Assembly (NCBI RefSeq): GCF_003287355.1
Contig: NZ_QMIM01000015.1
Span: 1 to 64,000 of the forward strand
Length of the DNA stretch: 64,000 nucleotides
Direction of reading: 5' to 3'
Source: Halorubrum sp. 48-1-W
GTDB taxonomy: Archaea > Halobacteriota > Halobacteria > Halobacteriales > Haloferacaceae
Made by a program: the position numbers and the translations under genes. Positions 1-64,000 of this stretch are shown here, piece by piece. Every line of letters begins with the position of its first letter. Positions within the stretch are counted from its first letter, which is position 1. Under the pieces are notes generated by a model, which was not told the DNA's origin, did no database searches, and was given only the letters and a program-made list of their open reading frames with translations.

Positions 1-56
1 GCGCCCAGGACAAGGAGGACCTCATGGAGCGCCTCCGCGACCTCGGCTACATGTAA
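1..56 (+). CDS. 3' end of a truncated gene, possibly sulfatase/phosphodiesterase type
   Basis: Only the last 17 codons lie in the window; the frame begins at base 3 and ends with TAA at 54-56. The visible residues end in ERLRDLGYM. This tail closely resembles the ends of the alkaline-phosphatase-fold proteins at 9003 (RLEDLGYLE) and 16609 (QLADLGYL), so a sulfatase- or nucleotide-pyrophosphatase-type enzyme is a reasonable guess. The small protein at 30280 ends the same way, so family assignment from the tail alone is weak. Confidence 0.5.
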   Translation, partial: AQDKEDLMERLRDLGYM

Positions 57-93
57 CTTCGCCACCGGACCGGTACGGGGCGACCCCACGACG

Positions 94-1224
94 TCAGTCG
101 TGAATCGCCGACAGCACCGCGAACGGGGATCCACGACGACGGATCAGCTCGGGGTTCTTCCGAACCGCCTCGCCGATCGATCCGGTGACGTCGACCCGAT
201 CGACGATACCGACGATGAGCGCCGTCAGGTTACACTTGTCCGAGAGGAACTCGCTTCGTTTTCGCTCCCAGACCTCGTCCGTGTCCGGTCGGGTGAGCAA
301 CTCCTCGGCGGTCGTGACGACCGGATCGAACTCCGGGAAGTTGTAGACCAGACCCGCCCGTTCCAACTCTTTGAAGTTCCCCATGTCCCCGTCGCCGACG
401 AAGGAGTTGGAGCGTATCGCGGGGGTTCCGAGGAGGGCGGCCTCGGTGATCATCGTCTGTGTGTCCGCGATCAGGAGCTCGGCTTCGGCGAGTGCCTCGT
501 GGATCAGCGCCGGGTGTGCGTCGTACGCTCGCGCGGCGCTCCCGTCGAGATCGAGGACGCCCGTCTCGTCGGAGACGAACACCGTCGCGTGCTCGGAGAT
601 CCGGTCGATCAGCTCGCGCTTCTGTTCGGACGTGAACCCGCGACGCCCGACGTCGTGGTGCCCGTTGAACGCGTTGAACCGGATCAACACGAACGGGTCG
701 GACCCGATCCCAAGCTCCTCCCGGATCGTCCCCGTGCTCGTGTAGACGTCCGGATGGAGATACGCGGTCTCTTTGAACCCGTCGAACGTGTAGTGTTTCT
801 TCCCGAGTTCGCGCGTGAACGACTCGGGCGTTAAGAGCGCTTGGACGAACGGTGAAAAGGACATCGCGACGTACTGTATCGCTATCGGCTCCGAGTCCGT
901 CACCAGGACGGTCGGCGTCCTCGACACCGTCCCGGCGAACGCCGAGTAGACCCCCATCCCGAACACGAGGTCGAGCTCCTCCTTTCGAAGGATCCGATGG
1001 ATGTTCCGGAGGTGCTTCGGGAGCTTGAAGAACAGGTTCCGCTTCGCGTTGTCCACGTTCGCGTACACGTAGTGATCGATACCGAAGTACTCCAGGAGGT
1101 CGAGCGCGCACCCGTCGTCGCGCGCGAACACGACGACGTCGTGGCCGTCGGCTTCGAGGTCGGCGATCGCGTTCCGATACAGGTGGACGTGTGCGGGCGT
1201 GTTGGTGAATATGCCGACGCGCAT
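94..1224 (-). CDS. DUF354-family predicted glycosyltransferase
   Basis: This 376-residue protein starts at the ATG whose complement is at 1222-1224. The longer open frame to 1290 adds 22 residues that do not look like the family, and MRVGIFTNTPAHVHLYRN is the usual N-terminus. DUF354 proteins have the two-Rossmann GT-B-like fold of UDP-GlcNAc 2-epimerases. Visible hallmarks are the N-terminal nucleotide-fold strand with HVHLYRN, a VTDSEP segment near residue 120, and TMITEAALLGTPAIRS around residues 255-270. The role is inferred to be sugar transfer in surface glycan assembly, in keeping with its position at the edge of a polysaccharide cluster. It points away from the beta-helix gene at 1493. 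Substrate unknown. Confidence 0.8.
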   Translation of the reverse strand: MRVGIFTNTPAHVHLYRNAIADLEADGHDVVVFARDDGCALDLLEYFGIDHYVYANVDNAKRNLFFKLPKHLRNIHRILRKEELDLVFGMGVYSAFAGTVSRTPTVLVTDSEPIAIQYVAMSFSPFVQALLTPESFTRELGKKHYTFDGFKETAYLHPDVYTSTGTIREELGIGSDPFVLIRFNAFNGHHDVGRRGFTSEQKRELIDRISEHATVFVSDETGVLDLDGSAARAYDAHPALIHEALAEAELLIADTQTMITEAALLGTPAIRSNSFVGDGDMGNFKELERAGLVYNFPEFDPVVTTAEELLTRPDTDEVWERKRSEFLSDKCNLTALIVGIVDRVDVTGSIGEAVRKNPELIRRRGSPFAVLSAIHD

Positions 1225-1446
1225 CAGTTCGAAACAGCTTGGACGGTCGGGAGTATAGTTACGGAGAATATACCCGGTAACGCCGGTCAAACGGACGGAC
1301 GCTCGACATGACGGTCACCGAACGAATCGCCCATCCGATACCGTACCGACGCGGACCGTCACTGGGACCGTTTCTCGCTGCGAGGTTAACGACCGCTTAT
1401 CGGCTGAATCGAGCGGTCCACACGGCGATCGGGCGTTCGGCTTCGC

Positions 1447-1455
1447 CTATATGAA
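1447..1455 (+). promoter_or_regulatory. TATA-like element upstream of the beta-helix lipoprotein gene
   Basis: The A/T run ctatatgaa lies 38 bases before the ATG at 1493 in a G+C-rich gap (1225-1492), the spacing expected for an archaeal TATA box with a short leader. The same gap must also carry the promoter of the minus-strand gene starting at 1224. Assigned from position and composition only. Confidence 0.35.
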
Positions 1456-1492
1456 CGTGCTAACTAAACTCGTCACGCCCCGCTAGGAAGTA

Positions 1493-3124
1493 ATGGATCG
1501 CCGAGCGCTGTTGGGTTCGCTAGCGGCGGGGTTCGGTGGATCGGTCGCCGGTTGTGGCGGCCGGGCGGAAGACGATGAAGAGGAGGACCGATCGAACGGG
1601 GCGGAACCGAACGGGTCCGACTCCTCGAATCCCGAGCCCTCCGAGCCGGAGCCCGAGCCCGAGAACAGGTGGGAGCGACTCCAGGAGGAGTTCGGGTTCG
1701 AGGAACGTCTCGACGCGGTGGAAGACCTCGGGTGGGACCCGGAGGGGGACCGTCGCATCGACCCCTGGCTCGTCAGGAGCTTCGAACGCGACGCGCTGAT
1801 CGAGGTCCCGCCGGGGCGGTACAAGATCGCCGGATCGATCTCGGTCGAGGAGCTGTCGAACTGGGGGTTGGCCGGCCTCGGAGAGGACCGGACGGACGTG
1901 AAGTTCGTCACGACCGAGGGCTCCCGGATCGAGTTCAAAGTACAGGAACGGGGGACCGACCTGCTCTTCGAGAACTTCAGCTTCGATCTCGGGGAGGAGT
2001 TCGACCGAAGCATGGGGATGACGTTTTTCGTGGACGACAACCTCCAGATCCACAACGTCGAGAAGGCCGGCGCGAACCCGACGAGCGACCCGGACGGGGT
2101 GAGCGCACTCCTCTTGAACGTCGTGAACCCGGACGGCCGGGCGGTCGTCGACAGGTTCGTCCGAACGGGACCGCAAGTGTTCGCCCCGTATCCCAACAAC
2201 GAACTCTGTGTCTACTCCGGACACGCCCACGTGGGAACCGTCACGTATCGAAACCTGGACATACGAAACGCGGGGGAGAACGGCATATACGCGTCGAAGG
2301 GTCCCGGAGACGTCCACGTTGAGGGCGGGTTCTACAAGAACAATCGAAACGATGCCGTCCGGATCTCCGGGGACGGGTCGTATATACGGGATGCGACCAT
2401 CGTTATCGACTCGGACGACTTCCACCCCGACAATCGAGGCGTCGAAGAGAACATGCGTGGTATCCGAATGCAGTCCGGAGAGAAGGGATACACGGGGGGA
2501 CTGATCGAGGACACGGAGCTCGAGCTCCGTTCGACGTTCGTCACGCAGGCGCTCGTACAGATATCGCACAACCAGGGCGGGATGACGATGCGCGACTCTA
2601 CCCTCCGGAACTGGACCCGGTACCCCTCCTTCCGGGCGGTATATCCGTCCGAGTACGTCGAATCGCCCTGGAACGTGGAGTTGGAGGACGTACAGTTCTC
2701 GGAGTACGGATCGACGGGGCCAGCCGTCGAGATCATGGGTCGACCGAACTCCACGCTTCGGAACGTCTCCGTCGTTTCGGAACGGGAGTTCGGGGCCCGT
2801 CGGGGGATAGACCTCGTCGGTTGTGGCGGGACAGCCTTCGAGGACGTGACCGTCCGAACCAACGGGATCCCGCTCCGTATCGAACGGCCGTCGGGGTCGC
2901 TCGAGGACTACGCTATCGAGTTTGGGGAGGGAAACGAGTTCAGCATGAACGGGGGGTTAGGACCCGAGGTGACGTCGCGCTTCGGAGTCAGCGAGATGAC
3001 TGGCTTCGATCTCACCGAGGACCGAACCGTGTTCCCGTTTCGGGACGTCGACGACGACGTGGCCGCGGCGGTGGTCACGAGCGTGGACGACGACAGCGTC
3101 CGGTTCGGACACCTCCGTGGATGA
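1493..3124 (+). CDS. Tat-exported lipoprotein with right-handed parallel beta-helix
   Basis: A 543-residue secreted protein. The N-terminus carries a twin arginine (R3 R4), a hydrophobic stretch and a lipobox VAGC with Cys21, so it is probably exported folded by Tat and lipid-anchored outside the membrane. Residues 22-60 are an acidic Ser/Pro/Glu linker typical of halophiles. From about 90 to 480 the sequence is a run of short Asn/Asp/Gly-rich coils (for example YRNLDIRNAGENGIYAS) characteristic of pectate-lyase-like beta-helices, usually polysaccharide-binding or -cleaving. Catalytic residues cannot be placed. It is clearly paralogous to the next gene (3422), sharing the GIYA...NTTIV/DATIV...HPD region. 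Function is inferred to be surface-polysaccharide processing or display. Confidence 0.75.
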   Translation: MDRRALLGSLAAGFGGSVAGCGGRAEDDEEEDRSNGAEPNGSDSSNPEPSEPEPEPENRWERLQEEFGFEERLDAVEDLGWDPEGDRRIDPWLVRSFERDALIEVPPGRYKIAGSISVEELSNWGLAGLGEDRTDVKFVTTEGSRIEFKVQERGTDLLFENFSFDLGEEFDRSMGMTFFVDDNLQIHNVEKAGANPTSDPDGVSALLLNVVNPDGRAVVDRFVRTGPQVFAPYPNNELCVYSGHAHVGTVTYRNLDIRNAGENGIYASKGPGDVHVEGGFYKNNRNDAVRISGDGSYIRDATIVIDSDDFHPDNRGVEENMRGIRMQSGEKGYTGGLIEDTELELRSTFVTQALVQISHNQGGMTMRDSTLRNWTRYPSFRAVYPSEYVESPWNVELEDVQFSEYGSTGPAVEIMGRPNSTLRNVSVVSEREFGARRGIDLVGCGGTAFEDVTVRTNGIPLRIERPSGSLEDYAIEFGEGNEFSMNGGLGPEVTSRFGVSEMTGFDLTEDRTVFPFRDVDDDVAAAVVTSVDDDSVRFGHLRG

Positions 3125-3421
3125 CGTCCGTCGAGGCGCACGCCGAAGAGCGACCGTGTTCGTTCGGCGTCCGGTCGCATCGTCGTTCCCATCGTGTCCT
3201 CTCGATTACAGTAGAATCCCACCAAACACGTCCGTGAGGACATTCCGACCGGGTTAATATCTACTTAACATGCTCTAATTAGGGCTTAGAACCGGTCTGT
3301 CTTTCGCTCACCGGATACTGAAAATCAGGTTCGTTTACCTGAATACCCGTGAAATTCACGAGCCATTGGATGATTATGTTAAGAAATACTTAACGTAATT
3401 AATATCCGAATAACAGTTGCG
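3125..3421. promoter_or_regulatory. intergenic region with two GTTAA-N7-TTAAC palindromes
   Basis: This 297-base gap is markedly A/T-rich in its second half. It contains two 17-bp imperfect palindromes of identical layout: gttaatatctacttaac at 3253-3269 and gttaagaaatacttaac at 3378-3394. The second lies 28 bases before the ATG at 3422, where TATA/initiation elements would sit, and aattaatat at 3397-3405 could be part of the basal promoter. The arrangement suggests a dimeric repressor or activator with two operators 125 bp apart. Confidence 0.5.
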
Positions 3422-6400
3422 ATGACCTCGAAATCGAACACCAGTGGACGTGAGAACGGCTCCGAAGGACGGACCGAGGGGGGAACTCTTCTCCTCGATC
3501 GACGGAGGTACCTCCGGTACGGCGCGGCGGCCGTGGGGATAGTCGGAGCCGGGGCCGGTACGACCCACGCCTCGTCGACCGGATCGGCGGAGCGCAACGG
3601 CATCGAATTCGGACGGGTACTGAACGCGGACTCGGACCTCGGGATCGCCGACGGCGACCGTGTAGACGGGGTCCTCGACGACGTCGCGAGCGAGGGCGAC
3701 ACGCTCGTTCAGTTCCCACCCGGCGAGTACCTCGTGAGCGACTCGGTACGACTCCGTGCCGACGACTTCGGGATCGAGAGCACGACGGGGGACCGCGAGG
3801 ACGTCGTGTTCAAGCCGGTGTCCGGGACTGGTCCGACCATGTTCGAGCCCGACCGCGATCAGTCGGGCTTCTACGTCGGGTCCGTCACGCTCGACCGCCG
3901 CGACGAATGGGACAGTTCGATGACGTTAATGAAGGGGATCTTCTCGGATAAGGTCTACGTAACGGACCTCCTCGTCAACGGGTGGGCACCCCACGGCGGC
4001 GAACAGTTGCTCATCTTCAGCATCACCGACCCCGACGGCTCAGCGCTCGTCGACGGGGTGACTCGCAGGGGACCGAGCCAGTTCCCGGAGTACCCGAGCA
4101 CGACGCTCACCATCTTCAACGGACGCTCCTCGAAGGGCACCATCACGTATCGGAACCTCGAGATCCACAACGCCACGGAGTCCGGGATCTACGCCGGGAA
4201 GGCCGAAGGGCCGGTTCGCGTCGAGGACAGTTACTTCAAGAACTGCGCGCACACCGCGGTCCGCGTTACCAGCGACGAGTCGTGGATCAAGAACACCACC
4301 ATCGTCATGGACATCGACGACCTCCATCCCGACGCCGAAGTCAAAGACCCGGGAGGCGTCCAACTGAACCGCGGCATCTGGATCCAGAGTGCGGAATACG
4401 AGTACAACGGACCGCTCGTCGAGGACTGTGACATCGTCGTCAACAACGCCGGCAACGGCGTCGCCGGCATCATGAACAACGGCGACACGGGCGGGATGCG
4501 CGTCCGAAACACGCGCATCGAGTGTAACCAGGAGAATATTTACCCGGTGTTGATCAAGTCCGAATCGGCGGACAAGGCCGGTACCCCGTACGAGGCGGTC
4601 CTCGACGGCGTCTCGGTCACCGGCACCGGGAGCGGGCGACCGGCGATCGACGTCCGGGGACGCGACGGGACGACGGTGAAGAACAGCTGTATTCAGATGC
4701 CCAACACGGACGGGATACGGTTCGAGGGGACGTCGGACGCGACCATCGAAGACACGAACGTGAACGTCGGCGGCCAGGCGACGATCTTCGAGAGTGCGGA
4801 CGTCACGACGACCAACCTCACCTCGGACGAGAGCTGTCCCGCGCCGGTCGTCGATTCCTGGCGGGACGACGGCTCGGATTCGACCGAGGACGGCTCTTCC
4901 GGGGACGACTCCACGGACGATTCTACCGAGGAGGGCTCCACAGACGATTCTACCGAGGAGGACTCCACCGACGACTCTACATCCGAACCCGCGACGTGCG
5001 GGAACCGGGTCGTGATCGCCCAGACGCGGGAGGGCGAGGTCGTCCGGTACGAGTTGACCGCGAGCGAGGGCCTCGAGAGCGGGGAGTACGCACAGGAGGA
5101 GCCGGACGGCGATACCGTCTCCGGACGAACCGGGAGGCTCCGCGGCGTCGACGACTTCTACGTCGACGGCCACGTCACGACCTTTTCGGGCACTAACTTC
5201 GAGTACGCGACGGTCTACTTCGCGGACGAGGGCGTCGACCTGGAGGTCGACGAGTACGTGCTCCAGAACCCGGAGGACCTCCGGGAGGCGGACCCCGCGG
5301 TCCTCGGAGAGAACGTCCTCGTCGTCGAATCCGACGGTGAGACGGCGATCGACTACGAGTTCTCGGCGTCGGGCGACGTGGTTCCCGGCGCGACCGGCGA
5401 CGGGGCGACCGTCGAGGACGGGCTCGTGAGCGGGTCGACGACCGACGGCTCGGCGTTCCACTTCACCGGCTCGCTCGAGGGGGTCGCCGTCACCGACCCC
5501 GACGCGGCCACCGTCACGGTCAACGGGACCGTCCTCGACGGCGACGACCTCTCCACGCTCGGCGGGACGAGCGAGGACCAGAAGACGAGCGGGAACCGGA
5601 TCGTCGTCGCCCAGACGCGGGAGGGCGAGGTCGTCCGGTACGAGTTGACCGCGAGCGAGGGCCTCGAGAGCGGGGAGTACGCACAGGAGGAGCCGGACGG
5701 CGATACCGTCTCCGGACGAACCGGGAGGCTCCGCGGCGTCGACGACTTCTACGTCGACGGCCACGTCACGACCTTTTCGGGCACTAACTTCGAGTACGCG
5801 ACGGTCTACTTCGCGGACGAGGGCGTCGACCTGGAGGTCGACGAGTACGTGCTCCAGAACCCGGAGGACCTCCGGGAGGCTGACCCCGCCGTCCTCGGCG
5901 AGAACGTCCTCGTCGTCGAGTCCGACGACGACCACGCGAGCGGGTTCGAGTTCTCGGCGTCGGGCGACGTGGTACCCGGAGCCACGGGCGACGGGGCGAC
6001 CGTCGAGGACGGGCTCGTGAACGGGTCGACGACCGACGGCTCGGCGTTCCACTTCACCGGCTCGCTCGAGGGGGTCGCCGTCACCGACCCCGACGCGGCC
6101 ACCGTCACGGTCAACGGGACCGTCCTCGACGGCGACGACCTCTCCACGCTCGGCGAGGAGGACGACCTCCCGAACACGCTGAGCTTCGTCGGCAACGGCG
6201 AGGCAACCAGCTACGAGTTCACGGTGTCCGGGGAGATAGCTGCCGGGAGCAGTTCGACCGACGACGTCGAGGACAACGTCTCCGACTCGAGCGCCGAGGG
6301 CGCGATCCAGGACGGAACGCACGTGTACGGGTTCTCGGGCGTCATCACCGACCTCACGGTCACGGGCGGCGTCGAGGTGTACCGCAACGGCGAGCTGATG

Positions 6401-6682
6401 GATGGCGCCGACGGGTCGGGTGAACTCAACCTCATCGAGTTCGACGGCTCGAAGAGCAACGAGGTCAGTTCGTACCAGTTCTCGGCGTCCGGAGACGTCT
6501 CGAAGAGCGAGGACCACTCCACCGATGGGGCCGGAAAGTGGGACTCGCTCGAACCGAAGACCGATGCGGACTCCGTCGTCGGCGTCGTCCACCGAGGGGT
6601 TGACGCGTACTGGTTCACGGGCTCCATCGACGAGCTCGAACTCCGCGGGTCCGCGGTCGCGACGTTCCAGACCGTCGAATAA
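3422..6682 (+). CDS. Tat-secreted beta-helix protein with duplicated C-terminal modules
   Basis: A 1086-residue exoprotein. The Tat signal has Arg27-29 followed by a hydrophobic run ending near THASS; there is no lipobox Cys, so it should be released or held non-covalently. Residues about 60-475 form a beta-helix paralogous to the upstream lipoprotein. A Ser/Thr/Asp/Glu linker (about 480-522) follows, then four copies of a module built around Y(E/Q)F(S/T)xSG and an aromatic-F(T/S)G strand. The first two copies (from residues 532 and 729) are almost identical; the last two (about 920-1000 and 1003-1086) are diverged. Similar modules end many haloarchaeal exoproteins and may bind glycans or the S-layer (inference). 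No membrane anchor is visible. Confidence 0.75.
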   Translation: MTSKSNTSGRENGSEGRTEGGTLLLDRRRYLRYGAAAVGIVGAGAGTTHASSTGSAERNGIEFGRVLNADSDLGIADGDRVDGVLDDVASEGDTLVQFPPGEYLVSDSVRLRADDFGIESTTGDREDVVFKPVSGTGPTMFEPDRDQSGFYVGSVTLDRRDEWDSSMTLMKGIFSDKVYVTDLLVNGWAPHGGEQLLIFSITDPDGSALVDGVTRRGPSQFPEYPSTTLTIFNGRSSKGTITYRNLEIHNATESGIYAGKAEGPVRVEDSYFKNCAHTAVRVTSDESWIKNTTIVMDIDDLHPDAEVKDPGGVQLNRGIWIQSAEYEYNGPLVEDCDIVVNNAGNGVAGIMNNGDTGGMRVRNTRIECNQENIYPVLIKSESADKAGTPYEAVLDGVSVTGTGSGRPAIDVRGRDGTTVKNSCIQMPNTDGIRFEGTSDATIEDTNVNVGGQATIFESADVTTTNLTSDESCPAPVVDSWRDDGSDSTEDGSSGDDSTDDSTEEGSTDDSTEEDSTDDSTSEPATCGNRVVIAQTREGEVVRYELTASEGLESGEYAQEEPDGDTVSGRTGRLRGVDDFYVDGHVTTFSGTNFEYATVYFADEGVDLEVDEYVLQNPEDLREADPAVLGENVLVVESDGETAIDYEFSASGDVVPGATGDGATVEDGLVSGSTTDGSAFHFTGSLEGVAVTDPDAATVTVNGTVLDGDDLSTLGGTSEDQKTSGNRIVVAQTREGEVVRYELTASEGLESGEYAQEEPDGDTVSGRTGRLRGVDDFYVDGHVTTFSGTNFEYATVYFADEGVDLEVDEYVLQNPEDLREADPAVLGENVLVVESDDDHASGFEFSASGDVVPGATGDGATVEDGLVNGSTTDGSAFHFTGSLEGVAVTDPDAATVTVNGTVLDGDDLSTLGEEDDLPNTLSFVGNGEATSYEFTVSGEIAAGSSSTDDVEDNVSDSSAEGAIQDGTHVYGFSGVITDLTVTGGVEVYRNGELMDGADGSGELNLIEFDGSKSNEVSSYQFSASGDVSKSEDHSTDGAGKWDSLEPKTDADSVVGVVHRGVDAYWFTGSIDELELRGSAVATFQTVE
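5016..5880 (+). repeat. intragenic near-perfect tandem repeat, 591-bp period
   Basis: Bases 5016-5289 and 5607-5880 appear identical by eye over 274 bp, including third codon positions. A second identical block follows (about 5440-5562 and 6031-6153), separated by a stretch with scattered differences. The period is 591 bp (197 codons). Identity at silent sites implies recent duplication or ongoing gene conversion inside the gene at 3422. Confidence 0.85.
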
Positions 6683-6840
6683 CCGGGCTTACGCCGAGAT
6701 TTACTCCCTCGCCCGGCCGAGATGTGGGCGCGTAACGAAGTCCCCGCAGCGTTCGGATCGGTTCGAACGTCGTCTCCGGGTACGGGTCGGTTCGAACGTT
6801 GCCTTCGGCGATCCCACCCAGGGAGGTCGCGCGTTCGAGG

Positions 6841-6876
6841 CCAATGGAATCACCCACCCCAATGGAATCACCCACC
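6841..6876 (+). repeat. 18-bp tandem duplication at a start codon
   Basis: The unit ccaatggaatcacccacc occurs at 6841-6858 and 6859-6876. It includes the ATG, so the next gene has two consecutive in-frame possible starts (6844 and 6862) and a duplicated MESPT N-terminus. Confidence 0.9.
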
Positions 6877-7767
6877 GACCCCGCCGATCCGACGCGGATC
6901 GCGGTCCCCGACGGATACGAGTTCGCGCTGTGTCCCACACACGACGTCGATAGACCGTACAAGACGTATCAGGCCTTGTACTTCGCACTCTCCGGAGACC
7001 CGCTATACCACCTCTCGTCACTTCGGCCGAGCGTCGAGCCGTACTGGCAGTTCGAGGAGGTCATACAGCTCGAGTCGGAGCTCGGCGTTCGGTCGGCGTT
7101 CTACTTCCTCAACGAGCCGAGCCTGTTCGCGAGCCAGGGACCACGCGAGTGGATCCGGCCGGCCAACCTCCTCGAACACGCGGGTCGATACGACCTCACC
7201 GACGCCGAGATAGCGACGGTCGTCCGCCGGCTCGACGACGGCGGCTGGGAGGTGGGGCTCCACGGGTCGTTCCACTCCGCGACCGATAGGGACAGGCTCT
7301 CGGCGGAGAAGGAGACGCTCGAATCCGTGCTGGGTCATGCCGTCCTCGGCGGCCGACAGCATCACCTCAAACTCGCCGACGAGACGTGGGAGTACCACCG
7401 GGACGTCGGGCTGCGATACGACGCGAGCCTCGGGTCCAGTTCCTCCGTCGGGTTCACCCACGGGTACGATCCGGTCCGTCCGTTCGACGACGCGTTCGTG
7501 GTGTTTCCGCTCACCGCCATGGAGGTAGCGTTGCCGGACCCCGGCGACGACTTCGAGGCGGCCCGCTCGACCTGTGCCGACCTCGTCGACGAAGCGGCCG
7601 GAAACGGGGCGGTCATGACCGTGCTGTGGCACCCGCGGTACTTCAACGACCGCGAGTTCCCGGGGTATCGCCGTCTGTATCGCTGGATCATCGAGTACGC
7701 GTTGGACTCCGGCGGGTGGGTCGGCCCGCCGGGCGAGCTGGTGGAACCCGGTCGGTTCGAGCGGTAG
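6844..7767 (+). CDS. polysaccharide deacetylase-like (NodB-fold) protein
   Basis: A 307-residue cytoplasmic-looking protein with no signal peptide. The start at 6844 is favoured because upstream codons read as low-complexity Arg/Pro; 6862 is an equal candidate because the start is duplicated. The N-terminal CPTHDVDRP fits the first NodB metal motif, and HGSFHS near residue 140 fits the H-x(3-4)-H motif of carbohydrate esterase family 4. FTHGYDPVRPF and TVLWHPRYFN fit later barrel strands. Such proteins de-N-acetylate or otherwise modify glycans; related haloarchaeal copies occur in polysaccharide clusters. It precedes the FemAB-like operon by 212 bases. The substrate is unknown, and a catalytically altered member is possible. 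Confidence 0.7.
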   Translation: MESPTPMESPTDPADPTRIAVPDGYEFALCPTHDVDRPYKTYQALYFALSGDPLYHLSSLRPSVEPYWQFEEVIQLESELGVRSAFYFLNEPSLFASQGPREWIRPANLLEHAGRYDLTDAEIATVVRRLDDGGWEVGLHGSFHSATDRDRLSAEKETLESVLGHAVLGGRQHHLKLADETWEYHRDVGLRYDASLGSSSSVGFTHGYDPVRPFDDAFVVFPLTAMEVALPDPGDDFEAARSTCADLVDEAAGNGAVMTVLWHPRYFNDREFPGYRRLYRWIIEYALDSGGWVGPPGELVEPGRFER

Positions 7768-7832
7768 TCGTCGGGACGCCGTTCGAGCGGTAGTCGTCGG
7801 GACACCGTTCGACCGGTAGTCGTCGAGGCGCC
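7755..7832 (+). repeat. three 26-bp tandem repeats across a stop codon
   Basis: Units at 7755-7780, 7781-7806 and 7807-7832 all read gttcgascggtagtcgtcg plus seven variable bases. The first contains the TAG stop (7765-7767) of the deacetylase-like gene, so duplication extended past the gene end without altering the protein. Confidence 0.9.
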
Positions 7833-7979
7833 CGTCGTCGACGCGGTCGCCGCCGCTGCGACGAAGTATTGAGCGTATAACGATGTGGAGACGGCCCGCC
7901 GTCCGAACTATCAGATGTACAGACGGCAACCGATACGTATCTACTCTCGACCGAGTTCGGACGGGAGGTTCCGAGACGC

Positions 7980-9002
7980 ATGACGATCGAGGTCGAGCGC
8001 GCCGACTCGAGCCAGCTGGACGGTCTCGACGGTACCTGGGACGGTCAGGTCGACGACTCCCCGATGGGAACGCTGTTCCACCGGTGGGACGCGTTGCGAG
8101 TCATCGAGGAGCACAGCGACGCCACCCTCCACCCGCTGGTCGGATCCAAGGGACAGGAGCCGGTCGGCGTCTTCCCCGTGTTCGAGCTACGAAAGGGCCC
8201 CGTGACGACGGCGTTCTCCCCGCCGCCGGGGATGGGGGTCCCGGCCCTCGGCCCCGTATTGGTCAACTATCGGAAGCTCAAACAGCGGCGCTTCGAGAAG
8301 CGGAACAACCGGTTCGCCGAGGCCAGCTTCGACTGGGTGCAAACACACCTCGAGCCGAAGTACTTCCACGTCGTCTCGCCGAAGGGGTACGACGACGTCC
8401 GGCCGTTCCAGTGGAACGACTTCGAGGTCTCCCCGCGGTACACCTACGACATCGACCTGTCCGTGGGCGAGGAGGCGCTGTTGGCGTCGATGACCAGGGA
8501 CGCACGGAAGTCCATCCGCAACACGCCCGAGGACGCCTACACCATCGAACGGCGGGGCGAAGCGGGGCTGGAGTACGTCCTCGGTCGGATAAACGCCAGA
8601 TACGACGACGGCGACGGCGGGCTCTTCCTCGAGGAGGCGTACGTCGCCGACCTCCGGGACGCCCTCGGCCCCGACACGCTCCTCGTCTACGTCGCCGAGG
8701 TCGACGGGCGCCCCGTGAGCGGTCGGCTCACGCTCCACGGCGACGACCGGGTGACGCTCTGGCAGGGGTCGCCGAAGCCGGACGTCGACGTCGACGTGCC
8801 GATCAACGACGTCCTGAACTGGCGGTCGATGGTCGACGGGATCGGCGCCGGAACGTCCACGTGTAACTTCGTCGGTGCGAACACCCGGCACCTCTGTCGG
8901 TACAAATCGAAGTACAACCCGACTGCGGTCGGGTACTTCGAGATGGAACGGGGAACGCGGGCGATGAACGTCGTTTCCGACCTCTACAGGAGGTTCAGAT
9001 AG
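7980..9002 (+). CDS. FemAB/GNAT-like aminoacyl- or acyltransferase
   Basis: A 340-residue soluble protein. Layout matches the BioF2-like/FemAB double-GNAT family: an N-terminal half with FHRWDALRVIEEHS and PVFELRKGP, then the family signature YTYDIDLSVGEEALLASM followed by R-x-x-RKSIRN around residues 160-182, and a C-terminal GNAT half with LVYVAEVDGRPVSGRLTLHG. In bacteria FemAB enzymes add amino acids to peptidoglycan precursors; haloarchaea have no peptidoglycan, so an acyl or aminoacyl modification of a surface sugar or lipid is more likely (inference). The stop is immediately followed by the ATG of the next gene (9003), which points to an operon of three. Confidence 0.75.
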   Translation: MTIEVERADSSQLDGLDGTWDGQVDDSPMGTLFHRWDALRVIEEHSDATLHPLVGSKGQEPVGVFPVFELRKGPVTTAFSPPPGMGVPALGPVLVNYRKLKQRRFEKRNNRFAEASFDWVQTHLEPKYFHVVSPKGYDDVRPFQWNDFEVSPRYTYDIDLSVGEEALLASMTRDARKSIRNTPEDAYTIERRGEAGLEYVLGRINARYDDGDGGLFLEEAYVADLRDALGPDTLLVYVAEVDGRPVSGRLTLHGDDRVTLWQGSPKPDVDVDVPINDVLNWRSMVDGIGAGTSTCNFVGANTRHLCRYKSKYNPTAVGYFEMERGTRAMNVVSDLYRRFR

Positions 9003-10532
9003 ATGACTCGACTACTCTCGCTCGGACTGGACGGCGCGGCGTGGCACAAACTCGACCGGATGATGGCGGACGGGAAGCTCCCGAACCTGGAGCGGATGGT
9101 CGAGGAGGGGACGAGGGCCCCGCTCGAGACCGTCCTCCCGCCCGTGACCTGTCCGGCGTGGCGCTGTTCCACGTCCGGGAAGAACCCGGGACAGGTCGGG
9201 GTGTTCTGGTGGCTCAACCTCGATCGGGAGACCGGCAGTCTCACCTCGCCGACCGCCGACTCGTTCGACACGGCCGACGTCTGGGACTACCTCTCCGAGG
9301 AGGGAACGCGGTGTGCGGTCCTGAACGTACCGATGACGTATCCCCCGTCCGAACTCGACGGCGTCATGGTCTCCGGCTTCGGCGCGCCCTTCGAGGTCGA
9401 CCTCGGCGCCGATCCGATGACGTACCCGCCGGAACTCCACGACCGGCTCCGGCGCGAGTACGATTGGGAGGTCGGCGTCGACGACGTGAACGCGCCCGGG
9501 GGTGTCGAGGAGGCGCTCGACGTGATCCGGTCGCGGTTCGAACTCCTGCTCGAGACGCTCGAAACGGACGACTTCGCGTACGTCCACCTGACCGTCTTCT
9601 ACATAAACGTCCTCCAGCACCACTTCGGCGACGGTCCGGAGACCGAGCGTGGCTGGAAGCTCATCGACGAGTACCTGGGAGAGCTGCCGGACGACCTGAC
9701 GACGGTCGTCTACTCCGATCACGGACACTCACACATCGACCGAACGTTCGTCATCAACAAGTACCTCATCGACAACGGCCACCTCTCCATCGAGAGCAAG
9801 GCGGGCGACGGGATGACCGGCGGGGTCTACTCGCTTCTGAAGCGGGTCGGCGTCTCGCCGCGGACGGCCGGCGCGCTCGCGCGACGGGTGCTGCCCGAAC
9901 GGCTCTACGAGCGCGTCGTCGAGTCCGGGTACCCGATCCCGACGTTCGAGCTCGCGAACCGGGTGAACTGGGAGGCGTCCGACGCGGTGGCGCTGAGCCA
10001 GGGCCCGATATACGTCAACCGCGACCGCCTGGGCGACGACGCCGATCGGTTCAGGGAGGAGCTCAAGGCGGAGCTGGAGGCGATCAGCGTCGACGGCGAG
10101 TCCCCCTTCGAATCGGTGCGGTACGCCGAGGACGTGTACAGCGGCGACCACGTGGAGGAGGCCCCCGACCTGATGCTCGTCGCGGCCGACGAGTGGGAGG
10201 TGTACGGCGGCGTCACGCCCTCCGTCGTCGAGCGGCAGGTCACGTCGTGGACCTCGGGCAACCACCCGATCGGTACCCTGCTCGTCCACGGCCCCGACGT
10301 CTCCGCCGGCGAGCTCTCGACGCGGTCGATACTGGACGTCGCACCCACGGTGCTCCGGTACCTCGACGCGCCCGTCCCGACGGACATGGAGGGCGAGGCG
10401 TTCGAGGAGCCGTTCCGGGGCGGGCTCCCCGAGCGCGTGGCGCGCGAGCCCATCGTCGGCGACGGCGAACGGGACGCCACGGCCGACGAGGAGCTGGAGA
10501 AACGACTGGAGGACCTCGGGTACCTCGAATGA
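9003..10532 (+). CDS. type I phosphodiesterase / nucleotide-pyrophosphatase-like hydrolase
   Basis: A 509-residue alkaline-phosphatase-superfamily protein. The N-terminal LGLDGAAWHKLDRMM supplies the first metal Asp. PPVTCPAWRCSTSGKNPGQ around residues 40-60 carries the Thr nucleophile in the usual place (VT-x-PAW). YSDHGHSHIDR near residue 238 gives the Asp-His metal pair, and a late GNHPIGTLLVHG the last His. There is no signal peptide or membrane segment, so it acts in the cytoplasm. Homologs in glycan clusters probably cleave phosphodiester or nucleotide-sugar substrates; no substrate can be named. The C-terminus ends RLEDLGYLE, a tail shared with other proteins here. It abuts the FemAB-like gene and overlaps the toroid gene by four bases. 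Confidence 0.8.
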   Translation: MTRLLSLGLDGAAWHKLDRMMADGKLPNLERMVEEGTRAPLETVLPPVTCPAWRCSTSGKNPGQVGVFWWLNLDRETGSLTSPTADSFDTADVWDYLSEEGTRCAVLNVPMTYPPSELDGVMVSGFGAPFEVDLGADPMTYPPELHDRLRREYDWEVGVDDVNAPGGVEEALDVIRSRFELLLETLETDDFAYVHLTVFYINVLQHHFGDGPETERGWKLIDEYLGELPDDLTTVVYSDHGHSHIDRTFVINKYLIDNGHLSIESKAGDGMTGGVYSLLKRVGVSPRTAGALARRVLPERLYERVVESGYPIPTFELANRVNWEASDAVALSQGPIYVNRDRLGDDADRFREELKAELEAISVDGESPFESVRYAEDVYSGDHVEEAPDLMLVAADEWEVYGGVTPSVVERQVTSWTSGNHPIGTLLVHGPDVSAGELSTRSILDVAPTVLRYLDAPVPTDMEGEAFEEPFRGGLPERVAREPIVGDGERDATADEELEKRLEDLGYLE

Positions 10533-11737
10533 CCGACGGTACCGACGTCCCCGTCCAGGTCGTGGACGACCTCGAGCCGTCACGTGCCGACCCGTGGGCG
10601 CTCCACCACCTCGTCGGCGTGCTCGACTACGCCCGCGAACGGGACTACTGCGGCTGGGACCTCTACGACGGCGAGAGCAGTCGTCTCCTCAGATCGATAC
10701 CGGTCGACAACAAGTGGCTGAACCTCGTCTTCCAGCAGACGGTCCGCCGATCGCCGGTCAACATCCGGCCGCTCCTCGGCGTCGAACCGCGACGCAACTT
10801 CATGGGCGTCGCGCTGTTCACCCTCGCCAACCTCCGCGCGTACGAACTCACCGGCCGTGACCGGTTCCGCGAGGACGCCGGCGAGCTGGCGACGTGGCTC
10901 GTCGAGAATCGGAGCACGGGGTACAGCGGGTTCTGCGGGGGCCACAAACACCCGCTCCAGGGGCTCTCGAAGCGGACCCTCCCGAACGACCCCGGCATCG
11001 TCGGCACGACGTACGCGGTGAAGGCGCTTTTAGCCGCCGGGGAGTACCTCGACGCCTCCTACCTGGACGTCGCCGTCACCGCCGGCGACTTCGTCTTCGA
11101 CGACCTCGAGTACTCGAGTCACCCGGACGGCGCCCGGATCAAGTACAAACCGATCGACACGGGGGAACACTACACGCTGAACGCGAACGCACTCGGGGCG
11201 CGGCTCCTCACCAACCTCTACGACGTGACCGGGGAGGACCGGTTCCGGGCCGGCGCGAGGGGCATCCTCGACTACGTCGCAGCCCAACAGACGGCGGAGG
11301 GAGGGTGGATGTACCGCGACCCGCCCGACACGTCCCACCTCTCGATGGACAACTTCCACAACGGCTTCGTCGTGGAGTCGCTGCTCAGGTATCGGGAGGT
11401 CTGTGGGACGGAGCGGTACGCCGACACGCTCGCCGACGCGCTCCCGTTCTATCGGGGGTTGTTCACCGACGAGGGCGCGCCGCGGAACGACGAGGCCAAC
11501 GAGTTCCCCCGCGACGTTCACTCGTCGGCGCAGGGTGCCGTCGTGTTCTCGATGCTCGGCGAGGAGGCGTTCGCCCGCCGGATACTCGGGTGGGCCGTCG
11601 ACAACCTCTCGGACCGGAAAGGGGCGTTCTACCACGAGAAACGTCGCTTCTACACGAAACGGACCACGCTCATGCGGTGGTGTCAGGCGTGGATGGCCCA
11701 CGGGATCTCGCGGTACCTCACGCCGGCGTTGGAGTGA
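10529..11737 (+). CDS. alpha/alpha-toroid (six-hairpin glycosidase-like) protein
   Basis: A 402-residue protein beginning at the ATG that overlaps the upstream stop as ATGA (10529-10532). It is made of repeating helix pairs with recurring aromatic/Gly turns (STGYSGFCGGHKHP, GGWMYRDPPDTSHLSMDNFHNGF), the pattern of (alpha/alpha)6 toroids found in glycosidases, polysaccharide lyases and sugar epimerases. Conserved His/Asp/Trp-rich turns would line the active cleft. Related haloarchaeal proteins are sometimes labelled antibiotic ABC transporter permease, which is inconsistent with the lack of membrane segments. Translational coupling to a phosphohydrolase and a FemAB-like enzyme suggests successive steps on one glycan intermediate. 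Reaction unknown. Confidence 0.65.
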   Translation: MTDGTDVPVQVVDDLEPSRADPWALHHLVGVLDYARERDYCGWDLYDGESSRLLRSIPVDNKWLNLVFQQTVRRSPVNIRPLLGVEPRRNFMGVALFTLANLRAYELTGRDRFREDAGELATWLVENRSTGYSGFCGGHKHPLQGLSKRTLPNDPGIVGTTYAVKALLAAGEYLDASYLDVAVTAGDFVFDDLEYSSHPDGARIKYKPIDTGEHYTLNANALGARLLTNLYDVTGEDRFRAGARGILDYVAAQQTAEGGWMYRDPPDTSHLSMDNFHNGFVVESLLRYREVCGTERYADTLADALPFYRGLFTDEGAPRNDEANEFPRDVHSSAQGAVVFSMLGEEAFARRILGWAVDNLSDRKGAFYHEKRRFYTKRTTLMRWCQAWMAHGISRYLTPALE

Positions 11738-11738
11738 C

Positions 11739-12833
11739 TCAAGTTTCGGACGGTCCGGAGTCGAGGAACGCCACGACGCCGTCGACCACCCGCTCCGCCG
11801 CGTGACCGCCGCCGTACAGCGGCGGTTTCTCGGGTAACTCGTCCGTCCGTCGGAGCGCCCGGCGGATCGCCTCGGCGTCGGCCCCGACGAGTTCGTTCCA
11901 CCCGGCCTCGACCGTCTCGACCCACTCAGTCTCGTCGCGGAGGGTGACACACCGGGTGTCGAGGTAGAACGCCTCCTTTTGTACCCCGCCGGAGTCGGTC
12001 GCGACGCGCTCGGCCCCCGCCAGGAGCCCGACGAAGTCGACGTACCCGACCGGATCGGTAAGCGTCAGCGCGTCCGTCGCCCGCTCGAGGAGGCCGTGAC
12101 GCTCCAGCGCGCCCTCCGTCCGCGGATGGAGGGGGACGACGACGCGACGGGGCGACGACGCCAGCCCCTCGACGATGGCGGCCAGCCGTTCGGGGTCGTC
12201 CGTGTTGGCCTGTCGGTGGACCGTCGCGAGGACGTACTCGTCCGGGTCGACGTCGAGGTCGTCCAGGACCGTCGACTCCGCGACCGCCCGCTCGCGCACC
12301 CGCAGGATCGCGTCGTACATGACGTCGCCGGTTACGGTCACGCCGTCGGTGATCCCCTCTTCGGCCAGCGTCCCGACGGCCCGCTCGGAGGGGACGAAGA
12401 GCAGGTCCGAACAGCGGTCCGTGAGCACCCGGTTCACCTCCTCCGGCATCGACCAGTTCCCGCTCCGGAGCCCCGCCTCGACGTGGCCGATCGGGATCCC
12501 CCGTTTGGCTGCGACGAGGGCGCCGGCGAGCGTCGAGTTGGTGTCGCCGTACACCAAGACCAGGTCCGGCTCCTCCGACTCGACGACGGCGTCGAGCTCC
12601 CGGAGCATCACAGCGGTCTGGACCGCGTGGTTCGCCGACCCCACCCCGAGGTTGTACTCCGGTTCGGGGATGTCGAGCTCCTCGAAGAACACGTCCGACA
12701 TCCCGAAGTCGTAGTGTTGCCCGGTGTGGACGAGCACCTCCCGGACCCGCTCGCGAAGCAGCCCCGACACCGGGAACGCCTTGACGAACTGCGGGCGCGC
12801 GCCGACGACCGACAGCACCGTCGGGTCGTTCAT
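11739..12833 (-). CDS. wecB: UDP-N-acetylglucosamine 2-epimerase (non-hydrolysing)
   Basis: A 364-residue protein that interconverts UDP-GlcNAc-type and UDP-ManNAc-type sugars by anti-elimination and re-addition of UDP at C2. All family hallmarks are present: GARPQ near residue 11, YGDTNS with Asp97, HVEAGLRS with Glu119, MPEEVNR with Glu131/132, TVHRQAN with His206, and the UDP-binding DSGGVQKEA. With the five-gene operon at 18083-23471 it can fill the WbpI step that makes the diacetamido-mannuronic acid donor; ordinary UDP-ManNAc synthesis is also possible. It is convergent with the toroid gene, one base beyond that gene's stop. The second paralog at 43995 lacks these catalytic residues. 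Confidence 0.92.
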   Translation of the reverse strand: MNDPTVLSVVGARPQFVKAFPVSGLLRERVREVLVHTGQHYDFGMSDVFFEELDIPEPEYNLGVGSANHAVQTAVMLRELDAVVESEEPDLVLVYGDTNSTLAGALVAAKRGIPIGHVEAGLRSGNWSMPEEVNRVLTDRCSDLLFVPSERAVGTLAEEGITDGVTVTGDVMYDAILRVRERAVAESTVLDDLDVDPDEYVLATVHRQANTDDPERLAAIVEGLASSPRRVVVPLHPRTEGALERHGLLERATDALTLTDPVGYVDFVGLLAGAERVATDSGGVQKEAFYLDTRCVTLRDETEWVETVEAGWNELVGADAEAIRRALRRTDELPEKPPLYGGGHAAERVVDGVVAFLDSGPSET

Positions 12834-13252
12834 CGGATCCCCCGGCCGTCGTACAGCCGACGTGGTTCGGTGGCTCCCGAAGCGCTATCGAGGCCGTTCG
12901 GCGACCGGCGATGCCGTCCGTGGCGCGACGTGTGGCGGGTTCCGTCTCGCATCGATCGCGAGTTCGATCGCTCCCGGCGTAGTTCATCGGCGGTTAACCG
13001 CCGCGTCGTCGTGGTTGCCTCGTGGACGCGAGACGACGGGCGCGGGCGGTCGACGCGGACCCGCTTCAGGATACGGTGGGTCGATCTCCGGAAACGACGG
13101 CTCGGGTTTCCCTCGACGTACCGGGCTCGCTCGCATTAGGAGTGACATTACATTGTGCCGATCCGCGGTCACAACGAGGTAATGGAACGAACGACGCCGT
13201 CGTGTGCCTCACTAGCGAGCTTCCGAGCTGCGCCCCACCGTCACGTCGTTCG
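12834..13252. promoter_or_regulatory. 419-base divergent intergenic region with a 14-bp palindrome
   Basis: The gap separates the minus-strand 2-epimerase from the plus-strand flippase and must hold both promoters. It contains one perfect palindrome, ggcggttaaccgcc, at 12989-13002. An A/T-richer block at 13138-13156 (attaggagtgacattacat) lies about 100 bases before the flippase ATG and may carry its promoter. Open frames across the gap are Arg-rich and show no haloarchaeal protein character. I see no other gene here. Confidence 0.5.
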
Positions 13253-14764
13253 ATGAGTCCGCTGGATAAGCTGCGGGCGCTGATCCAACGGCTGACGCCC
13301 GGGGGGGGCATGGCGGAACGCACGGTCAAGAGCGGGGCCTGGCTGGCGGGCCAGAACGTGGTGGGGCGGGCGCTCCAACTCGGGTTCCTCGCCGTACTCG
13401 CCAGGGTCATCGGTCCCGGCGAGCTCGGTCTCGTCGGCATCGGCCTGCTGACCCTGAGCGCGACGAAGCGGTTCACGAAGATCGGCCTCAACCACGCGCT
13501 CATTCAGAAGGTGGAAGACGACGTCGACAGCCACCTCAACACGACGTGGATGCTGGAGATCGGACGGGGGGTGCTGATATCGGGCGTCCTCCTCCTCGCC
13601 GCGCCGTTCGTCGCCGGGTCGTTCTTCGGCGAACCACGGGCCGTCCGATTGATACAGGTCCTCGGGCTCTCGCCGCTCCTCCTCGGCTTCCGGAACCCCG
13701 GGATCGTGTACTTCCGGAAGGACCTCGAGTTCCACAAGGAGTTCGTGTACAAGATCGGCGGGGACATCGCCCAGTTCGTCGTGGGGGTGGGGTACGCGAT
13801 GGTCCACCCGACGGCGTGGGCGTTCGTTTTCGGGTTCGTCGCCGCCGACGTCACGAAGTTCTTCATCTCGTACGCCATCCACGGCTACCGGCCGTATCCC
13901 TCGTTCGACGTCGACGTCGCCAAGGAGCTCATCGACTACGGGAAGTGGCTCACCGGCTCGTCGATACTGTACTTCCTCTACAGCGAGGGCGACGACGCCT
14001 TCGTCGGGTGGTTCCTCACGCCGACGGCGCTCGCGTACTACCAGTACACCTACCGCTTCTCCAACGCTCCGGCGACGGAACTGTCGCAGGTGGTAACCAG
14101 CGTGATGTTCCCCGCGTTCTCGAAGCTCCAGACGGACCCGGAACAGCTGCGTAACGCCTTCGGAAAGACGATCCGGATGTCCTCTTTCGTCGCCTTCCCG
14201 TCGGCGATCGGGATCGCCGCCGTCGCCCCCGAGTTCATACTCACCGTCTTCGGCGAGGAGTGGACGCCGGCCATCCCCGCCATGCAGGTCCTCGCGTTCT
14301 ACGGACTGATGCGCGCGATCGGGAAGACGTTCGGTCCCGTCTGGGAGGCGATCGGCCGCCCGGACTACGTCACCAAGATGTCCGCGATACGAGTCGTCCT
14401 CATCGCCATCTTCATCTATCCGATGACCGACGCGTTCGGCATCGTCGGGACCGCACTCACCGTCACGGGGATCTTCGTGTTCCCGATGCTCCCGCTCGAC
14501 ATCTACATCACGTCGCGCGCCATCGACATCCCCGTCCGCTCTATCGTCTACGAGTTCGTCTATCCCTTCCTCGCGAGCGTGCCCATGGGGCTCGTCGTCT
14601 GGTCTCTCGGACGTATCTCGCCGTTCGGGGCGCCGGTGACGTTGGTTCTCCTCATCGCAGTCGGTGCCGTCGTCTTCAGTGTCAACGTCCTGGCCCTCCA
14701 GTGGGTGAGCAACTGGAACGTGACGAACGACTTCCAACGCATCTACCGGAACCTCGCCGCGTGA
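13253..14764 (+). CDS. Wzx-type polysaccharide/lipid-linked oligosaccharide flippase
   Basis: A 503-residue polytopic membrane protein of the MOP exporter superfamily. The ATG at 13253 is chosen because MSPLDKLRALIQRL leads into the conserved first helix, whereas the frame upstream is Arg-rich and not conserved in type. Features are GAWLAGQNVVGRALQLGFLAVLARVIGPGELGLVGIG-like first helices (the family's double-Gly turn), about 12-14 predicted membrane segments, and a short C-terminal tail. It would flip a lipid-linked glycan to the outer face for polymerisation or N-glycosylation. Its central place between precursor-sugar genes and glycosyltransferases supports this. Confidence 0.85.
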   Translation: MSPLDKLRALIQRLTPGGGMAERTVKSGAWLAGQNVVGRALQLGFLAVLARVIGPGELGLVGIGLLTLSATKRFTKIGLNHALIQKVEDDVDSHLNTTWMLEIGRGVLISGVLLLAAPFVAGSFFGEPRAVRLIQVLGLSPLLLGFRNPGIVYFRKDLEFHKEFVYKIGGDIAQFVVGVGYAMVHPTAWAFVFGFVAADVTKFFISYAIHGYRPYPSFDVDVAKELIDYGKWLTGSSILYFLYSEGDDAFVGWFLTPTALAYYQYTYRFSNAPATELSQVVTSVMFPAFSKLQTDPEQLRNAFGKTIRMSSFVAFPSAIGIAAVAPEFILTVFGEEWTPAIPAMQVLAFYGLMRAIGKTFGPVWEAIGRPDYVTKMSAIRVVLIAIFIYPMTDAFGIVGTALTVTGIFVFPMLPLDIYITSRAIDIPVRSIVYEFVYPFLASVPMGLVVWSLGRISPFGAPVTLVLLIAVGAVVFSVNVLALQWVSNWNVTNDFQRIYRNLAA

Positions 14765-14880
14765 CGGTCCGCCCCCGCCGGTGGTCACTCGTCTCGCGTC
14801 GACGTCCCTCGTCTCTCGCCAGGGGTCTATCGACGGATTAACAGCACCGTTACAATGTCACCTCCGGAGCACCAGTCGCC

Positions 14881-16041
14881 ATGTCGAGTCAAGTCGGCAA
14901 GCGGCTCAAACTCCGCCACGAGTGTATCGACGACGACCCGCCGGCCGCCCGCATGGGGTTCTGTCTCACCACGGACCTCACGGGGAACGGCCGTCCCGAC
15001 GTCGTCGTCGGCGCCGTGGGCCGGAAGCTCCCCGTTACCCTCCCCGTTTTGAACAAACGGATCAGCCTCGGGAAGCTCCCCGGCACCCGCGAACTCATCG
15101 ACCGGCTCGAGTACAACGTCTTCTGGTACGAGAACCCCGGTTGGGAGCGTCATGACGTCGCGCGGGCCCCGGAACTGTCGATCGGCGCCGCGTTCGGCGA
15201 CATCGACGGCGACGGCCGGCTCGAACTCGTGACCGGACAGAACGTCAACCGGCACGAGCTCTACTGGTTCGAGCAGCCGGCCGACCCGCGGGACCGCTGG
15301 ACGCGCCGGCTTATCACCGACGACTTCGAGAAGTACCACGACGTGGCGGTGGCCGACGTGGACGACGACGGCGACCTCGAGGTGCTCGCGCTCTCACAGG
15401 AGAGCGAGGTCGTCTTCTACTACGACGTTCCGGCGGACCCGCGGCTGGAGCCGTGGCCGGCCTCGAACCGGCACGTCGTCGCCGAGGACCTGAACGTCGA
15501 GGGCGTCCAGGTCCTCGACGTCGACGGCGACGGCCGGACCGAGATCGTCGCCGGGACGAACGTGTTCCACCGGAACGACGACGGGTCCTGGGACCGCGAG
15601 GTCGTCGCGGAGGGGTGGGAGTGGACGCGGGTCGTCGCTACCGACGTCGACGGCGACGGCGACCCGGAACTCGTCGTCACCGAGGGCGACCTCCCGTACC
15701 AGGGCGACCGGCGGGGGCGGCTCGGCGTCTTCGACCCGCCGGAGTGGGACCTGACGGTCCTCCACGAGGACCTCTCGAACCCGCACACACTCCAGGTGGC
15801 CGACCTGGACGGCGACGGCCACTTGGACATCTTCGTCGCGGAGATGGGACTCGAGCCGAGTCACGACCCGCGGCAGTTCGTGTTCCGGAACCGCGGCGAC
15901 GGGACGTTCGGATCGGAGTTGATCGACAGCGGCGTCCCGACACACGAGGCCAAACTGGTCGACCTCGACGGCGACGGGCAACTCGACGTCGTGGGGAAGG
16001 GGTACGCCCACCGCACCGTCGACGTCTGGTACCAGGAGTGA
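14881..16041 (+). CDS. FG-GAP/VCBS-repeat beta-propeller protein
   Basis: A 386-residue protein with at least six FG-GAP-like blades, each carrying a calcium-loop motif such as DIDGDGRLELVTG, DVDDDGDLEVLA, DVDGDGRTEIVAG, DVDGDGDPELVV, DLDGDGHLDIFVAE and DLDGDGQLDVVG. These fold as a seven-bladed propeller with Ca2+ bound between strands. No signal peptide or anchor is visible at the ATG, which is unusual because most such propellers are extracellular; either a non-classical route or a cytoplasmic role must be assumed. Similar proteins in polysaccharide loci have no assigned activity. It stands alone between the flippase and a small minus-strand gene. Confidence 0.75.
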   Translation: MSSQVGKRLKLRHECIDDDPPAARMGFCLTTDLTGNGRPDVVVGAVGRKLPVTLPVLNKRISLGKLPGTRELIDRLEYNVFWYENPGWERHDVARAPELSIGAAFGDIDGDGRLELVTGQNVNRHELYWFEQPADPRDRWTRRLITDDFEKYHDVAVADVDDDGDLEVLALSQESEVVFYYDVPADPRLEPWPASNRHVVAEDLNVEGVQVLDVDGDGRTEIVAGTNVFHRNDDGSWDREVVAEGWEWTRVVATDVDGDGDPELVVTEGDLPYQGDRRGRLGVFDPPEWDLTVLHEDLSNPHTLQVADLDGDGHLDIFVAEMGLEPSHDPRQFVFRNRGDGTFGSELIDSGVPTHEAKLVDLDGDGQLDVVGKGYAHRTVDVWYQE

Positions 16042-16046
16042 CCGAC

Positions 16047-16102
16047 GCTTCCCGGGGTGGCTTCGGGGCTTCCCGGGGTGGCTTCGGGGCTTCCCGGGGT
16101 GG
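16047..16102 (+). repeat. 21-bp tandem repeat (2.7 copies) after the propeller gene
   Basis: The unit gcttcccggggtggcttcggg starts at 16047 and 16068, with a partial third copy at 16089-16102. It begins six bases past the TGA of the FG-GAP gene and lies wholly outside recognisable coding sequence. Confidence 0.9.
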
Positions 16103-16146
16103 ACCCCGAGGTCGACCGAGGTCCCTCGGCCCCGACGGTCCCCCCC

Positions 16147-16398
16147 TCAGTCCTCGGGGTCGTCGGTCGCGGGGTCGGGCCCGTCGAACGCCTCGACGCC
16201 GGGCATCGTCGCCACCTCCTCCCTGGTCCCGACGTATCGGCCGGTCGAGACGGCCTCCTCGAACGCGTCGATGCTCTCGTACTCGCTGACAGTCAGGACG
16301 CGCCCGCCCTCGACGAGAAAGACGATCTCGGTGGACCCGTCCGGAAGCACGTACTCGTCGCCCTTCGCCGGGTCCTCTCGGCTCGGCTCTCGATCCAT
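16147..16398 (-). CDS. small acidic haloarchaeal protein of unknown function
   Basis: An 83-residue protein starting MDREPSREDPAKGDEYV; the ATG at 16396-16398 is preferred because the extra 33 residues of the longer frame are basic and non-halophilic. The core contains GSTEIVFLVEGGRVLTVSEY, suggesting a small beta-hairpin, then a helical YESIDAFEEAVSTGRY. I do not assign a family. The acidic composition supports a real gene. It is divergent from the sulfatase-fold gene at 16609 across a 210-base gap. Confidence 0.6.
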   Translation of the reverse strand: MDREPSREDPAKGDEYVLPDGSTEIVFLVEGGRVLTVSEYESIDAFEEAVSTGRYVGTREEVATMPGVEAFDGPDPATDDPED

Positions 16399-16608
16399 GT
16401 CGCCCCTTCGAGCGGGGACCATTTCAATAGTCGCGCCGGAACGCCGAGCGATCGACCGGACGGGTCGACCGTCGAGCGGGGGTCGTCGACCGACCATGTG
16501 GTCGTGGGGGCACCTCGCGTTCGCCTACCTGCGCTACTCGCCCTTGTATCGCCTCCGGTCTCCGGTTAGACGGTGTATACTCATGGGGTAGCTTATCGGA
16601 CACGCTCC

Positions 16609-18045
16609 ATGAGCCAGGAGCGTGACGAGGCCCGTCCCAACGTCGTCTGGATAACGCTCGAGAGCGTGCGAGCTGCGAACGCGTCCGTGTGCGGATACGA
16701 ACGGGAGACGACACCGAACCTGCGCCGGATCGCGGAGCAGTCGGACGGGGTCTCGTTTCCGCACTGTTTCTCCCAGTCGATGTGGACGCCGGCGTCGAGC
16801 GCCTCGATCCTCACGGGAACGTACCTGTCCGAACACCGCGTCGGATACGACGGGAAGGCCGAGGAGCCGCTCCCCGACGACGTCGCCACGCTTCCGGGAC
16901 TCCTCCGCGACCGGGGATACCGGACGGCGTGTCTCACGCCGAGTTCGTACCTCAGCGAGGCCACGGGGCTCGACAAGGGCTTCGAGAAACACCACCTCTT
17001 CTTGCTCCGCAAGGCGTTCAACGACGCCGAGACCCGGCGCGAGGCACTCCGATACCTCCTTCGCTCCCGACGCTACGGTCCGGGGTTCTCCCTCAACGTG
17101 CGGGAACACAACCAGACGTACGTCATGCAGGAGACCCTGAAACGGTGGCTGGATACGCTTTCGGCGGACGCTTCTCCCTTTTTCCTCTACACGCACTGTC
17201 CGAACCCGCACTTGCCGTACACGCCCCCACGGAAGTGGATCGACCGCTTCACCGACGACATCGCGTACTCGGCGAGCGAGGCGCTGGAGCTGTCGTTGGA
17301 GACGTACGACAGCCGGGACCGGATGATCCAACGGATCGCCGACGGCTGTCCGTTCACGCCGGACGAGTGGGACGCGCTCCGGGCGATGTACGACGCGGAG
17401 ATCGCGTACGCGGACGAGTTCGTCGGCACGCTCTTCGATCACGTCCGGGAGCTCGATGCGGGCAAGACCGTGTTCGTCGTCACCGCCGACCACGGGGACC
17501 TGTTCGGCGAACAGGGGATCCTCGGTCACAACCTGGTCCTCCACGACCACCTGACGAACGTTCCCATGGTTGTCTCGGGGCTCGACGGGATCGCCGGCAC
17601 GCGCGACTCGGTGATCCAGCACGTCGACGTGACCCGAACCGTCGCGGAACGGCTCGGGGTGAGCCACGACCAGTTCAGCGGCGTCGACCTCCGCGAGACC
17701 GCGCCCGACTACGCCATCAGCCAGCGGGGCGTCCCCGACTTCGACGAGTACCTGGAGGCGGACTCCGAGTTCGACGTCTCCCGGTACCACGGGACCCCGG
17801 TGACGGCGCTCCGAACGGACGAGTTCAAGTACCTGAAGAGCTCGGACCGAGCGGAGCTGTTCGCGCTCCCGGACGAGGAGACGGACGTCGGCGAGGAACG
17901 ACCGGCGGTCCGCGACCGGCTCGACGGGCAGCTGGAGGACGCGTTCCGCCGGATGACCGTCCGTGACGGGAGCCACGGGAGTAACGGGACGGCGGAGTAC
18001 TCGGCGGCCATGGAACAGCAGCTCGCCGATCTGGGCTACCTGTGA
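16609..18045 (+). CDS. sulfatase-fold (alkaline phosphatase superfamily) enzyme
   Basis: A 478-residue protein; the start at 16609 gives MSQERDEARPNVVWITLES, where NVVWITLES is the canonical first strand with the metal-binding acidic position. SMWTPASSASILTGTYLSEH around residues 52-72 is the nucleophile region, but it lacks the Cys/Ser-x-Pro-x-Arg formylglycine signature, so a Thr or Ser nucleophile and phosphotransfer or phosphohydrolysis are as likely as sulfate cleavage. VVTADHGDLFGEQGILGHN near residue 290 supplies the Asp-His metal pair and matches the family strongly. No signal peptide. It ends QLADLGYL. Its context suggests modification of surface glycan intermediates. Confidence 0.8.
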   Translation: MSQERDEARPNVVWITLESVRAANASVCGYERETTPNLRRIAEQSDGVSFPHCFSQSMWTPASSASILTGTYLSEHRVGYDGKAEEPLPDDVATLPGLLRDRGYRTACLTPSSYLSEATGLDKGFEKHHLFLLRKAFNDAETRREALRYLLRSRRYGPGFSLNVREHNQTYVMQETLKRWLDTLSADASPFFLYTHCPNPHLPYTPPRKWIDRFTDDIAYSASEALELSLETYDSRDRMIQRIADGCPFTPDEWDALRAMYDAEIAYADEFVGTLFDHVRELDAGKTVFVVTADHGDLFGEQGILGHNLVLHDHLTNVPMVVSGLDGIAGTRDSVIQHVDVTRTVAERLGVSHDQFSGVDLRETAPDYAISQRGVPDFDEYLEADSEFDVSRYHGTPVTALRTDEFKYLKSSDRAELFALPDEETDVGEERPAVRDRLDGQLEDAFRRMTVRDGSHGSNGTAEYSAAMEQQLADLGYL

Positions 18046-18082
18046 CGGCGATCGGAGGGGATCGGACCCCGGTACGGCCCCG

Positions 18083-19465
18083 TTACCGGCGGCCGGAGCC
18101 GATGGTGTACGTCCGGTGCCCGGTATCGCCGACCGAGTCCCGGCCGTCGACGACGACGACGTCGTCGAAGCCGTCCCACTCGATCGCGTCGAACTCCTCG
18201 TGCGGGGTGACGACGACGACCGCGTCGGGGTCCGTTCGCGCCAGCCCCGACAGGGCGACGGGCTCCGCGCCGAACGACGCGATCGCCTCGTCGTCGAGCA
18301 GGGGATCCGATGCGAGGACCTCGGCGCCGCGATGGGTCAGCTCGCCGACGAGCGCGCCGGCGGGGGTCGCCCGCGTCTCCTCGACGCCCGGCCGGTACGT
18401 GACGCCGAGAACGAGGACGCGCGCGCCGTCGATCGGCGTCTCCCGCTCGTCGAGCTCCCGCTCGACGATCCGCGCGGTGAACGCCGGCATCGAGTCGTTC
18501 ACCTCCCGGGCCATCCGGAGGAGCGGGGTCGGCTCCGTCACGCGGCTCATCACGAAGTACGGGTACCATGGGATGCAGTGGCCGCCGACGCCCGGTCCGG
18601 GGTCGTGGATGTTACAGAACGGCTGGGTGTTCGCCGTCTCGATGGCCTCCCTGACGTCGATCGCGAGGTCGTCGGCCAGCGTCCCGAGCTCGTTCGCGAG
18701 GGCGATGTTGACGTCGCGGTAGAGCCCCTCGAACAGCTTCACGGCCTCGGCCGTCCGCGCGTTCGAGGCGCGGACCACCTCGTTGTCGGTGACGTACCCG
18801 TAGACGATCTCGGCGATGCGGGCGCTCTCGGCGTCCACGCCGCCGACGACCTTCGGGTACGCGCCCGTGATGTCCTCGATGGCCCGGCCGCTCGACGTGC
18901 GCTCCGGACAGAACGCGACGCCGAACTCGTCGGCGTCGAGCCCGCTCCCCTCGACGAGCGTCGGCACGACGCGGTCGCGACACGTCCCCGGGGGGACGGT
19001 ACACTCGACGAACACGACGTCGCCGGGGGAGAGGCCGTCGGCGACGGCGTCGACCACCGCGTCGAGGATCGAGAGGTCCGGCTCCTTCGCGTCGGTGATG
19101 GGTGTCGGCACGATGACGACGTGGACGCTCGCCGCGTCCGCCGCGGCCCGCGCGTGACTCGTCGCCCGGAACCGCCCGTCCTCCACGAGGCGTCTCGTCA
19201 GCCTCGGGAGCTCGGGCTCGCGGTCCACGTGGCAGTCGCCCCGGTTGAGCGACTCGACGACCGACTCGTCGACGTCGACGCCGATCACGTCGCCGACGCG
19301 GGCGGCGTAGACGGCCGCCAGCGGGAGCCCCATCTTCCCGAGCCCGTACACCGCGATGCCGGCGTTCCGCCCCTCGATGACGGCCCGTATCTCGTCGTCC
19401 GGGCCGATCCCGTACAGCGGTGCCGACCCCTCCACCCCGGCCGTCCGCCCGGCGCGTCGAGTCAT
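18083..19465 (-). CDS. UDP-GlcNAc/ManNAc 6-dehydrogenase (WbpA/WecC type)
   Basis: A 460-residue member of the UDP-glucose/GDP-mannose dehydrogenase family that oxidises C6 of a UDP-HexNAc to the uronic acid with two NAD+. The NAD site GLGKMGLPLAAVYA lies at about residues 42-55. VPTPITDAKEPDL and VECTVPPGTC are typical of the N-acetyl-sugar branch. FCPERTSSGRAIEDI marks the central domain and GVGGHCIPWYPYFV near residue 305 carries the catalytic Cys. It is the last gene of the 23471-18083 operon, overlapping the preceding oxidoreductase by four bases. By gene company it is the WbpA-like step toward a diacetamido uronic acid. Confidence 0.9.
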   Translation of the reverse strand: MTRRAGRTAGVEGSAPLYGIGPDDEIRAVIEGRNAGIAVYGLGKMGLPLAAVYAARVGDVIGVDVDESVVESLNRGDCHVDREPELPRLTRRLVEDGRFRATSHARAAADAASVHVVIVPTPITDAKEPDLSILDAVVDAVADGLSPGDVVFVECTVPPGTCRDRVVPTLVEGSGLDADEFGVAFCPERTSSGRAIEDITGAYPKVVGGVDAESARIAEIVYGYVTDNEVVRASNARTAEAVKLFEGLYRDVNIALANELGTLADDLAIDVREAIETANTQPFCNIHDPGPGVGGHCIPWYPYFVMSRVTEPTPLLRMAREVNDSMPAFTARIVERELDERETPIDGARVLVLGVTYRPGVEETRATPAGALVGELTHRGAEVLASDPLLDDEAIASFGAEPVALSGLARTDPDAVVVVTPHEEFDAIEWDGFDDVVVVDGRDSVGDTGHRTYTIGSGRR

Positions 19466-20463
19466 CGGTTCACCCCGGACGTGATCCGTCCGTCGCCCCT
19501 CGATCGGACGCCGTCGTTCCCGCGCGCACGCTCGCGGACCGCGTCCGCCAGCTCGATCGCACGGAGCCCGTCGGCGCCCGTGACGCGCGGGACCGTCCCG
19601 TTCGCGACAGACTCGACGAACGACTCGAGTTCGAACCGGAGCGGCTCCCCCGACCGTATCATCGGCCGTTCGGTGATCCCCTCGTGTTGGTACCGGACGT
19701 TCCCCTCGACTTTCATGTACTCCGGCCGGGACTGACGGTGGATCTCCAGGTCCTGCATGAGGTAGTCGAGCTCGATGTAACAGCTCTCCGCGGTGATCGT
19801 GAGGTCACGCACCTTCTTCTGGGTCACGCGGCTCGCGGTGAGGCTGGCGTCAGTGCCGTCGTCGAACCGAAGCTGTGCGTTCGCGTGTTGGCCGTCATCG
19901 GTACACAACGCGTTGATCTCGACGACCTCCCCGGGGACCAACGAGCGAACCACGTCGAGGTCGTGGATCATCAGGTCGTGGACGACGCCGTCGTCGATCG
20001 AGCGCTCCTCGTCGGTCGGCGGGCCGAGCCGCCGGGCGTCGATCGCGATCGGCGAGACGTCCCGCACGATCCGCGACAGCTCCGTGACCGCGGGGCTGAA
20101 GCGTTCGATGTGGCCGACCTGAACGGTCACGTCGGCCTCGTCGGCCCGACGGAGCAACTCGCGGCCCGCCTCGGGCGAGTCGACGAACGGCTTCTCGACG
20201 AGCACGTGGACGCCGGCGTCGATACACGCGCCGGCGACGTCAGCGTGGTACTGCGTCGGGACCGCGACGGACGCCGCGTCGACGCGGTCGATCAGTTCGT
20301 CGACGGCGTACGCTGTCGTTCCGAACTCTCCTGCGACCTCCTCGGCCCGATCGACGTTGGCGTCGGCGATCCCGACGAGGTTCGCGTCGGGGAGTTCCGC
20401 GTACACGCGGGCGTGGTTCCCGCCCATCGAGCCGACGCCGATCACGCCGACGTCGACGGTCAT
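19462..20463 (-). CDS. Gfo/Idh/MocA sugar dehydrogenase (WbpB/WlbA-like)
   Basis: A 333-residue NAD-dependent oxidoreductase; the ATG at 20463 is chosen because VDVGVIGVGSMGGNHARVY is the Rossmann GxGxxG start, and it overlaps the upstream aminotransferase stop as ATGA. VEKPFVDSPEAG around residue 95 is the EKP signature with the catalytic Lys, and the C-terminal half has the expected beta-sheet domain (TDASLTASRVTQKKVRDLTI). In the P. aeruginosa pathway WbpB oxidises C3 of UDP-GlcNAcA so that WbpE can aminate it; the same gene pairing here supports that role. Confidence 0.85.
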   Translation of the reverse strand: MTVDVGVIGVGSMGGNHARVYAELPDANLVGIADANVDRAEEVAGEFGTTAYAVDELIDRVDAASVAVPTQYHADVAGACIDAGVHVLVEKPFVDSPEAGRELLRRADEADVTVQVGHIERFSPAVTELSRIVRDVSPIAIDARRLGPPTDEERSIDDGVVHDLMIHDLDVVRSLVPGEVVEINALCTDDGQHANAQLRFDDGTDASLTASRVTQKKVRDLTITAESCYIELDYLMQDLEIHRQSRPEYMKVEGNVRYQHEGITERPMIRSGEPLRFELESFVESVANGTVPRVTGADGLRAIELADAVRERARGNDGVRSRGDGRITSGVNR

Positions 20464-21539
20464 GCTATCGCCCCCGCGGTGGCCTCGACGATCCGGTCGA
20501 GGTCCGACCCGTCGAGCTCCGGGTGGACGGGAAGCGAGAGGACCTCCTCGGCGCACGCCTCCGCGACCGGGTACGACCCCGACACGTCGTCGTACGCCGG
20601 TTGCCGGTGGATCGGTATCGGGTAGTAGACGCCCGTCCCCACGCCCCGGTTCGAGAGGTGCTCCCGGAGCGCGTCGCGGTTCGGCACCCGGACCGTGTAC
20701 TGGTGATAGGCGTGGTCGTACCCCGCGGGTTCGACCGGCGTCGTGACGTCGGGGACGTCGGCGAGTCGTTCGGTCAGCCCGGTAGCGTTCCGCCGCCTCG
20801 CTCTGAGGAACTCCGGAAGCCGTTCGAGCTGTGCGCAGCCGATCGCCCCAGCGACGTTCGTCATCCGGAAGTTGTGTCCGACCGACCCGTGTTCGTAGCC
20901 GCTCGTCCGGCCGTGGTCGACGAACCGCCGCGCCCGCTCGGCGACCGCGTCGTCGTCCGTGAGTATCATCCCGCCCTCGCCCGTGGTCATGTTCTTCGTC
21001 GGGTAAAACGAGAAGCAGGCGGCGTCCCCGAAGCTCCCGACGCGTCGGCCCTCGTAGGACGCGCCGTGTGCCTGCGCGGCGTCCTCGAGGAGCCGGAAGT
21101 CGTACTCGTCGGCCAGCTCGGTGAGCCGTTCGACGTCCGCGGGGAGCCCGTACAGGTGGACGGCGACGACCGCGTCGACGGGGTCCCCGTCGCGGAGGCG
21201 TGCCTCCAGCGCGTCGGTGTCCAGGTTGTACGTTCGGGGGTCGATGTCGACGAAGTCGACCTCCGCGCCGGCCAGTCGTACTGCGTTCGCCGTGGCGATG
21301 AAGCTGAACGGCGTCGTGAGGACCCGGTCGCCCGGGCCGACGCCGAGCCCGACGAGGGCGGCGTGGAGCGCGGTCGTCCCGTTCGTGGTGGCGACCCCGA
21401 CGTCGGCGCCGCAGTAGTCCGCGAACGACTCCTCGAACTCGTCGACGACCTCGCCTTCGGCCAGCATTCCGGAGTCTAACACCGCCTCGACGCGCCGTTT
21501 CTCCTCCGTTCCGATCGTGGGATCCGCGATGGAGATCAT
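20460..21539 (-). CDS. DegT/DnrJ/EryC1 sugar aminotransferase (WbpE-like)
   Basis: A 359-residue PLP enzyme. The start MISIADPTIGTEEKRRVEAV is typical. GTTALHAALVGLGVGPGDRVLTTPFSF-type motifs lie near residues 60-80, the DAAQAHGA stretch near 150 holds the Asp that contacts the PLP ring nitrogen, and YPTKNMTTGEGG near 180 carries the Schiff-base Lys. GVYYPIPIHRQPAY and SLPVHPEL complete the family pattern. It would transfer an amino group from glutamate to the 3-keto sugar made by the 19462 protein. It begins four bases after the acetyltransferase stop and overlaps the dehydrogenase start. Confidence 0.92.
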   Translation of the reverse strand: MISIADPTIGTEEKRRVEAVLDSGMLAEGEVVDEFEESFADYCGADVGVATTNGTTALHAALVGLGVGPGDRVLTTPFSFIATANAVRLAGAEVDFVDIDPRTYNLDTDALEARLRDGDPVDAVVAVHLYGLPADVERLTELADEYDFRLLEDAAQAHGASYEGRRVGSFGDAACFSFYPTKNMTTGEGGMILTDDDAVAERARRFVDHGRTSGYEHGSVGHNFRMTNVAGAIGCAQLERLPEFLRARRRNATGLTERLADVPDVTTPVEPAGYDHAYHQYTVRVPNRDALREHLSNRGVGTGVYYPIPIHRQPAYDDVSGSYPVAEACAEEVLSLPVHPELDGSDLDRIVEATAGAIA

Positions 21540-21543
21540 GGGG

Positions 21544-22110
21544 TCACCGGATCCGGTTTCCGCCGGTCAGTTCCTCGGGGAGGGGCTCGATGCGCGCCGG
21601 GCAGCCGACCGCCAGCGTCTCCGGCGGGACGTCCCGCGTGACGACCGCTCCGGCGGCGACGAACGCGCCGTGACCGATCGTCACGCCGGGGAGGACGGTC
21701 GCGTTCGCCCCGATCGAGGCGTGGTCCTCGACGGTCGGTCCGTTCAGCTCCGATCTCGTTCGGACCGGGGACGGGTCGTTCGTCAACACCGCGCCCGGGC
21801 CGACGAAGACGTCGTCGCCGATCGTCGTGTGGGAGGGAACGTACACCCTGCTCTGGAGGCTGACTCCCGAGCCGACGGTGGTGTGGCCGTCGATGATCGT
21901 CTTGGTTCCCACGAGCACGTCGTCGCCGATCTCCGTCTCTTCACGGACGAGGGCGTCGTGCCCCGTCCGGAACCGGTCGCCGACCACGACGTCGTGGTAG
22001 AGTATCGTCCCGGACCGAACCGTCGCGTCGTCGCCGATGACCGGATCGGCCCCGTCGTCGCTTCCGAGCGTCACGTCCGCGGCGATATCCGCGTCGTCCG
22101 ACGCGGTCAT
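21544..22110 (-). CDS. hexapeptide N-acetyltransferase (WbpD/WlbB-like)
   Basis: A 188-residue left-handed beta-helix acyltransferase; the ATG at 22108-22110 gives MTASDDADIAADV. Repeats such as VTIGHGAFVAAGAVV, TTIGDDVFVGPGAVL and TEIGDDVLVGTKTII show the I/V-G-x4 hexapeptide coil, closing with the usual PARIEPLPEE cap. NDPSPVRTRSELNGP occupies the loop where sugar acetyltransferases hold a catalytic His or Asn. In the proposed pathway it acetylates the new 3-amino group to give UDP-GlcNAc(3NAc)A. It lies four bases before the aminotransferase start in the same operon. Confidence 0.88.
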   Translation of the reverse strand: MTASDDADIAADVTLGSDDGADPVIGDDATVRSGTILYHDVVVGDRFRTGHDALVREETEIGDDVLVGTKTIIDGHTTVGSGVSLQSRVYVPSHTTIGDDVFVGPGAVLTNDPSPVRTRSELNGPTVEDHASIGANATVLPGVTIGHGAFVAAGAVVTRDVPPETLAVGCPARIEPLPEELTGGNRIR

Positions 22111-22247
22111 CGACGCTCCTCCGCGTCGGTTGCTGGTTGACTGTCCATTTCGTCGACTGCTACCGCCCAGCGACGTTTTGTTATGCCCCGGAAAAACCCT
22201 GCGTAGTAGCGACCTAACCCGACGACGGCTCCGAGCGGACGACGGCT

Positions 22248-23471
22248 CTACCGCCCGACGTCCCCGGTTTCGTTCGTCTCGAGGTCCCCGGTTTCGTTCG
22301 CCTCGCGGTCCCCGGTTTCTCCCGAGCCCGCTCCCGACTCCGCGTCCTCGACGAGCGCCTGGAGCGGGTTGTCGTCGATCCCTAAGGGGAGGTCCACGCG
22401 AGCGCGCCGGCGCACCGACTCCCACGAGGCGAAGGGCAACTCGGCGGCGTACAGCGACCGCTCGCCGCCGATGACCGGGTCCCGGTCCTCCCGGAGCGCG
22501 CCGACGACCTCCTCGATGGCCCGATCGACGAACGACGTGGGGGTGACCCGGTCTCCCTTTCCGATCGGTGCGCGATCCACGAGTTTCGCCAGCCCGAGGC
22601 GGAGTTTCCCCGGGTTCGGTCCGTGGACGTCCTCGCCGGTGTCCACGGTCGTCCACCCCCCGTCGTCGGTCCGGTACCTGAGCGCCGGCCCGTCCTCCAC
22701 GCCGATCTCGATCGCCCCGTCCGCGCCGAGGAGCCGCATGTAACACCCGGTGAAGTCGCTCCCGGTTCCCGGCTCCTCGCCGGTGGAGGCCAGGCCGTGG
22801 ACGCCGCTCTCTGTGCGCCACTGTGCGAGCCCCTGGTTCTCGTTTCGCGTGCCGAACCACTCGTTCGCCTCGCTGAAGTCGGCCCCCGCCAGCACCCACT
22901 CCACGGGCGACCAGTCGGCGTAGTAGCCGGCCAGATCGAACTGATGCGTGCCGGCGTCGTAGAGGTTCACCTCGCCGAACTCGATCCGCCGTAACTCCCC
23001 GACGGTCCCGTCGTCGAGCAGGGACTTCGCCCGCGTGAACGGCGCGCCGAAGCGTCGCTGGTGGTTGATCGTGAGCTGGACGTCCGCCTCGTCGCAGGCC
23101 TCGACCATCCGCCGGCAGTCGCCCCACGTCGTCGCCATCGGCTTCTCACAGTGGACCGCGATCGGGACCCCGCTCTCGGCGCAGTCGACGACGATGTCGG
23201 CGTGGATCGCCGGGGGGACACAGACGCTCACGACGTCGGGTTCCGCCCCCGACAGCATCTCCTCGTAGTCCTCGTAGACGTGTCTCGACGGGACGTCGAA
23301 CGTCTCCGCGAACGCCTCGGCGTTTTCCCGGACGATGTCAGCGCAGGCGACCAGCTCGACGCCGTCGAGTCGTCGATACCCCGGCGCGTGGCGGTACGCC
23401 ATCGCGTAGCCGGTCCGGTCGCGCTCGTCCGGGTCCGCTCCGGTTCCGATGATCGCGGCTCGCAGTGCCAT
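22248..23471 (-). CDS. Gfo/Idh/MocA-family oxidoreductase
   Basis: A 407-residue NAD(P)-dependent oxidoreductase, first gene of the minus-strand operon. LRAAIIGTGADPDERD opens the Rossmann fold with an insertion after the Gly motif. VHCEKPMATTWGDCR around residue 110 is the EKP catalytic signature, and NLYDAGTHQFDL fits the C-terminal domain His. It is a distant paralog of the 19462 enzyme; the substrate may be a further sugar of the same repeat unit. The last 20 residues are a degenerate NETGD repeat encoded by a DNA tandem repeat. The downstream gap to the acetyltransferase is 137 bases, longer than the others in the operon. Confidence 0.85.
   Translation of the reverse strand: MALRAAIIGTGADPDERDRTGYAMAYRHAPGYRRLDGVELVACADIVRENAEAFAETFDVPSRHVYEDYEEMLSGAEPDVVSVCVPPAIHADIVVDCAESGVPIAVHCEKPMATTWGDCRRMVEACDEADVQLTINHQRRFGAPFTRAKSLLDDGTVGELRRIEFGEVNLYDAGTHQFDLAGYYADWSPVEWVLAGADFSEANEWFGTRNENQGLAQWRTESGVHGLASTGEEPGTGSDFTGCYMRLLGADGAIEIGVEDGPALRYRTDDGGWTTVDTGEDVHGPNPGKLRLGLAKLVDRAPIGKGDRVTPTSFVDRAIEEVVGALREDRDPVIGGERSLYAAELPFASWESVRRRARVDLPLGIDDNPLQALVEDAESGAGSGETGDREANETGDLETNETGDVGR
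22260..22320 (+). repeat. 24-bp tandem repeat at the 3' end of an oxidoreductase gene
   Basis: Units beginning gtccccggtttcgttcg start at 22260 and 22284, with a partial third from 22308. They encode, on the minus strand, the repeated ETG/NETGD tail of the Gfo/Idh protein ending at 22248. Confidence 0.85.
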
Positions 23472-23530
23472 TACCGAACCGTGTCGGCGACACGGTCATC
23501 ACTATGCGTTCGTTAATCGCTACGGTCCGA

Positions 23531-23586
23531 TCTCCGGCATCGACTTCGGCCGATCGGTTCTCCGGCATCGACTTCGGCCGATCGGT
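23531..23586 (+). repeat. perfect 28-bp tandem duplication
   Basis: The 28-bp unit beginning tctccggcatcgacttcggc occurs at 23531-23558 and 23559-23586 without mismatch. It lies in the 211-base divergent gap between the oxidoreductase start (23471) and the metallophosphoesterase start (23683). An A/T-richer ctatacc at 23634-23640, about 45 bases before the latter ATG, may be its TATA element. Confidence 0.9.
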
Positions 23587-23682
23587 TCGGCAGAGTATCC
23601 GCCGATTAACTCCGCGGTACCTCGATAAATCCGGCTATACCTTTGTGATCGTGAACCGTTTTCGTCTCCAGGTCACGTCTCA

Positions 23683-25086
23683 ATGCGTTTCAACTCCGCT
23701 CCAAGCCAGTGGGTCCGTGTTACCGGCGATACCGACGGTTCCGGGCGTGACGGGGCGTCCGCCGACACGACGGGCATCTCGCGCCGGTCGTTCGTTCGGA
23801 TCGGCGCGACGGCGGCCGGGGTCCCGCTCCTCGCGAGCGCGACGGGCGGAGGGTCTGCCACGGAGCCGAACACGTCGGGAGCAGTGACGGACGCGTCCGA
23901 CACGGAACCGGATACCGCCGGCGAGCAGTGGACGGTCGTCGCGCTTCCGGACACGCAGTACTTCACGGTCAACGATCGATGGTATCGGTTCGCGATCGAC
24001 CAGGTCGACTGGATCGTCGAGAACGCGGACGCGGAGAACATCGTCTTCGTCACACACGAGGGCGACATCGTCAACGAGGGAAACGACCCGACGAAGTGGG
24101 TGTGGATGGACGCCGCGCTGTCCGAACTGGACGGAGTGGTCCCTTACAGCACGCTTCCCGGGAACCACGACTACGCCGAGACGGGAGTCCGACGGTCCGG
24201 GCTGGACGCCTACACGACGTACTTCGGCGCGTCGCGGTTCGACGGCTACGAGTGGTTCGGCGGGACCGGCCCGGGCGACGAGGAGGCGAACTCGTATCAA
24301 CTGTTCTCCGCGGGCGGGTACGACTTCCTCCACCTCGCGCTGGAGTGGGAACCGCGTGACGTGACGCTCCAGTGGGCACAGAGCGTCCTCAACCGTCACC
24401 CCGAGCGCCCGACCCTGCTCACGACGCACTCGTACCTCACGGACGGCAACGCCGAGCGGGATACGAGGGGAGACGAAGAAGCGGACGGGGACGAAGAAGC
24501 GGATGGGGGCGAACTGAACCCCGGCCGGACCCGCTACGTCCAGGAGGCTGACGGGGACGGGAACGGCGGGGAGGCGGTCTGGCGAAAGCTCGTCGAGCCG
24601 AACGCGCAGGTGTTCGCGGTGCTTTGCGGCCACTTTCACGAGAACGACGGCGAGTACCACCAGACGTCCGAGAACCGGGACGGACTCACCGTCTACGAAC
24701 TGCTCGCGAACTATCAGGCACGGGAGGCGACCGGCTTCGACCGACTCCGACTCCTCACCTTCGTGCCCGACGGTGGCGAGGACGCTCCCGATCGTATTGA
24801 GGTACACACGTACTCGCCCCACCTGGCCGAGTACGAGGTCAACGCCGACAGCCACATCTCCTTCGATCTGGACTTCGAGGACCGGTTCTCGGCGTCCCTG
24901 CCGTCCCGATCCCCCGGAGACGTCGACGGCGACGGCGACGTGGACGACGACGACGTCGAGCTCGTCCAACGGTACCTCGCCGACCGGGACGTCGAGCTCG
25001 ATCGAGACGTAGCGGACGCCAACCGAGACGGTGAGGTCGACATCACGGACGTGGTCGAGATCGCGAACGAGCGAGGGTCGAGATGA
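23683..25086 (+). CDS. Tat-secreted metallophosphoesterase with C-terminal dockerin-like module
   Basis: A 467-residue exoenzyme. Arg34-Arg35 in ISRRSFVRIG plus the following hydrophobic run form a Tat signal with no lipobox Cys. Calcineurin-type phosphoesterase motifs follow in order: LPDTQ, HEGDIVNEG, LPGNHDYAE, TTHSYL and CGHFHEN, giving a complete dinuclear metal site. An acidic, partly repeated insert (GDEEADGDEEADGG) sits before the last motif. Residues 412-467 form a dockerin-like pair of Ca2+-binding F-hands: DVDGDGDVDDDD and DANRDGEVDITD, each followed by a helix. The stop overlaps the start of a cohesin-like gene by four bases, so enzyme and receptor are probably co-translated. Substrate unknown; a phosphodiester or phosphomonoester outside the cell is inferred. 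Confidence 0.85.
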   Translation: MRFNSAPSQWVRVTGDTDGSGRDGASADTTGISRRSFVRIGATAAGVPLLASATGGGSATEPNTSGAVTDASDTEPDTAGEQWTVVALPDTQYFTVNDRWYRFAIDQVDWIVENADAENIVFVTHEGDIVNEGNDPTKWVWMDAALSELDGVVPYSTLPGNHDYAETGVRRSGLDAYTTYFGASRFDGYEWFGGTGPGDEEANSYQLFSAGGYDFLHLALEWEPRDVTLQWAQSVLNRHPERPTLLTTHSYLTDGNAERDTRGDEEADGDEEADGGELNPGRTRYVQEADGDGNGGEAVWRKLVEPNAQVFAVLCGHFHENDGEYHQTSENRDGLTVYELLANYQAREATGFDRLRLLTFVPDGGEDAPDRIEVHTYSPHLAEYEVNADSHISFDLDFEDRFSASLPSRSPGDVDGDGDVDDDDVELVQRYLADRDVELDRDVADANRDGEVDITDVVEIANERGSR

Positions 25087-25703
25087 CCCGACTCACCGGG
25101 TCCGCGGGACGACGGCCGGCGGTCGCGGTCGCCGTCACGGTCGCGCTGGTCGTGGGTGCGATCGTCTCGAGCGCCGGCGTCGTCGCCGCAGACGACGCGT
25201 CGGTCCGGGTCACGGGTGCCGACGGCGGGACGTCGCTCGAGGGGACCGACGGCGAGCGGTTCAACCTGACGGTCACGGCGAACGCGACGAACGTGTCCGC
25301 CTACCAGGCCGTGCTCGCCTACGATCCGGAGGTGGTGGAGGTCGTCTCGGTGTCGGGAACGGACGAGTTCGACGACCCGGTGGCGAACGTCGACGAGGAG
25401 GGCGGGCGGGTCGCGTTCAACCAGTACCGGTCCTCGACCGTCGGCGACCCGGCGCTCGCGACGCTGACCGTCGAGGTGGTCGGCAGCGGCGGGAACTGGA
25501 CGCCGATCGCGTTCGTGGAGTCCGAGACGGAACTCTCGGACGACGTGGCTCGGGAGCGGGGGATCGGCCGATTCGACGGCCTCACGGTCACCGTGGTGTC
25601 GGAGGCCGACGCCACCGAAGCGGTCGTGCCGGGTTTCGGGGTGACGACCGCCCTCGCCGCGGGCGCGACGACGTACGGCTACCTCTACTGGAGACGGAGA
25701 TAG
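25083..25703 (+). CDS. small cohesin-like surface protein with PGF-CTERM anchor
   Basis: A 206-residue protein starting in ATGA overlap with the dockerin-bearing phosphoesterase. Residues 1-38 are a Sec-type signal (RRPAV then a long Ala/Val run ending VVAADD). Residues about 40-165 match the cohesin/CBM-associated beta-sandwich: FNLTVTANATNVSAYQAVLAYDPEVVEVVSV-type strands, then GGRVAFNQYRSS and DPALATLTVEVVGSG. NAT and NVS give possible N-glycosylation sites. The C-terminus has VPGFGVTTALAAGATTYGYL and RRR: the PGF motif, hydrophobic helix and basic tail recognised by archaeosortase. It would therefore display a dockerin receptor on the surface. It overlaps the convergent gene at 25685 by 19 bases. 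Confidence 0.82.
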   Translation: MTRLTGSAGRRPAVAVAVTVALVVGAIVSSAGVVAADDASVRVTGADGGTSLEGTDGERFNLTVTANATNVSAYQAVLAYDPEVVEVVSVSGTDEFDDPVANVDEEGGRVAFNQYRSSTVGDPALATLTVEVVGSGGNWTPIAFVESETELSDDVARERGIGRFDGLTVTVVSEADATEAVVPGFGVTTALAAGATTYGYLYWRRR

Positions 25704-26824
25704 GGTTCGGTCGTGTCGGAGAGCGATCGGATGCCGTCGACTATCTCGCGGTCGAGTCCGTCCTCGTGCCACTCGGCACTCCGCGGGACCGCCGCGCGGT
25801 AGGTTCCCACGTCCGCGAACAGCTCCCGGAAGACCGCCGCCTCGGCGTCGACCACGTCCTCCAGCCGTTCGGTGATGGAGGGACCGGGACAGAGGGCGTC
25901 GTACGCGCGGAAGTACTCCTCGAGGAGTTCGTTCCACTCGAAGTAACTGATCGCGTCGGTCGCCGAGGCGACCCGGTCGGCGGACGCCTCCTCGATCGCC
26001 ACGTGGTCGCTGTTCGGTGCCGCTCCGAGGACCACGACGTCGTCCACGGTCGACTCCGCGACGTGGTCGGCGCGCGGGAACATCTCTTCGACGGTCGTGA
26101 AGCTCCGCCCGTTCCCCGTCAGGAACTTTCGATTGAGGAAGTTGACCCCGTTGTGTGCGAGACTCGCGTTCGAGTCCACGTTCAGCTCGATGAACTCGCT
26201 CACCTCGTGGCGGGCGCGGTCCCGGAGCCCGTCGTGTCGGACCTCGAGCTCCGGGAACGACTGGACGTTGTACGGCTGGAGGTTCACCGCCAACGGATAC
26301 CCGAGGGCGGTCCCGTCGACGCCGACCCAGAGCCGGTCGTCGGAGAGGAAGTCGGCCCCCTCGCGCAACAGCGAGATGAGCGTGTTCGTCTTTCCTCCCC
26401 CTCGCCAGGCGGGGAACACGGTCGTCTCCCCGTTCAGCTCGACGGCCGACCCGTGGACGAGCGCGTAACCGTCCTCTACGAGCGCCTCCCTGATCCGGAA
26501 CTCGACGGGATACGTGGCGAAGAAGGGTTCCCAGTCCGGCGAGACGTAGATGTGGTCCCAGCCCGGCTCGACGGCCATGAACTTCGACCCGTCCCGAACG
26601 ACGAACCGATCTCCGGTCCACCCGTAGTGGTCCCCCGGATCGCCGAGGACCGTCTCCGACTCGACGTCCTCGGTCGTCCGTTCGATCACGACGTCCGGCT
26701 CGCGGTCCGGGTCGTCGACCTCGAAGCGGTCGAACATCGTGTAGAACTGCCCGGTCGAGCGACCGCCGTCGCCGCGCACCTCGAGCAGGACCGCGCCGAA
26801 GAAGTCGTAGTAATGCCGTTTCAT
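25685..26824 (-). CDS. HPr kinase-like P-loop protein
   Basis: A 379-residue protein resembling the HprK-like kinases found in polysaccharide and peptide-modification loci. FPAWRGGGKTNTLISLL around residues 137-153 is a P-loop in which Asn follows GKT, and DFLSDDRLWV (158-167) corresponds to the HprK ADDR-like Walker B region. GYALVHGSAVELNGE precedes the P-loop exactly as in HprK. The N-terminal 110 residues and the C-terminal 180 are not assignable. No phosphocarrier HPr is present, so the phosphoacceptor is unknown; a role in protein or sugar phosphorylation during glycan synthesis is inferred. It is convergent with the cohesin-like gene. Confidence 0.65.
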   Translation of the reverse strand: MKRHYYDFFGAVLLEVRGDGGRSTGQFYTMFDRFEVDDPDREPDVVIERTTEDVESETVLGDPGDHYGWTGDRFVVRDGSKFMAVEPGWDHIYVSPDWEPFFATYPVEFRIREALVEDGYALVHGSAVELNGETTVFPAWRGGGKTNTLISLLREGADFLSDDRLWVGVDGTALGYPLAVNLQPYNVQSFPELEVRHDGLRDRARHEVSEFIELNVDSNASLAHNGVNFLNRKFLTGNGRSFTTVEEMFPRADHVAESTVDDVVVLGAAPNSDHVAIEEASADRVASATDAISYFEWNELLEEYFRAYDALCPGPSITERLEDVVDAEAAVFRELFADVGTYRAAVPRSAEWHEDGLDREIVDGIRSLSDTTEPYLRLQ

Positions 26825-27101
26825 CGCCCCGACACCCCGAGGGGGTCGTGAGGTCCAACTAAGGATACTGACGAACGTCTACGGGTTCGAACCTGGCAAA
26901 TCATTCGATATGGACAAACTCGAGGTCGGCCGGGTTTGTTAGTAGGATTATATATCGCTATATGTAGAACCAAACCCGTTCATACTGCTCTATCGAACAC
27001 GGTGTCATCCTCGGTAGGTGCGGAATAACAATCTACGCGACCGTCGTTTCGGGTAGTATCCACCCGGAAGACAGAGCGATCGATCGCGGCAGATGGTATC
27101 C
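26825..27101. promoter_or_regulatory. AT-rich divergent intergenic region
   Basis: This gap separates the divergent HprK-like and GT2 genes. The centre (about 26930-26990) is strongly A/T-rich in this G+C-rich setting, with ggattatatatcgctatatg at 26945-26964, a likely TATA-type element of either promoter. No RNA gene is seen; a T-arm-like string at 26883-26895 has no supporting stems. Confidence 0.35.
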
Positions 27102-27890
27102 ATGCCAGAACTCAGCGTAATCGTCCCCACCCTCAAGCCGAGAGACGAGATCGAGTCCGTCGCGCGGCTCGAGTCGCAACCGTTCGACGACTACGAGGTG
27201 CTCGTCCAGAGCGAGGACTCCGCGACGAAGGCCCGAAACGCGGGGATCCGTCGGGCGAGCGCGGAGAAGCTCGTCTTCCTCGACGACGACTCGCTGCCGA
27301 CCGACGGCTACCTCGAACGGGTCGCGGACCTCTTGGAGCGCGAGTCCGTCGTCACCGGCAAGATCGTCCACCCCCGAAGCGACGTGATCGAACGGTTCGC
27401 CAGCCACTACGACCAGGGCGCGACACCTCGTTACGTCACCCGCTTTTGGGGGTGTAACGCGGCCTGCCGGGCGGAAGTGTTCGAAGCGGTCGGGATGTGG
27501 GACGAGAACATCACGTGGGGCCACGAGGAGAAGGAGCTCGCCGACCGGATGCTCACGCGGTATCCGATCTACTACGATCCGGAGCTGCTCGTGGTCCACC
27601 CGTACGCCGACTCGGTGCGGGATTACTGGCGCAAACAGTACAGACTGGAGCTCCAGACGCCGTACCTCTGGGAGAAGGAGGGCGTCCCGCGGTCACAGCA
27701 GTACTTCCGGACGGCCCAGAAGGTGGTGAACCCCATGAACTACGTGGGGACCTCGCCGAAACACGCCGTGGTCAGGGCGGGGTCGAACCTGATGCAGTTC
27801 GCGGGCCGCGTGGTCGGTATGCGGCGGGGCCGAGACGGGACGGATGTCGGCGGGTACTCCGTCGATAACGAAGTACGGTATCGTCGTTAG
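27102..27890 (+). CDS. family 2 glycosyltransferase
   Basis: A 262-residue GT-A enzyme. MPELSVIVPTLKPRDEIES is the family N-terminus, so the ATG at 27102 is preferred over one three codons earlier (27093). AGIRRASAEKLVFLDDDSLP around residues 48-67 holds the DxD-type metal site, and WGCNAACRAEVFEAVGMWDENITWGHEEKELADRM the acceptor region with the ED-like catalytic acid. No membrane segment. It would transfer a sugar from a nucleotide donor to the growing lipid-linked glycan. The next GT2 gene starts nine bases after this stop, so both are likely in one transcript. Confidence 0.88.
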   Translation: MPELSVIVPTLKPRDEIESVARLESQPFDDYEVLVQSEDSATKARNAGIRRASAEKLVFLDDDSLPTDGYLERVADLLERESVVTGKIVHPRSDVIERFASHYDQGATPRYVTRFWGCNAACRAEVFEAVGMWDENITWGHEEKELADRMLTRYPIYYDPELLVVHPYADSVRDYWRKQYRLELQTPYLWEKEGVPRSQQYFRTAQKVVNPMNYVGTSPKHAVVRAGSNLMQFAGRVVGMRRGRDGTDVGGYSVDNEVRYRR

Positions 27891-27898
27891 TACGTTCG

Positions 27899-28822
27899 AT
27901 GGCCGACGATCACGCGGTCAGCGTCGTCCTCCCGACGTACGGCCGGCCGGCGTACTTCGAGGACGCCGTGAAAAGCGTCGTGACACAGACGTACCCGGCG
28001 GTCGAGTTGGTGGTCGTCGACGACTGCTCCCCCGAGCCGGTGGCGCCGCTCCTGGACGGTATCGACACCGACGGGGTCGACGTCACGCTCGTTCGTCACG
28101 AGGAGAACCGCGGCGCCGCCGCCGCGCGGAACACGGGTATCGACGCTGTACGGGGGCGATACGTCGCGTTCATCGACGACGACGACGTCTGGCTGGAGAC
28201 CAAGCTCGAACGCCAACTCGCAGCGATGAACTCGTCGGGACCGAACGTCGGCGCCGTCTACACCGGACAGCGCTACGTCGACGACGGGAGGACGACGAAC
28301 GTTCGCACGCCGACCACGAGCGGGGACGTCACCGAGGCGATGCTCCGCGGTGCGTCGCTCAATCCGTTCTCGTGTATGCTGGTGGAAAAAAGCGTCGTCG
28401 ACACAGCCGGGGGTGTCGACGTCCGCTTTCCGAGCTGGCAGGACCGGGAGTGGTACTTCCGGCTGTCGCTCCACACCGAGTTCGCCGCCGTGCCGGAGCC
28501 GCTCGTCGTCAGACGGATGGGACACGAACAGATCAGCGGCGACTACGAGACGAAACGTGACGTCTCCTACCCCCTACTGTTGAACAAACACCTGGACCTC
28601 GCGCGCGAGTACGGGTGTGAAGGCGCGTTTCGTGCCACCCTCCTGCGGTCGTTGGCGGGGACCGCCCTGGACAGCGGACGGTACCGCGACGCGGTCCGTC
28701 ACGCGCTCGCCGCGGTCCGTCACCGACCGACGTACGGGCTGGCGTGGATGACGATGGCGGCGGCGGTCGGCGGCCCGGTGACGCACGACCTCGCCAAGCG
28801 GGTGAACCGGTCCGTACGGTAG
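27899..28822 (+). CDS. family 2 glycosyltransferase
   Basis: A 307-residue GT2 protein. HAVSVVLPTYGRPAYFEDAV opens the nucleotide-binding fold; NRGAAAARNTGIDAVRGRYVAF then IDDDDVW (about residues 72-100) give the donor/metal site; PSWQDREWYFRLSLH supplies the catalytic-acid region. A helical C-terminal tail (ARALRHRP-like, residues 250-307) may contact the membrane or partners. It follows the 27102 gene by nine bases. Donor and acceptor cannot be predicted. Confidence 0.88.
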   Translation: MADDHAVSVVLPTYGRPAYFEDAVKSVVTQTYPAVELVVVDDCSPEPVAPLLDGIDTDGVDVTLVRHEENRGAAAARNTGIDAVRGRYVAFIDDDDVWLETKLERQLAAMNSSGPNVGAVYTGQRYVDDGRTTNVRTPTTSGDVTEAMLRGASLNPFSCMLVEKSVVDTAGGVDVRFPSWQDREWYFRLSLHTEFAAVPEPLVVRRMGHEQISGDYETKRDVSYPLLLNKHLDLAREYGCEGAFRATLLRSLAGTALDSGRYRDAVRHALAAVRHRPTYGLAWMTMAAAVGGPVTHDLAKRVNRSVR

Positions 28823-28885
28823 CCCCGGCAGTATCCTTCGACTCCGGTCGTGGCGTTCCGCAAACGGCGACTCCAGTGATCGGTG

Positions 28886-30091
28886 TCAGACCTCGATGTC
28901 CCGCACCGCCGTGGCGACCCGTTCGCGCTCCGCGTCCGTCGCGTCACGCCGGCGGACGATGGAGCGTCCGATCTCGTACAACGGACCGTCCTCCCGGCCG
29001 TGCCACCGTCCGTTCTCCCGAACGGCGACCGACTCGCCCTCCGCGGTCCGTTGATACCGCCAGTTCGCTCCCCTCGCGATCCGCATCCCGGCGCCGTTCC
29101 GTGTGGTCACGTACGGTCGCTCGACGGTCGGCCGGTCCCCGACCGCGAGACCCGTGAGGAGTTCCGGTATCGCCTCGAGGGTGACCGGACGCTCGACGCG
29201 CTCGGAGGGGACGTTCCCGACGACGAACGGGACGTTGATCACCGACTCGTGGAGGTAGCCGTGTCCGTACCGACCCTCCTCCCCGAACAGCTCCCCGTGG
29301 TCGGCATGGACGCAGACGACGGTGTCGTCGCCCACGTCGCCGAGAAGGGTCGCGACGAAGTCGTCCGTGTACTCGACGGTGCTGTCGTACGCCGAGAGGA
29401 GTCGGTCCCGGAACAGGGGGCTCGTTCGGTCGTTCGCGCCGCCGAAGAGCCACGCGTTGGCGGCGTACGTCAGCGGCCGGAACCCGAGGTACTCCTTCGG
29501 GGGAATGTACGGCATGTGGACGTCGACGAGGAACACCCAGAGGAAGTACGGTTCCTCGGCCGACCGTATCCATCGCTCGATGTCGTCGTAAAAGGACTCC
29601 CACGACATGAACATCTCCTGTCCCTCCCACCAGTCCAGGAGCCTGATCGCAGTCCCGCGGACCCCGCCGCCGTCCCCCTCGGCGTCGACGTCGAACCGGT
29701 TCGACGTGGTGTCGTCGATGAAGTCCTCGAAGCGGTCGAACCCCTTGTCGAAGCCGAACGACCGGGAGGTCCAGGGGTTCGCGGTGAACGCTCCCGTCTC
29801 GTAGCCCATCCGGCCGAACCGCTCGGCGAGCGTGTCGCGGGCGCGGAGCTGTCTCCGGATCGTCTCCTTCCGATCGCCGCCGGGACGGTCGAACGGATAG
29901 CTCCCCGTGATGAACGTCGTCGACGACCCGCGCGTCGAGCCGTCCGGCGCGATGGCGTTGTCGAACCGTAGCCCGTCCTCCGCGAGCCCGTCTATCGTCG
30001 GCGTGAGACCGCCGTCGTGTCCGAGGTGGCCGCATCGGCCGGCACGAAGGCTATCGACCGTGACGAGCACGACGTTCCGTGGATCTCCCAT
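28886..30091 (-). CDS. sulfatase-fold enzyme
   Basis: A 401-residue alkaline-phosphatase-superfamily protein; the ATG at 30089-30091 (MGDPRNVVLVTVDSLRAG) is preferred to a GTG four codons upstream. NVVLVTVDSLRAG supplies the first metal Asp and VVCVHADHGELFGEEGRYGHG around residues 260-280 the second metal group. In the nucleophile region the sequence reads APDGSTRGSSTTFITGSYP, without the Cys/Ser-x-Pro-x-Arg of formylglycine sulfatases, so the reaction may be phospho- rather than sulfo-transfer. No signal peptide. It is convergent with the GT2 pair. It lacks the LGYL tail of its relative at 16609. Confidence 0.8.
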   Translation of the reverse strand: MGDPRNVVLVTVDSLRAGRCGHLGHDGGLTPTIDGLAEDGLRFDNAIAPDGSTRGSSTTFITGSYPFDRPGGDRKETIRRQLRARDTLAERFGRMGYETGAFTANPWTSRSFGFDKGFDRFEDFIDDTTSNRFDVDAEGDGGGVRGTAIRLLDWWEGQEMFMSWESFYDDIERWIRSAEEPYFLWVFLVDVHMPYIPPKEYLGFRPLTYAANAWLFGGANDRTSPLFRDRLLSAYDSTVEYTDDFVATLLGDVGDDTVVCVHADHGELFGEEGRYGHGYLHESVINVPFVVGNVPSERVERPVTLEAIPELLTGLAVGDRPTVERPYVTTRNGAGMRIARGANWRYQRTAEGESVAVRENGRWHGREDGPLYEIGRSIVRRRDATDAERERVATAVRDIEV

Positions 30092-30279
30092 CTTAGCCGT
30101 CACTCCCGGCGTCCGAACCTTGTTATACGTGTCCTACCCTGGACGACGGCTTCGGAGCCCCGCTCGGCGGGTTCCGACACCACCACTGAGAACGGGCGAG
30201 CGCCGACGGCGACGGTCCGGCGCGGACCCGTCCGTTAGCGAGGGGTTACTGAAGTCGGTCACGCGCCGTAGGTCTCGGC

Positions 30280-30507
30280 GTGAACACGATGAACGCCGAC
30301 ACCGACGAACGGACCGTCCGGATAGCGGAACACCTTCACGAGCGAACCGAGCGGCGGATCGCCGGGACGACGTTCGGATCTGTCGACGAGTACGTCCAGT
30401 TCGTCCTCGAGGAGGTGTTGGCGGCCGACGACGACGGCTCGTACGACGACGTCGACGACGACGACGTCCAGGCGCGGCTCCGTTCGCTCGGCTATCTGGA
30501 CGCCTGA
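30280..30507 (+). CDS. small ribbon-helix-helix-like protein with LGYL tail
   Basis: A 75-residue protein. TVRIAEHLHERTERRIAGTTFGSVDEYVQFVLEEVL resembles a CopG/RHH fold (short strand, then two helices around a G-T/S-x-F turn). An acidic Asp-rich hinge follows, and the end reads DDVQARLRSLGYLDA. Small proteins of this type often sit beside sulfatase or phosphodiesterase genes that end in the same LGYL tail, hinting at a shared partner. DNA binding is possible but the basic strand is weak. The last 16 bases overlap the convergent GT4 gene. Confidence 0.6.
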   Translation: MNTMNADTDERTVRIAEHLHERTERRIAGTTFGSVDEYVQFVLEEVLAADDDGSYDDVDDDDVQARLRSLGYLDA

Positions 30508-31628
30508 GAACCCGTCTCTGACCCGGTCGTCGACGGGTCGGCGTCGGGCGGCGACGACTCGGCGAGCGAGTAGTACAGGTCGACCAGTTCCTCCGTCACG
30601 CCCTCCCACGAGTGTGACCGTTCGGCCCGGCGTCTGCTCTCCCTCGCCATCGTCTCCACGCGGTCGGGGTCCTCCAGCAACGTTCGGATCGCGTCGACGA
30701 GCGCGTCCGCGTCCCCGGGTTCGACGAGCACGCCGTTCCGGTCGTCGACGACGCTCGGGATCCCGCCCACGGCCGTCGAGACGATGGCGTTGCCGGCGGC
30801 CATCGCCTCCAGGATCGCGATCGGCACGCCCTCCGCGTACGTCGGGAGCACGTACACCGACGACTCGGCGAGGATCTCGCGTTTCCGTTCCTCGGGGACG
30901 AAGCCGACGTACTCCACGCCGGGTCGTGCCTCGGCGAGGTCCTCGGCCAGGTGCGACTCCGGCCCCTTCCCGGCGATGACGACGTCGACCGGACGCACCG
31001 CTGCGAGCCGATCGATCGCCGTCACCAGTTCGTTGACCCCCTTGCGTTCGACGTGGTTGGACACGAACGACAGCAGTATCGGCGACGTCGAGACCGACGG
31101 CTCGTACTCGGAGACGTCGACCGCGTTGTGGAGCACGGTCACCTTCCGCGGATCGACCCGCCGTCCGATCAGTTCGGCCCAGCCGTCGGAAAGCGCCACG
31201 ACGACGTCGCTCGCGTCGAAGACGGCGTTCTGTAGCGCTCGAACGGGACGCGAGTCGGTTTCGAGGAACTCGTCGAACGACGACCCGTGTACGTGGAGGA
31301 CGACCGGGCGACGCCACACGAACGCAACGAAGAGCACGTACCACGACGACTGATAGAAGGAGTACCAGTGGGAACTGTGGACGTGGACGACGTCGGGCGG
31401 GCGCCGGAACGGGAACAGAAGCATCTGCCGGAGCGCGACGAGGGCGGCGAGAACGAACCGGAGGGCCCCCCTCCCCGGCGGCACGGCCACGCTGTAGACG
31501 CGTGTTCGAACGTGGTCAGGGAGGTGTCGACGCTGCTCGGCGATGTAGCGGTTCACGCCGCCGCCGCCGGAGCGCGACGGGCCGACGAGGAGCACCTCGA
31601 CGCCGGGGTCGGCGCGCGTCGAGCTCAC
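30492..31628 (-). CDS. family 4 glycosyltransferase
   Basis: A 378-residue GT-B enzyme. VEVLLVGPSRSGGGGVNRYIAEQ is the N-terminal acceptor-domain start with the Gly-rich loop; VVHVHSSHWYSFYQSSW follows. The C-terminal donor domain shows LLSFVSNHVERKGVNELV, VIAGKGPESH and the E-x7-E signature in YAEGVPIAILEAMAAGNAIV near residues 278-298, which marks retaining GT4 enzymes. No membrane segment. It is the last gene of a minus-strand operon with the polytopic protein (four-base overlap) and the DUF1616 gene. Confidence 0.9.
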   Translation of the reverse strand: MSSTRADPGVEVLLVGPSRSGGGGVNRYIAEQRRHLPDHVRTRVYSVAVPPGRGALRFVLAALVALRQMLLFPFRRPPDVVHVHSSHWYSFYQSSWYVLFVAFVWRRPVVLHVHGSSFDEFLETDSRPVRALQNAVFDASDVVVALSDGWAELIGRRVDPRKVTVLHNAVDVSEYEPSVSTSPILLSFVSNHVERKGVNELVTAIDRLAAVRPVDVVIAGKGPESHLAEDLAEARPGVEYVGFVPEERKREILAESSVYVLPTYAEGVPIAILEAMAAGNAIVSTAVGGIPSVVDDRNGVLVEPGDADALVDAIRTLLEDPDRVETMARESRRRAERSHSWEGVTEELVDLYYSLAESSPPDADPSTTGSETGSQASR

Positions 31629-33541
31629 GGGTCCACACCCCCGCGGTCGACCCTCGAACCGTCGGGTCGGACCGGCTCTTTCGGGTCGAGTCGCGCCGGG
31701 CCGAACGTCTCGCCACCGTCGTCGTACTCGACGTAGTGGACGTCGACCTCCCCGTTGCTCATGATTCGGCTCACGCCGTTCGTCCGGTCGACGTCCCTGA
31801 AGTCAGCCGCGTTGTAGCGGATTCCACGAAACGCGACCAGCTCCTTCCGTTCCGCGTGTTCGGTCTGGATGTAGTAGTAGAAGTCCGCCGTCGCGAAGTC
31901 GTCACCGCGGTAGCGACGCAACTCCCCGGGGAGCGCTTCCGGGGGCGTCTTCCACGAGAGGCGCGGATCGAGGTAGTCACCCATCGCGGTCGCATACCGA
32001 CGGGGGCCGCCGCGACCGGACGAAAGCGCCGCGCCCTCCGCACGGTACTCTATCGCGGTCACGTGCCCCTCGTACTGCTGTTCGGAGACGTGTTGGGTCG
32101 GTTGTGCGATGTACGGCGACGGGAAGATCACGAGCATCGAGAGCGTCACGCCGATCACCAGCGCGACGACGCCGACGAGTTTGAGGGAAGTCTCCAATCC
32201 GGGGGAGCGACCTTCGACGGCGTCGACGAGCTTCGTCAACCCGATCGGTGCGAGGGTCCCGACGAGTATCATCCCGAAGCCGATGTGTCGGAAGAAGTAT
32301 TCGTTTATGTCGCCCACGAAGGTGACGAGCGCGAAGGCACCGAGCGCGATCCCGGAGACGGAAAACGCCGTGGTGACGGTGCTGCTCTCGTCCTCGAGAT
32401 ACCTCGACCGGAGGTTCGCAAGCACGACCGCGGAGGCAACGAGCACGTAGAACGCCTTCACCAGGAACAGTTTGACGAATATTTCGCCGATTCCGAGCCC
32501 CACGGACTCGGCCGACTCCGTCCGTTGTGTCACGTCCTGTCCGGCGTCCGCGGTCCCGGATACGAATCCGGTCAGCGCCTCGACGATGTTCGTGGAGTGA
32601 CTGAAGGCGGCGTCCTGTTGTCCGCTCCACACGGCGAAGACGACCAGCAAGAACAGGAACTGTCCGTAAAGCGGCGGCGAGCGCGCGAGAAGGCTTCCGG
32701 AGAACATCCGCCGCCCGACCCACTGGATCGCCACTATCGCTCCCATGACGATGAGCAGGTCGGTCGCCGCGAGCGGGTGATAGAGGACGACCGCGAACGC
32801 CCCGACGCCGAAGCCGAGGTCCGTCGACGACAGCCGTCCGGGGAGCGTCGAGTCCGCCGTGTCGGCGGTCAGATGTCCGATCACCACGAACAGGAGGACC
32901 GGCGCGAAGAACGTCGTCAACGAGAACGTGTGGAAGTGCGGATGGAGGCTTATCTGGTTCACCGGCAAGAACAGGAGCATCGAGACGGCCGCCACTGCGA
33001 CCGCTCGGCGACGCGCGACTATGGTCCGAACACACAGGGTGCCGAACACGACGAAGAGGACCATCATCGAGAACACGACGAACAGCATCGCCCGTTCCAG
33101 CGGGATCCCCGAGAGGACTGCCAGGAACCCGCTGTAGGCGTACGCTCCGGGGTACACGATCTCGAAGAAGCCCAGGTCACCCGTGGTCAGCCTTCGTGCT
33201 GCTCCCAGGTGACGGAGCGAGTCGCTGAGGCCGTAGAAGAAGTAGCCGCGGACGAGCGGGAGCGCGACGACCGCGAGCACGGACAGGCCGCTCAGTGCGA
33301 GACCGCCCGCCCACTGGGTCCAGGAGACGGCGAAGGCCAGCGTGAACAACCCCACCAACAGAGCGATGCCGATGCCGGCCCAGAAGAGCACCGGCGTCTC
33401 AGCGTAGATGGACACCTCGGTGCCGGTCGCCGGGGCGGCGTTGGCGGCGGAGACGGCGATAAGGAAACAGAGGGTCCCGATCAGGAGCGCGATCGGCCCG
33501 ACGTTCCGTGTCGCGTACGTCGACGACAGTCCCGGTGACAT
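31625..33541 (-). CDS. large polytopic membrane protein, possible polysaccharide polymerase
   Basis: A 638-residue protein; the ATG at 33539-33541 overlaps the stop of the upstream DUF1616 gene by one base, which fixes the start. It has about 11-12 hydrophobic segments (for example LLIGTLCFLIAVSAANAA, LLVGLFTLAFAVSW, LLFVVIGHL) and a C-terminal soluble domain of about 140 residues after residue 490 (PTQHVSEQQYEGHVTAIEYRAEG onward). The layout resembles membrane glycosyltransferases or Wzy-type polymerases, and DUF1616/GT4 neighbours point to lipid-linked glycan assembly, but I see no diagnostic catalytic motif. Family not assigned. Confidence 0.6.
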   Translation of the reverse strand: MSPGLSSTYATRNVGPIALLIGTLCFLIAVSAANAAPATGTEVSIYAETPVLFWAGIGIALLVGLFTLAFAVSWTQWAGGLALSGLSVLAVVALPLVRGYFFYGLSDSLRHLGAARRLTTGDLGFFEIVYPGAYAYSGFLAVLSGIPLERAMLFVVFSMMVLFVVFGTLCVRTIVARRRAVAVAAVSMLLFLPVNQISLHPHFHTFSLTTFFAPVLLFVVIGHLTADTADSTLPGRLSSTDLGFGVGAFAVVLYHPLAATDLLIVMGAIVAIQWVGRRMFSGSLLARSPPLYGQFLFLLVVFAVWSGQQDAAFSHSTNIVEALTGFVSGTADAGQDVTQRTESAESVGLGIGEIFVKLFLVKAFYVLVASAVVLANLRSRYLEDESSTVTTAFSVSGIALGAFALVTFVGDINEYFFRHIGFGMILVGTLAPIGLTKLVDAVEGRSPGLETSLKLVGVVALVIGVTLSMLVIFPSPYIAQPTQHVSEQQYEGHVTAIEYRAEGAALSSGRGGPRRYATAMGDYLDPRLSWKTPPEALPGELRRYRGDDFATADFYYYIQTEHAERKELVAFRGIRYNAADFRDVDRTNGVSRIMSNGEVDVHYVEYDDGGETFGPARLDPKEPVRPDGSRVDRGGVDP

Positions 33542-34629
33542 CAGCCCGCCCTCCCGTCGGTGAGTTCGGGTTCCGTATCGACCCGTTGCTCGGGAGCCGG
33601 AACGTTCGACGACGGGCTCAGAGCGTTGGTTTCCTCGGGGGGGTCGCCCGAGCCGAGCCACAGCGTGAGGCTCCGGTAGGCGTTGTCGACCGTCGGTTCC
33701 GTGGGCGCGTCGCCGACGTAGACGAGATACACGAGCCGGTTCCGATCGCCCGACATCGCCGACGTGACGCTGTGTCTCTCGTCCCAGGGTTGCCCGGGAA
33801 GGACGGTGCGTTCGAACCGGTCGAGCCTCGTCTCCTCGATGACGCTCCCGTCCGGGGCCACGCGCTGGTGTTGGACGATGACCTGGTACTCGACCTCGCG
33901 GTTTTCGTGGTTCTCGAGCCGAAAGACGAGCTCCGCCGACTCGCCCTCCCCGAGCCGGTCGGGGTATCCGTCGGCGACCAGCTCCCCGTCGTCGTTCTCG
34001 GTCAACAGGGTGGCCGTGGTGTACTCGGGGCTCTCCGGCGGCATCGCTATCGAGACCGAGAGGTACGCCGCAGCGAGGAGGAGCCCGGCGACGACGGCGA
34101 GGTTCAGCACCCGCTCGTTTCGCGTCGGTGCCGAGCTCCGATCGACCACGTCCGTCGCCAATCGGGAGAACGGTGACGGAGCGGTGAGGGTACTCGGCGA
34201 GAGCGCGACCCTGCCGAGGGCGAGGAGCGTCGACAGGACCGTCGTGACCGACACGAGGACGACCGCCGTCCCGGGATCGTATCCGCCGATCCCGAGCGCG
34301 ACGACGTAGCCGTACAGCGGCATCAGACAGACGCTGAAGCCGACCCCCATCGCGATCCGTTCGATGGGACCGAGCGAGGAGAGCGTCGACTCCCGGTGTT
34401 CCGACGCCATCGGCGTCGGCGTGTCGCTCCAGCCCGGTTGCCGTCCGGGGAACACCGCGAGCGTCAGGGCGTATCCGGGGAGGAACGACAGCGCCACGAG
34501 GGCCGACAACAGCCGAAGCGTGGACCCCGACGGGAGCCACAGAACGACGATACTGACCAGTAAAACCGCAGGAACCGGCCACAGAAAGGGGAGCAGTTCG
34601 GGATACGAACGGGAGCGAGTGATCGTCAT
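33541..34629 (-). CDS. DUF1616 membrane protein
   Basis: A 362-residue protein, first gene of the 34629-30492 operon. The N-terminal half has about five membrane segments (LPFLWPVPAVLLVSIVVLWL, LSALVALSFLPGYALTLAVF, and others), the FLPGYALT turn being typical of DUF1616. The second half is an extracytoplasmic Ig-like domain (GESAELVFRLENHENREVEYQVIV). DUF1616 proteins are common in archaeal and some bacterial polysaccharide loci; their biochemical role is undefined. A long acidic linker (STLRLL... to PFSRLATDV) lies between the halves. Confidence 0.78.
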   Translation of the reverse strand: MTITRSRSYPELLPFLWPVPAVLLVSIVVLWLPSGSTLRLLSALVALSFLPGYALTLAVFPGRQPGWSDTPTPMASEHRESTLSSLGPIERIAMGVGFSVCLMPLYGYVVALGIGGYDPGTAVVLVSVTTVLSTLLALGRVALSPSTLTAPSPFSRLATDVVDRSSAPTRNERVLNLAVVAGLLLAAAYLSVSIAMPPESPEYTTATLLTENDDGELVADGYPDRLGEGESAELVFRLENHENREVEYQVIVQHQRVAPDGSVIEETRLDRFERTVLPGQPWDERHSVTSAMSGDRNRLVYLVYVGDAPTEPTVDNAYRSLTLWLGSGDPPEETNALSPSSNVPAPEQRVDTEPELTDGRAG

Positions 34630-34899
34630 TTCGTTGCCCGAACTCGACGTCGTCAGGTCATTGTTATTGTACGGCTAATCCCGTTCAGGGGGCCGATCCG
34701 CGGATCGCGTCCGTCGAGGGGTTCATGAGCGCGGCGGGGTGAACCGTCCGCTGTGACGTACCGTTGTGTGTGATTAACAAAGACGTTCTCCCGGTATTGA
34801 GTGCGGTATGGCACCTCTCTCGACCGACGATCCCTCCCGGTACGCCGTCGTCTCCAGCCCGGGCATCGACCCGCACACTGCCGGTCCGCGCTCGGGACG

Positions 34900-36108
34900 A
34901 TGACCGGTATCACCGAGATCCGGGGCGGCCGGATCGTCACGCCGACCGAGGTCATCGACGACGGACGGGTCGTCGTCACCGGGAGCCGTATCGCGGACGT
35001 GAGCGGGGCAGGAGGCGGCGTCCTCCCCCGGTCGGAGACCGTCGATGCGGAGGGCCGGCTGGTCATGCCCGGCCTCGTGGACCTCCACGGCGACGACGTC
35101 GAACGGCACCTCCACCCTCGTTCGGGTGCGCAGGTCGACACCGCCATGGCCCTCTCGATGGCGGACCGCGTGAACGTCTTGACCGGCGTGACGACGAAGT
35201 TCCACGCGATCGCCTTCGAGAACTCGCCGGACGACGACCGGACGATCCCCGAGGCCACCGAGCTCGCCACCGAGGTCGCGAACGCGACCTACCTGCTCTC
35301 CGACAACCGCGTCCACGCCCGCTGTGAGCTGGTCGAAGAGAGCGTGCGGTCGGTCGAGCGGCTGTCTGCGGACGTGGACGTCGATCTCGTCTCCGTGATG
35401 CATCACGTACCCGGCGACGGGCAGTACGACCGCGAAGCGTTCGAGCGGCACTACGTCGAGGACCGCAACTGGCCCAGCGAGCGCGTCGCGGAGACGATCT
35501 CCGAACGGGAGTCGCTCTCGCGGACGGACCGTCGTTCGCTGTCCGAGCGGGTGGCCGCGGTGGCGGAGACAGCCGACGTCCCGCTGGCGTCACACGACGA
35601 CGAAACGGCGGACGACATCGATCGGCTGTTCGATCACGGGGCATCGATCGCCGAGTACCCGCTCACCCACGAGGCCGCACGCCACGCGAGCGACCGGGGG
35701 ATGACCACCGTGATGGGGGCGCCGAACCTCCTCAGGGGCGGGAGCCTCTGGGACAACCTCTCGGCGCGGGCGGCGATCGGCGACGGGATCGTCGACGTCC
35801 TGTGTTCCGACTACCACCCGCCGTCGCTGCTCGCAGCGCCGTTCGTCGACACCGGTGAGCCGCTTCCGGTCCGAACGAACCGGGTCACCAGAAACCCCGC
35901 CGACGCGGTCGGCATGTACGATCGGGGCCGGATCGAGGTCGGTGCACGCGCGGACCTCCTCGTCGTCGACCCCGACCCGCTCCCGACCGTCGAACGCGTT
36001 TTCGTCGACGGGACCGAGGTCCTCACGAGCGGCGGCGAGTCGCGCCGTCGAACGCCCGAACGCCGCCGGCCGGGAGGACGGGCCGCGGGCCAGTCGTCTC
36101 TCCACTGA
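34900..36108 (+). CDS. phnM: PhnM-like amidohydrolase
   Basis: A 402-residue member of the alpha-D-ribose 1-methylphosphonate 5-triphosphate diphosphatase family. The ATG at 34900 gives MTGITEIRGGRIVTPTEVIDDG; the frame upstream is Arg-rich. VMPGLVDLHGDDVERHLHPR (about residues 49-68) is the PhnM metal motif, MHHVPGDGQYDREAF is a family landmark, PLASHDDETADDID and VLCSDYHPPSLLAA carry further metal His/Asp residues, and NPADAVGMYDRGRIEVGARADLLVVD closes the amidohydrolase barrel. PhnM releases pyrophosphate in C-P lyase phosphonate breakdown. No other phn gene is in the window, so the enzyme may act in salvage or on another triphosphorylated sugar. Followed by 399 non-coding bases. Confidence 0.82.
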   Translation: MTGITEIRGGRIVTPTEVIDDGRVVVTGSRIADVSGAGGGVLPRSETVDAEGRLVMPGLVDLHGDDVERHLHPRSGAQVDTAMALSMADRVNVLTGVTTKFHAIAFENSPDDDRTIPEATELATEVANATYLLSDNRVHARCELVEESVRSVERLSADVDVDLVSVMHHVPGDGQYDREAFERHYVEDRNWPSERVAETISERESLSRTDRRSLSERVAAVAETADVPLASHDDETADDIDRLFDHGASIAEYPLTHEAARHASDRGMTTVMGAPNLLRGGSLWDNLSARAAIGDGIVDVLCSDYHPPSLLAAPFVDTGEPLPVRTNRVTRNPADAVGMYDRGRIEVGARADLLVVDPDPLPTVERVFVDGTEVLTSGGESRRRTPERRRPGGRAAGQSSLH

Positions 36109-36507
36109 AAAGGGGACCGGTACCACGACCGACATCGACCCTCCGGGGTCAGGGATGGTCGATCCCACCCGTGATACGGACGAACGGAAGGGCCCCACGT
36201 ATATATTTAACAACCGTGAAATATCCCGGTGCGGGGGGAGATCGTCCCCCGTCGACGGCCGTGTCCGACCGGTCTCCTCGAGCCGTCTCACCGGATCGAA
36301 CCGTGAGAACGGCGTCGTGATACCCGTATCTCACGGCACGGATCGGACCGAATTAATACCGATCAAACGGCCCCGCGTCGGCGTCGTCGTCGTCCCGTCG
36401 TCCGAGCCGAGCGGGACCTGCGACCCGGTCGACACACCCTGGGGGCCACCTGCCGGACATCGACGGCCTTTTTATACCGGTCTTCGAGGATCGGCTATCA
36501 CCATCAC
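36109..36507. promoter_or_regulatory. 399-base intergenic region with several AT-rich boxes
   Basis: No gene is visible. Three A/T boxes stand out: gtatatatttaacaa at 36199-36213, gaattaatacc at 36350-36360, and tttttata at 36469-36476. The last is 31 bases before the ATG at 36508 and is the best TATA candidate for the HalOD1 gene. The first could serve an unannotated short transcript or a minus-strand promoter. Confidence 0.45.
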
Positions 36508-36810
36508 ATGAGTCCGTTTGCCTCGGACGGCGATTCCGAAACGAAACCCCTCGATGGAACGGTCGTCACCGAGACGCACAGAACGCCCGAGACGTCCGTG
36601 ACGATAGACATCGTTCGGACGGTCGCGGAGGAAGAGGGCGTCGATTCGACGGATCTTCCGGTGTTGAACGACGCCGTCGACCCGGAGGCGCTGGGAGACC
36701 TGATCGCGGGCGTCGATCGCGACGGTCGCGCCGACCTGCGGGTCTCCTTCCGGTACTGTGGGTACACCGTCGTCGTCACCGCGGACTCCGTCGCGCTCCT
36801 GTCCGACTGA
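36508..36810 (+). CDS. stand-alone HalOD1 domain protein
   Basis: A 100-residue acidic protein made of a single halobacterial output domain: SVTIDIVRTVAEEEGVDSTDLPVLNDAVDPEALGDL matches the helix and L-x-D-x-VDPEAL core, and DLRVSFRYCGYTVVVTADSVAL the beta-hairpin with the conserved F-x-Y/F-x-G-Y/C turn. HalOD1 is predicted to be an output module of haloarchaeal signalling, but its biochemical action is unknown. Isolated, with its own TATA-like promoter; it is one of four such genes in this window. Confidence 0.8.
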   Translation: MSPFASDGDSETKPLDGTVVTETHRTPETSVTIDIVRTVAEEEGVDSTDLPVLNDAVDPEALGDLIAGVDRDGRADLRVSFRYCGYTVVVTADSVALLSD

Positions 36811-37131
36811 CCCCTCGCCGATCGGATACCACACCGAACCGTGAGTCCGCTTCCGCTCTCGGGTCTCCGGTCGCGGACGGCTCCCGATCGTCCGTCGAGG
36901 GATGGGCCGGTAACGGACTCGGCCGACGGAGCGACGTAAGAGGTACCTAACGGGGCCGTCGGTCGCGCCCGACGAACCGTTCGTTCGTTCCTGTCCGGAA
37001 AGGTTCCCCATTACAATATCCGTCACACGCCTCCCGAGGGGTATGAACCGAGCAGGCTGTCGAACGTACACTGATCGGCGGGTCGATACCCGGGAACGAG
37101 GTCGCGGATCGATGGCGTCGCCCACGCGATC
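36811..37131. other. 321-base intergenic region
   Basis: No recognisable gene or repeat. A cattacaatatcc block at 37010-37022 is the only A/T-rich element and may be the promoter of the glmU-glmS pair, about 110 bases before the ATG at 37132. Confidence 0.35.
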
Positions 37132-38331
37132 ATGAGTTCGGATCGGACCGTCGCCCGTCCGTTCGATCAGGCCGTCGTCCTCGCTGCCGGCGAGGGAAAG
37201 CGTGTCCGTCCGCTCACCAGATACCAACCGAAGCCGATGCTCCGTGTCGCCGGTCGCCCGATACTCGAGTACCCCCTCGACGCGCTCGTGTCGATCGGCG
37301 TCGAGGAGGTCGTGCTCGTGGTCGGCCACCGACGGAGACGGATCCAGAACCACTTCGGGGACGGGTACGACGGGATGGACCTCACGTACGTCACCCAGGA
37401 GACCAGACTCGGGAGCGGACACGCCCTCCAGACCGCCGAGGACCACGTCGACGGCGAGTTCCTCGTGGTGAACGGTGACAACGTCATCGACGGGACGATG
37501 GTCGGGGAGGTCGCCCGTCGATACGCGCGGTCGGACGCCGTCGCCTGTCTCGCGGTCGCCGCGACGACGAGCGCCTCGGAGTACGGGACGGTCGGCGTCA
37601 GCGACGGCCTCGTCGACCGGATCGACGAGGGTGGCGACGGCGCCTCCTCGCGGATCAACGCTGGCGTGTACGCGTTCGACCGGACGATCTTCGACGCCCT
37701 GGAACGAACGCGGTTCCGAGACGGCGAACGGCCCCTCACCGGCGCGATAGCGGAACTCGACGGGAAGGTCCTCGCCGAGACGCCCAACGGCGTCTGGTTC
37801 GACTCGTCGTACCCGTGGGACCTGCTCGCGACGAACGAGACCCTGCTCTACTCGTACCCGGAACTCGTCGACGTCGACGAACGGGTCGCGGGCTCCGCAC
37901 GAGTCCACGACTCGGCCGTGATCGGCGAGAACGTCCGGATCGGCGCGGACTGTAAGGTCTCCGCCGGCGCGGTCGTTCGTGGCGGGAGCTGTCTGCTGTC
38001 GAGCACCATCGTCGACGAAAACGCGGTGCTGGAGGACTCGATCGTCGGTCCGGACGCCAGGGTCGGCGTGAACACGCTCCTGCGTGACAGCATCGTCGGC
38101 AGTGGCGCGACGATCGGCGACGGCACCGTCTCCCCCGGTCGGTCGGCGACGGTCGTGCTCGACGGGACGGCGTACGCCGACCGGCGCCTCGGTGGCGTCG
38201 TCGCGGACCGGGCGACCGTCGGCGCGAACGTCACGATCGAGCCGGGATGCCGGATCGGCCCCCGGAGCAGTGTCGGAGCCGGAGTCACGCTCGGCCGCGA
38301 CGTCGACGAGGGCGCGGAGGTGGTCGGCTGA
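37132..38331 (+). CDS. glmU: GlmU-like bifunctional sugar-1-phosphate nucleotidyltransferase/acetyltransferase
   Basis: A 399-residue protein. The N-terminal 230 residues form a nucleotidyltransferase: VLAAGEGKRVRPLTRYQPKP is the nucleotide-binding loop with the catalytic Lys region, VVNGDNVIDG the metal site, and RINAGVYAFDR the sugar site. From about 245 there is a left-handed beta-helix of hexapeptides (SAVIGENVRIGADCKVSAGAVV, DSIVGPDARVG). Archaeal enzymes of this layout acetylate GlcN-1-P and transfer UMP to make UDP-GlcNAc; dTDP-glucose synthesis by related proteins cannot be excluded. The TGA overlaps the A of the glmS ATG, so both are one operon feeding UDP-GlcNAc to the surrounding pathways. 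Confidence 0.85.
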   Translation: MSSDRTVARPFDQAVVLAAGEGKRVRPLTRYQPKPMLRVAGRPILEYPLDALVSIGVEEVVLVVGHRRRRIQNHFGDGYDGMDLTYVTQETRLGSGHALQTAEDHVDGEFLVVNGDNVIDGTMVGEVARRYARSDAVACLAVAATTSASEYGTVGVSDGLVDRIDEGGDGASSRINAGVYAFDRTIFDALERTRFRDGERPLTGAIAELDGKVLAETPNGVWFDSSYPWDLLATNETLLYSYPELVDVDERVAGSARVHDSAVIGENVRIGADCKVSAGAVVRGGSCLLSSTIVDENAVLEDSIVGPDARVGVNTLLRDSIVGSGATIGDGTVSPGRSATVVLDGTAYADRRLGGVVADRATVGANVTIEPGCRIGPRSSVGAGVTLGRDVDEGAEVVG

Positions 38332-40142
38332 TGTGCGGGATCACCGCACGTGTCGGCAACGGCGACGCGGTCGAGGAACTCCTTTCGGGGCTCCGGAACC
38401 TCGAGTACCGCGGGTACGATTCCGCCGGCATCGCGACGGTGAACGCCGACAGTCTCGACGTGGTGAAGCGTGAGGGCGAGATCGACGTCCTCTGTGAGTC
38501 GGTGGACGGGTCGTCGGTCCGCGGTCGGACGGGGATCGGTCACACCCGCTGGTCGACGCACGGCCCCCCGACGGACGCGAACGCACACCCCCACACCGAC
38601 TGTCGCGAACGGGTCGCGGTGGTCCACAACGGGATCATCGACAACTACGCCGAGCTCAAACGGGAGCTCTCGACACACGAGTTCACGAGCGACACGGACA
38701 CCGAGGTGGTTCCCCACCTCATCGAGGAGTTCCGCTCCGCCGGCCACCCACCCGAGGAGGCGTTCCGGATGGCGATCGACCGCCTCTCGGGGAGCTACGC
38801 GATCGCCGCGGTGTTCGAGGGAACCGACGCCGTGTTCGGAACGCGGCGTGGCTCCCCGTTGGTCCTCGGGCGGTCCCCCGAGAGCTACTACCTCGCGAGC
38901 GACGTCCCGGCGTTCCTCGAGTACACCGACGAGGTCGTCTACCTCCAAGACGGGGACGTCGTGGCGATCCGTTCCGAGGGGTACGCGATCACGGACGCCG
39001 AGGGCGCGGCCGTCGAGCGGTCGGTCGAGACCGTCGATTGGGACCCCGACGACGCCGGAAAGGGCGGGTACGACCACTACATGTTGAAGGAGATCTACGA
39101 ACAGCCCACGGCCCTCCGGCAGACCGTTCGCGGCCGGACCGACCCGTTGGAACAGCGCGTGGACCTGGAGGAGCTCCCGGAGGGGACGTTCTCGGGGATC
39201 GAGTCGGTTCACCTCGTCGCCATGGGGACGTCGTACCACGCGGCGATGTACGCCCGGTCGCTACTCACCGACCGCGGTATCGTCGCGCAGGCGTTCCTCT
39301 CCGGCGAGTACGGGTCGAACCCGCCACCGGTCGACGAGCGAACCCTCGTGATCGCCGTCTCACAGAGCGGCGAGACCGCGGATACCCTCTCGGCCATTCG
39401 CGCCATCCAGGGGACCGGAGCCCGCACGCTCGCGCTGACGAACGTCGTCGGGTCGACGGTCACTCGGGAGTGTGAGAACACGGTGTACATCCGTGCCGGT
39501 CCCGAGATCGGCGTCGCCGCGACGAAGTCGTTCTCCTCGCAGGTCGCGACCCTGATACTCCTGTGTGAACGCCTGAGTCACGCGACGAACGGGGCGACGC
39601 CCCGATCGACCGGCGACCTCCTCGACTCGTTGACGGTCCTCCCGGACGACGTCCAGCAGGTCCTCGACGAGTCGGAAGCGCAGGCGGTCGCCTCGGCGTA
39701 TCACGACTGTGAGTCGTACTTCTTCCTCGGACGCGGCGTCGGTCACGCCGTCGCGCTCGAGGGGGCCTTGAAGTTCAAGGAGATCACCTACGACCACGCG
39801 GAGGGCTTCTCCGCGGCCGAACTCAAGCACGGTCCGCTGGCCCTCGTCACGAAAGACACGCCGGTGTTCGCCGTCTTCACGGGCCGGGACGACACCAAGA
39901 CCGTACACAACGTCAAGGAGGTCCGCGCCCGCAACGCGCCCGTGATCGCGGTCACGGACGGGGACCACACGGCAGCGACGGAGTACGCCGACCACGTGCT
40001 TTCGATCCCGGACACACACCGGGACGTCGCCGGGATCCTCGCCAACGTCCAGCTCCAGCTGGTGTCGTACCTCGCTGCGGACATGCTCGCTCGCCCTATC
40101 GACAAGCCGCGGAACCTCGCGAAGAGCGTCACCGTGGAGTGA
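38331..40142 (+). CDS. glmS: glutamine-fructose-6-phosphate aminotransferase
   Basis: A 603-residue enzyme making glucosamine-6-phosphate from fructose-6-phosphate and glutamine. The start at 38331 exposes Cys2 (MCGI) as the Ntn glutaminase nucleophile, which fixes the start. RGYDSAGIA, GHTRWSTHG and HNGIIDNY are glutaminase-domain motifs. Two SIS domains follow: MGTSYHAAMYARSLL and AVSQSGETADTLSAI, then FFLGRGVGHAVALEGALKFKEITYDHAEGF, and the C-terminus ends KPRNLAKSVTVE with the usual catalytic tail. Length is normal for the family. Overlaps glmU by one base. Confidence 0.97.
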   Translation: MCGITARVGNGDAVEELLSGLRNLEYRGYDSAGIATVNADSLDVVKREGEIDVLCESVDGSSVRGRTGIGHTRWSTHGPPTDANAHPHTDCRERVAVVHNGIIDNYAELKRELSTHEFTSDTDTEVVPHLIEEFRSAGHPPEEAFRMAIDRLSGSYAIAAVFEGTDAVFGTRRGSPLVLGRSPESYYLASDVPAFLEYTDEVVYLQDGDVVAIRSEGYAITDAEGAAVERSVETVDWDPDDAGKGGYDHYMLKEIYEQPTALRQTVRGRTDPLEQRVDLEELPEGTFSGIESVHLVAMGTSYHAAMYARSLLTDRGIVAQAFLSGEYGSNPPPVDERTLVIAVSQSGETADTLSAIRAIQGTGARTLALTNVVGSTVTRECENTVYIRAGPEIGVAATKSFSSQVATLILLCERLSHATNGATPRSTGDLLDSLTVLPDDVQQVLDESEAQAVASAYHDCESYFFLGRGVGHAVALEGALKFKEITYDHAEGFSAAELKHGPLALVTKDTPVFAVFTGRDDTKTVHNVKEVRARNAPVIAVTDGDHTAATEYADHVLSIPDTHRDVAGILANVQLQLVSYLAADMLARPIDKPRNLAKSVTVE

Positions 40143-40174
40143 GGAGGACGACCGTCGCACCCGGCCGTCTCCAC

Positions 40175-40244
40175 GCGTCCCGACTCAGCGTGCGTCCCCA
40201 CACAGCCATGCGTCCCGACTCAGCGTGCGTCCCCACACAGCCAT
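40175..40244 (+). repeat. perfect 35-bp tandem duplication downstream of glmS
   Basis: The 35-bp unit beginning gcgtcccgactcagcgtgcg occupies 40175-40209 and 40210-40244 with no mismatch. There is no spacer, so it is not a CRISPR unit. It begins 32 bases after the glmS stop. Confidence 0.92.
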
Positions 40245-40306
40245 ACACCCCTTCCACGGACGTGTCTCCGGAGCTCCGCTTCCGAACCGACGGACGCGAC
40301 GAGAGT

Positions 40307-40370
40307 CCCTCCGGGACGTATTGTTCGGCCCTCCGGGACGCATCGTTGGCCCTCCGGGACGCATCGTCGG
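40307..40370 (+). repeat. 21/22-bp tandem repeat, three copies
   Basis: Units beginning ccctccgggacg start at 40307, 40329 and 40350; the second and third are nearly identical, the first diverges in its last half. They lie in the same gap as the 35-bp duplication. Confidence 0.85.
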
Positions 40371-40740
40371 TTTCCGGGCCGTAGGGACGCCACGACCGCC
40401 GTCCGAGTGATAGCAGTCGCATAACGTCGTTCACGGCGATATAACGCGATCGAATATTATTCAATAACTCGATATGTACGGGATTATATAACGTGTTATC
40501 CGGTCGATCCAGCGGAGCGAGCGAGCGACGAACCGGGGTAACCGCGAAAGTCGCCGTTCGGTCGGCCGGAATCGGCGAGATCCCCCCCAGTATGATATTC
40601 CTACCGACGTAATCACAGGACTGCGACGACCTTTCGACCACTGCCAGTGGAGACCTGACCTGATATCAAACGATAATTAACGAGAGCGAAACGGGATTAC
40701 GTTCACTATATCTAATAGGATACCGCTGGTGTGTGAGACC

Positions 40741-41349
40741 ATGAGCGCAGGAAAGGGGTCATTCGGCGGGAGCTCATCCGTCGCCGATTCGAATACATCA
40801 TCGGAAACGGACGTGTCGAACTTAGAACAGATCGGGAAGCAACCTCGGTCGAACGGCTCGGCCCTGACGAAGGGCGAAATCTTCGATTTACTGAAGAACA
40901 GCCGTCGTCGGAAGATCATCGAGTACCTCCGCGAACACGGCGGGTCCGCGAAGCTCGATGAGCTCGCGGAGCACATCGCTGCGGACGAGAACGACATCAC
41001 CGTCCAACAGCTCTCTTCCGACCAGCGGAAACGGGTGTACATCGGGCTCTACCAGTGTCACCTGCCCAAGATGGACACGCTCGGCGTCGTCGAGTACGAC
41101 AAGAACCGTGGTACCGTCGAGCTCCAGGAATCCGTCTCGTCGCTCGTCCCGTACATGGAGTGGACCGACGACGAGACCGACGCCGGTGAGCGGTCCTGGC
41201 TGATCCCGGCCGTCGCCACGGGGATCCTGGTTCCGGTGGGGCTCGGGACGTTGGGGGTCGGCCCGCTGGCGGCGATCCCGCCGGCGGGGTGGACGCTACT
41301 CAGCGTCGTCGGGATCGTGTTCATCGTGCTCCTCCAACAGCTCACGTGA
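40741..41349 (+). CDS. membrane-anchored DUF7344-type winged-helix protein
   Basis: A 202-residue protein. The ATG at 40741 is preferred over a GTG four codons upstream. Residues about 45-135 form the haloarchaeal DUF7344-type winged helix: IFDLLKNSRRRKIIEYLREH, then KLDELAEHIA, RVYIGLYQCHLPKMDTLGVVEYD with the L/P-K-L/M wing. Two C-terminal hydrophobic segments follow (WLIPAVATGILVPVGLG and LLSVVGIVFIVLLQ), tethering the DNA-binding head to the membrane. It faces, tail to tail, a paralog at 41381. The target is unknown; nearby glycosylation genes are candidates. Confidence 0.8.
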   Translation: MSAGKGSFGGSSSVADSNTSSETDVSNLEQIGKQPRSNGSALTKGEIFDLLKNSRRRKIIEYLREHGGSAKLDELAEHIAADENDITVQQLSSDQRKRVYIGLYQCHLPKMDTLGVVEYDKNRGTVELQESVSSLVPYMEWTDDETDAGERSWLIPAVATGILVPVGLGTLGVGPLAAIPPAGWTLLSVVGIVFIVLLQQLT

Positions 41350-41380
41350 CCCCGGTCACGCGGGGTCAACGGGAGCGGGC

Positions 41381-41902
41381 TCACTCCGAAACGATCTGTT
41401 CGAGGAAGCCGTATCCGTGGTCTCGTACCTCCGTCTCGTAGTATTGGAACGTCGCGAGGGCCAGCAGGACGACGACGAACGGGAGCGTCGTCACGGCTGG
41501 TGCGACCCCGCTCACCTGCGCTATCGCGAGCCCGATCCCCGCGATCGCGAGCAACACGTAGTACAGCGACCACTGCCTGTTCGGTTCGATCTCCTTGTTC
41601 AGGACGTGGGCGATGTCCGTGACCCGGTCGGTCAGCACGACGACCTTGTCGTCGCTGTCGTACCGTACTACGCCGGCCTTCTCGAGTTTCGGCACGTGCG
41701 TCTGATACAGCGAGATGTAGAGCCGCTTGACCACGTCGTCGGTGATCGAATCGATGTTCTCCGCCCGCGCGGTGTCGCGTGCGAGGTCGCGAAGGTCGGC
41801 CTCCCCGCCCCGACGGTGCAGATGGTACAGTATCTGTCGACGACGCGAGCTACTCAGCACCTCGAATACTTCGTCTTTGGTGAGTTGTTCCGTCTCGTTC
41901 AT
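41381..41902 (-). CDS. membrane-anchored DUF7344-type winged-helix protein
   Basis: A 173-residue paralog of the 40741 product; a longer frame to 41983 would add 27 Asp/Cys-containing residues, but MNETEQLTKDEVFEVLSSSRRRQ is the usual start. The winged helix covers VFEVLSSSRRRQILYHLHRRGG to LYISLYQTHVPKLEKAGVVRYD; residues about 115-155 carry two membrane helices (YYVLLAIAGIGLAIAQVSG, TLPFVVVLLALATFQYY). Convergent with its paralog across 31 bases. The A/T-rich gap upstream (41903-42178) probably holds its promoter. Confidence 0.8.
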   Translation of the reverse strand: MNETEQLTKDEVFEVLSSSRRRQILYHLHRRGGEADLRDLARDTARAENIDSITDDVVKRLYISLYQTHVPKLEKAGVVRYDSDDKVVVLTDRVTDIAHVLNKEIEPNRQWSLYYVLLAIAGIGLAIAQVSGVAPAVTTLPFVVVLLALATFQYYETEVRDHGYGFLEQIVSE

Positions 41903-42137
41903 ATCTTCACTGTCATCATTCGATGACCGTTCGGCCCCGTCATCACACAAGCACGCTCGATCGGTCCAACAGTTATCCTTCAATCAATTTGTTATCACGT
42001 CCATATCGGCCGATATTGACTCCCTTGTCGCCCCAGTTGGACGTGTTCGAGGTACGGACGGGGACGTTCCTCCCGTCCGGATCGCGGTGCTCCGTCTCGG
42101 TCGGCGAGGCCGAAAGACCTGTCGTACGGTCGATTTA

Positions 42138-42152
42138 GCTCTCTATAACAAA
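42138..42152 (+). promoter_or_regulatory. TATA-containing 15-mer, copy 1
   Basis: gctctctataacaaa ends 26 bases before the padR-like ATG (42179), so ctctataa can serve as the TATA box of that gene. The identical 15-mer recurs at 42542-42556 downstream of the gene, suggesting two promoters under common control, perhaps PadR autoregulation. Confidence 0.5.
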
Positions 42153-42178
42153 ACTCTGATCGCCCCTTGTCGGGATCA

Positions 42179-42463
42179 ATGACAGACCTGCTCTTCGAGC
42201 TAACCAGTTTCCAGCGTGACCTGCTGTACGTGATCGCCGGCAAAACGAACCCGTCGGGTCAGGACATAAAACAGGAGCTTCAGCAGGACATGGGCGAGAT
42301 CACCCACGGCCGGTTGTACCCGAACCTGGACACGCTGGTGAAGCTGGACTTCGTGGAGAAAGGAAAGAGCGACCGCCGGACCAACTACTACAGCTCCACA
42401 GAGAAAGCGATAGAGAGCCTCAAACGACGTCGAGAGTGGGAAGACGGCCACGTGAACCTGTGA
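42179..42463 (+). CDS. PadR-family transcriptional regulator
   Basis: A 94-residue winged-helix protein: LTSFQRDLLYVIAGKTNPSGQDIKQELQQ is the PadR N-terminal helix pair, ITHGRLYPNLDTLVKLDFVE the recognition helix region, and GKSDRRTNYYSSTEKAIESL the wing. It lacks the long C-terminal dimerisation helices of larger PadR proteins, like other short haloarchaeal members. The ATG at 42179 is favoured over a GTG four codons upstream. It precedes the GT2/epimerase-paralog operon and is flanked by two copies of one 15-bp TATA-containing sequence, so local regulation is likely. Confidence 0.85.
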   Translation: MTDLLFELTSFQRDLLYVIAGKTNPSGQDIKQELQQDMGEITHGRLYPNLDTLVKLDFVEKGKSDRRTNYYSSTEKAIESLKRRREWEDGHVNL

Positions 42464-42526
42464 ACCTCGACGGCAGGTGCCGTGAACTCCGACGGCAGGT
42501 GCCATGGACCTCGACGGTAGGTGTGG
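42461..42526 (+). repeat. three 22-bp tandem repeats starting at a stop codon
   Basis: Units at 42461-42482, 42483-42504 and 42505-42526 follow trracyycgacggyaggtg. The first unit begins with the TGA stop of the PadR gene, so the duplication grew outward from the gene end. Confidence 0.9.
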
Positions 42527-42831
42527 GGAAACGGGCGTGAGGCTCTCTATAACAAAGCCCGATTCGTCCGTCTCTCGCATACACGATCCCCGTCCGGTCG
42601 CGTTCGTTCCCGGGCGGTCGAGATCACACCAAAGGACCGTACCATGAACGGAATACGAACTGGACGTGACCGGTACCGGACTCCCCTCTCCCGGCGAGGC
42701 GGGTGGTGGCGAGTACGTATCGATCGGCGCGCCCGCGGCGTCGGCCGTCGCGTGCGCTACGGTCCCGCTCGGTACCCTGCCGCGGGTCGACACTCCATCG
42801 ACCCGCTCCGAACCGGAGGTGCCGGGTAACG
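42464..42831. other. 368-base intergenic region between padR-like and GT2 genes
   Basis: Apart from the three 22-bp repeats and the second copy of the 15-mer gctctctataacaaa (42542-42556), I see nothing defined. An open frame at 42644-42829 is strongly basic and unlike the acidic proteins around it, so it is not called. If the 15-mer is the promoter of the GT2 gene, the leader would be about 255 bases long. Confidence 0.5.
42542..42556 (+). promoter_or_regulatory. TATA-containing 15-mer, copy 2
   Basis: Identical to 42138-42152 over all 15 bases (gctctctataacaaa). It lies 276 bases before the GT2 ATG at 42832 and is the only clear A/T-rich element in this gap, so it is the best candidate promoter for the GT2 and epimerase-paralog operon. 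Confidence 0.4.
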
Positions 42832-43998
42832 ATGTACGACGGCCACACCGTCGGCGTCGTGGTTCCGGCGTACAACGAGGCGGGCCACGTCGGGGAGGTG
42901 ATCGAGACGATCCCGGCGTACGTCGACCGCGTGTACGCCGTCGACGACGCGTCGACCGACGACACGTGGGCAGAGATCCGCGAACACGCCCGTCGAATCA
43001 ACGCTTCGCCCGTCGGTTCTGGCGTCGACGGCGTCGAACCGGTCGGCCCGAGGGCGGATCGGTCCGTCGTCGAGGTCGAGGTCGGAACCGACGGCGGGGT
43101 GACACCCCAGGTCGTGCCGATCCAACACGGGACCAACAGGGGTGCGGGAGCGGCGGTGAAAACCGGCTACGCCCACGCGCTCGCGGACGACATCGACGTG
43201 ATCGCGGTGATGGACGGCGACGGACAGATGGACCCGGACCACCTCGAGCGGATCATCGAACCGGTGATCGCCGGCGACGCCACGTACGCGAAGGGGAACC
43301 GGCTACGGTCCGGACGGGACTACGAACAGATGTCCCGGTGGCGGCTGTTCGGGAACGGGCTCCTCACGTTCTTGACGCGGGTTTCGAGCGGGTACTGGGA
43401 CCTCTCCGACCCCCAGAACGGGTTCACCGCGATATCCAACGAGGGGTTACGGCGGATCCGGTTCGACCGTCTGTACGACCAGTACGGGTTCCTTAACCAC
43501 CTATTGCTCGCGCTCAACATCAACCGGGAGCCGATCGCCGACGTTTCCCACCCGGCGAAGTACGCGGACGAGACGAGCGGTATCCGGTACTCGAGGTTCG
43601 TCCCGACGCTGTCGATGTTGCTCGCACGGAACTTCCTCGAGCGACTCGTGCGCTCGTATTTCGTCCGGCGGTTTCATCCGCTCATCGTCTGTTACGTTCT
43701 GGGCGCTCTCGCCCTGATCACCGGGGTGGCCGGCGGGGTGTACGCCGTGTCCACGCCCGCCGTCGACGGGTTCTTGGGGGGAATGACCTCGGTCACGGTC
43801 GGGGTACTCGGTGGCCTGCTGTTGACGCTCGGTGCGTGGTTCGACGTCTCCGAGAACGAGGGGTTGGTGCGGGACGTCGAACAGCCGACCACTGACCACG
43901 CGGACGCCGGCCAACGGGGTCGGACGCTCCCCGGATCCATACCCGAACCGATCCGGGACGGCGGGACGATCGATCCAACGGACCCCGACCGTCGATGA
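42832..43998 (+). CDS. membrane-bound family 2 glycosyltransferase (DPM/DPG synthase-like)
   Basis: A 388-residue protein; the ATG at 42832 gives MYDGHTVGVVVPAYNEAGHVG, the GT2 start. VYAVDDASTDDTW is the nucleotide loop, AVKTGYAHALADDIDVIAVMDGDGQMDP the DxD region, and NGFTAISNEGLRRIRFDRLYDQYGF the acceptor region of dolichyl-phosphate mannose/glucose synthases. Two C-terminal membrane helices lie near residues 295-345 (LIVCYVLGALALITGVAGGVY and SVTVGVLGGLLLTLG). An acidic insert of about 45 residues sits after residue 50. The stop overlaps the next gene as ATGA. Confidence 0.88.
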   Translation: MYDGHTVGVVVPAYNEAGHVGEVIETIPAYVDRVYAVDDASTDDTWAEIREHARRINASPVGSGVDGVEPVGPRADRSVVEVEVGTDGGVTPQVVPIQHGTNRGAGAAVKTGYAHALADDIDVIAVMDGDGQMDPDHLERIIEPVIAGDATYAKGNRLRSGRDYEQMSRWRLFGNGLLTFLTRVSSGYWDLSDPQNGFTAISNEGLRRIRFDRLYDQYGFLNHLLLALNINREPIADVSHPAKYADETSGIRYSRFVPTLSMLLARNFLERLVRSYFVRRFHPLIVCYVLGALALITGVAGGVYAVSTPAVDGFLGGMTSVTVGVLGGLLLTLGAWFDVSENEGLVRDVEQPTTDHADAGQRGRTLPGSIPEPIRDGGTIDPTDPDRR

Positions 43999-45098
43999 GC
44001 GACGTCGCCTTCGTCCTCGGGACCCGACTCGAGGCGATCGGACTCGCACCGGTGATCGAGGCCTGTCGTCGTCGGGACATGGAGTACGCCGTGATCCACA
44101 CGGGCCAACGACACCCGGAGACACACGATACTGCGTTCTTCGACCGGCTCGACCTTCCGCAACCGGAGTACACGCTCGGGGTCGGCTCGGCGTCGGAGGG
44201 GCGGCAGACGGGCGAGATGCTGATCGGTCTCGATCGGACCCTTCGGGAGATATCACCCGAGGTCGTGTTGGTCTACGGTCATACGAACAGCGCCCTCGCG
44301 GGGGCGATCGCCGCCGGCAAGCTGGACACGAGGTCGGGGCACGTCGATGCAGGACCCGGGAACCACGACCGAACGACGCCCGAATGGATGAACCGAACCG
44401 TCGCACACCACGTCTCCGACCTCCTCTTCGCGCCGACCGAGGGGGACGAGAACTACCTCGTTCGCAAGGGCGTTTCACCGCTTCGGATCACGGTCACTGG
44501 GAGCCCGGTCGTCGACGCTACCCGCCGCCACCGTGACATCGCACGCAGGAAAAGTACGATACTCGAGGACCTCGGACTCGAGTCCCGAGGGTTCTTCCTG
44601 CTAACGACGGACCGTGATGGGACCGTCGACGACCGCACCCGGTTCGAGCGACTCCTCTCGGGCGTCGGACGGGCCGCCACGAAGCACGGGCGTGACGTGG
44701 TGTATCCGGTCCGTCCGCGGGCTCGGGACCGGCTCGACGCGTTCGGGATCGAACTCCCGGACCGGATCCGACGGATCGACCCTCCAGACTACCTTGACGT
44801 CCTCCGGCTTGAGGCCGCCGCGGAGGCGATCCTCACGGATGCTGACGACGTCCAGAAGCGGGCGTGTGTCCTCGGCGTCCCCTGTGTAACGACGCGTGAG
44901 GAGACCGCCCGAGCGGAGACGGTCGACGTCGGCGCGAACAGACTCAGTTCGTGTGATCCGGACCGGATCGTTCGACGCGTCGCGGAGGCGATCGATCGTC
45001 CCGGGGACTGGCGGAACCCGTTCGGCGACGGTGACGCCACCGAACGGATCCTCGCGGAACTCCCCGTCGAGTCGACGACCGACCGGCTCGTCTCGTGA
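43995..45098 (+). CDS. UDP-GlcNAc 2-epimerase paralog with degenerate active site
   Basis: A 367-residue WecB-fold protein, coupled by a four-base overlap to the GT2 gene. Fold landmarks persist: HTGQRHPETHD, LDLPQPEYTLGVGSAS, VLVYGHTNSALAGA, ITVTGSPVVDA. The catalytic set does not. Compared with the intact paralog at 11739, Asp97 is His96 (YGHTNS), Glu119 is Asp118 (HVDAG), the second Glu of PEE is Trp131 (PEWMNR), and His206 is Asp206 (TTDRDGT). The UDP-binding DSGGVQKEA reads DADDVQKRA. The frame is intact and acidic, so it is not an obvious pseudogene; a regulatory or changed function, possibly with the coupled glycosyltransferase, is inferred. Confidence 0.85.
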   Translation: MSDVAFVLGTRLEAIGLAPVIEACRRRDMEYAVIHTGQRHPETHDTAFFDRLDLPQPEYTLGVGSASEGRQTGEMLIGLDRTLREISPEVVLVYGHTNSALAGAIAAGKLDTRSGHVDAGPGNHDRTTPEWMNRTVAHHVSDLLFAPTEGDENYLVRKGVSPLRITVTGSPVVDATRRHRDIARRKSTILEDLGLESRGFFLLTTDRDGTVDDRTRFERLLSGVGRAATKHGRDVVYPVRPRARDRLDAFGIELPDRIRRIDPPDYLDVLRLEAAAEAILTDADDVQKRACVLGVPCVTTREETARAETVDVGANRLSSCDPDRIVRRVAEAIDRPGDWRNPFGDGDATERILAELPVESTTDRLVS

Positions 45099-45111
45099 GC
45101 GCGGGACGGCG

Positions 45112-45357
45112 TCACTCCGGAACCGTCGCCCGAACGGTCTCGTCGCCGGTGATCGTCACGAAACACCCGGCCATCCGGAAGGAGACGGACAGGTCGACGT
45201 CGTCGGATCCCCACGCCCGATCGACGAGTCGTGACAGGGACTCGACGTCTACGATGTCCTGTAGCCGGTCGTCGATCGCGCTCGGGTCGACGTCCCGTTC
45301 GTCGGCTATGGTCGTGACGATCCGCCAGCAGATGTCGTCGACTGTGTTCGGGTCCAT
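45112..45357 (-). CDS. stand-alone HalOD1 domain protein
   Basis: An 81-residue protein with the HalOD1 pattern: ICWRIVTTIADERDVDPSAIDDRLQDIVDVESLSRLVDRA forms the helical part with the L-x-D-x-VDVESL core, and VDLSVSFRMAGCFVTITGDETV the hairpin. Convergent with the epimerase paralog, 13 bases away, and followed upstream by a 134-base gap to the Bat-like gene. Output-domain function is predicted only. Confidence 0.78.
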   Translation of the reverse strand: MDPNTVDDICWRIVTTIADERDVDPSAIDDRLQDIVDVESLSRLVDRAWGSDDVDLSVSFRMAGCFVTITGDETVRATVPE

Positions 45358-45491
45358 CGTCTGTCCGTACCGAACGGGTACAGGGATATCCCGACTTCTT
45401 CAACGAGGATAGCATGTCGTTCGATCCGGTACTACACACGTAGCGTCACCCCGACCGGCTCACGTCGATCACCGGGAGATCCGGTTCGACG

Positions 45492-47999
45492 TTACTCCGT
45501 CGAGTCGATCCCACCGAACACGTCCGAGAAGAGCTTTCGCTCGCTCGTTCGGAGGTGTCTGTTGAACGTCGGCTGTGTGATCCCCATCGCCTCGGCGACC
45601 TCCTCGCCCGTGCTCGTCCGGGGCCACTCGAAGTACCCGGCCAGGTAGGCGGTCCGTACCGCCTCGAACTGTCTGTCGGTGAGCCGATCAGCGGCGGTCG
45701 TCGGTCCGAACGACCGCCCGCCGGTCGTCTCCGTGTCCCGACGCGAGAGCAGTTCGACCGCGCCGTACCGGTCGTCGAGCGCCTCCACGAACGACCTGAC
45801 GCTTTCGGATCGCGGGAGCGTTACCGTGGCGTCGATACCGGTCGACGTCGCCACGAGGGAGTCGACGTTCGCCCCGTGGGCCGCCAACCGATCGGCCACG
45901 GTCGGACCGGTGACCGAGAGCTCCGTCCGACGCGTCGCCCCGTCGTCGATCCGACGAGCCGATTCGACGGCATGGACCGTCGAGGCCGCCGGCTCGAGGT
46001 CGACGTCGGCGCTGGCGTACACCAACGATCGGTCGCCCCCCTGCGGCACCGTCCCGTCGATCCGGATCGGTTCCCCGACCGCGTCGGCGATACGGACGAG
46101 GAGGGCGTCCGGAGCGTCGACGCGTATCTCGAGTTCGACGAACGACTCGCTTCGAAGCGAGCGCCGCGTTTCGATGCTGTCGATCGCGTCGGCGATCGTG
46201 TTCCCGAGCTCCACGAGCAGCTCGCCGAACTCCCCGTCGAAGGTCCCCACCCGGTCGGCGTACAGCGTGAGCACCCCGTAGTCGAGGTCCTCGTACGACA
46301 GCGGGACCGCGATGATCGACCGGAATCCGCACACGAGCGCGTGCTCCCGCCACCCGGCCTCGCGGAGCCGCTTCGAGACGTCGGTCACGACGACGGTCTC
46401 GCCGGTATCGAGCGCGCGACGGGTGGGGTCGTTTCTGAACGCGGACCGATCGGTCGGGGGGGCGGTGCTCCCGAACGCGAGCGTGTCGAGGTACGTCCCG
46501 CCGTCGCCCGCGTCGGAGACGAGGTCGAGACCGCCGCCGGTGAGATACGTCTCGCCGAACCAGGCGAACCGGACCGGGTCCGCGTCGACCAACAGCGCAC
46601 AGACGGCGTCGCCCACCTCCTGGAGGGTGCGGGCGTCGACGAGGGCTGCGTTCACGCGACGGATCAGGTCGTTGAGTTCGTGGAGCTGTTCGAGGGTCCG
46701 GTTCCGTTCGGTCAGGGCCTCGCTCTGCTGAGACAGCTCCGTCTCGCGGGCGACGCGTCCGAGCGCCGCGACCGCGTTGGCCGCCACCAGCTCCACCGAC
46801 TCCTCGACGTTTTTCGCGTCCTTCCCCTCCGGGATCTCGGCGTAGAGGAGTCCGTACTCGTCGAGCGTCGCGTACAACGTTCGGACCGTCGACCCCCCCG
46901 TCCCCTCGGACCGTTCGACGACGCGCCCGCTCGGGTGGGTTTCGTCGTGGACGTCCGGCCGTGTGGGCGAAGGCCCGTCCGCGGGGACCGTCACGCCGTC
47001 CTCCCCGGTCAGGAACTCCTCCCACACGGTGCTTCCGGGCCCGCGGGGTCCCGGGAGTTCCCCGGACGCGACGACCGGGTCGAGGACGGATTCCACCGCG
47101 TCGAACGAGTAGGAAACGACGGTCGCGTCCGGCCACACCGTCGTGGTGACGTCGAGGATCGTCTCGTGGACGGCCCGTTCCGTGTCCGCTCGGAGGAATC
47201 GGCGGGCCGACCGGTTCAGCTCGCGGAGGGCCCGGTCGCTCCGGCGCCGGTCGGTCAGGTCCCGTATCACGCCGACGCGCTCTTTTCGGCCGTTCGCGAA
47301 CGCCACCGTCGAGAACTGCGTCTCGATCGGGAGTTGGTCGCCGTCCGCCGTCCGGATCGCGGACTCGATCACGCCGACGTCCGCGCCGTCCGCACGCAGT
47401 TGGCCGATGATCTCGTCCGCCATTTCGATCGTTTCGGACCCCGCGAGCATGGACGCGTGTGACCCGACGAGCTCCTCGCGGTCGTAGCCGGTTATCGTCG
47501 TGACCGCGTCGTTCACCGTCGTGATGACGAACGCCTCGTCGAGTGTGTATACGCCGTCGTCGAGCGTTTCGAGGATACGGCTCGACCGTCGGAGTTCGCG
47601 CCGCATCTCGACGCGCTCGCCGACGTCCCGCAGCGTCAGCAGGACGACGTCCCCGACCGGGACGACACGGATCTCGAACGCTTCCTTCCGGTCGAGGGCC
47701 GTCTCGAACGCCACGAGTTCGTCCGTTCGAAACGACTTCTCGACGGCTGTATCGATGTCGACACCCACCGAACCCGCGAGCCGGCTCACCTCGTGTCTAC
47801 CCGGTTCCTCGTCGAGTTCGAGCAGATCGACGGCGGTCCGGTTCCAGGCGGTCACGGTCGAGGTGTCGTCTACGACGAGGAGTCCGGTGGACGACTCATC
47901 GAAGAGTTCGGCGATCCGACGGAACGCATTCCCCGCGGGTTCGAAACCGCCCGCAGAGTCTCCCTCCGCAGATGCGTCGTTAGACACATCGTATAACAC
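45492..47999 (-). CDS. Bat-like PAS/GAF sensor-regulator with HTH_10 domain
   Basis: An 835-residue cytoplasmic sensor of the bacterio-opsin activator type. Start is GTG at 47999; a second GTG four codons in is possible. PAS 1 covers about 28-130 (SSTGLLVVDDTSTVTAWNR), PAS 2 about 140-255 (VYTLDEAFVITTVNDAVTTI), then a GAF-like region about 270-440, a second GAF about 455-600 (VRFAWFGETYL, FRSIIAVPLSYEDLDYGVLTLYAD), a Bat-coupling beta domain about 615-765, and the HTH_10 at 773-835 (LTDRQFEAVRTAYLAGYFEW, TGEEVAEAMGITQPTFNRHL). Bat in Halobacterium controls opsin and carotenoid genes. Here it is divergent from a terpenoid-synthase-like gene across 245 AT-rich bases. Confidence 0.88.
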   Translation of the reverse strand: MLYDVSNDASAEGDSAGGFEPAGNAFRRIAELFDESSTGLLVVDDTSTVTAWNRTAVDLLELDEEPGRHEVSRLAGSVGVDIDTAVEKSFRTDELVAFETALDRKEAFEIRVVPVGDVVLLTLRDVGERVEMRRELRRSSRILETLDDGVYTLDEAFVITTVNDAVTTITGYDREELVGSHASMLAGSETIEMADEIIGQLRADGADVGVIESAIRTADGDQLPIETQFSTVAFANGRKERVGVIRDLTDRRRSDRALRELNRSARRFLRADTERAVHETILDVTTTVWPDATVVSYSFDAVESVLDPVVASGELPGPRGPGSTVWEEFLTGEDGVTVPADGPSPTRPDVHDETHPSGRVVERSEGTGGSTVRTLYATLDEYGLLYAEIPEGKDAKNVEESVELVAANAVAALGRVARETELSQQSEALTERNRTLEQLHELNDLIRRVNAALVDARTLQEVGDAVCALLVDADPVRFAWFGETYLTGGGLDLVSDAGDGGTYLDTLAFGSTAPPTDRSAFRNDPTRRALDTGETVVVTDVSKRLREAGWREHALVCGFRSIIAVPLSYEDLDYGVLTLYADRVGTFDGEFGELLVELGNTIADAIDSIETRRSLRSESFVELEIRVDAPDALLVRIADAVGEPIRIDGTVPQGGDRSLVYASADVDLEPAASTVHAVESARRIDDGATRRTELSVTGPTVADRLAAHGANVDSLVATSTGIDATVTLPRSESVRSFVEALDDRYGAVELLSRRDTETTGGRSFGPTTAADRLTDRQFEAVRTAYLAGYFEWPRTSTGEEVAEAMGITQPTFNRHLRTSERKLFSDVFGGIDSTE

Positions 48000-48244
48000 A
48001 CCGTAGTACTGATAAATACCTTCGTATATTCAAAATATTATATGTCGAATTGACAGAAGAGGGTCGCTCGGGAGTGATACATCATAGATATAGTATGGTT
48101 ATACGAAAATACCTGTATTAAGCCTTGATACGGAGTTTTATACTATCTATTACGTTCATGTTATCTTACTAGAATCTTTGTGAAAGTCACGTATTCTTAC
48201 TTTAATTAGTGTCTTATACACAGAACAAAACAATTAAGTCAGTT
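48000..48244. promoter_or_regulatory. strongly AT-rich divergent promoter region
   Basis: This 245-base region is by far the most A/T-rich of the window. It separates the Bat-like gene (minus) from the terpenoid-synthase-like gene (plus). tttaatt at 48201-48207 lies 38 bases before the ATG at 48245 and is the best plus-strand TATA. On the other side gtataacaca abuts the GTG of the Bat-like gene, and aaaatattatat at 48033-48044 could serve the minus strand. The size leaves room for several regulator sites. Confidence 0.55.
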
Positions 48245-49321
48245 ATGGATGTGTTAACTAGTATGGTACACGAGGGTCAGGGAAACGTCGCGGCACGCGT
48301 GTCGAACGGGACGTGGAGTCGGGACGGATACAGGCGCAGCATCGACGAGATCGACCTTCCACCGACGGTACGGACCTACGCGAGCCGATACGATCGGGTT
48401 CTCGGCGAACGGGACGTGTTTCTCTGGAAGTGGATCCATAACCTCTTCGACGAGTTCACGCTCTCGTCGGTCGACGACGACGCGAGGGACGGGCTCTACG
48501 AGTCCAAGACCCTCCTGACGATATACGTCACCGTGCTCGACGACCTCGCGGAGGTGAGCGACGAACGGGCGACCTTCGAGGTCGGACGGCGTCTCCCGTT
48601 TCGCGCGAGGGCGGGTGCGGAGGGTACGGTGCGGTCCGACGGGGACCGCGAGACCACGGACGCCGATGCCGGCACGACACGATCCGACGTCGATCACGAC
48701 GTGATCGACTTCCTCGCCGACCTCTGGAACGAGATCGAGACGTCGATCGAGGACGGCCCACGGTACGACGAGTTCGTGGACGTCTTCGAGTACGACTTCC
48801 GTCAGACCTGTAACGCGATGGAGTACTCCCGACTCTTAAACCACAACGTGTCGATGGCGAACCGAACCGAGGCCGAACGGTACGACGCCTACAACATGAC
48901 GGTGTTCCCCTACGCGTGTCTGGATCTCATGTACTCCCCGTCGTTCGACCGCGAGGAGTTCGGCGTGCTCCGGAGCCTGCTGTGTGAGATCCAACAGATG
49001 GCCCGGATCGGCAACTGGATCACGACGTGGGAACGGGAGCTCGCGGAGGGGGACGTCAGTTCGGGCGTCGTCGTCTGCGCGCTTCGCCGTGGCGTGATCT
49101 CGCCGGACGAACTGGAGGACGCCGACGACCGGACCGTCGACCAGCTGGTCGACCGGATCGAATCGAACGGGATCGAATCCGAGTTCATTCGGGAGTGGGA
49201 TATCCGGAACCGAACCGTTCGGAAGCGCGCAGTCGAGATCCGTAGCGTCGACGGGGAGGCCGTCGTCGATGGCATCCGCACGGTGATGAACCACCACCTC
49301 GCGAGCGAGGGGAACAAGTGA
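48245..49321 (+). CDS. candidate class I terpenoid synthase-fold protein
   Basis: A 358-residue acidic helical protein; ATG 48245 is chosen for its distance to the TATA-like box, though an upstream GTG (48209) or ATG 48263 could also serve. LLTIYVTVLDDLAEVSDERATF carries DDLAE at residues 99-103, fitting the first Asp-rich motif (DDxxD/E). NWITTWERE at 257-265 fits the NSE/DTE second metal motif N-x3-S/T-x3-E. The 158-residue spacing includes a low-complexity acidic insert at 120-150; without it the spacing is near that of bacterial terpene synthases. Arg212 lies 45 residues before Asn257, near the expected diphosphate sensor. No C-terminal RY pair is evident. If active it would cyclise or ionise an isoprenyl diphosphate. 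Divergent from a Bat-like regulator. Confidence 0.6.
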   Translation: MDVLTSMVHEGQGNVAARVSNGTWSRDGYRRSIDEIDLPPTVRTYASRYDRVLGERDVFLWKWIHNLFDEFTLSSVDDDARDGLYESKTLLTIYVTVLDDLAEVSDERATFEVGRRLPFRARAGAEGTVRSDGDRETTDADAGTTRSDVDHDVIDFLADLWNEIETSIEDGPRYDEFVDVFEYDFRQTCNAMEYSRLLNHNVSMANRTEAERYDAYNMTVFPYACLDLMYSPSFDREEFGVLRSLLCEIQQMARIGNWITTWERELAEGDVSSGVVVCALRRGVISPDELEDADDRTVDQLVDRIESNGIESEFIREWDIRNRTVRKRAVEIRSVDGEAVVDGIRTVMNHHLASEGNK

Positions 49322-49332
49322 GCTACTCGACC

Positions 49333-49368
49333 GTGTCGTCCCTGCCCTCCGTGCCGTCCCTGCCCTCC
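49333..49368 (+). repeat. 18-bp tandem duplication after the terpenoid-synthase-like gene
   Basis: gtgtcgtccctgccctcc at 49333-49350 and gtgccgtccctgccctcc at 49351-49368 differ by one base. The pair starts 11 bases past the TGA at 49319-49321. Confidence 0.88.
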
Positions 49369-49406
49369 GTGTCGGACGGACTGCCCCTCCGACGACGTCG
49401 TGACCC

Positions 49407-49700
49407 CTAGATCGGACCGGTGACGACGACGCCGCCGTCCCCGAAGACGGCGACCCGACACCCCTCGAAAGAGAACGTGACCTCGACGTTCGTTCCACCG
49501 GTCTCGATGAGCCGTTCGAGCGCGTCGGTGTCGACGACGTCGTACAGCGGATCGAGCCGTGTCGGTTCCGTGCCGATCACCGCCGAGACGGCCTCGACTA
49601 TCGCGACACAGACGGAGGCGTCCTCCGCGCTTTCGAATACCGTCGTGTAACCGCTTGATCGCTCCGATTGCCGTTCCGTGTCCCCTGATGTCTGCCCCAT
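49407..49700 (-). CDS. stand-alone HalOD1 domain protein
   Basis: A 97-residue protein. After a Ser/Thr/Glu-rich lead of about 25 residues, ASVCVAIVEAVSAVIGTEPTRLDPLYDVVDTDALERLI matches the HalOD1 helical core (L-x-P-L-x-x-VDTDAL) and NVEVTFSFEGCRVAVFGDGGVVV the hairpin. Convergent with the terpenoid-synthase-like gene, 85 bases away. An A/T-rich block (49735-49770) lies upstream of its ATG. Confidence 0.8.
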   Translation of the reverse strand: MGQTSGDTERQSERSSGYTTVFESAEDASVCVAIVEAVSAVIGTEPTRLDPLYDVVDTDALERLIETGGTNVEVTFSFEGCRVAVFGDGGVVVTGPI

Positions 49701-50018
49701 GCGGATCTTACGTTAGAGTCGGGATCCGGCATCTTAAACTTATACATCCGTCGGTAAAATATTAGCTGTTTGAACAGTTCGTCGGCGGGAGACGCGTCGT
49801 CGTCGTCCCGACTGCGCTCGGGGCAAGGACACCGTCGTCGATCCAGTCGATCCGGTCGATCCAGTCGATCCGGTCGATCCAGTCGATCCGGTCGATCCGG
49901 TCGATCCGGTCGATCCGGTCGATTCGTCTCACGGCGATCGTCCGACACCCACCGTACCCGCTCGGCCCGGCGATCCGTGGCGAAGCGTTCGACCGCTCGG
50001 TCCACGAACCACCGGTCG
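49701..50018. other. 318-base intergenic region containing a 9-bp minisatellite
   Basis: The gap between two minus-strand genes holds an A/T-rich promoter-like block near 49735-49770 (aaacttatacatccgtcgg and aaaatattagctg) next to the HalOD1 start, then the 9-bp repeat array at 49840-49920. No coding sequence is supported; frames through the array only read repeated Arg-Ile-Asp or Ser-Gly-Arg. Confidence 0.5.
49840..49920 (+). repeat. 9-bp minisatellite, nine copies
   Basis: Nine uninterrupted units of gatccrgtc fill 49840-49920. Units 1, 3 and 5 read gatccagtc and the other six read gatccggtc, so the first six alternate and the last four are identical. This implies growth by slippage in two phases. 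Confidence 0.95.
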
Positions 50019-51125
50019 TCACTCGGACGCGACGTGCCGCCGTTCCGGATGCTCGAACTCGAACTCCTCCGACCGGATCATCTCCAGGGTCTCCTCGATG
50101 GATGGCCGGTCGCCCCAGAACGTCCCGTAATACGCGAAGCGAACGGTACCAGTCGGGTCGACGATGACGGTCGCGGGACGGTTGATGTACTCGGCGTGGA
50201 CGGCGTAGGCCATCGGATCGACGCCGTATTTCGCGCCGATCGCACCCGCACGGTCGAGCAGGTGCGGCCACCAGATCTCCTCCGCGTACGACTCGACGAA
50301 CGACTCCTCGGCGAACCAGTACTCCGGTTCGAGCTCCCGACCGACCATCACTCGGCCGCGGTAGCTACCGTGACACTCTATCGTCGCCACGTTGACGTCC
50401 GTCTCCCGCAACTCCTCGCGGAGTTCGAGCAGTTCGTCGAACTCGCGGTGACAGACGGGACACCAGTCGGCGAACACCCAGATCAGGGCCGTCCACTCGC
50501 CGTCCCCGACCGAGTCCTCGAGGTCCCACGTCCCTCCGTCGGTGTCCGGCAACGCGAACGACGGCGCGGGCTCGCCGACCGCCAGCCGTTCGAACGTGTC
50601 CTCGTCGAGGTCTCGATACGCGGCCTCCAGTTCGGGTTCGGCGACTTCACCCTTCTCGATGCGGTCGATCGAGAGTTCGGCCTGATGGCGGACGTCCTTC
50701 GAGTCGTCGTTCGCGTGCCGATCGCGCAGCAGGTCCATCGACCGGGTGGCACCGAGCTGTCCCAACGCGACGATGGCCTGTGACCGTGCCAGCGGGTCCG
50801 GATCCTCGCGAACCACCCGTTCGAGCGACTCGATCTCGTTCCGGGCTCGCAGCACTCCCAGCGCCGTCGCACACGCGTAGCGTACCTGTACGTCGTCGTC
50901 CTCGAGTCCGACGGCGATCTCGGCCGTTTCGGCGTCACCGAGCCGAACGAGGTCGCGGACGGCGAGCAGTCGGACTCGCCAATCGTCGTCGTCGAGGTCC
51001 GCGATACCGTGCTCCTCGAGCGTTCTGTCGATCGTGAAGCTCGTCTCGTCGACGGGGTGGAACTCGTGCGTCCGAACGCGGTCGAGCACCGTCTCTACGG
51101 ACGAACCCGTTTCGGCGTCGTTCAT
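50019..51125 (-). CDS. HEAT-repeat/peroxiredoxin-like fusion protein
   Basis: A 368-residue soluble protein. Residues about 45-165 are HEAT-like helical repeats (WRVRLLAVRDLVRLGDAETA, VQVRYACATALGVLRARNE, PLARSQAIVALGQLGA, KDVRHQAELSIDRIEKGE). Residues about 180-360 are a redoxin/AhpC-TSA domain: GEPAPSFALPDTDGGTWDL, then WVFADWCPVCHREFDELLEL with a CPVC redox pair, and NRPATVIVDPTGTVRFAYYG with the cis-Pro. The CxxC in thioredoxin position suggests disulfide exchange rather than peroxide reduction. The HEAT part probably recruits a protein client. Downstream of the HalOD1 gene; no operon partner is obvious. Confidence 0.82.
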   Translation of the reverse strand: MNDAETGSSVETVLDRVRTHEFHPVDETSFTIDRTLEEHGIADLDDDDWRVRLLAVRDLVRLGDAETAEIAVGLEDDDVQVRYACATALGVLRARNEIESLERVVREDPDPLARSQAIVALGQLGATRSMDLLRDRHANDDSKDVRHQAELSIDRIEKGEVAEPELEAAYRDLDEDTFERLAVGEPAPSFALPDTDGGTWDLEDSVGDGEWTALIWVFADWCPVCHREFDELLELREELRETDVNVATIECHGSYRGRVMVGRELEPEYWFAEESFVESYAEEIWWPHLLDRAGAIGAKYGVDPMAYAVHAEYINRPATVIVDPTGTVRFAYYGTFWGDRPSIEETLEMIRSEEFEFEHPERRHVASE

Positions 51126-51238
51126 GCGCCCCCGAAGCGACCGAGTGATAAAAGGCCGATCGCTACGTCCGCGGTTGAAGGGCCGTGATCACGAACCGTT
51201 CGTCGGTGGTCGAAGAGCCGACGTTCCCCTCAGGGCGG

Positions 51239-51302
51239 TTCCGTGGAGCACGTGCGCCCTTCCGTGGGGGCGCGTGCGCTCTTCCGTGGGACCCGTGCGC
51301 TC
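51239..51302 (+). repeat. 21/22-bp imperfect tandem repeat, three copies
   Basis: Units starting ttccgtgg at 51239, 51260 and 51282, each ending gtgcgcyc, lie in the 260-base gap between the divergent HEAT-redoxin and DUF7344-type genes. Beyond them the gap becomes A/T-rich (tcaaaataactcgattgatg at 51323-51342), a probable promoter for the gene at 51386. Confidence 0.8.
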
Positions 51303-51385
51303 ACACGTATTCACTCGCATAATCAAAATAACTCGATTGATGAAAACGTGAGGGGTTCAGGCATCGTGGCGTCGTCTCTCCGCGC

Positions 51386-51715
51386 ATGAACGAACAGCTC
51401 TCTTCTCCGGCGTTCGATTCTCACCTCGATGCGCTCGGCCACGTCGCTCGCCGCCGACTGCTCCTCGCGCTTCTCGACACGAGTTCGGCGGACGACGGCG
51501 CGGTCGAGTTCGATCGGCTCGCGTCCGACTCCGCCGAGGGGGACCCACTGCTGTCGATGCGTCACCGCCACCTCCCGAAACTCGAGGAACACGGGTTCAT
51601 CGACGTCGACCCGGACAGTCGCTCGGTGAGCAAGGGTCCTCACTTCGAGGAGATCAGACCCCTCCTCGAACTGCTCGACGAAAACGGCGACCGGCTGCCC
51701 GCCGACTGGGTGTGA
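51386..51715 (+). CDS. soluble DUF7344-like winged-helix protein
   Basis: A 109-residue protein with the same winged-helix plan as the 40741 and 41381 products: FDSHLDALGHVARRRLLLALL, VEFDRLASDS, and SMRHRHLPKLEEHGFIDVDPDSRSV with the H-L-P-K-L-E turn. Unlike those it has no membrane segments. Likely a DNA-binding regulator; target unknown. It is convergent with the TrmB gene at 51740. Confidence 0.78.
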   Translation: MNEQLSSPAFDSHLDALGHVARRRLLLALLDTSSADDGAVEFDRLASDSAEGDPLLSMRHRHLPKLEEHGFIDVDPDSRSVSKGPHFEEIRPLLELLDENGDRLPADWV

Positions 51716-51739
51716 CGGGGGTCGATACGGCGAGAAGCG

Positions 51740-52546
51740 TCACTCCGGGTGGGGATCGTGTCTCGGGAGCAAACCCTGTGCGAGCAGACGCCGGGAGATC
51801 ACGACGAGACCATTGCGGAACCCGCCGCCGAAGATAGCCTGCTCCTCGCGAGTGTCGGGGACGATCGTACTGACGAGGATCGAGGACCGGTCGACGAGGA
51901 GGAGCCGACCGATGGCCAGGTTGTCGGACACGTCTCCCGCGTTGCGCAACCACTCCAGTCCGGACACGAACGTCGTCGCGTTCGGGATGACCCCGTTGAT
52001 ACGTGACTCGAGCGACTCGCTAACGGCACCAACGAGCAGGTCGACCCCGGGATCGAGGGCGTTCAGGCTCTCGATCAACTCGTCCGTCAGCAGTGAGTCG
52101 TCGCCCAGGACCAACACGACCTCCTCCGTCGCGTCGTCGATCAGCTGAATCGCCCGGTTCGCGATCGCGGCCGTTCCGGACATCGACCAGACCTCCTGGA
52201 CCTGGTCCGCCTCCTTCGATTCGACCGGTTCGGTTCGATCGAGGGCCCGATGGAGGCGCGCAACGCGGTCCTCGTACTGGTCGCGAAGCGTTTCGGTGGC
52301 CTCCTCGATCGCGACGGCCCGAAACCGCTGGGGGCTCGAGTGCTGGATCTCGACGAGCCCCTGGGCTTCCAACACCCGGATCGCGTCGTAGATACGCGTC
52401 CGGGGGACGTCCGTGATCTCGCTCAGCTGTTTCGCCGTCCCCGACTCGACGCGTGACAGTCCGACGAAACACTTCGCCTCGTACTCCTTCAAGCCGAGGT
52501 GCTGAAGGACTTCGATCGCTTCGTTTGCTGTATCATCAGTGCTCAT
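51740..52546 (-). CDS. TrmB-family transcriptional regulator
   Basis: A 268-residue regulator; the ATG at 52544-52546 gives MSTDDTANEAIEVLQHLGLK (a TTG three codons earlier is less likely). Residues 10-75 are the TrmB winged helix: LGLKEYEAKCFVGLSRVESGTAKQLSEITDVPRTRIYDAIRVL. A coiled-coil dimerisation helix follows (EDRVARLHRALDRTEP), then a C-terminal effector domain with a phospholipase-D-like look (AIQLIDDATEEVVLVLGDDSLLTDELI). It lacks the sugar-binding domain of classical TrmB. Divergent from a second, similar TrmB gene at 52916. Confidence 0.85.
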   Translation of the reverse strand: MSTDDTANEAIEVLQHLGLKEYEAKCFVGLSRVESGTAKQLSEITDVPRTRIYDAIRVLEAQGLVEIQHSSPQRFRAVAIEEATETLRDQYEDRVARLHRALDRTEPVESKEADQVQEVWSMSGTAAIANRAIQLIDDATEEVVLVLGDDSLLTDELIESLNALDPGVDLLVGAVSESLESRINGVIPNATTFVSGLEWLRNAGDVSDNLAIGRLLLVDRSSILVSTIVPDTREEQAIFGGGFRNGLVVISRRLLAQGLLPRHDPHPE

Positions 52547-52915
52547 GTGTCCCAACTCGCAACCCGGAGACTCCGGATCGTTTCGCCTATCGTACCGCCG
52601 GCCAAATAGGCGTTGTCACTGACTCCGGGACCGACTTACCGGAGACGTCCCACGTGACACGGTCTCCCGCCGTGTTCTATCCTGTAGAGACGTACTGTTA
52701 CGATTCAGGTCACAACTACAAAAACGTTCGCGAGCCGTCATCGATCGCTCCGATCCGACTTTTCACCCGGTTAATCACAAAACTATTATAGCTATCAACG
52801 TCGTACTCGCACTCCCGGTACGCGCCTCGGTACTTGTGTCCCAACCACAACCCGATGCGTGCCGGGCCTGGTCACACTTCGTGGCCGGGTTTCCGCAGTA
52901 CGGCGTCACGATACC
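52547..52915. promoter_or_regulatory. 369-base divergent region between two TrmB genes with a repeated motif
   Basis: Two related sequences lie near its ends in the same orientation: tgtgtcccaactcgcaaccc at 52546-52565 (overlapping the minus-strand start) and tgtgtcccaaccacaaccc at 52835-52853, about 60 bases before the plus-strand ATG. The centre is A/T-rich (ctacaaaaacgttcg at 52716-52730 and aactattatagctatcaac at 52780-52798), the likely promoter elements. No gene seen. Confidence 0.5.
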
Positions 52916-53701
52916 ATGAACACGGGATCCTTCGATACCCCTCGATCCGCAGCCGTCGAGCAACTCGAGCAGTTCGGCCTCAGTGCGTACGCTGCCCGGA
53001 CGTTCGTCGCGCTCGTGAGTCTCGAGGCGGGCACGGCAAAGGACGTGAGCGAGGTCTCGGACGTCCCCCGGACGCGGGTCTACGACGCGATCGACGAACT
53101 CCACGGGAGGGGGTTGGTCGACGTCCGGCACTCCTCTCCCAAGGAGTTCTGGGCGATATCGGCGGAGACCGCCTCCCGGAAGTTCGAACGGGAGATGTCT
53201 CACCGGGTGTCGGTCCTGACGACCGCACTGGACGATATCGAACCGACACGTCGAACCGAGGAACAGCGCGGCGTCTGGACCGTGGACGAGAGGGAGGCAG
53301 TTACCGACCGCGTGACCGAGATCATCGGCGACGCGGACGACGAGATAGTCTACATGACCGTCGAGGAACTGCTCGACGAGGACGTCATCGACGCGCTCCG
53401 TTCCGCTGTGGACCGCGGCGTGCGGATCCGGCTGGGCGGCGTCTCATCCGACGTGCGAGACCGGATCCGCGAGGAGGTTCCCGAGGCGGAGACGTTCGAC
53501 TCGATCTGGCTCTGGTCGGACACGCCCGCGGGCCGACTGATGATGGTCGACGAGACGCGCGCGCTCGTGAGCGTCCTCGTCGACGACGAGGACGCGGACC
53601 CGACCGATCTGCCATCGGAGACGGCGATCTGGGGGTCGGGCGAGACGAACAGCCTCGTCGTCGTCCTGAAAGCGATCTTCGCGTGGCAACTGGAGCGATG
53701 A
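52916..53701 (+). CDS. TrmB-family transcriptional regulator
   Basis: A 261-residue paralog of the 51740 product. The ATG at 52916 gives MNTGSFDTPRSAAVEQLEQF; the upstream frame is not TrmB-like. FGLSAYAARTFVALVSLEAGTAKDVSEVSDVPRTRVYDAIDEL is the winged helix, a coiled coil follows, then an effector domain containing EIIGDADDEIVYMTVEELL and GVRIRLGGVSS. The two proteins share the DVPRTR(I/V)YDAI recognition helix, so they may compete for the same operator. Confidence 0.85.
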   Translation: MNTGSFDTPRSAAVEQLEQFGLSAYAARTFVALVSLEAGTAKDVSEVSDVPRTRVYDAIDELHGRGLVDVRHSSPKEFWAISAETASRKFEREMSHRVSVLTTALDDIEPTRRTEEQRGVWTVDEREAVTDRVTEIIGDADDEIVYMTVEELLDEDVIDALRSAVDRGVRIRLGGVSSDVRDRIREEVPEAETFDSIWLWSDTPAGRLMMVDETRALVSVLVDDEDADPTDLPSETAIWGSGETNSLVVVLKAIFAWQLER

Positions 53702-53788
53702 CCCGGTCCCGTGCCGAGCGACACCGAACCGACGAGATGAACCCACCAGACACTTTGAACGCATCACACACTTCCGACGGTACGCGAC

Positions 53789-54109
53789 ATGATTGACGAG
53801 CCGAACCGAACGGGCAACGACGACGGATCCGGAACCGCCGGCGTCGTCCACTCCCGGTACGACTGGTCGGAGACGACCCCGGTAGAGGCCGTCATCGAGG
53901 TCGTCGCGGTCGCCGTCGATCGCGAGCCGACGACGCTCGACTCCCTGTCCGAGTCCATCGACACCGACGCGTTGAACGAGGTGTTTCGATCGAACGACTC
54001 GGGAACGGTCCACGAGGGGACGTCCGTCTCGTTCGTCTTTGCCGATCGGCACGTCAGCGTTCACGCGAGCGGCGACGTCTTCGTCAGTCCGGTCCCCTCG
54101 GACGAGTGA
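53789..54109 (+). CDS. stand-alone HalOD1 domain protein
   Basis: A 106-residue protein. An acidic/Asn-rich lead of about 30 residues precedes TPVEAVIEVVAVAVDREPTTLDSLSESIDTDALNEVF, the HalOD1 helical core (L-x-S-L-x-x-IDTDAL), and GTSVSFVFADRHVSVHASGDVFV, the hairpin. It follows the TrmB gene by 87 bases on the same strand; cotranscription is possible. Confidence 0.8.
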   Translation: MIDEPNRTGNDDGSGTAGVVHSRYDWSETTPVEAVIEVVAVAVDREPTTLDSLSESIDTDALNEVFRSNDSGTVHEGTSVSFVFADRHVSVHASGDVFVSPVPSDE

Positions 54110-54169
54110 CGGCGGACCGCGACGAACGCGGTAGCGAGCCTTTTACTCGTGCCCTGCGAACGGCCGGAC

Positions 54170-54832
54170 GTGAGCGACGAGAGCACGGACGGCGCGAGCG
54201 ACGAGAGCACGGACGGCGCGAGCGGCCGATCGGGCGTCGACGCCTATCGGACGAGTACGGACGGGAACGACGGGACGCGCGCCGACGGGCTCGAACGCCA
54301 TCGGACCCCCGGCGTTCGGAACTCGCTGTGGTCCTGGCCCGACGCGAAGTCGCCGCTCGTCGTCGTTCGCAACTACGTCGTGATCGTTCTCGCGCGTATC
54401 GCACCGAGCCTCCGGCTCAAGAACCGACTGCTCTCGTGGATCGGCGTGACGGTCGGCTCGGGCGTCTCCTGGGGCCTCGAGTCGACGCCGGACGTGTTCT
54501 GGCCCGAGCGGATCACCGTGGGGGACGACGCCATCGTCGGCTACGACGCCACGCTGTTGTGCCACGAGTTCCTCCAGGACGAGTATCGCCTCGGCGACGT
54601 GGTGATCGAGGACCGCGCGATGATCGGCGCGGGCGCGGTCGTCCTCCCGGGCGTGACGGTCGGCGAGGGCGCACGCGTCGCCGCCAACTCGCTCGTGGCC
54701 GAGGACGTGCCGCCACGGACGACGGTGGCGGGCGTTCCCGCGGAGGTCGTCTCCCGAGCCGGCGACGTGGAAGCGGCCGACGGAAACACTGCTGACGTGG
54801 AAGCGGCCGACGGAAACACTGCCGACGAGTAG
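54170..54832 (+). CDS. hexapeptide-repeat acyltransferase
   Basis: A 220-residue protein read from GTG 54170 (VSDESTDGAS); a GTG seven codons upstream (54149) also lies in frame, but the first leaves about 25 bases to the cctttta box at 54138-54144, typical of leaderless haloarchaeal transcripts. The low-complexity N-terminus (1-60) includes an eight-residue duplication. A hydrophobic patch follows (VRNYVVIVLARIAPSLRL), then a left-handed beta-helix: PERITVGDDAIVGYDATLL, a loop with HEFLQDEYRLG, VVIEDRAMIGAGAVVLPG and VTVGEGARVAANSLV. This resembles maltose/galactoside O-acetyltransferases. The C-terminus carries a ten-residue repeat encoded by duplicated DNA. Substrate unknown. Confidence 0.78.
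   Translation: MSDESTDGASDESTDGASGRSGVDAYRTSTDGNDGTRADGLERHRTPGVRNSLWSWPDAKSPLVVVRNYVVIVLARIAPSLRLKNRLLSWIGVTVGSGVSWGLESTPDVFWPERITVGDDAIVGYDATLLCHEFLQDEYRLGDVVIEDRAMIGAGAVVLPGVTVGEGARVAANSLVAEDVPPRTTVAGVPAEVVSRAGDVEAADGNTADVEAADGNTADE
54173..54220 (+). repeat. 24-bp perfect tandem duplication in an N-terminal coding region
   Basis: The 24-bp unit beginning agcgacgagagcacggacgg occupies 54173-54196 and 54197-54220, duplicating eight residues (SDESTDGA) near the N-terminus of the acyltransferase. Confidence 0.92.
54764..54823 (+). repeat. 30-bp tandem duplication at the acyltransferase C-terminus
   Basis: The 30-bp unit beginning gacgtggaagcggccgacgg occurs at 54764-54793 and 54794-54823 with one mismatch at the last base, duplicating DVEAADGNTA. 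It lies just before the stop at 54830-54832. Confidence 0.92.
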
Positions 54833-54843
54833 CTAGCGCCCGG

Positions 54844-55161
54844 TCAGTTCTCGTCGGTATCGTCGAGTGCGTCGGTGCCGTCGCCCCCGTTCGCGTCGGG
54901 CCCCTCCTCGGTTTCCGCCTCGACGATGTGCGCCTCGGTGCTCACGGCGTCGAGGTCGACGCCGACCTCCTCCGCGACGGCGTCGAGGACCGCGCGCTGT
55001 TCGGCCATCTCGTTTTCGAGCGCCTGGACCCGTTCGGAGGTGTCGAGCACCGTCGTCTGGGTCTCCTCGACCTCCGTCCGGAGCTCGTTGATCTTCTGGT
55101 ACGTGCGCTCCGCCTTGTCGGCGAGCGTCTGGATCTTCTTCGCCGTGTCGCCGAATCCCAT
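54844..55161 (-). CDS. DUF5798-like coiled-coil protein
   Basis: A 105-residue haloarchaeal protein; ATG 55159-55161 (MGFGDTAKKIQTLADKAERT) is the usual start. Residues 5-70 are a continuous amphipathic coiled coil (KINELRTEVEETQTTVLDTSERVQALENEMAEQRAVLDAVAEE is its heptad region), followed by an acidic tail. Probably an oligomeric scaffold; no activity can be inferred. Convergent with the acyltransferase. Confidence 0.72.
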   Translation of the reverse strand: MGFGDTAKKIQTLADKAERTYQKINELRTEVEETQTTVLDTSERVQALENEMAEQRAVLDAVAEEVGVDLDAVSTEAHIVEAETEEGPDANGGDGTDALDDTDEN

Positions 55162-55321
55162 ACCGAGCACTCACACCCACGATACCTGTGTTTTTCCGTT
55201 CGTCGCCGGGTCGGGCCTCCCTCGGAGCGGTGGAACCGGTTCGGTACAGCCGCGACGCCGGCCTCGCCCGGGACGTCCCGTGCGACGGTGGACTTTTGTT
55301 CGAACCCGGCAAGAGAGAGGT

Positions 55322-56116
55322 GTGAGCGCAGCCCGGATCCTGTTGACGAACGACGACGGCATCGACGCTGTCGGTTTGAGAGCCGTCCACGACGCGCTCG
55401 CAGACGAGTACGACGTCGTGACGGTTGCCCCGACCGGCGACCGCTCCTCGGTCGGCCGGGCGCTCTCGGACGGCGTGACGGTCTCGGACCACGAGCTCGG
55501 CTACGCGGTCGACGGTACCCCGGTGGACTGCGTCGTCGCGGGGGTAGACGAGCTCGTTCCCGACGTCGACCTGGTCGTCGCCGGCTGTAACGAGGGGGCG
55601 AACCTGGGGTCGTACGTCCTCGGCCGGTCGGGGACGGTCTCCGCGGCCGTGGAGGCCGCGCTCTTCGGCGTCCCCGCCGTGGCGACGTCGATGTACGTCC
55701 CCGGCGGCGACGACTGGTGGAAGACCGACCTCGAGCCCGCCCACTTCGACCACGCCGCCCGCGCCACCCGGTACCTGGTCGACAACGCGTTCGACGCCGG
55801 CGTCTTCGAGTCGGCCGACTACCTGAACGTGAACGCGCCCATCGCCGACGAGGAGCCCGCCCCCATGCGGGTGACGCGCCCGTCGGACTGGTACGGCATG
55901 ACCGCGGATCACGACGGAAACGGCACGATAACCTTCGCCGACCCGATCTGGGGTCGGATGACCGAGGCGGACGTGCCGGATTCGGTCGGCACCGACCGCC
56001 GTGCCGTCGTCGACGGCGAGGTGTCGGTCTCGCCGCTTACGGTCCCGCACGGCGTCGCGTCGAACGGCGCGCTCGACGGGCTCGCGGAGCGGTACGAGCG
56101 TTCCTCGAGGGAGTGA
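55322..56116 (+). CDS. surE: 5'/3'-nucleotidase SurE
   Basis: A 264-residue nucleotidase. The start is GTG at 55322 (read VSAARILLTNDDGIDAVG); the family always begins a few residues before ILLTNDDG, which rules out the longer frame. LLTNDDG supplies the two metal Asp residues, APTGDRSSVGRAL the Ser region, and VVAGCNEGANLG near residue 90 the metal-binding Asn. GVPAVATSMY and LNVNAPIADEEP are further landmarks. SurE removes phosphate from nucleoside monophosphates. Short leader; it is followed by 20-bp tandem repeats. Confidence 0.93.
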   Translation: MSAARILLTNDDGIDAVGLRAVHDALADEYDVVTVAPTGDRSSVGRALSDGVTVSDHELGYAVDGTPVDCVVAGVDELVPDVDLVVAGCNEGANLGSYVLGRSGTVSAAVEAALFGVPAVATSMYVPGGDDWWKTDLEPAHFDHAARATRYLVDNAFDAGVFESADYLNVNAPIADEEPAPMRVTRPSDWYGMTADHDGNGTITFADPIWGRMTEADVPDSVGTDRRAVVDGEVSVSPLTVPHGVASNGALDGLAERYERSSRE

Positions 56117-56127
56117 CTCTCCCGACC

Positions 56128-56187
56128 GTCACTCGTCGTCGCTGCCGGTCACTCGTCGTCGCTGCCGGTCACTCGTCGTCGTCGCTG
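56128..56187 (+). repeat. three 20-bp tandem repeats between surE and grpE
   Basis: gtcactcgtcgtcgctgccg fills 56128-56147 and 56148-56167; a third, slightly altered copy at 56168-56187 contains the grpE stop (complement of 56169-56171) and its last codons. The duplication therefore copied a gene end outward. Confidence 0.92.
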
Positions 56188-56834
56188 ACCGTCACCTGCG
56201 CCTCGATGATGACGCGGTCGCCCATCTCGTAGCCGGGCTCGTACACCTCGTGGACGGTCCCGTCGGGCTGGTCGCTGTCGACCCTGAGCATGACCTGGTG
56301 GCGCGCGGGGTCGACCGCCTCGCCCGGTTCCGGCTCGATCGGCTCGACGCCCTCGTCGGCGAGCACCTCGTCGAACTTCCCGAGTGTCGACTCCACGCCC
56401 GGGCGGATGTCGCTGCCGTCCTCCTGGTCGAGTGCCCGCTTGAGGTCGTTTCGGACCGGCACGATCCGTTCGACGAGTGCCTCGGAGGCCCGCTCGCGGA
56501 TCTCCTCGCGCTTGCGTTTGGCCCGCTGTTTGTAGTTGCTGAAGTCGGCGCGAACGCGCGCGAGCTTGCCCGTCAGCTCGTCGACCTCCTCACGGCGCTC
56601 GTCGAGTTCCGACTCGAGGTCGGCCACCTCTTCCGCGAGCGCCTCGTCGTGTTCGGCGACGCGGTCGGCGAGGGTGGGCTCGACGGCGTCCCCGCCCCCG
56701 GCGTCCCCGCCCCCGGCGTCCCCGTCCACCTCGGTCGCGTCCTCGGCGGCCGCGTCGCCCCCGGATCCGGCGTCCTCGGCGGTCGCGTCGGGCTCACCTG
56801 GCGATCCGACCTCGACGGCGTCGTCGTCGCTCAT
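56169..56834 (-). CDS. grpE: GrpE nucleotide exchange factor
   Basis: A 221-residue co-chaperone that releases ADP from DnaK. The ATG at 56832-56834 starts MSDDDAVEVGSPG. The first 60 residues are a low-complexity acidic/Gly lead with a GDAGGGDAGG repeat. The long coiled coil covers ALAEEVADLESELDERREEVDELTGKLARVRADFSNYKQRAKRKRE, where RADFSNYKQR is the family signature. The beta-domain ends HEVYEPGYEMGDRVIIEAQVTVSD, matching the GrpE GY-x-L/M-x-D/G-R-V-I-R-P/EA motif. DnaK and DnaJ are not in the window. Confidence 0.95.
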   Translation of the reverse strand: MSDDDAVEVGSPGEPDATAEDAGSGGDAAAEDATEVDGDAGGGDAGGGDAVEPTLADRVAEHDEALAEEVADLESELDERREEVDELTGKLARVRADFSNYKQRAKRKREEIRERASEALVERIVPVRNDLKRALDQEDGSDIRPGVESTLGKFDEVLADEGVEPIEPEPGEAVDPARHQVMLRVDSDQPDGTVHEVYEPGYEMGDRVIIEAQVTVSDDDE

Positions 56835-56971
56835 GTCCGATCGAAGTCCGTCGGCGTGTATAAGCGTTGTAGAACGCGGTCGATCCCGGGGTGGTCCCGA
56901 TCCTTCCCAGCCACCGCCGGCGCGACCGCGACCTGCCGGGTTACTTATCCCGCCCCGGCGTACGGCCGTCG

Positions 56972-58846
56972 ATGACCGCACCGAACCGGAACACGCTGTG
57001 GGCGCGGGCGATCGTCGACGAGCTCGTCGCTGTGGGCGTGGACGCCGTCGTCGTCTCGCCCGGCAGTCGCTCGACGCCCCTGACCGTGGCCGCAGCACGC
57101 CACGCGGACCTCCACCTGTTCTCACAGCTCGACGAACGGTCGGCCGCCTACTTCGCGCTGGGCCGCGCCCGCCGGACCGGCCGCGTGACGCCGCTGATCT
57201 GTACCTCCGGCACCGCCGCCGCCAACTACCACCCGGCGGTGATGGAGGCGGACAACGCCCGGGTGCCGCTGCTCGCGCTCACGGCGGACCGCCCGCCCGA
57301 ACTCCGCGACTCCGGGGCCAACCAGACCGCCGACCAGGAGAAGCTGTACGGCGACGCGGTCCGGCTCTACAAGGACTTGCCGGAGCCGGCCCCGGCCGAC
57401 CGCGCGTTGCGGTCGGTTCGGACCACCGTCGCGCGCGCGGTGGCGACCGCGGAGGGCGCGGACGCCGGACCCGTCCACCTCAACGTCCCGTTCGCGAAGC
57501 CGCTCGAACCGACGCCGGTCGAGGGGGACGTCCCGGACGACCTCGACCCGACCGCGGCCACCGGACGCGACGGCCCCTACGTCGACGTGACGCCCGGGTC
57601 GCCGGAGCCGGGGGAGACCGCGCTCCGCGAACTCTCGGAGGCGCTCTCAGCCGACCGCGGACTGATCGTCGCCGGCCCCGCGGACCCGCCGGGGCTCGAC
57701 CCCGAGGCGATGACGGCGCTGTCGCACGCCACGGGGTACCCGGTCCTCGCGGACCCCCTCTCGGGGCTCCGGTTCGGCGGCCACACCCGGGTCGCGCCCG
57801 TGATCGGCGCGTACGACGCGTATCTCTCGGCGACCGTCGCGGGGGGCGGGTCCCCCGCCGCCGACGGCTGGACCGACCCCGAGGTCGTCCTCCGACTCGG
57901 CGCGTCGCCCACCTCGAAGCGCCTCCGGAAGTACCTCGCCGGGACGGGGGCGGACCAGTACGCCGTCGATCCGGCGGGCCGGTGGCGCGAGGCCGAGTTC
58001 GCCGCGACCGACCTCGTCGTCGCCGAGCCGAACCGCCTGTGCGCCCGGCTCTCTCGGCTCGTCTCCGGCAGTGGGGGCGACCCCGCGTGGCGCGACCAGT
58101 GGGAGTCGGCCGACCGGGTCGCCCGCGAGTACCACCGCCGTGACCGGGGGATCGGGGGGGACGGTAAGGGGTCCCCCGGGTTCCACGAGGGCGACGTGCT
58201 CCGCGTCGTCGCCGAGGCTGTCCCGGACCCGTCGACGCTCTTCGTCTCCAACTCGATGCCGGTCCGCGACCTCGACCGGTTCGTCCCGCCGTCGACGACG
58301 AACCTCACCGCGCTCGGCAACCGTGGCGTCTCCGGCATCGACGGGATCGTCTCGAGCGCGCTCGGCGCGGGCTCCGCGACCACCGACGACCTCACGCTCG
58401 TCGTCGGCGACCTCGCGCTGTATCACGACACCAACGGCCTACTCGCGGCCGACCGTTGCGACGTCGACGTCACGGTCGTCCTCGTCAACAACGACGGCGG
58501 CGGGATCTTCCACGCGCTCCCGATCGAGTCGTTCGACCCGCCCTTCACCGCGGAGTTCAAGACGCCCCACGGGCTTGCCTTTGAGCCGGTCGCCGACCTC
58601 CACGGCCTCGAGTACGCCCGGATCGACGCCCGGCCCGATTCGGAGACCACGGACGGATCGGCGGCCACGGGCGGATCGGCGACTGCGGACGCAACCGGCG
58701 CGCTCGCGGAGGCGTACGGACGCGCCCGCGACGCCGACGGCTCCCACCTGATCGAGGTGCGGACCGACGCCGAGTCGAGCCACCGGACGCGCGAGCGGCT
58801 GGCGGCGGCCGTCGAGCGCGCGGTCCACGGGGGCGGACCGGCGTGA
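56972..58846 (+). CDS. menD: 2-succinyl-5-enolpyruvyl-6-hydroxy-3-cyclohexene-1-carboxylate synthase
   Basis: A 624-residue ThDP enzyme of menaquinone synthesis, condensing isochorismate with 2-oxoglutarate. The ATG at 56972 (MTAPNRNTLWARAIVDEL) lies 22 bases after a ttacttatcc element (56941-56950), fitting a leaderless transcript. VVVSPGSRSTPLTVAAA and QLDERSAAYFALG are MenD signatures, ICTSGTAAANYHPAV the pyrimidine domain with the ThDP Glu earlier, and GNRGVSGIDGIVSSALGA followed by VGDLALYHDTNGLL the GDG-type diphosphate site. Length is slightly above family average because of an acidic insert near the C-terminus (ETTDGSAATGGSATAD). Confidence 0.95.
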   Translation: MTAPNRNTLWARAIVDELVAVGVDAVVVSPGSRSTPLTVAAARHADLHLFSQLDERSAAYFALGRARRTGRVTPLICTSGTAAANYHPAVMEADNARVPLLALTADRPPELRDSGANQTADQEKLYGDAVRLYKDLPEPAPADRALRSVRTTVARAVATAEGADAGPVHLNVPFAKPLEPTPVEGDVPDDLDPTAATGRDGPYVDVTPGSPEPGETALRELSEALSADRGLIVAGPADPPGLDPEAMTALSHATGYPVLADPLSGLRFGGHTRVAPVIGAYDAYLSATVAGGGSPAADGWTDPEVVLRLGASPTSKRLRKYLAGTGADQYAVDPAGRWREAEFAATDLVVAEPNRLCARLSRLVSGSGGDPAWRDQWESADRVAREYHRRDRGIGGDGKGSPGFHEGDVLRVVAEAVPDPSTLFVSNSMPVRDLDRFVPPSTTNLTALGNRGVSGIDGIVSSALGAGSATTDDLTLVVGDLALYHDTNGLLAADRCDVDVTVVLVNNDGGGIFHALPIESFDPPFTAEFKTPHGLAFEPVADLHGLEYARIDARPDSETTDGSAATGGSATADATGALAEAYGRARDADGSHLIEVRTDAESSHRTRERLAAAVERAVHGGGPA

Positions 58847-58907
58847 GCGAGCGGGGTTCGCGCCGGTCGTGCGAACGTTATTAGTCGTCGACGCGCCTAC
58901 CTCGACC

Positions 58908-59702
58908 GTGCAGGTCGTCGGGTACGAGTCGGGCGGGATCGACGAGGGGGACGGCTCCGGGAGCGACGCGGTCGCCGGCGGGCTCTACGTCGCCGACGGT
59001 GGCGAGGTCGAGTACGTCGCAGTCGACCCGGGCACCGAGCTCGCCTTCGGGCTCGGCGACCGCCGGTGTGCCGGGACGGTCCACGAGGGGAGCCACGTCG
59101 CCTGTGAGTCCCCCACTGCGCCGTACTGCGACGCCCACTCTGACGTCTGGGTGTGCGCCCGCTGTACGGGCACGTGTCTCAAAGACGAGATGGACTGCCA
59201 CGAGGAGCACGCGATGTACCTCGTAGCGTTCGCGCCGGACACGTTCAAGGTGGGCGTTACCCGGCTGTGGCGGCTCGGGACGCGGCTCCGCGAGCAGGGG
59301 GCCGACCGCGCGGCCCACGTCCGGACGTTCCCGGACGGCCGGGTTGCCCGCGAGGTGGAGGCCGAACTCGCGAGCGGGCCGGACCTCGTCGACCGGGTCC
59401 GGGTGCCGACGAAACTCGACGGGTTCGGGCGCACCGTCGACGGGGAGGCGTGGGACGCCCTGGTCGATCGCTTCGACCCGATCGAGCGGTTCGACTTCGA
59501 GTACGGGCTCGACCTGGCCGAGCGTCCGGTCGCGGAGACGATGGCGGCCGGGACGGTGCGCGGCTGGAAGGGCCGGGTGCTGGTGCTCGACCGCAGCGGG
59601 TCGACGTACGCGGTCGACGCCCGCGAACTGGTCGGCTACGAGCTGACTGAGGGGGTGCCTGAACGGGATCTCCAGTCGAGTTTGGGGGCGTTCGGAGGTT
59701 GA
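58908..59702 (+). CDS. DUF2797 zinc-ribbon-like protein
   Basis: A 264-residue protein, start taken as GTG 58908 (VQVVGYESGG) because cgttattag at 58875-58883 is then in leaderless-promoter position; an in-frame GTG at 58869 would place the promoter inside the gene. Cys/His ligands cluster at CAGTVHEGSHVAC, YCDAHSDVWVCARCTGTC and DCHEEHAMY (about residues 48-100). KVGVTRLWRLGTRLREQGAD and AREVEAEL follow, resembling the GIY-YIG-like half of DUF2797. Function unknown; nucleic-acid binding is a reasonable guess from the zinc ligands. Confidence 0.78.
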   Translation: MQVVGYESGGIDEGDGSGSDAVAGGLYVADGGEVEYVAVDPGTELAFGLGDRRCAGTVHEGSHVACESPTAPYCDAHSDVWVCARCTGTCLKDEMDCHEEHAMYLVAFAPDTFKVGVTRLWRLGTRLREQGADRAAHVRTFPDGRVAREVEAELASGPDLVDRVRVPTKLDGFGRTVDGEAWDALVDRFDPIERFDFEYGLDLAERPVAETMAAGTVRGWKGRVLVLDRSGSTYAVDARELVGYELTEGVPERDLQSSLGAFGG

Positions 59703-59739
59703 CTCCCGGCCGGACCGACGCCGCCTCGGGGAGTGCCGC

Positions 59740-60684
59740 TCAATACAGCTCCAGAACGATCCGTAACGGGAGGTACAACAGCGCGTGTTCCCGTCCGAAC
59801 CGCCCCGGTTCTGGCGTCTTCTCGGCCCGGTGTCGGACCGCCTTCGCCATGAGATAGGACCAGCCGAAGTTGAATCGGAAGTAGTCTCGAACCAGCGATT
59901 CGGGGAGCGCGTCGGCGAGCGTCTCGTATATCTCGACGCCGCGCCGTCGGGCCGTCTCACCCCCCGGCTCCGGATAGAACTCGTGAGCGAAGAAGGCGTA
60001 GCTCTGTGGATCGTTGAAAAACCCCCGGAGAATCTCGTCGAAGGACCACGAGAGGGGCGATCCGCGTTCGAGCCGATCGTCGCGGACGGGCTCCTCGAGC
60101 GGTGCGATCGACAGCGATTCGGGGTCCGTCTCGGGCGATCGCGTCGTCCCCTCGTAGAAGTCGATACAGCACTCCGGGTACCCGTGAAGCGATCCCTGGT
60201 ACCGCTCGAAGGGCCCCCGCGACTCATCGAGCACCGCCCGGATGTTCTCTTCCAGTATCGACTCCGGGTCGGGCGCGTCGTCGGCAAAGAAGTACACTCG
60301 CGCCCCGTACCGCACCTCGCTCGACGTTCGTAACCACTCCGGGACGACGACACACGTCTCCGGATAGTGCCGCTGGAGGTATCTGACCTCAGGGAGCCGT
60401 CGGAGCAGCCGTCTGAACCTGACCGAGGCCTCCCAGAGGTTCTCCTCGGTGAGCGTGTCGATATCGATGTGGATGTCCTCCCATATCCGCCGGGACTCCC
60501 GACAGATGGCTTTCCGTTCGTCGGTCGCTATCGGGAGGTCGACGGCCGCTAGCACCCGCCGCTGTCCCTCGAGATACCCGTCCGTTATCTGGACGCTCGC
60601 TCCGCGGCGTCCGCCGCGTAACACGGAGAGCGCATCTATCGCGACGAATCCGGGCAGGGCGTGAACGTCCGAGTGAGAAGCCAT
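59740..60684 (-). CDS. conserved protein of unknown function with a GYPECC motif
   Basis: A 314-residue protein. The central SLHGYPECCIDFYEG near residue 165 resembles the GYP-x-CC motif of archaeal DUF483 proteins, but overall membership is uncertain. The first 130 residues are helical with many acidic residues; the C-terminal half is rich in aromatics (YFRFNFGWSYLMAK). No signal peptide; one weak hydrophobic stretch at the very end (HALLYLPLRIVLELY). The adjacent Cys pair could bind metal. It lies upstream of a 15-bp inverted repeat in the promoter (60719-60733). Confidence 0.55.
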   Translation of the reverse strand: MASHSDVHALPGFVAIDALSVLRGGRRGASVQITDGYLEGQRRVLAAVDLPIATDERKAICRESRRIWEDIHIDIDTLTEENLWEASVRFRRLLRRLPEVRYLQRHYPETCVVVPEWLRTSSEVRYGARVYFFADDAPDPESILEENIRAVLDESRGPFERYQGSLHGYPECCIDFYEGTTRSPETDPESLSIAPLEEPVRDDRLERGSPLSWSFDEILRGFFNDPQSYAFFAHEFYPEPGGETARRRGVEIYETLADALPESLVRDYFRFNFGWSYLMAKAVRHRAEKTPEPGRFGREHALLYLPLRIVLELY

Positions 60685-60718
60685 ACGATCACCGTGCTAG
60701 ACCGATGACTGGTCAATG

Positions 60719-60733
60719 ACAATAAACTATTGT
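60719..60733. promoter_or_regulatory. perfect inverted repeat upstream of the GYPECC gene
   Basis: acaata-aac-tattgt, a 6-bp arm with a 3-base centre, sits 35-49 bases before the ATG of the 59740 gene in an otherwise A/T-rich 82-base gap. An operator or a TATA-proximal element. Confidence 0.4.
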
Positions 60734-60766
60734 ATGAATAACAAATCGTCGCGCTCCGCCGACGGC

Positions 60767-61813
60767 CTACCCGTCGAACCCGTTCACCGCGACGAACCGC
60801 CGAACGCCGAGGTACGCTACGAAAGCGAGTCCGACGTAGGCGACGACCGTGAGCGTCGTCGACGGATCGGCGCTGTCGATCGCGAGCCGTGCCACCGTGT
60901 TCGCGGGACCGCCCGAAAGCGCCGTCGCGCCGCCGAAGAACACGAGCACGGCGATCGAGTAGAGGAACTGTCCAGCCCGCCGATCGGGCGCGACGGCGGC
61001 GATCCCCCCAGCGAGCCCCACGACCAGCGTCGTCAGCGCGGTCATCAACGCGAGGATGACCGGAACGTTGGCGACCGGGGTTCCGTTGAGTTCGAGAAGC
61101 AGCAGCCACAACAGCGCCTGGCCGGGCGCGATCGCGACCGCAGCGAGCGCCTTGCCGTCGACGATCTCGCCGGTCGTCACGGGCGCGACCCGCAGGAGTT
61201 CGAGCGTTCCCCGATCGACCTCCTCCGTGATCGAGTCGACGACGAGCGACCCGGAGACGAACACGGGCAGGAACACCAACACCGGGATCAACACGGTGTA
61301 CGTGAACGTGTAGTACGGGCTGGTGTCGGTCGGATCGGGGACGGGAAGCGGCCGTCGGGTCAGCGAATCCGCGCGCTCGACGCGCTCTCGGCGCTCGTAG
61401 GTCCGAAGCAGGTCCCGGAGCTGGACGACGATCACCGTGGTCTCGACGGTGGCGTCCGGCGCGGTCACCGCGACCGATATCCCGCCCCTGTCGTCGCGCG
61501 TCGCTATCGCGACCGCGTCCACAGCGTTGCGGTCGAAGGCCTCGCGCGCCGTGGAGGGGTCCTCGTAGCGCGTCACCGACGCGCCGGGCACCTCCGCGGC
61601 AGCGTGCTCGAGCCCCCCGACCGCGTCGCCGGTGGCCGCCACCTCGACCTCCGCACCGTCGAGCGCGCCGGGGTCGTACATCGAGACGAGCCCGACGACG
61701 AGGAACGAGGAGAACGCCGCGACGAACAGCTGGATCCCGATCGCGAGGAGGATCGTCTTCTCCGCGCGGAGCCCGGCTATCTCCCGGCGGGCCACGACGA
61801 GCCGGCTACCCAT
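60767..61813 (-). CDS. ABC-2 type transporter permease
   Basis: A 348-residue membrane protein of the NatB/ABC-2 type. RLVVARREIAGLRAEKTILL is the typical cytosolic start, followed by a first helix, an extracytoplasmic domain of about 110 residues (PGALDGAEVEVAATGDAVGG to ERRERVERADS), and five to six helices in the C-terminal half. ITEEVDRGTLELLRVAPVTTGEIVDGK is the E-x-G-T-L-E-L-L coupling motif that contacts the ATPase. It overlaps the permease-protease gene start-to-stop by 8 bases, so both form one exporter. Confidence 0.88.
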   Translation of the reverse strand: MGSRLVVARREIAGLRAEKTILLAIGIQLFVAAFSSFLVVGLVSMYDPGALDGAEVEVAATGDAVGGLEHAAAEVPGASVTRYEDPSTAREAFDRNAVDAVAIATRDDRGGISVAVTAPDATVETTVIVVQLRDLLRTYERRERVERADSLTRRPLPVPDPTDTSPYYTFTYTVLIPVLVFLPVFVSGSLVVDSITEEVDRGTLELLRVAPVTTGEIVDGKALAAVAIAPGQALLWLLLLELNGTPVANVPVILALMTALTTLVVGLAGGIAAVAPDRRAGQFLYSIAVLVFFGGATALSGGPANTVARLAIDSADPSTTLTVVAYVGLAFVAYLGVRRFVAVNGFDG

Positions 61814-63983
61814 GGAGGCTCACCACCCCGACGTTGTACGCGGCGTGGAGGAGCGTCCCAGCCACGAGCGCCAGCGCGTAGTACGTCCGATCCCGCCGTG
61901 CGCCGACCGCCGACAGGGACGCGGTGGCCCCGTGGAGCGCGAGCGGTGCGAGGAAGAGCCCGACGAGGACGAGCGGCGGGAGCCCGGAGACGCCCGCGAC
62001 GGAGCCGAACGCGGCTCGACCGACGTACAGCTCCGTGAGCCCGACCGCCTGGACGACTGCGGTCGCCTTCTCCGCGAGAAAGAAGCCGAACCCGGAGGCG
62101 AGCCCGACCGCGACCGCGACCCGGTCGGTCCGGGCGAGGACGCCGCGTTCGAACCCGGCGTAGAGGTGGACGCTCTTCGCGAGTTCCTCGACGAACGCGA
62201 TGACGATGAGCAGGGCCGGAACGGAGACGGTGATCGGTAGCGCGAAGAGGACCGCGACCGTGAGTAGCTCCGCGACGAAGACGAACGGGATCGTACACGC
62301 GGTGAGGAACGCGACCGCGACGAGCCCACGAACCCGCCCCGGGACCCGGGCCGTGATCCCCGTCTGCGGCGACTCGCGGACCCCCTCGCCGACCGTAGCG
62401 AGCCGGACCGCGAGCGCGTCGAGGAACTTCCGGGTCACGGGCTTCTGCGTGAACAGGTCCTCCTCGCGGTACACGCCGAGCCCGAGCCCGAAACAGAGGA
62501 CCGCGGTGGCCGTCGTCGGTCCCGTCGCGAACAGGAACTCGCCGACCGACACCGGTTCGTTCTGGAGGTCGAAGACGACGAGCGTGAGCGGCGAGATCAA
62601 CGCGACGGGCGTCACGTTCGTGAATATCGCCGGGACGAACGCGTAGCTGGTGAGGAGGACGCTCACCGCGACCGTGACGAAGGTGAGCTCCTTGAACGAC
62701 CGTGCGAACACCGCGCCGACGAAGGTGGCACCGAGGAACGTCAAAGCGATCGGCAGTACCGCGAGCACGGAGACCGGCCCGCTGCCGACGACGACCGCGA
62801 TCAGGGCGGTGACCGCGACCGCGACCGCGACGTACGGGAGCGTCTTGCCCGCGACGATCTCCGTCGGCGACAGCGGGGTGACGAGGAGCGGCTCGCCCCG
62901 CCGGTTGGTCCGCTCGTCGAGGACCGAGGAGCCGTAGGCCTGAGCGAGGAAGTTCATCGGCACGAGGAACGCGAACGCCAACACGAGCGACGCGAACGGG
63001 AACGGCGGCGTGATAGAACCTGGCGACCCGGTCGAGTCCGCGCCGAACGCCCCGCCACCGAGCGAGGGAACGGCGAGGCTGACGGAGCCACCGTCGTTGC
63101 CGACTGCCCACGAGTCGCCGTCGCCACCGTCCCCGTCGCCGCCGTCGTCACTCGCTCCGTCGTCACTCGCTCCATCGCCGCCGTCGCCACCCGCCCCGTC
63201 GTCACCGTAGCCACCGTCCCCGTCGCCGCCGTCGTCGCCGTCACCGTCGCCAACACTGCCGTCGTTGCCGTCAACACTGCTGTCGTCGTCGCCGTCGGAT
63301 CCGCTTTCTTCCACGGCACCGGAATCGGACGAACCGTCGTCGCTGGCAGTTCCGTCGGCGTCCTCGGTACCGGCACCGTCGGTTCCGCCGTCGCTCGGGT
63401 CCGACGTCCCGCCGACCGTCGCCCCGTCGTCGAGCGCCGAGCCGCGGCTCGCGTACCGGAGCGTGACGGCGACTGGGAAGGCCGCGGTCCCGTTCGACTC
63501 CGCCCTCATCAGCCGCTCGTTGTGGGCCTCTACCGCCTCCCGGAACGACGCGGCCGCCGCCTCCCCCTTGGGCGTGTCGACCGCGCGGACGACCACGCCG
63601 GCCGGGTCGCCGCCGTCATCGGCACGGACCCCCCGAACGATCAGGTCAGCCGTTGACCCGAGCGTCGCCCTTTCGACCGGCACGGCGGTCAGTGCGGGGT
63701 CGGCCTCGACCGCGTCCGCGTACGGCGAGCCCGGATCGACGCCGACCCGGTAGACGTCCCGCTCCACGTCGAGCCCGACGACATCGGTGGCCACCCCCGC
63801 GCTGAGAACGCCTCCTGCGACGACCAGGAGCGCGAGCGCGGTCAGAAGCGTTCGCCGGTCGACCCCGCCCGCCGCCCGCGACGCCTCCCACCTCGCGACC
63901 CGGGCGACGAGCCGAGCGCGACGGGCGACGCGCCGAGATCGGCCGACGACTCGCCGGATCCGACGGCTCGCGCGTCGGATCAC
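61806..63983 (-). CDS. ABC-2 permease fused to a PrsW-like intramembrane protease
   Basis: A 725-residue membrane protein starting at GTG 63981-63983. The N-terminal 420 residues are an ABC-2 permease: basic cytosolic start (RRASRRIRRVVGRSRRVARR), first helix (LLTALALLVVAGGVLSAGVA), an extracytoplasmic domain carrying a long Asp/Gly/Ser low-complexity stretch (about residues 205-300), then helices with the coupling motif NRRGEPLLVTPLSPTEIVAGK. Residues about 500-725 are a CPBP/PrsW-like domain: AFVEELAKSVHLYAGFERG has the EE-x2-K glutamate pair and GFGFFLAEKA the second motif, with H near LAPLALHGA. The fusion is intact. An ATPase gene appears to end at 63980, overlapping this start by GTGA. 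Confidence 0.85.
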   Translation of the reverse strand: MIRRASRRIRRVVGRSRRVARRARLVARVARWEASRAAGGVDRRTLLTALALLVVAGGVLSAGVATDVVGLDVERDVYRVGVDPGSPYADAVEADPALTAVPVERATLGSTADLIVRGVRADDGGDPAGVVVRAVDTPKGEAAAASFREAVEAHNERLMRAESNGTAAFPVAVTLRYASRGSALDDGATVGGTSDPSDGGTDGAGTEDADGTASDDGSSDSGAVEESGSDGDDDSSVDGNDGSVGDGDGDDGGDGDGGYGDDGAGGDGGDGASDDGASDDGGDGDGGDGDSWAVGNDGGSVSLAVPSLGGGAFGADSTGSPGSITPPFPFASLVLAFAFLVPMNFLAQAYGSSVLDERTNRRGEPLLVTPLSPTEIVAGKTLPYVAVAVAVTALIAVVVGSGPVSVLAVLPIALTFLGATFVGAVFARSFKELTFVTVAVSVLLTSYAFVPAIFTNVTPVALISPLTLVVFDLQNEPVSVGEFLFATGPTTATAVLCFGLGLGVYREEDLFTQKPVTRKFLDALAVRLATVGEGVRESPQTGITARVPGRVRGLVAVAFLTACTIPFVFVAELLTVAVLFALPITVSVPALLIVIAFVEELAKSVHLYAGFERGVLARTDRVAVAVGLASGFGFFLAEKATAVVQAVGLTELYVGRAAFGSVAGVSGLPPLVLVGLFLAPLALHGATASLSAVGARRDRTYYALALVAGTLLHAAYNVGVVSLHG

Positions 63984-64000
63984 TCGGCCCCCTCGCCCGT
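63980..64000 (-). CDS. 3' end of a truncated gene, probably the ABC transporter ATPase
   Basis: Six codons and a TGA stop (complement of 63980-63982) read TGEGAE. The GTGA overlap with the permease-protease start and the usual gene order in ABC-2 operons suggest the ATP-binding subunit, but nothing else is visible. Confidence 0.35.
   Translation of the reverse strand, partial: TGEGAE

Follow-up and report, generated by a model that had tools for sequence, protein, structure and literature searches.

The overlapping genes examined here, from Halorubrum sp. 48-1-W, probably encode a one-enzyme, one-receptor surface docking pair, comprising a secreted metallophosphoesterase that ends in a type I dockerin and a small protein with a cohesin domain and a PGF-like tail. 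Both genes lie in a 64,000-nucleotide stretch of contig NZ_QMIM01000015.1, the whole of which is referred to as the window. The pairing itself is real, the two genes are conserved together and coupled, and we infer binding between their products from the protein families, the gene coupling, and the correlated evolution. Relatives keep or lose the tag and its socket together, and the arrangement therefore looks like a minimal, one-enzyme form of cellulosome-type docking.

The two overlapping genes and their products

The first-pass annotation of the window had described a Tat-type metallophosphoesterase ending in two F-hand loops, with its stop codon overlapping the start codon of a gene for a small protein. 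The open reading frame (ORF) and both calcium loops of the dockerin, DVDGDGDVDDDD and DANRDGEVDITD, are exactly as described, and four bases are common to the two genes (Table 1). The enzyme matched the Pfam Metallophos profile (E = 1.3e-8, 36 bits, cut-off 21.5) and its C terminus matched Dockerin_1 (E = 8.9e-8, 32.7 bits, cut-off 22.9). Residues D128, N161-H162-D163, H249, and the GHxH motif at positions 316 to 319 (H317 and H319), which we take to be metal ligands, were invariant in all 14 aligned homologs. A twin-arginine motif, SRRSFV, is visible near the N terminus, and its two arginines are present in 14 of 14 aligned homologs; the Pfam TAT_signal score was 12.9 bits against a cut-off of 22.7. 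In 11 of the 14 enzymes aligned, approximately 160 or more extra residues separate the phosphoesterase from the dockerin, a region identified as CBM96 (28.0 bits, cut-off 26) or DNRLRE in the two enzymes tested, while the enzymes of the window and of genomes G011 and G229 lack it. Additional matches obtained with NCBIfam for the two window proteins all fell far below the cut-off, and the structure model of the enzyme (pLDDT 43) was too poor for use.

The small protein matched the Pfam Cohesin profile (E = 8.9e-8, 32.9 bits, cut-off 24.1), as did 10 of the 14 members of its alignment at E ≤ 0.01. An AlphaFold model built from a two-sequence input had an overall pLDDT of 53 and a core of beta strands. 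When this model was compared with the PDB using Foldseek, the matches ranked 1 to 37 were all cohesins (best E = 1.7e-3), with the Archaeoglobus fulgidus cohesin structure 2xdh at rank 41. The cohesin-like beta-sandwich noted earlier is thus a cohesin both by Pfam profile and by fold comparison of a low-confidence model, and the proposed check of whether it fits another family returned only cohesins among its 37 best matches. A search of PDB sequences with the alignment profile placed scaffoldin cohesins at the top (1.8e-5), along with matches to low-complexity linkers. In an alignment of 109 haloarchaeal cohesin domains, the motif FNQxR was confined to the phosphoesterase pair, which accounts for all 16 occurrences (the 15 pair loci described below plus L118, a second copy of L084). 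None of the 93 domains outside the pair had it, a set to which a few scaffold proteins contribute many repeats. Based on alignment with the cohesin of Clostridium thermocellum CipA, this segment presumably falls within the dockerin-contact strand.

The cohesin protein has a hydrophobic, Sec-type signal at its N terminus and ends in VVPGFGVTTALAAGATTYGYLYWRRR, a tail comprising a PGF motif, a hydrophobic stretch, and a basic end. No PGF-CTERM model in Pfam or NCBIfam matched the window tail at E ≤ 1, and its hydrophobic stretch scored 1.37, the lowest among the 15 pair tails; TIGR04126 matched only 1 of 14 homologs. PGF or a one-letter variant of it was nonetheless present in all 15 homologous tails of the pair, and archaeosortase A is encoded in the same genome (TIGR04125, E = 7.6e-101). 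A Sec-exported, archaeosortase-anchored partner had been proposed; as the window tail matches no model, surface anchoring by archaeosortase is a less certain step for this copy than the pairing itself.

Table 1. Features of the dockerin-cohesin pair and related loci in Halorubrum sp. 48-1-W (window positions unless a contig is named)
Feature	Position	Strand	Size or basis
Metallophosphoesterase gene, secreted, C-terminal type I dockerin	23683..25086	+	467-aa ORF
Twin-arginine motif SRRSFV, aa 33-38 of enzyme	23779..23796	+	Sequence; RR invariant in 14/14
Calcineurin-like phosphoesterase domain, aa 106-320	23998..24642	+	Pfam PF00149; alignment
Type I dockerin, two F-hand loops, aa 411-462	24913..25068	+	Pfam PF00404; PDB dockerin sequence matches
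ATGA overlap, dockerin gene stop and cohesin gene start	25083..25086	+	Sequence; -4 spacing in 13/15 loci
Cohesin gene: Sec-type signal, cohesin, PGF-like tail	25083..25703	+	206-aa ORF
Cohesin domain, aa 53-143	25239..25511	+	Pfam PF00963; Foldseek
FNQYR segment of cohesin, aa 112-116	25416..25430	+	Alignment of 109 cohesin domains
C-terminal PGF-like tail with hydrophobic stretch and RRR, putative anchor and substrate of archaeosortase A	25629..25700	+	Sequence
HprK-related kinase-like gene, conserved third gene adjoining the pair	25685..26824	-	NCBIfam HprK_rel_B, 1.3e-5, below cut-off
Other dockerins of the same genome	C68:169-327; C25:16151-16315; C11:275588-275749		Pfam

The pair is flanked by genes for a UDP-glucose/GDP-mannose dehydrogenase, two Gfo/Idh/MocA oxidoreductases, a DegT aminotransferase, a hexapeptide transferase, glycosyltransferases, and a sulfatase-family protein; given these sugar-nucleotide and glycosyltransferase types, the region is regarded as one of glycan synthesis. 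Convergent to the pair is a kinase-like gene with a weak relation to HprK-related kinases. Its product had no Pfam match at E ≤ 0.01, and a comparison with PDB sequences gave nothing convincing, with HPr kinase appearing only at E = 0.74. The window's cohesin is the only Pfam cohesin in the genome, which carries four Pfam dockerins including that of the window. The dockerin on C68 belongs to a 323-aa protein whose called ORF shows no evident signal peptide, the one on C25 to a long secreted protein, analyzed through a 672-aa ORF, and the one on C11 to a 448-aa protein.

Conservation of the pair and joint presence of tag and receptor

The cohesin was searched against 59 relatives and the enzyme against 37 genomes; members of the cohesin and dockerin families were then sought across 293 genomes from the order, with a further dockerin search in 97 genomes. 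The pair was found at 15 loci, in 14 genomes and on a Halobaculum halobium plasmid, where its products are annotated as a DNRLRE domain-containing protein and a cohesin domain-containing protein. The accessions of the plasmid pair are WP_284063504 and WP_284063503. A survey of gene adjacency across haloarchaea had been suggested, and the two genes proved adjacent at these 15 loci, which span at least two haloarchaeal families. The spacing from stop to start is -4 at 13 loci, the exceptions being +6 and +2. The kinase-like gene adjoins the pair at all 15 loci, upstream in 11 and downstream in 4, and because it changes side, the junction between enzyme and cohesin is the more fixed of the two. 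It is intact at 14 loci and in fragments in G011 (L023, 7318-7973), where the pair is intact.

To compare tagged and untagged enzymes, the phosphoesterase domain alone was searched in the 293 genomes, giving 23 loci at E ≤ 1e-15. All 12 of the dockerin-tagged homologs had an adjoining cohesin, and none of the 11 untagged homologs had a dockerin or cohesin within flanks of approximately 4 to 6 kb on each side, as judged with local profiles built from these and other haloarchaeal domains. This distribution corresponds to a P value of 7e-7 if the draws are taken as independent, although the loci are related. Two genomes, G229 and G270, carry both a tagged copy with a cohesin and an untagged copy without one. 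In a tree built from 27 phosphoesterase domains, of which 15 have the tag and 12 lack it (one of the latter from a gammaproteobacterium), the tag changed at least twice on well-supported branches and four times on the best tree, and none of 500 shuffles required as few changes. The deep order of this tree is unsure owing to several long branches. The change is clearest in G292, in which the kinase-like neighbor and the Tat-type enzyme are kept, the enzyme ORF stops with no dockerin and unrelated sequence lies beyond it, and the cohesin is absent; its sister on the tree, G243 (support 95/98), has both tag and cohesin. This joint pattern of gain and loss suggests that the cohesin serves the dockerin.

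Cohesins and dockerins elsewhere in haloarchaea

Among the 293 genomes, 121 contained a dockerin and 96 a cohesin. The spacing between the two families was examined for 121 cohesins from 84 genomes among the matches listed, extending to an E value of approximately 1.3e-4 and leaving out G037, G117, and G288. Among these, 46 of the 121 cohesins had a Pfam dockerin within 2 kb, compared with 0.25 expected from random placement in a 3.8-Mb genome; judged by hand from ORF lengths, 17 of the 46 nearby dockerins lay in the cohesin's own ORF and 29 in another. No Pfam dockerin was found at E ≤ 0.01 in 27 of the 84 cohesin genomes among the matches listed, and thus some haloarchaeal cohesins are without a visible partner. 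G310, a genome with no Pfam dockerin at the same threshold, has an ORF of more than 2,000 aa (L094, 3-6227) with a single cohesin near a PGF tail.

Other arrangements of the two domains were also observed. In G298 (L085, 4245-5459) and G261 (L086, 4156-5370), a gene for a 404-aa secreted dockerin protein directly precedes or overlaps the gene for a PGF-tailed cohesin protein, the same two-gene arrangement as that of the window pair with a different cargo; the L086 protein had no enzyme domain recognized by Pfam. In many genomes a gene for a long protein that combines both domains is followed by a short cohesin gene, and the one such long protein tested (L090) was a subtilase. A PhoX alkaline phosphatase-like protein with a C-terminal EDxNGxG dockerin (L098, 3212-6049, minus strand; Pfam, this locus only) is encoded approximately 9 kb from a cohesin gene (11751-12539, plus strand), and in other genomes of family f7 a dockerin lies 10 to 14 kb from a cohesin, at similar spacings. 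A further protein has 2,087 aa, with 14 cohesin domains, a Sec-type signal, and a PGF tail (L112, 5162-11425, minus strand, G288:C1). Its cluster includes at least three subtilases with a dockerin tag and several proteins that contain cohesin as well as dockerin, and a related cluster is present at L095/L096 (G117:C1). The 14-cohesin protein is apparently an archaeal scaffoldin for proteases.

The pairing of a Tat cargo with a Sec receptor, as proposed in the first-pass annotation, was seen by motif at all 15 pair loci. It did not extend to other dockerin enzymes, as the haloarchaeal dockerin subtilases examined have Sec-like N termini, and it was dropped as a general logic of haloarchaeal docking. 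Whether haloarchaea possess a general modular surface docking kit, made up of dedicated dockerin-cohesin pairs with class-specific recognition faces and ranging from a one-to-one pair to a 14-cohesin scaffoldin, is in our judgment evenly balanced. With similarly even confidence, the faces of such a kit may be FNQxR in the phosphoesterase pair, FTQS-like in the subtilase systems, and LEQRREP-like near proteins of the PhoX-dockerin type.

Alternative explanations and comparison with known systems

The principal alternative, which we consider unlikely but worth weighing, is that the dockerin serves to bind calcium or polysaccharide instead of acting as a docking tag, with the cohesin protein a separate surface protein that simply shares the operon. 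Haloarchaeal dockerins are called substrate binding in the portions of PMC10963439 and PMC13260240 available to us, the excess of genomes with dockerins over genomes with cohesins leaves some dockerins with no Pfam cohesin to meet, and the other three dockerins of the Halorubrum genome are of a different sequence type from that of the pair. Correlated presence at 15 related loci also fits co-inheritance of an overlapping operon. Against this explanation, changes in the tag and in the cohesin gene coincide on the tree, also in G292, which retains the remainder of the locus, and dockerins adjoin cohesins far above chance. That the two genes are neighbors by chance, as unrelated secreted proteins within a glycan synthesis region, is very improbable. 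Although the region is rich in envelope-glycan genes, the same 4-base overlap recurs at most pair loci in varied neighborhoods, one of them the Halobaculum plasmid, and chance adjacency is contradicted by both the number of loci and the proximity of cohesins to dockerins among the matches listed.

A further possibility, somewhat less probable than a substrate-binding dockerin, is that the window cohesin acts as a general receptor of all four dockerins in its genome, a small scaffold with many clients. The ratio of one cohesin to four dockerins favors it, and given the three further dockerins the cohesin could have other clients. However, those three are of the EDxNGDG type as opposed to the GDVDGDGD type of the pair, the C68 protein has no visible signal peptide, and G011, which retains the pair, has just one Pfam dockerin genome-wide. 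The earlier proposal of a minimal one-enzyme, one-receptor docking system is supported by the identity of the cohesin, the adjacency of the genes, and the coordinated presence and absence of tag and receptor; the additional dockerins qualify the term "one enzyme."

Under the docking interpretation, the phosphoesterase would be folded and loaded with metal in the cytoplasm before export through the Tat pathway, as its motif suggests. Sec would export the cohesin protein, whose PGF-like tail, probably processed by the encoded archaeosortase A, would retain it at the envelope. Binding of the calcium-loaded dockerin to the cohesin would then keep the enzyme at the cell surface. The substrate is probably a phosphorylated surface or extracellular glycan, a proposal made because the pair lies among sugar-nucleotide and glycosyltransferase genes and because in most homologs the dockerin is preceded by a carbohydrate-binding domain. 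Binding within the pair, if confirmed, would show how an archaeon retains a folded, Tat-exported enzyme at the surface via a separate anchored receptor, would provide a salt-tolerant docking pair for engineering, and would suggest that dockerins on haloarchaeal polysaccharide enzymes may partly act as docking tags. Because tag and receptor are gained and lost together, the noncellulosomal role of these domains is directly testable in genetically tractable haloarchaea.

No description of haloarchaeal cohesin-dockerin pairs was found among the results listed from the open-access literature. Secreted haloarchaeal polysaccharide enzymes with a type I dockerin are described for Natronoglomus mannanivorans in the portion of PMC10963439 available to us and resemble the tagged phosphoesterase in this respect; that paper differs in taking the dockerin as substrate binding, and the word "cohesin" is absent from it. 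In ANME archaea, as far as the accessible text of PMC9012536 goes, cohesins and dockerins likewise have a noncellulosomal use and are proposed to attach proteins at the cell surface. Transporter binding proteins and S-layer proteins are given as clients in that work, and the scaffoldin-like proteins contain up to 5 cohesins plus a dockerin, compared with the 14 cohesins of the L112 protein. With the bacterial cellulosome the window pair shares the same two domain families and the placement of the dockerin on the enzyme and the cohesin on a partner protein, which in the window pair is probably anchored. Unlike the cellulosome, it comprises one cohesin and one enzyme, with no multicohesin scaffoldin and no glycoside hydrolase, and membership in a cellulosome was rejected given a single cohesin in both the protein and the genome. 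The closest precedent is the noncellulosomal pair of A. fulgidus, in which the dockerin is in ORF2375 and the cohesin in ORF2376, genes adjacent by number; strong and specific binding of the two modules is credited to Voronov-Goldman 2011 where PMC9705933 cites that work. The window pair is likewise one of adjacent, noncellulosomal archaeal cohesin and dockerin genes, and it differs from the A. fulgidus pair in bearing its dockerin on a phosphoesterase, in the 4-base overlap of its genes, and in the PGF-like tail of its receptor.

Follow-up and report, generated by a model that had tools for sequence, protein, structure and literature searches.

The window analysed here, a stretch of 64,000 nucleotides from Halorubrum sp. 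48-1-W, holds a gene of a real and widespread terpene-synthase-like family, adjacent to a gene for a regulator of the bacterio-opsin activator (Bat) type. Conserved motifs, a predicted class I terpene synthase fold, a conserved partnership with the regulator and a conserved upstream element were all found. The gene product is probably an enzyme of the class I terpene synthase type that depends on Mg2+ and comes from a family found mainly in archaea; it would be served by a dedicated Bat-like regulator, and the best reading of the sequences and of the structural model would be that of a sensor-coupled terpenoid-forming enzyme. No description of an archaeal class I terpene synthase, or of this family, was found in the literature; subscription journals and preprints were outside the scope of the search, and a published account is possible. 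A 2023 survey confidently tied only halocin and bacterioruberin to archaeal gene clusters (PMC10105419), and archaeal cell-cell signals are largely unexplored (PMC10223598). The family is encoded by roughly one in three of the haloarchaeal genomes sampled. It opens the question whether archaea form terpenes other than carotenoids and lipids to a direct test, and our data suggest regulated terpenoids in microbes not known for making terpenes via such enzymes.

The features of the locus, in window positions, are the following.

45112 to 45357, minus strand: small protein of 81 aa that clusters locally with HalOD1 proteins, just beyond the Bat-like gene
45492 to 47999, minus strand: Bat-like regulator of 835 aa, recognised by its Pfam domains and by its co-occurrence and adjacency with the synthase
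48180 to 48190, no strand assigned: palindrome GTGAAAGTCAC, candidate operator, carrying the conserved element RTGA-N3-TCAC
48223 to 48237, plus strand: GAACAAAACAATTAA, candidate BRE/TATA region of a putative promoter, 26-40 bases upstream of Met7
48263 to 49321, plus strand: terpene-synthase-like gene, coding for 352 aa when started at the conserved Met7 (358 aa if read from 48245)
48539 to 48553, plus strand: Asp-rich motif DDLAE, residues 99-103 of the synthase-like protein
49013 to 49039, plus strand: NSE-type motif NWITTWERE, residues 257-265 of the same protein
49407 to 49700, minus strand: HalOD1 output-domain protein of 97 aa, convergent, just downstream of the synthase (PF18545, E 7.5e-22)

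The sequence-only reading of this DNA had reported a 358-residue frame at 48245 with both motifs and, across a 245-base AT-rich gap, a divergent gene for a PAS/GAF/HTH_10 protein of the Bat type; all of these are present as described. Translation likely starts, judging from the alignment, at Met7 (ATG at 48263) rather than at 48245: this position is Met in 70 of 75 aligned homologs, and the codons 5' of it overlap conserved promoter-like DNA. The 81-aa protein belongs to a local protein cluster (cluster 2) represented at 15 loci, and such proteins recur at homologous loci. HalOD1-named proteins also adjoin synthase homologs in plasmid records, and the six plasmid records that hold the synthase family itself all list it as 'hypothetical protein'. 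Downstream of the locus, two divergent TrmB-family regulators lie back to back (51740-52555 and 52859-53701; PF01978, E about 1e-18 each) and fall into one local protein cluster.

Both motifs were conserved among the 75 aligned homologs, which reach down to about 30% identity. In the Asp-rich motif, [DN]Dxx[DE], D99 was found in 71 homologs, with Asn in the other four, while D100 and an acidic residue at position 103 were invariant. The NSE/DTE-type triad, N-x3-T-x3-E, was equally strict: N257, R264 and E265 were present in all 75 proteins and T261 in 74, the remaining one having Ser. The combined pattern, spacing included, matched 75/75 family members and 1 of 554 other proteins of at least 250 aa from the same loci, and this motif pair is far above chance. 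An unusual trait of the family is that Trp, not Asp, follows the Asn of the triad. R56, W63, R243, R254 and W258 were invariant as well, and most members end in an HLASxGxK-like sequence, the RY pair of bacterial enzymes being absent. Arg212, formerly proposed as diphosphate sensor, does lie 45 residues before Asn257 and is shared by the window protein with its close orthologs; it was found in only 31/75 homologs, and therefore is not a family-wide sensor.

Profile searches addressed a relationship to Terpene_syn_C_2. The window protein matched this Pfam family (PF19086) with an E-value of 0.0011, but its 19.2 bits stay below the gathering cut-off of 23.7. Taken alone this would be slender evidence, and the decision comes from the family as a whole. 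Among 21 family members scanned against Pfam, Terpene_syn_C_2 was matched by 18 (best E 3e-7) and Terpene_synth_C by five, and polyprenyl_synt was not among the families matched. Sequence searches of the PDB with the protein and with a family profile gave no relative, and an NCBIfam search with the protein gave a chance match only.

An AlphaFold model was built from 14 sequences (pLDDT 80.8, pTM 0.81). Its best Foldseek match was geosmin synthase, the top rows being class I terpene synthases. VIA-align placed biformene synthase at Z 21.3 (rmsd 3.0 over 268 residues), with many other terpene synthases at Z about 20, and its best 50 entries were terpene synthases and terpene-cyclase-type prenyltransferases. 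The sequence-only reading had proposed to abandon the assignment if the predicted fold differed from the alpha-helical class I terpenoid synthase fold, or if the Asp-rich and NSE positions varied among homologs. The model has this very fold and the 75-homolog alignment shows both sets of positions conserved, so the assignment is upheld on both grounds.

The structure matches also bear on two other enzyme types. Foldseek also listed FPP synthases, at comparable TM-scores, as would be expected of a polyprenyl-diphosphate synthase or of a phytoene/squalene-synthase-like enzyme. Such an activity is nevertheless highly improbable: an NxxxTxxRE motif takes the place of the second Asp-rich motif, and neither the Pfam matches nor the best 50 of the finer structure alignments point towards these enzymes. 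The second type is a prenyltransferase that would place the prenyl moiety on an amine, an indole or another acceptor, in the manner of the N-prenyltransferases DabA and KabA. DabA (Z 20.3) and DsKabA (Z 19.7) were indeed among the structure matches, and the family copies of Halorussus lie near a tryptophanase gene. However, cyclases score as well or better in the structure alignment, the tryptophanase link is limited to Halorussus-type loci, and neither an acceptor nor a domoate- or kainate-like pathway has any evidence in its favour, which makes prenyl transfer an unlikely function.

The predicted alpha-helical fold is shared with the bacterial class I terpene synthases of PF19086, such as pentalenene, 7-epi-alpha-eudesmol and linalool synthases. 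Bacterial records were fetched with a pentalenene synthase query that served only for finding real records. Alignment of the two groups with hhalign was weak (E 0.0035, probability 9%), yet both motifs, DDxx[DE] and N-x3-[ST]-x3-E, came out in register, and a basic residue before the last Glu is common to both. The two groups also differ. The window family has NW instead of ND, lacks a conserved sensor Arg, and has invariant R56, W63, R243 and R254. Its Arg212 was not paired in the profile alignment with the bacterial sensor Arg, situated some 46 residues ahead of the NSE triad. The RY pair (R314-Y315) was invariant in the 12 bacterial-type synthases fetched, whereas the window family has HLASxGxK-type ends.

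In a maximum-likelihood tree that set 36 members of the family against 12 bacterial-type enzymes, a small bacterial sample with a midpoint root, a long and fully supported branch (100/100) separated the family as a clade of its own. Two haloarchaeal plasmid enzymes, from Actinarchaeum halophilum and Halocatena marina, fell on the bacterial side; archaea therefore have terpene-synthase homologs of two kinds or more. These two share superfamily and host class with the window family but differ from it by strong PF19086 matches (E 1e-46 to 1e-47) and by an SRPBCC-type fusion, with a polyprenyl synthetase gene following directly. Their genes (L140:3494-4885 and L141:3467-4906) are annotated as 'hypothetical protein' and 'SRPBCC family protein'.

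Of 391 Halobacteria genomes sampled, 120 have homologs of the synthase, spread over 39 of 86 genera; homologs also occur in further families of the same phylum with low G+C, which their G+C and sequences suggest to be methanogens. The family also occurred in three of 96 genomes of a small-genome bacterial phylum, a count in which mis-binning of single contigs is possible. For one of these loci, L015, an archaeal origin was suspected and then dropped, as the 16S rRNA of its genome scores best as bacterial; hence the family is not strictly archaeal. That genome (G703, 0.7 Mb) is likely a CPR-like bacterium; it groups with genomes of mostly 0.5-1.4 Mb, and its title as a Lysobacteraceae MAG looks wrong. 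The PF19086 profile had no match in this small-genome phylum because the model is too distant from the family. Two variants of gene content were noticed. At L090:7326-9708, two synthase-like genes (354 and 346 aa) stand in tandem on one strand, possibly by recent duplication. The homolog at L123:7998-8768 has degenerate metal motifs, with no DDxxD and with SWLSSWSD replacing NxxxTxxxE; it adjoins a methyltransferase and a radical SAM gene and may be a pseudogene or have an altered function.

The partner gene encodes a Bat-type regulator in its full architecture: a PAS domain at residues 140-247 with a weaker N-terminal PAS, GAF at 456-607, BAT at 619-758 and a C-terminal HTH_10 at 773-824 (Pfam: BAT, E 3e-31; HTH_10, E 2e-19; GAF_2 and PAS also matched). 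Among the 52 genomes of the genus, 10 have an ortholog with at least 50% identity. These are exactly the 10 that hold the synthase, and the two genes are adjacent in every one of them; the remaining genomes have only Bat paralogs of about 31-36% identity. Beyond the genus, the synthase-adjacent Bat was the genome-best match in five of five genomes from other genera, in two families. Pairs were arranged divergently in 18 cases, with Bat downstream in two and with Bat upstream on the same strand in three, which indicates that the partnership survives rearrangement. The pairing pointed out by the sequence-only reading is thus real and conserved, within the genus and beyond.

Bat of Halobacterium controls opsin and carotenoid genes. 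The window protein shares the PAS-GAF-BAT-HTH_10 architecture of the Bat regulators and differs in having a terpene-synthase-like gene as partner and in lacking the LOV photoactive cysteine motif GxNCRxL; its only two cysteines, 467 and 557, are both in the GAF domain. Light control, part of the earlier proposal, was considered and dropped for want of the LOV motif, and no evidence was found for the redox regulation of the synthase suggested along with it. In the intergenic DNA of the core clade, the element RTGA-N3-TCAC precedes the conserved start by 83-85 bases, being present at 8 of the 11 closest loci (shuffled sequence would give 0.06 hits over 17 loci), and GAACAAAA stands at -40/-41 in 7/17 loci (0.09 expected), although the loci are related and these counts overstate independence. 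The Bat-like protein may act at the RTGA-N3-TCAC palindrome as its operator, and the synthase transcript would start at 48263 and is probably leaderless, the position of GAACAAAACAATTAA being in agreement with this.

Catalysis by the proposed sensor-coupled synthase can be outlined from the motifs and the model. DDLAE and NWITTWERE would bind a prenyl substrate by its diphosphate, together with three Mg2+; the substrate would be ionised at this site, and the alpha-helical pocket would convert the resulting cation to a terpene or terpene alcohol. Since archaeal lipids are built on GGPP, the substrate of the haloarchaeal enzyme would probably be GGPP, and possibly FPP; two polyprenyl synthetases are encoded elsewhere in the Halorubrum sp. 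48-1-W genome. The conserved basic residues R243, R254, R264 and K358 may take over from the sensor Arg and the RY pair that the family lacks. The Bat-like protein would respond to a redox cue, to a small molecule or to what the synthase makes, and would control transcription of the synthase from the shared intergenic region, probably at the leaderless promoter. Against a synthase stand the sub-cut-off Pfam score, the lack of a sequence relative in the PDB, the weak profile alignment with bacterial synthases, the Trp after the Asn of the triad, the absence of a conserved sensor Arg or RY pair, and haloarchaeal surroundings free of adjacent tailoring enzymes and prenyl synthases. An actinobacterial enzyme lacking the sensor still forms hedycaryol from FPP in low yield (PMC10509563), and a missing sensor need not mean inactivity.

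Neighbouring genes were compared with background genes four positions away, using Fisher tests that leave kinship uncorrected and genes called by a simple script. PAS domains were found in 25 of 134 immediate haloarchaeal neighbours as against at most one of 130 background genes, and BAT/HTH_10 in 19 as against 3. FilR1-type regulators accounted for nine immediate neighbours and were outside the 25 most frequent background families. The usual clusters of tailoring enzymes were mostly absent, and in haloarchaea neither tailoring enzymes nor a prenyl synthase adjoined the synthase. The recurrent neighbours of the window family are sensors or regulators, whereas those of bacterial class I synthases are P450s. 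Given these surroundings, the specialised isoprenoid product that had been proposed stays conjectural. A gene near the Halobellus limi copy, named 'prenyltransferase/squalene oxidase repeat', was considered as a class II cyclase partner and discarded, Pfam favouring a glycoside-hydrolase-like barrel.

Other lineages have sensors of their own. In one group of putative methanogens, the synthase is preceded at all seven loci by a homologous PAS-HisKA_2 kinase gene of like orientation (the domains were verified for five, and two were assigned by homology, one of these with a shortened frame), and at L117 and L118 a PAS-HisKA kinase follows the synthase. The three bacterial loci read methyltransferase - synthase - 7TM kinase pieces - polyprenyl synthetase (L015), polyprenyl synthetase - UPF0047 - synthase - 7TM kinase (L186) and methyltransferase - unknown - 7TM-GAF kinase - synthase - two GAF kinases (L187). 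The polyprenyl synthetase beside the synthase in the first two supports a prenyl-diphosphate substrate. No adjacent sensor was found at L119, L120, L121 and L131, or in a haloarchaeal group whose neighbouring genes encode cystathionine synthase and metallo-beta-lactamase.

That the coupling recurs in separate lineages suggests terpenoids under regulation, which may serve as signals; the neighbouring sensors support regulation of the synthase in all lineages and permit a signal-receptor reading. The latter is a special case of the sensor-coupled synthase that names the sensed ligand: a diffusible or membrane-soluble terpenoid would be received by the neighbouring sensor, the two forming an autoinducer-like pair. 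The unrelated architectures of the conserved sensors (Bat-like, PAS-HisKA_2, PAS-HisKA, 7TM/GAF), the excess of PAS domains and the 7TM/GAF histidine kinases of the three bacterial loci, joined by a polyprenyl synthetase in two, all speak for it, but adjacent regulators are also expected if they merely control the enzyme, and several branches have no sensor at hand. We regard the pair as possible, though less likely than not; a system of chemical communication or self-sensing by terpenoids, in which each lineage has its own type of receptor and some add a prenyl-diphosphate synthase and a methyltransferase, is likewise conceivable though doubtful.

The constant association with signalling genes, together with the loss of sensor Arg and RY pair, could also be explained by a catalytically dead terpene synthase fold that senses prenyl diphosphates and acts on the adjacent regulator. 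We consider this rather unlikely, given that all metal ligands are kept with a strictness that a binding-only role would not demand, that a polyprenyl synthetase shares the operon at two bacterial loci, and that the hedycaryol-forming enzyme is active at low yield. Two further gene arrangements are worth recording. At L100:8961-10589, a gene for a protoglobin-MCP (HemAT-like) oxygen sensor directly follows a more distant synthase-like gene. On two Halorussus plasmids (L147:2734-5927 and L150:2832-5939), a tryptophanase gene is divergent to an operon of DUF7344, synthase-like and HTH genes; indole beside a terpenoid might represent two possible signals, or an indole-terpenoid.
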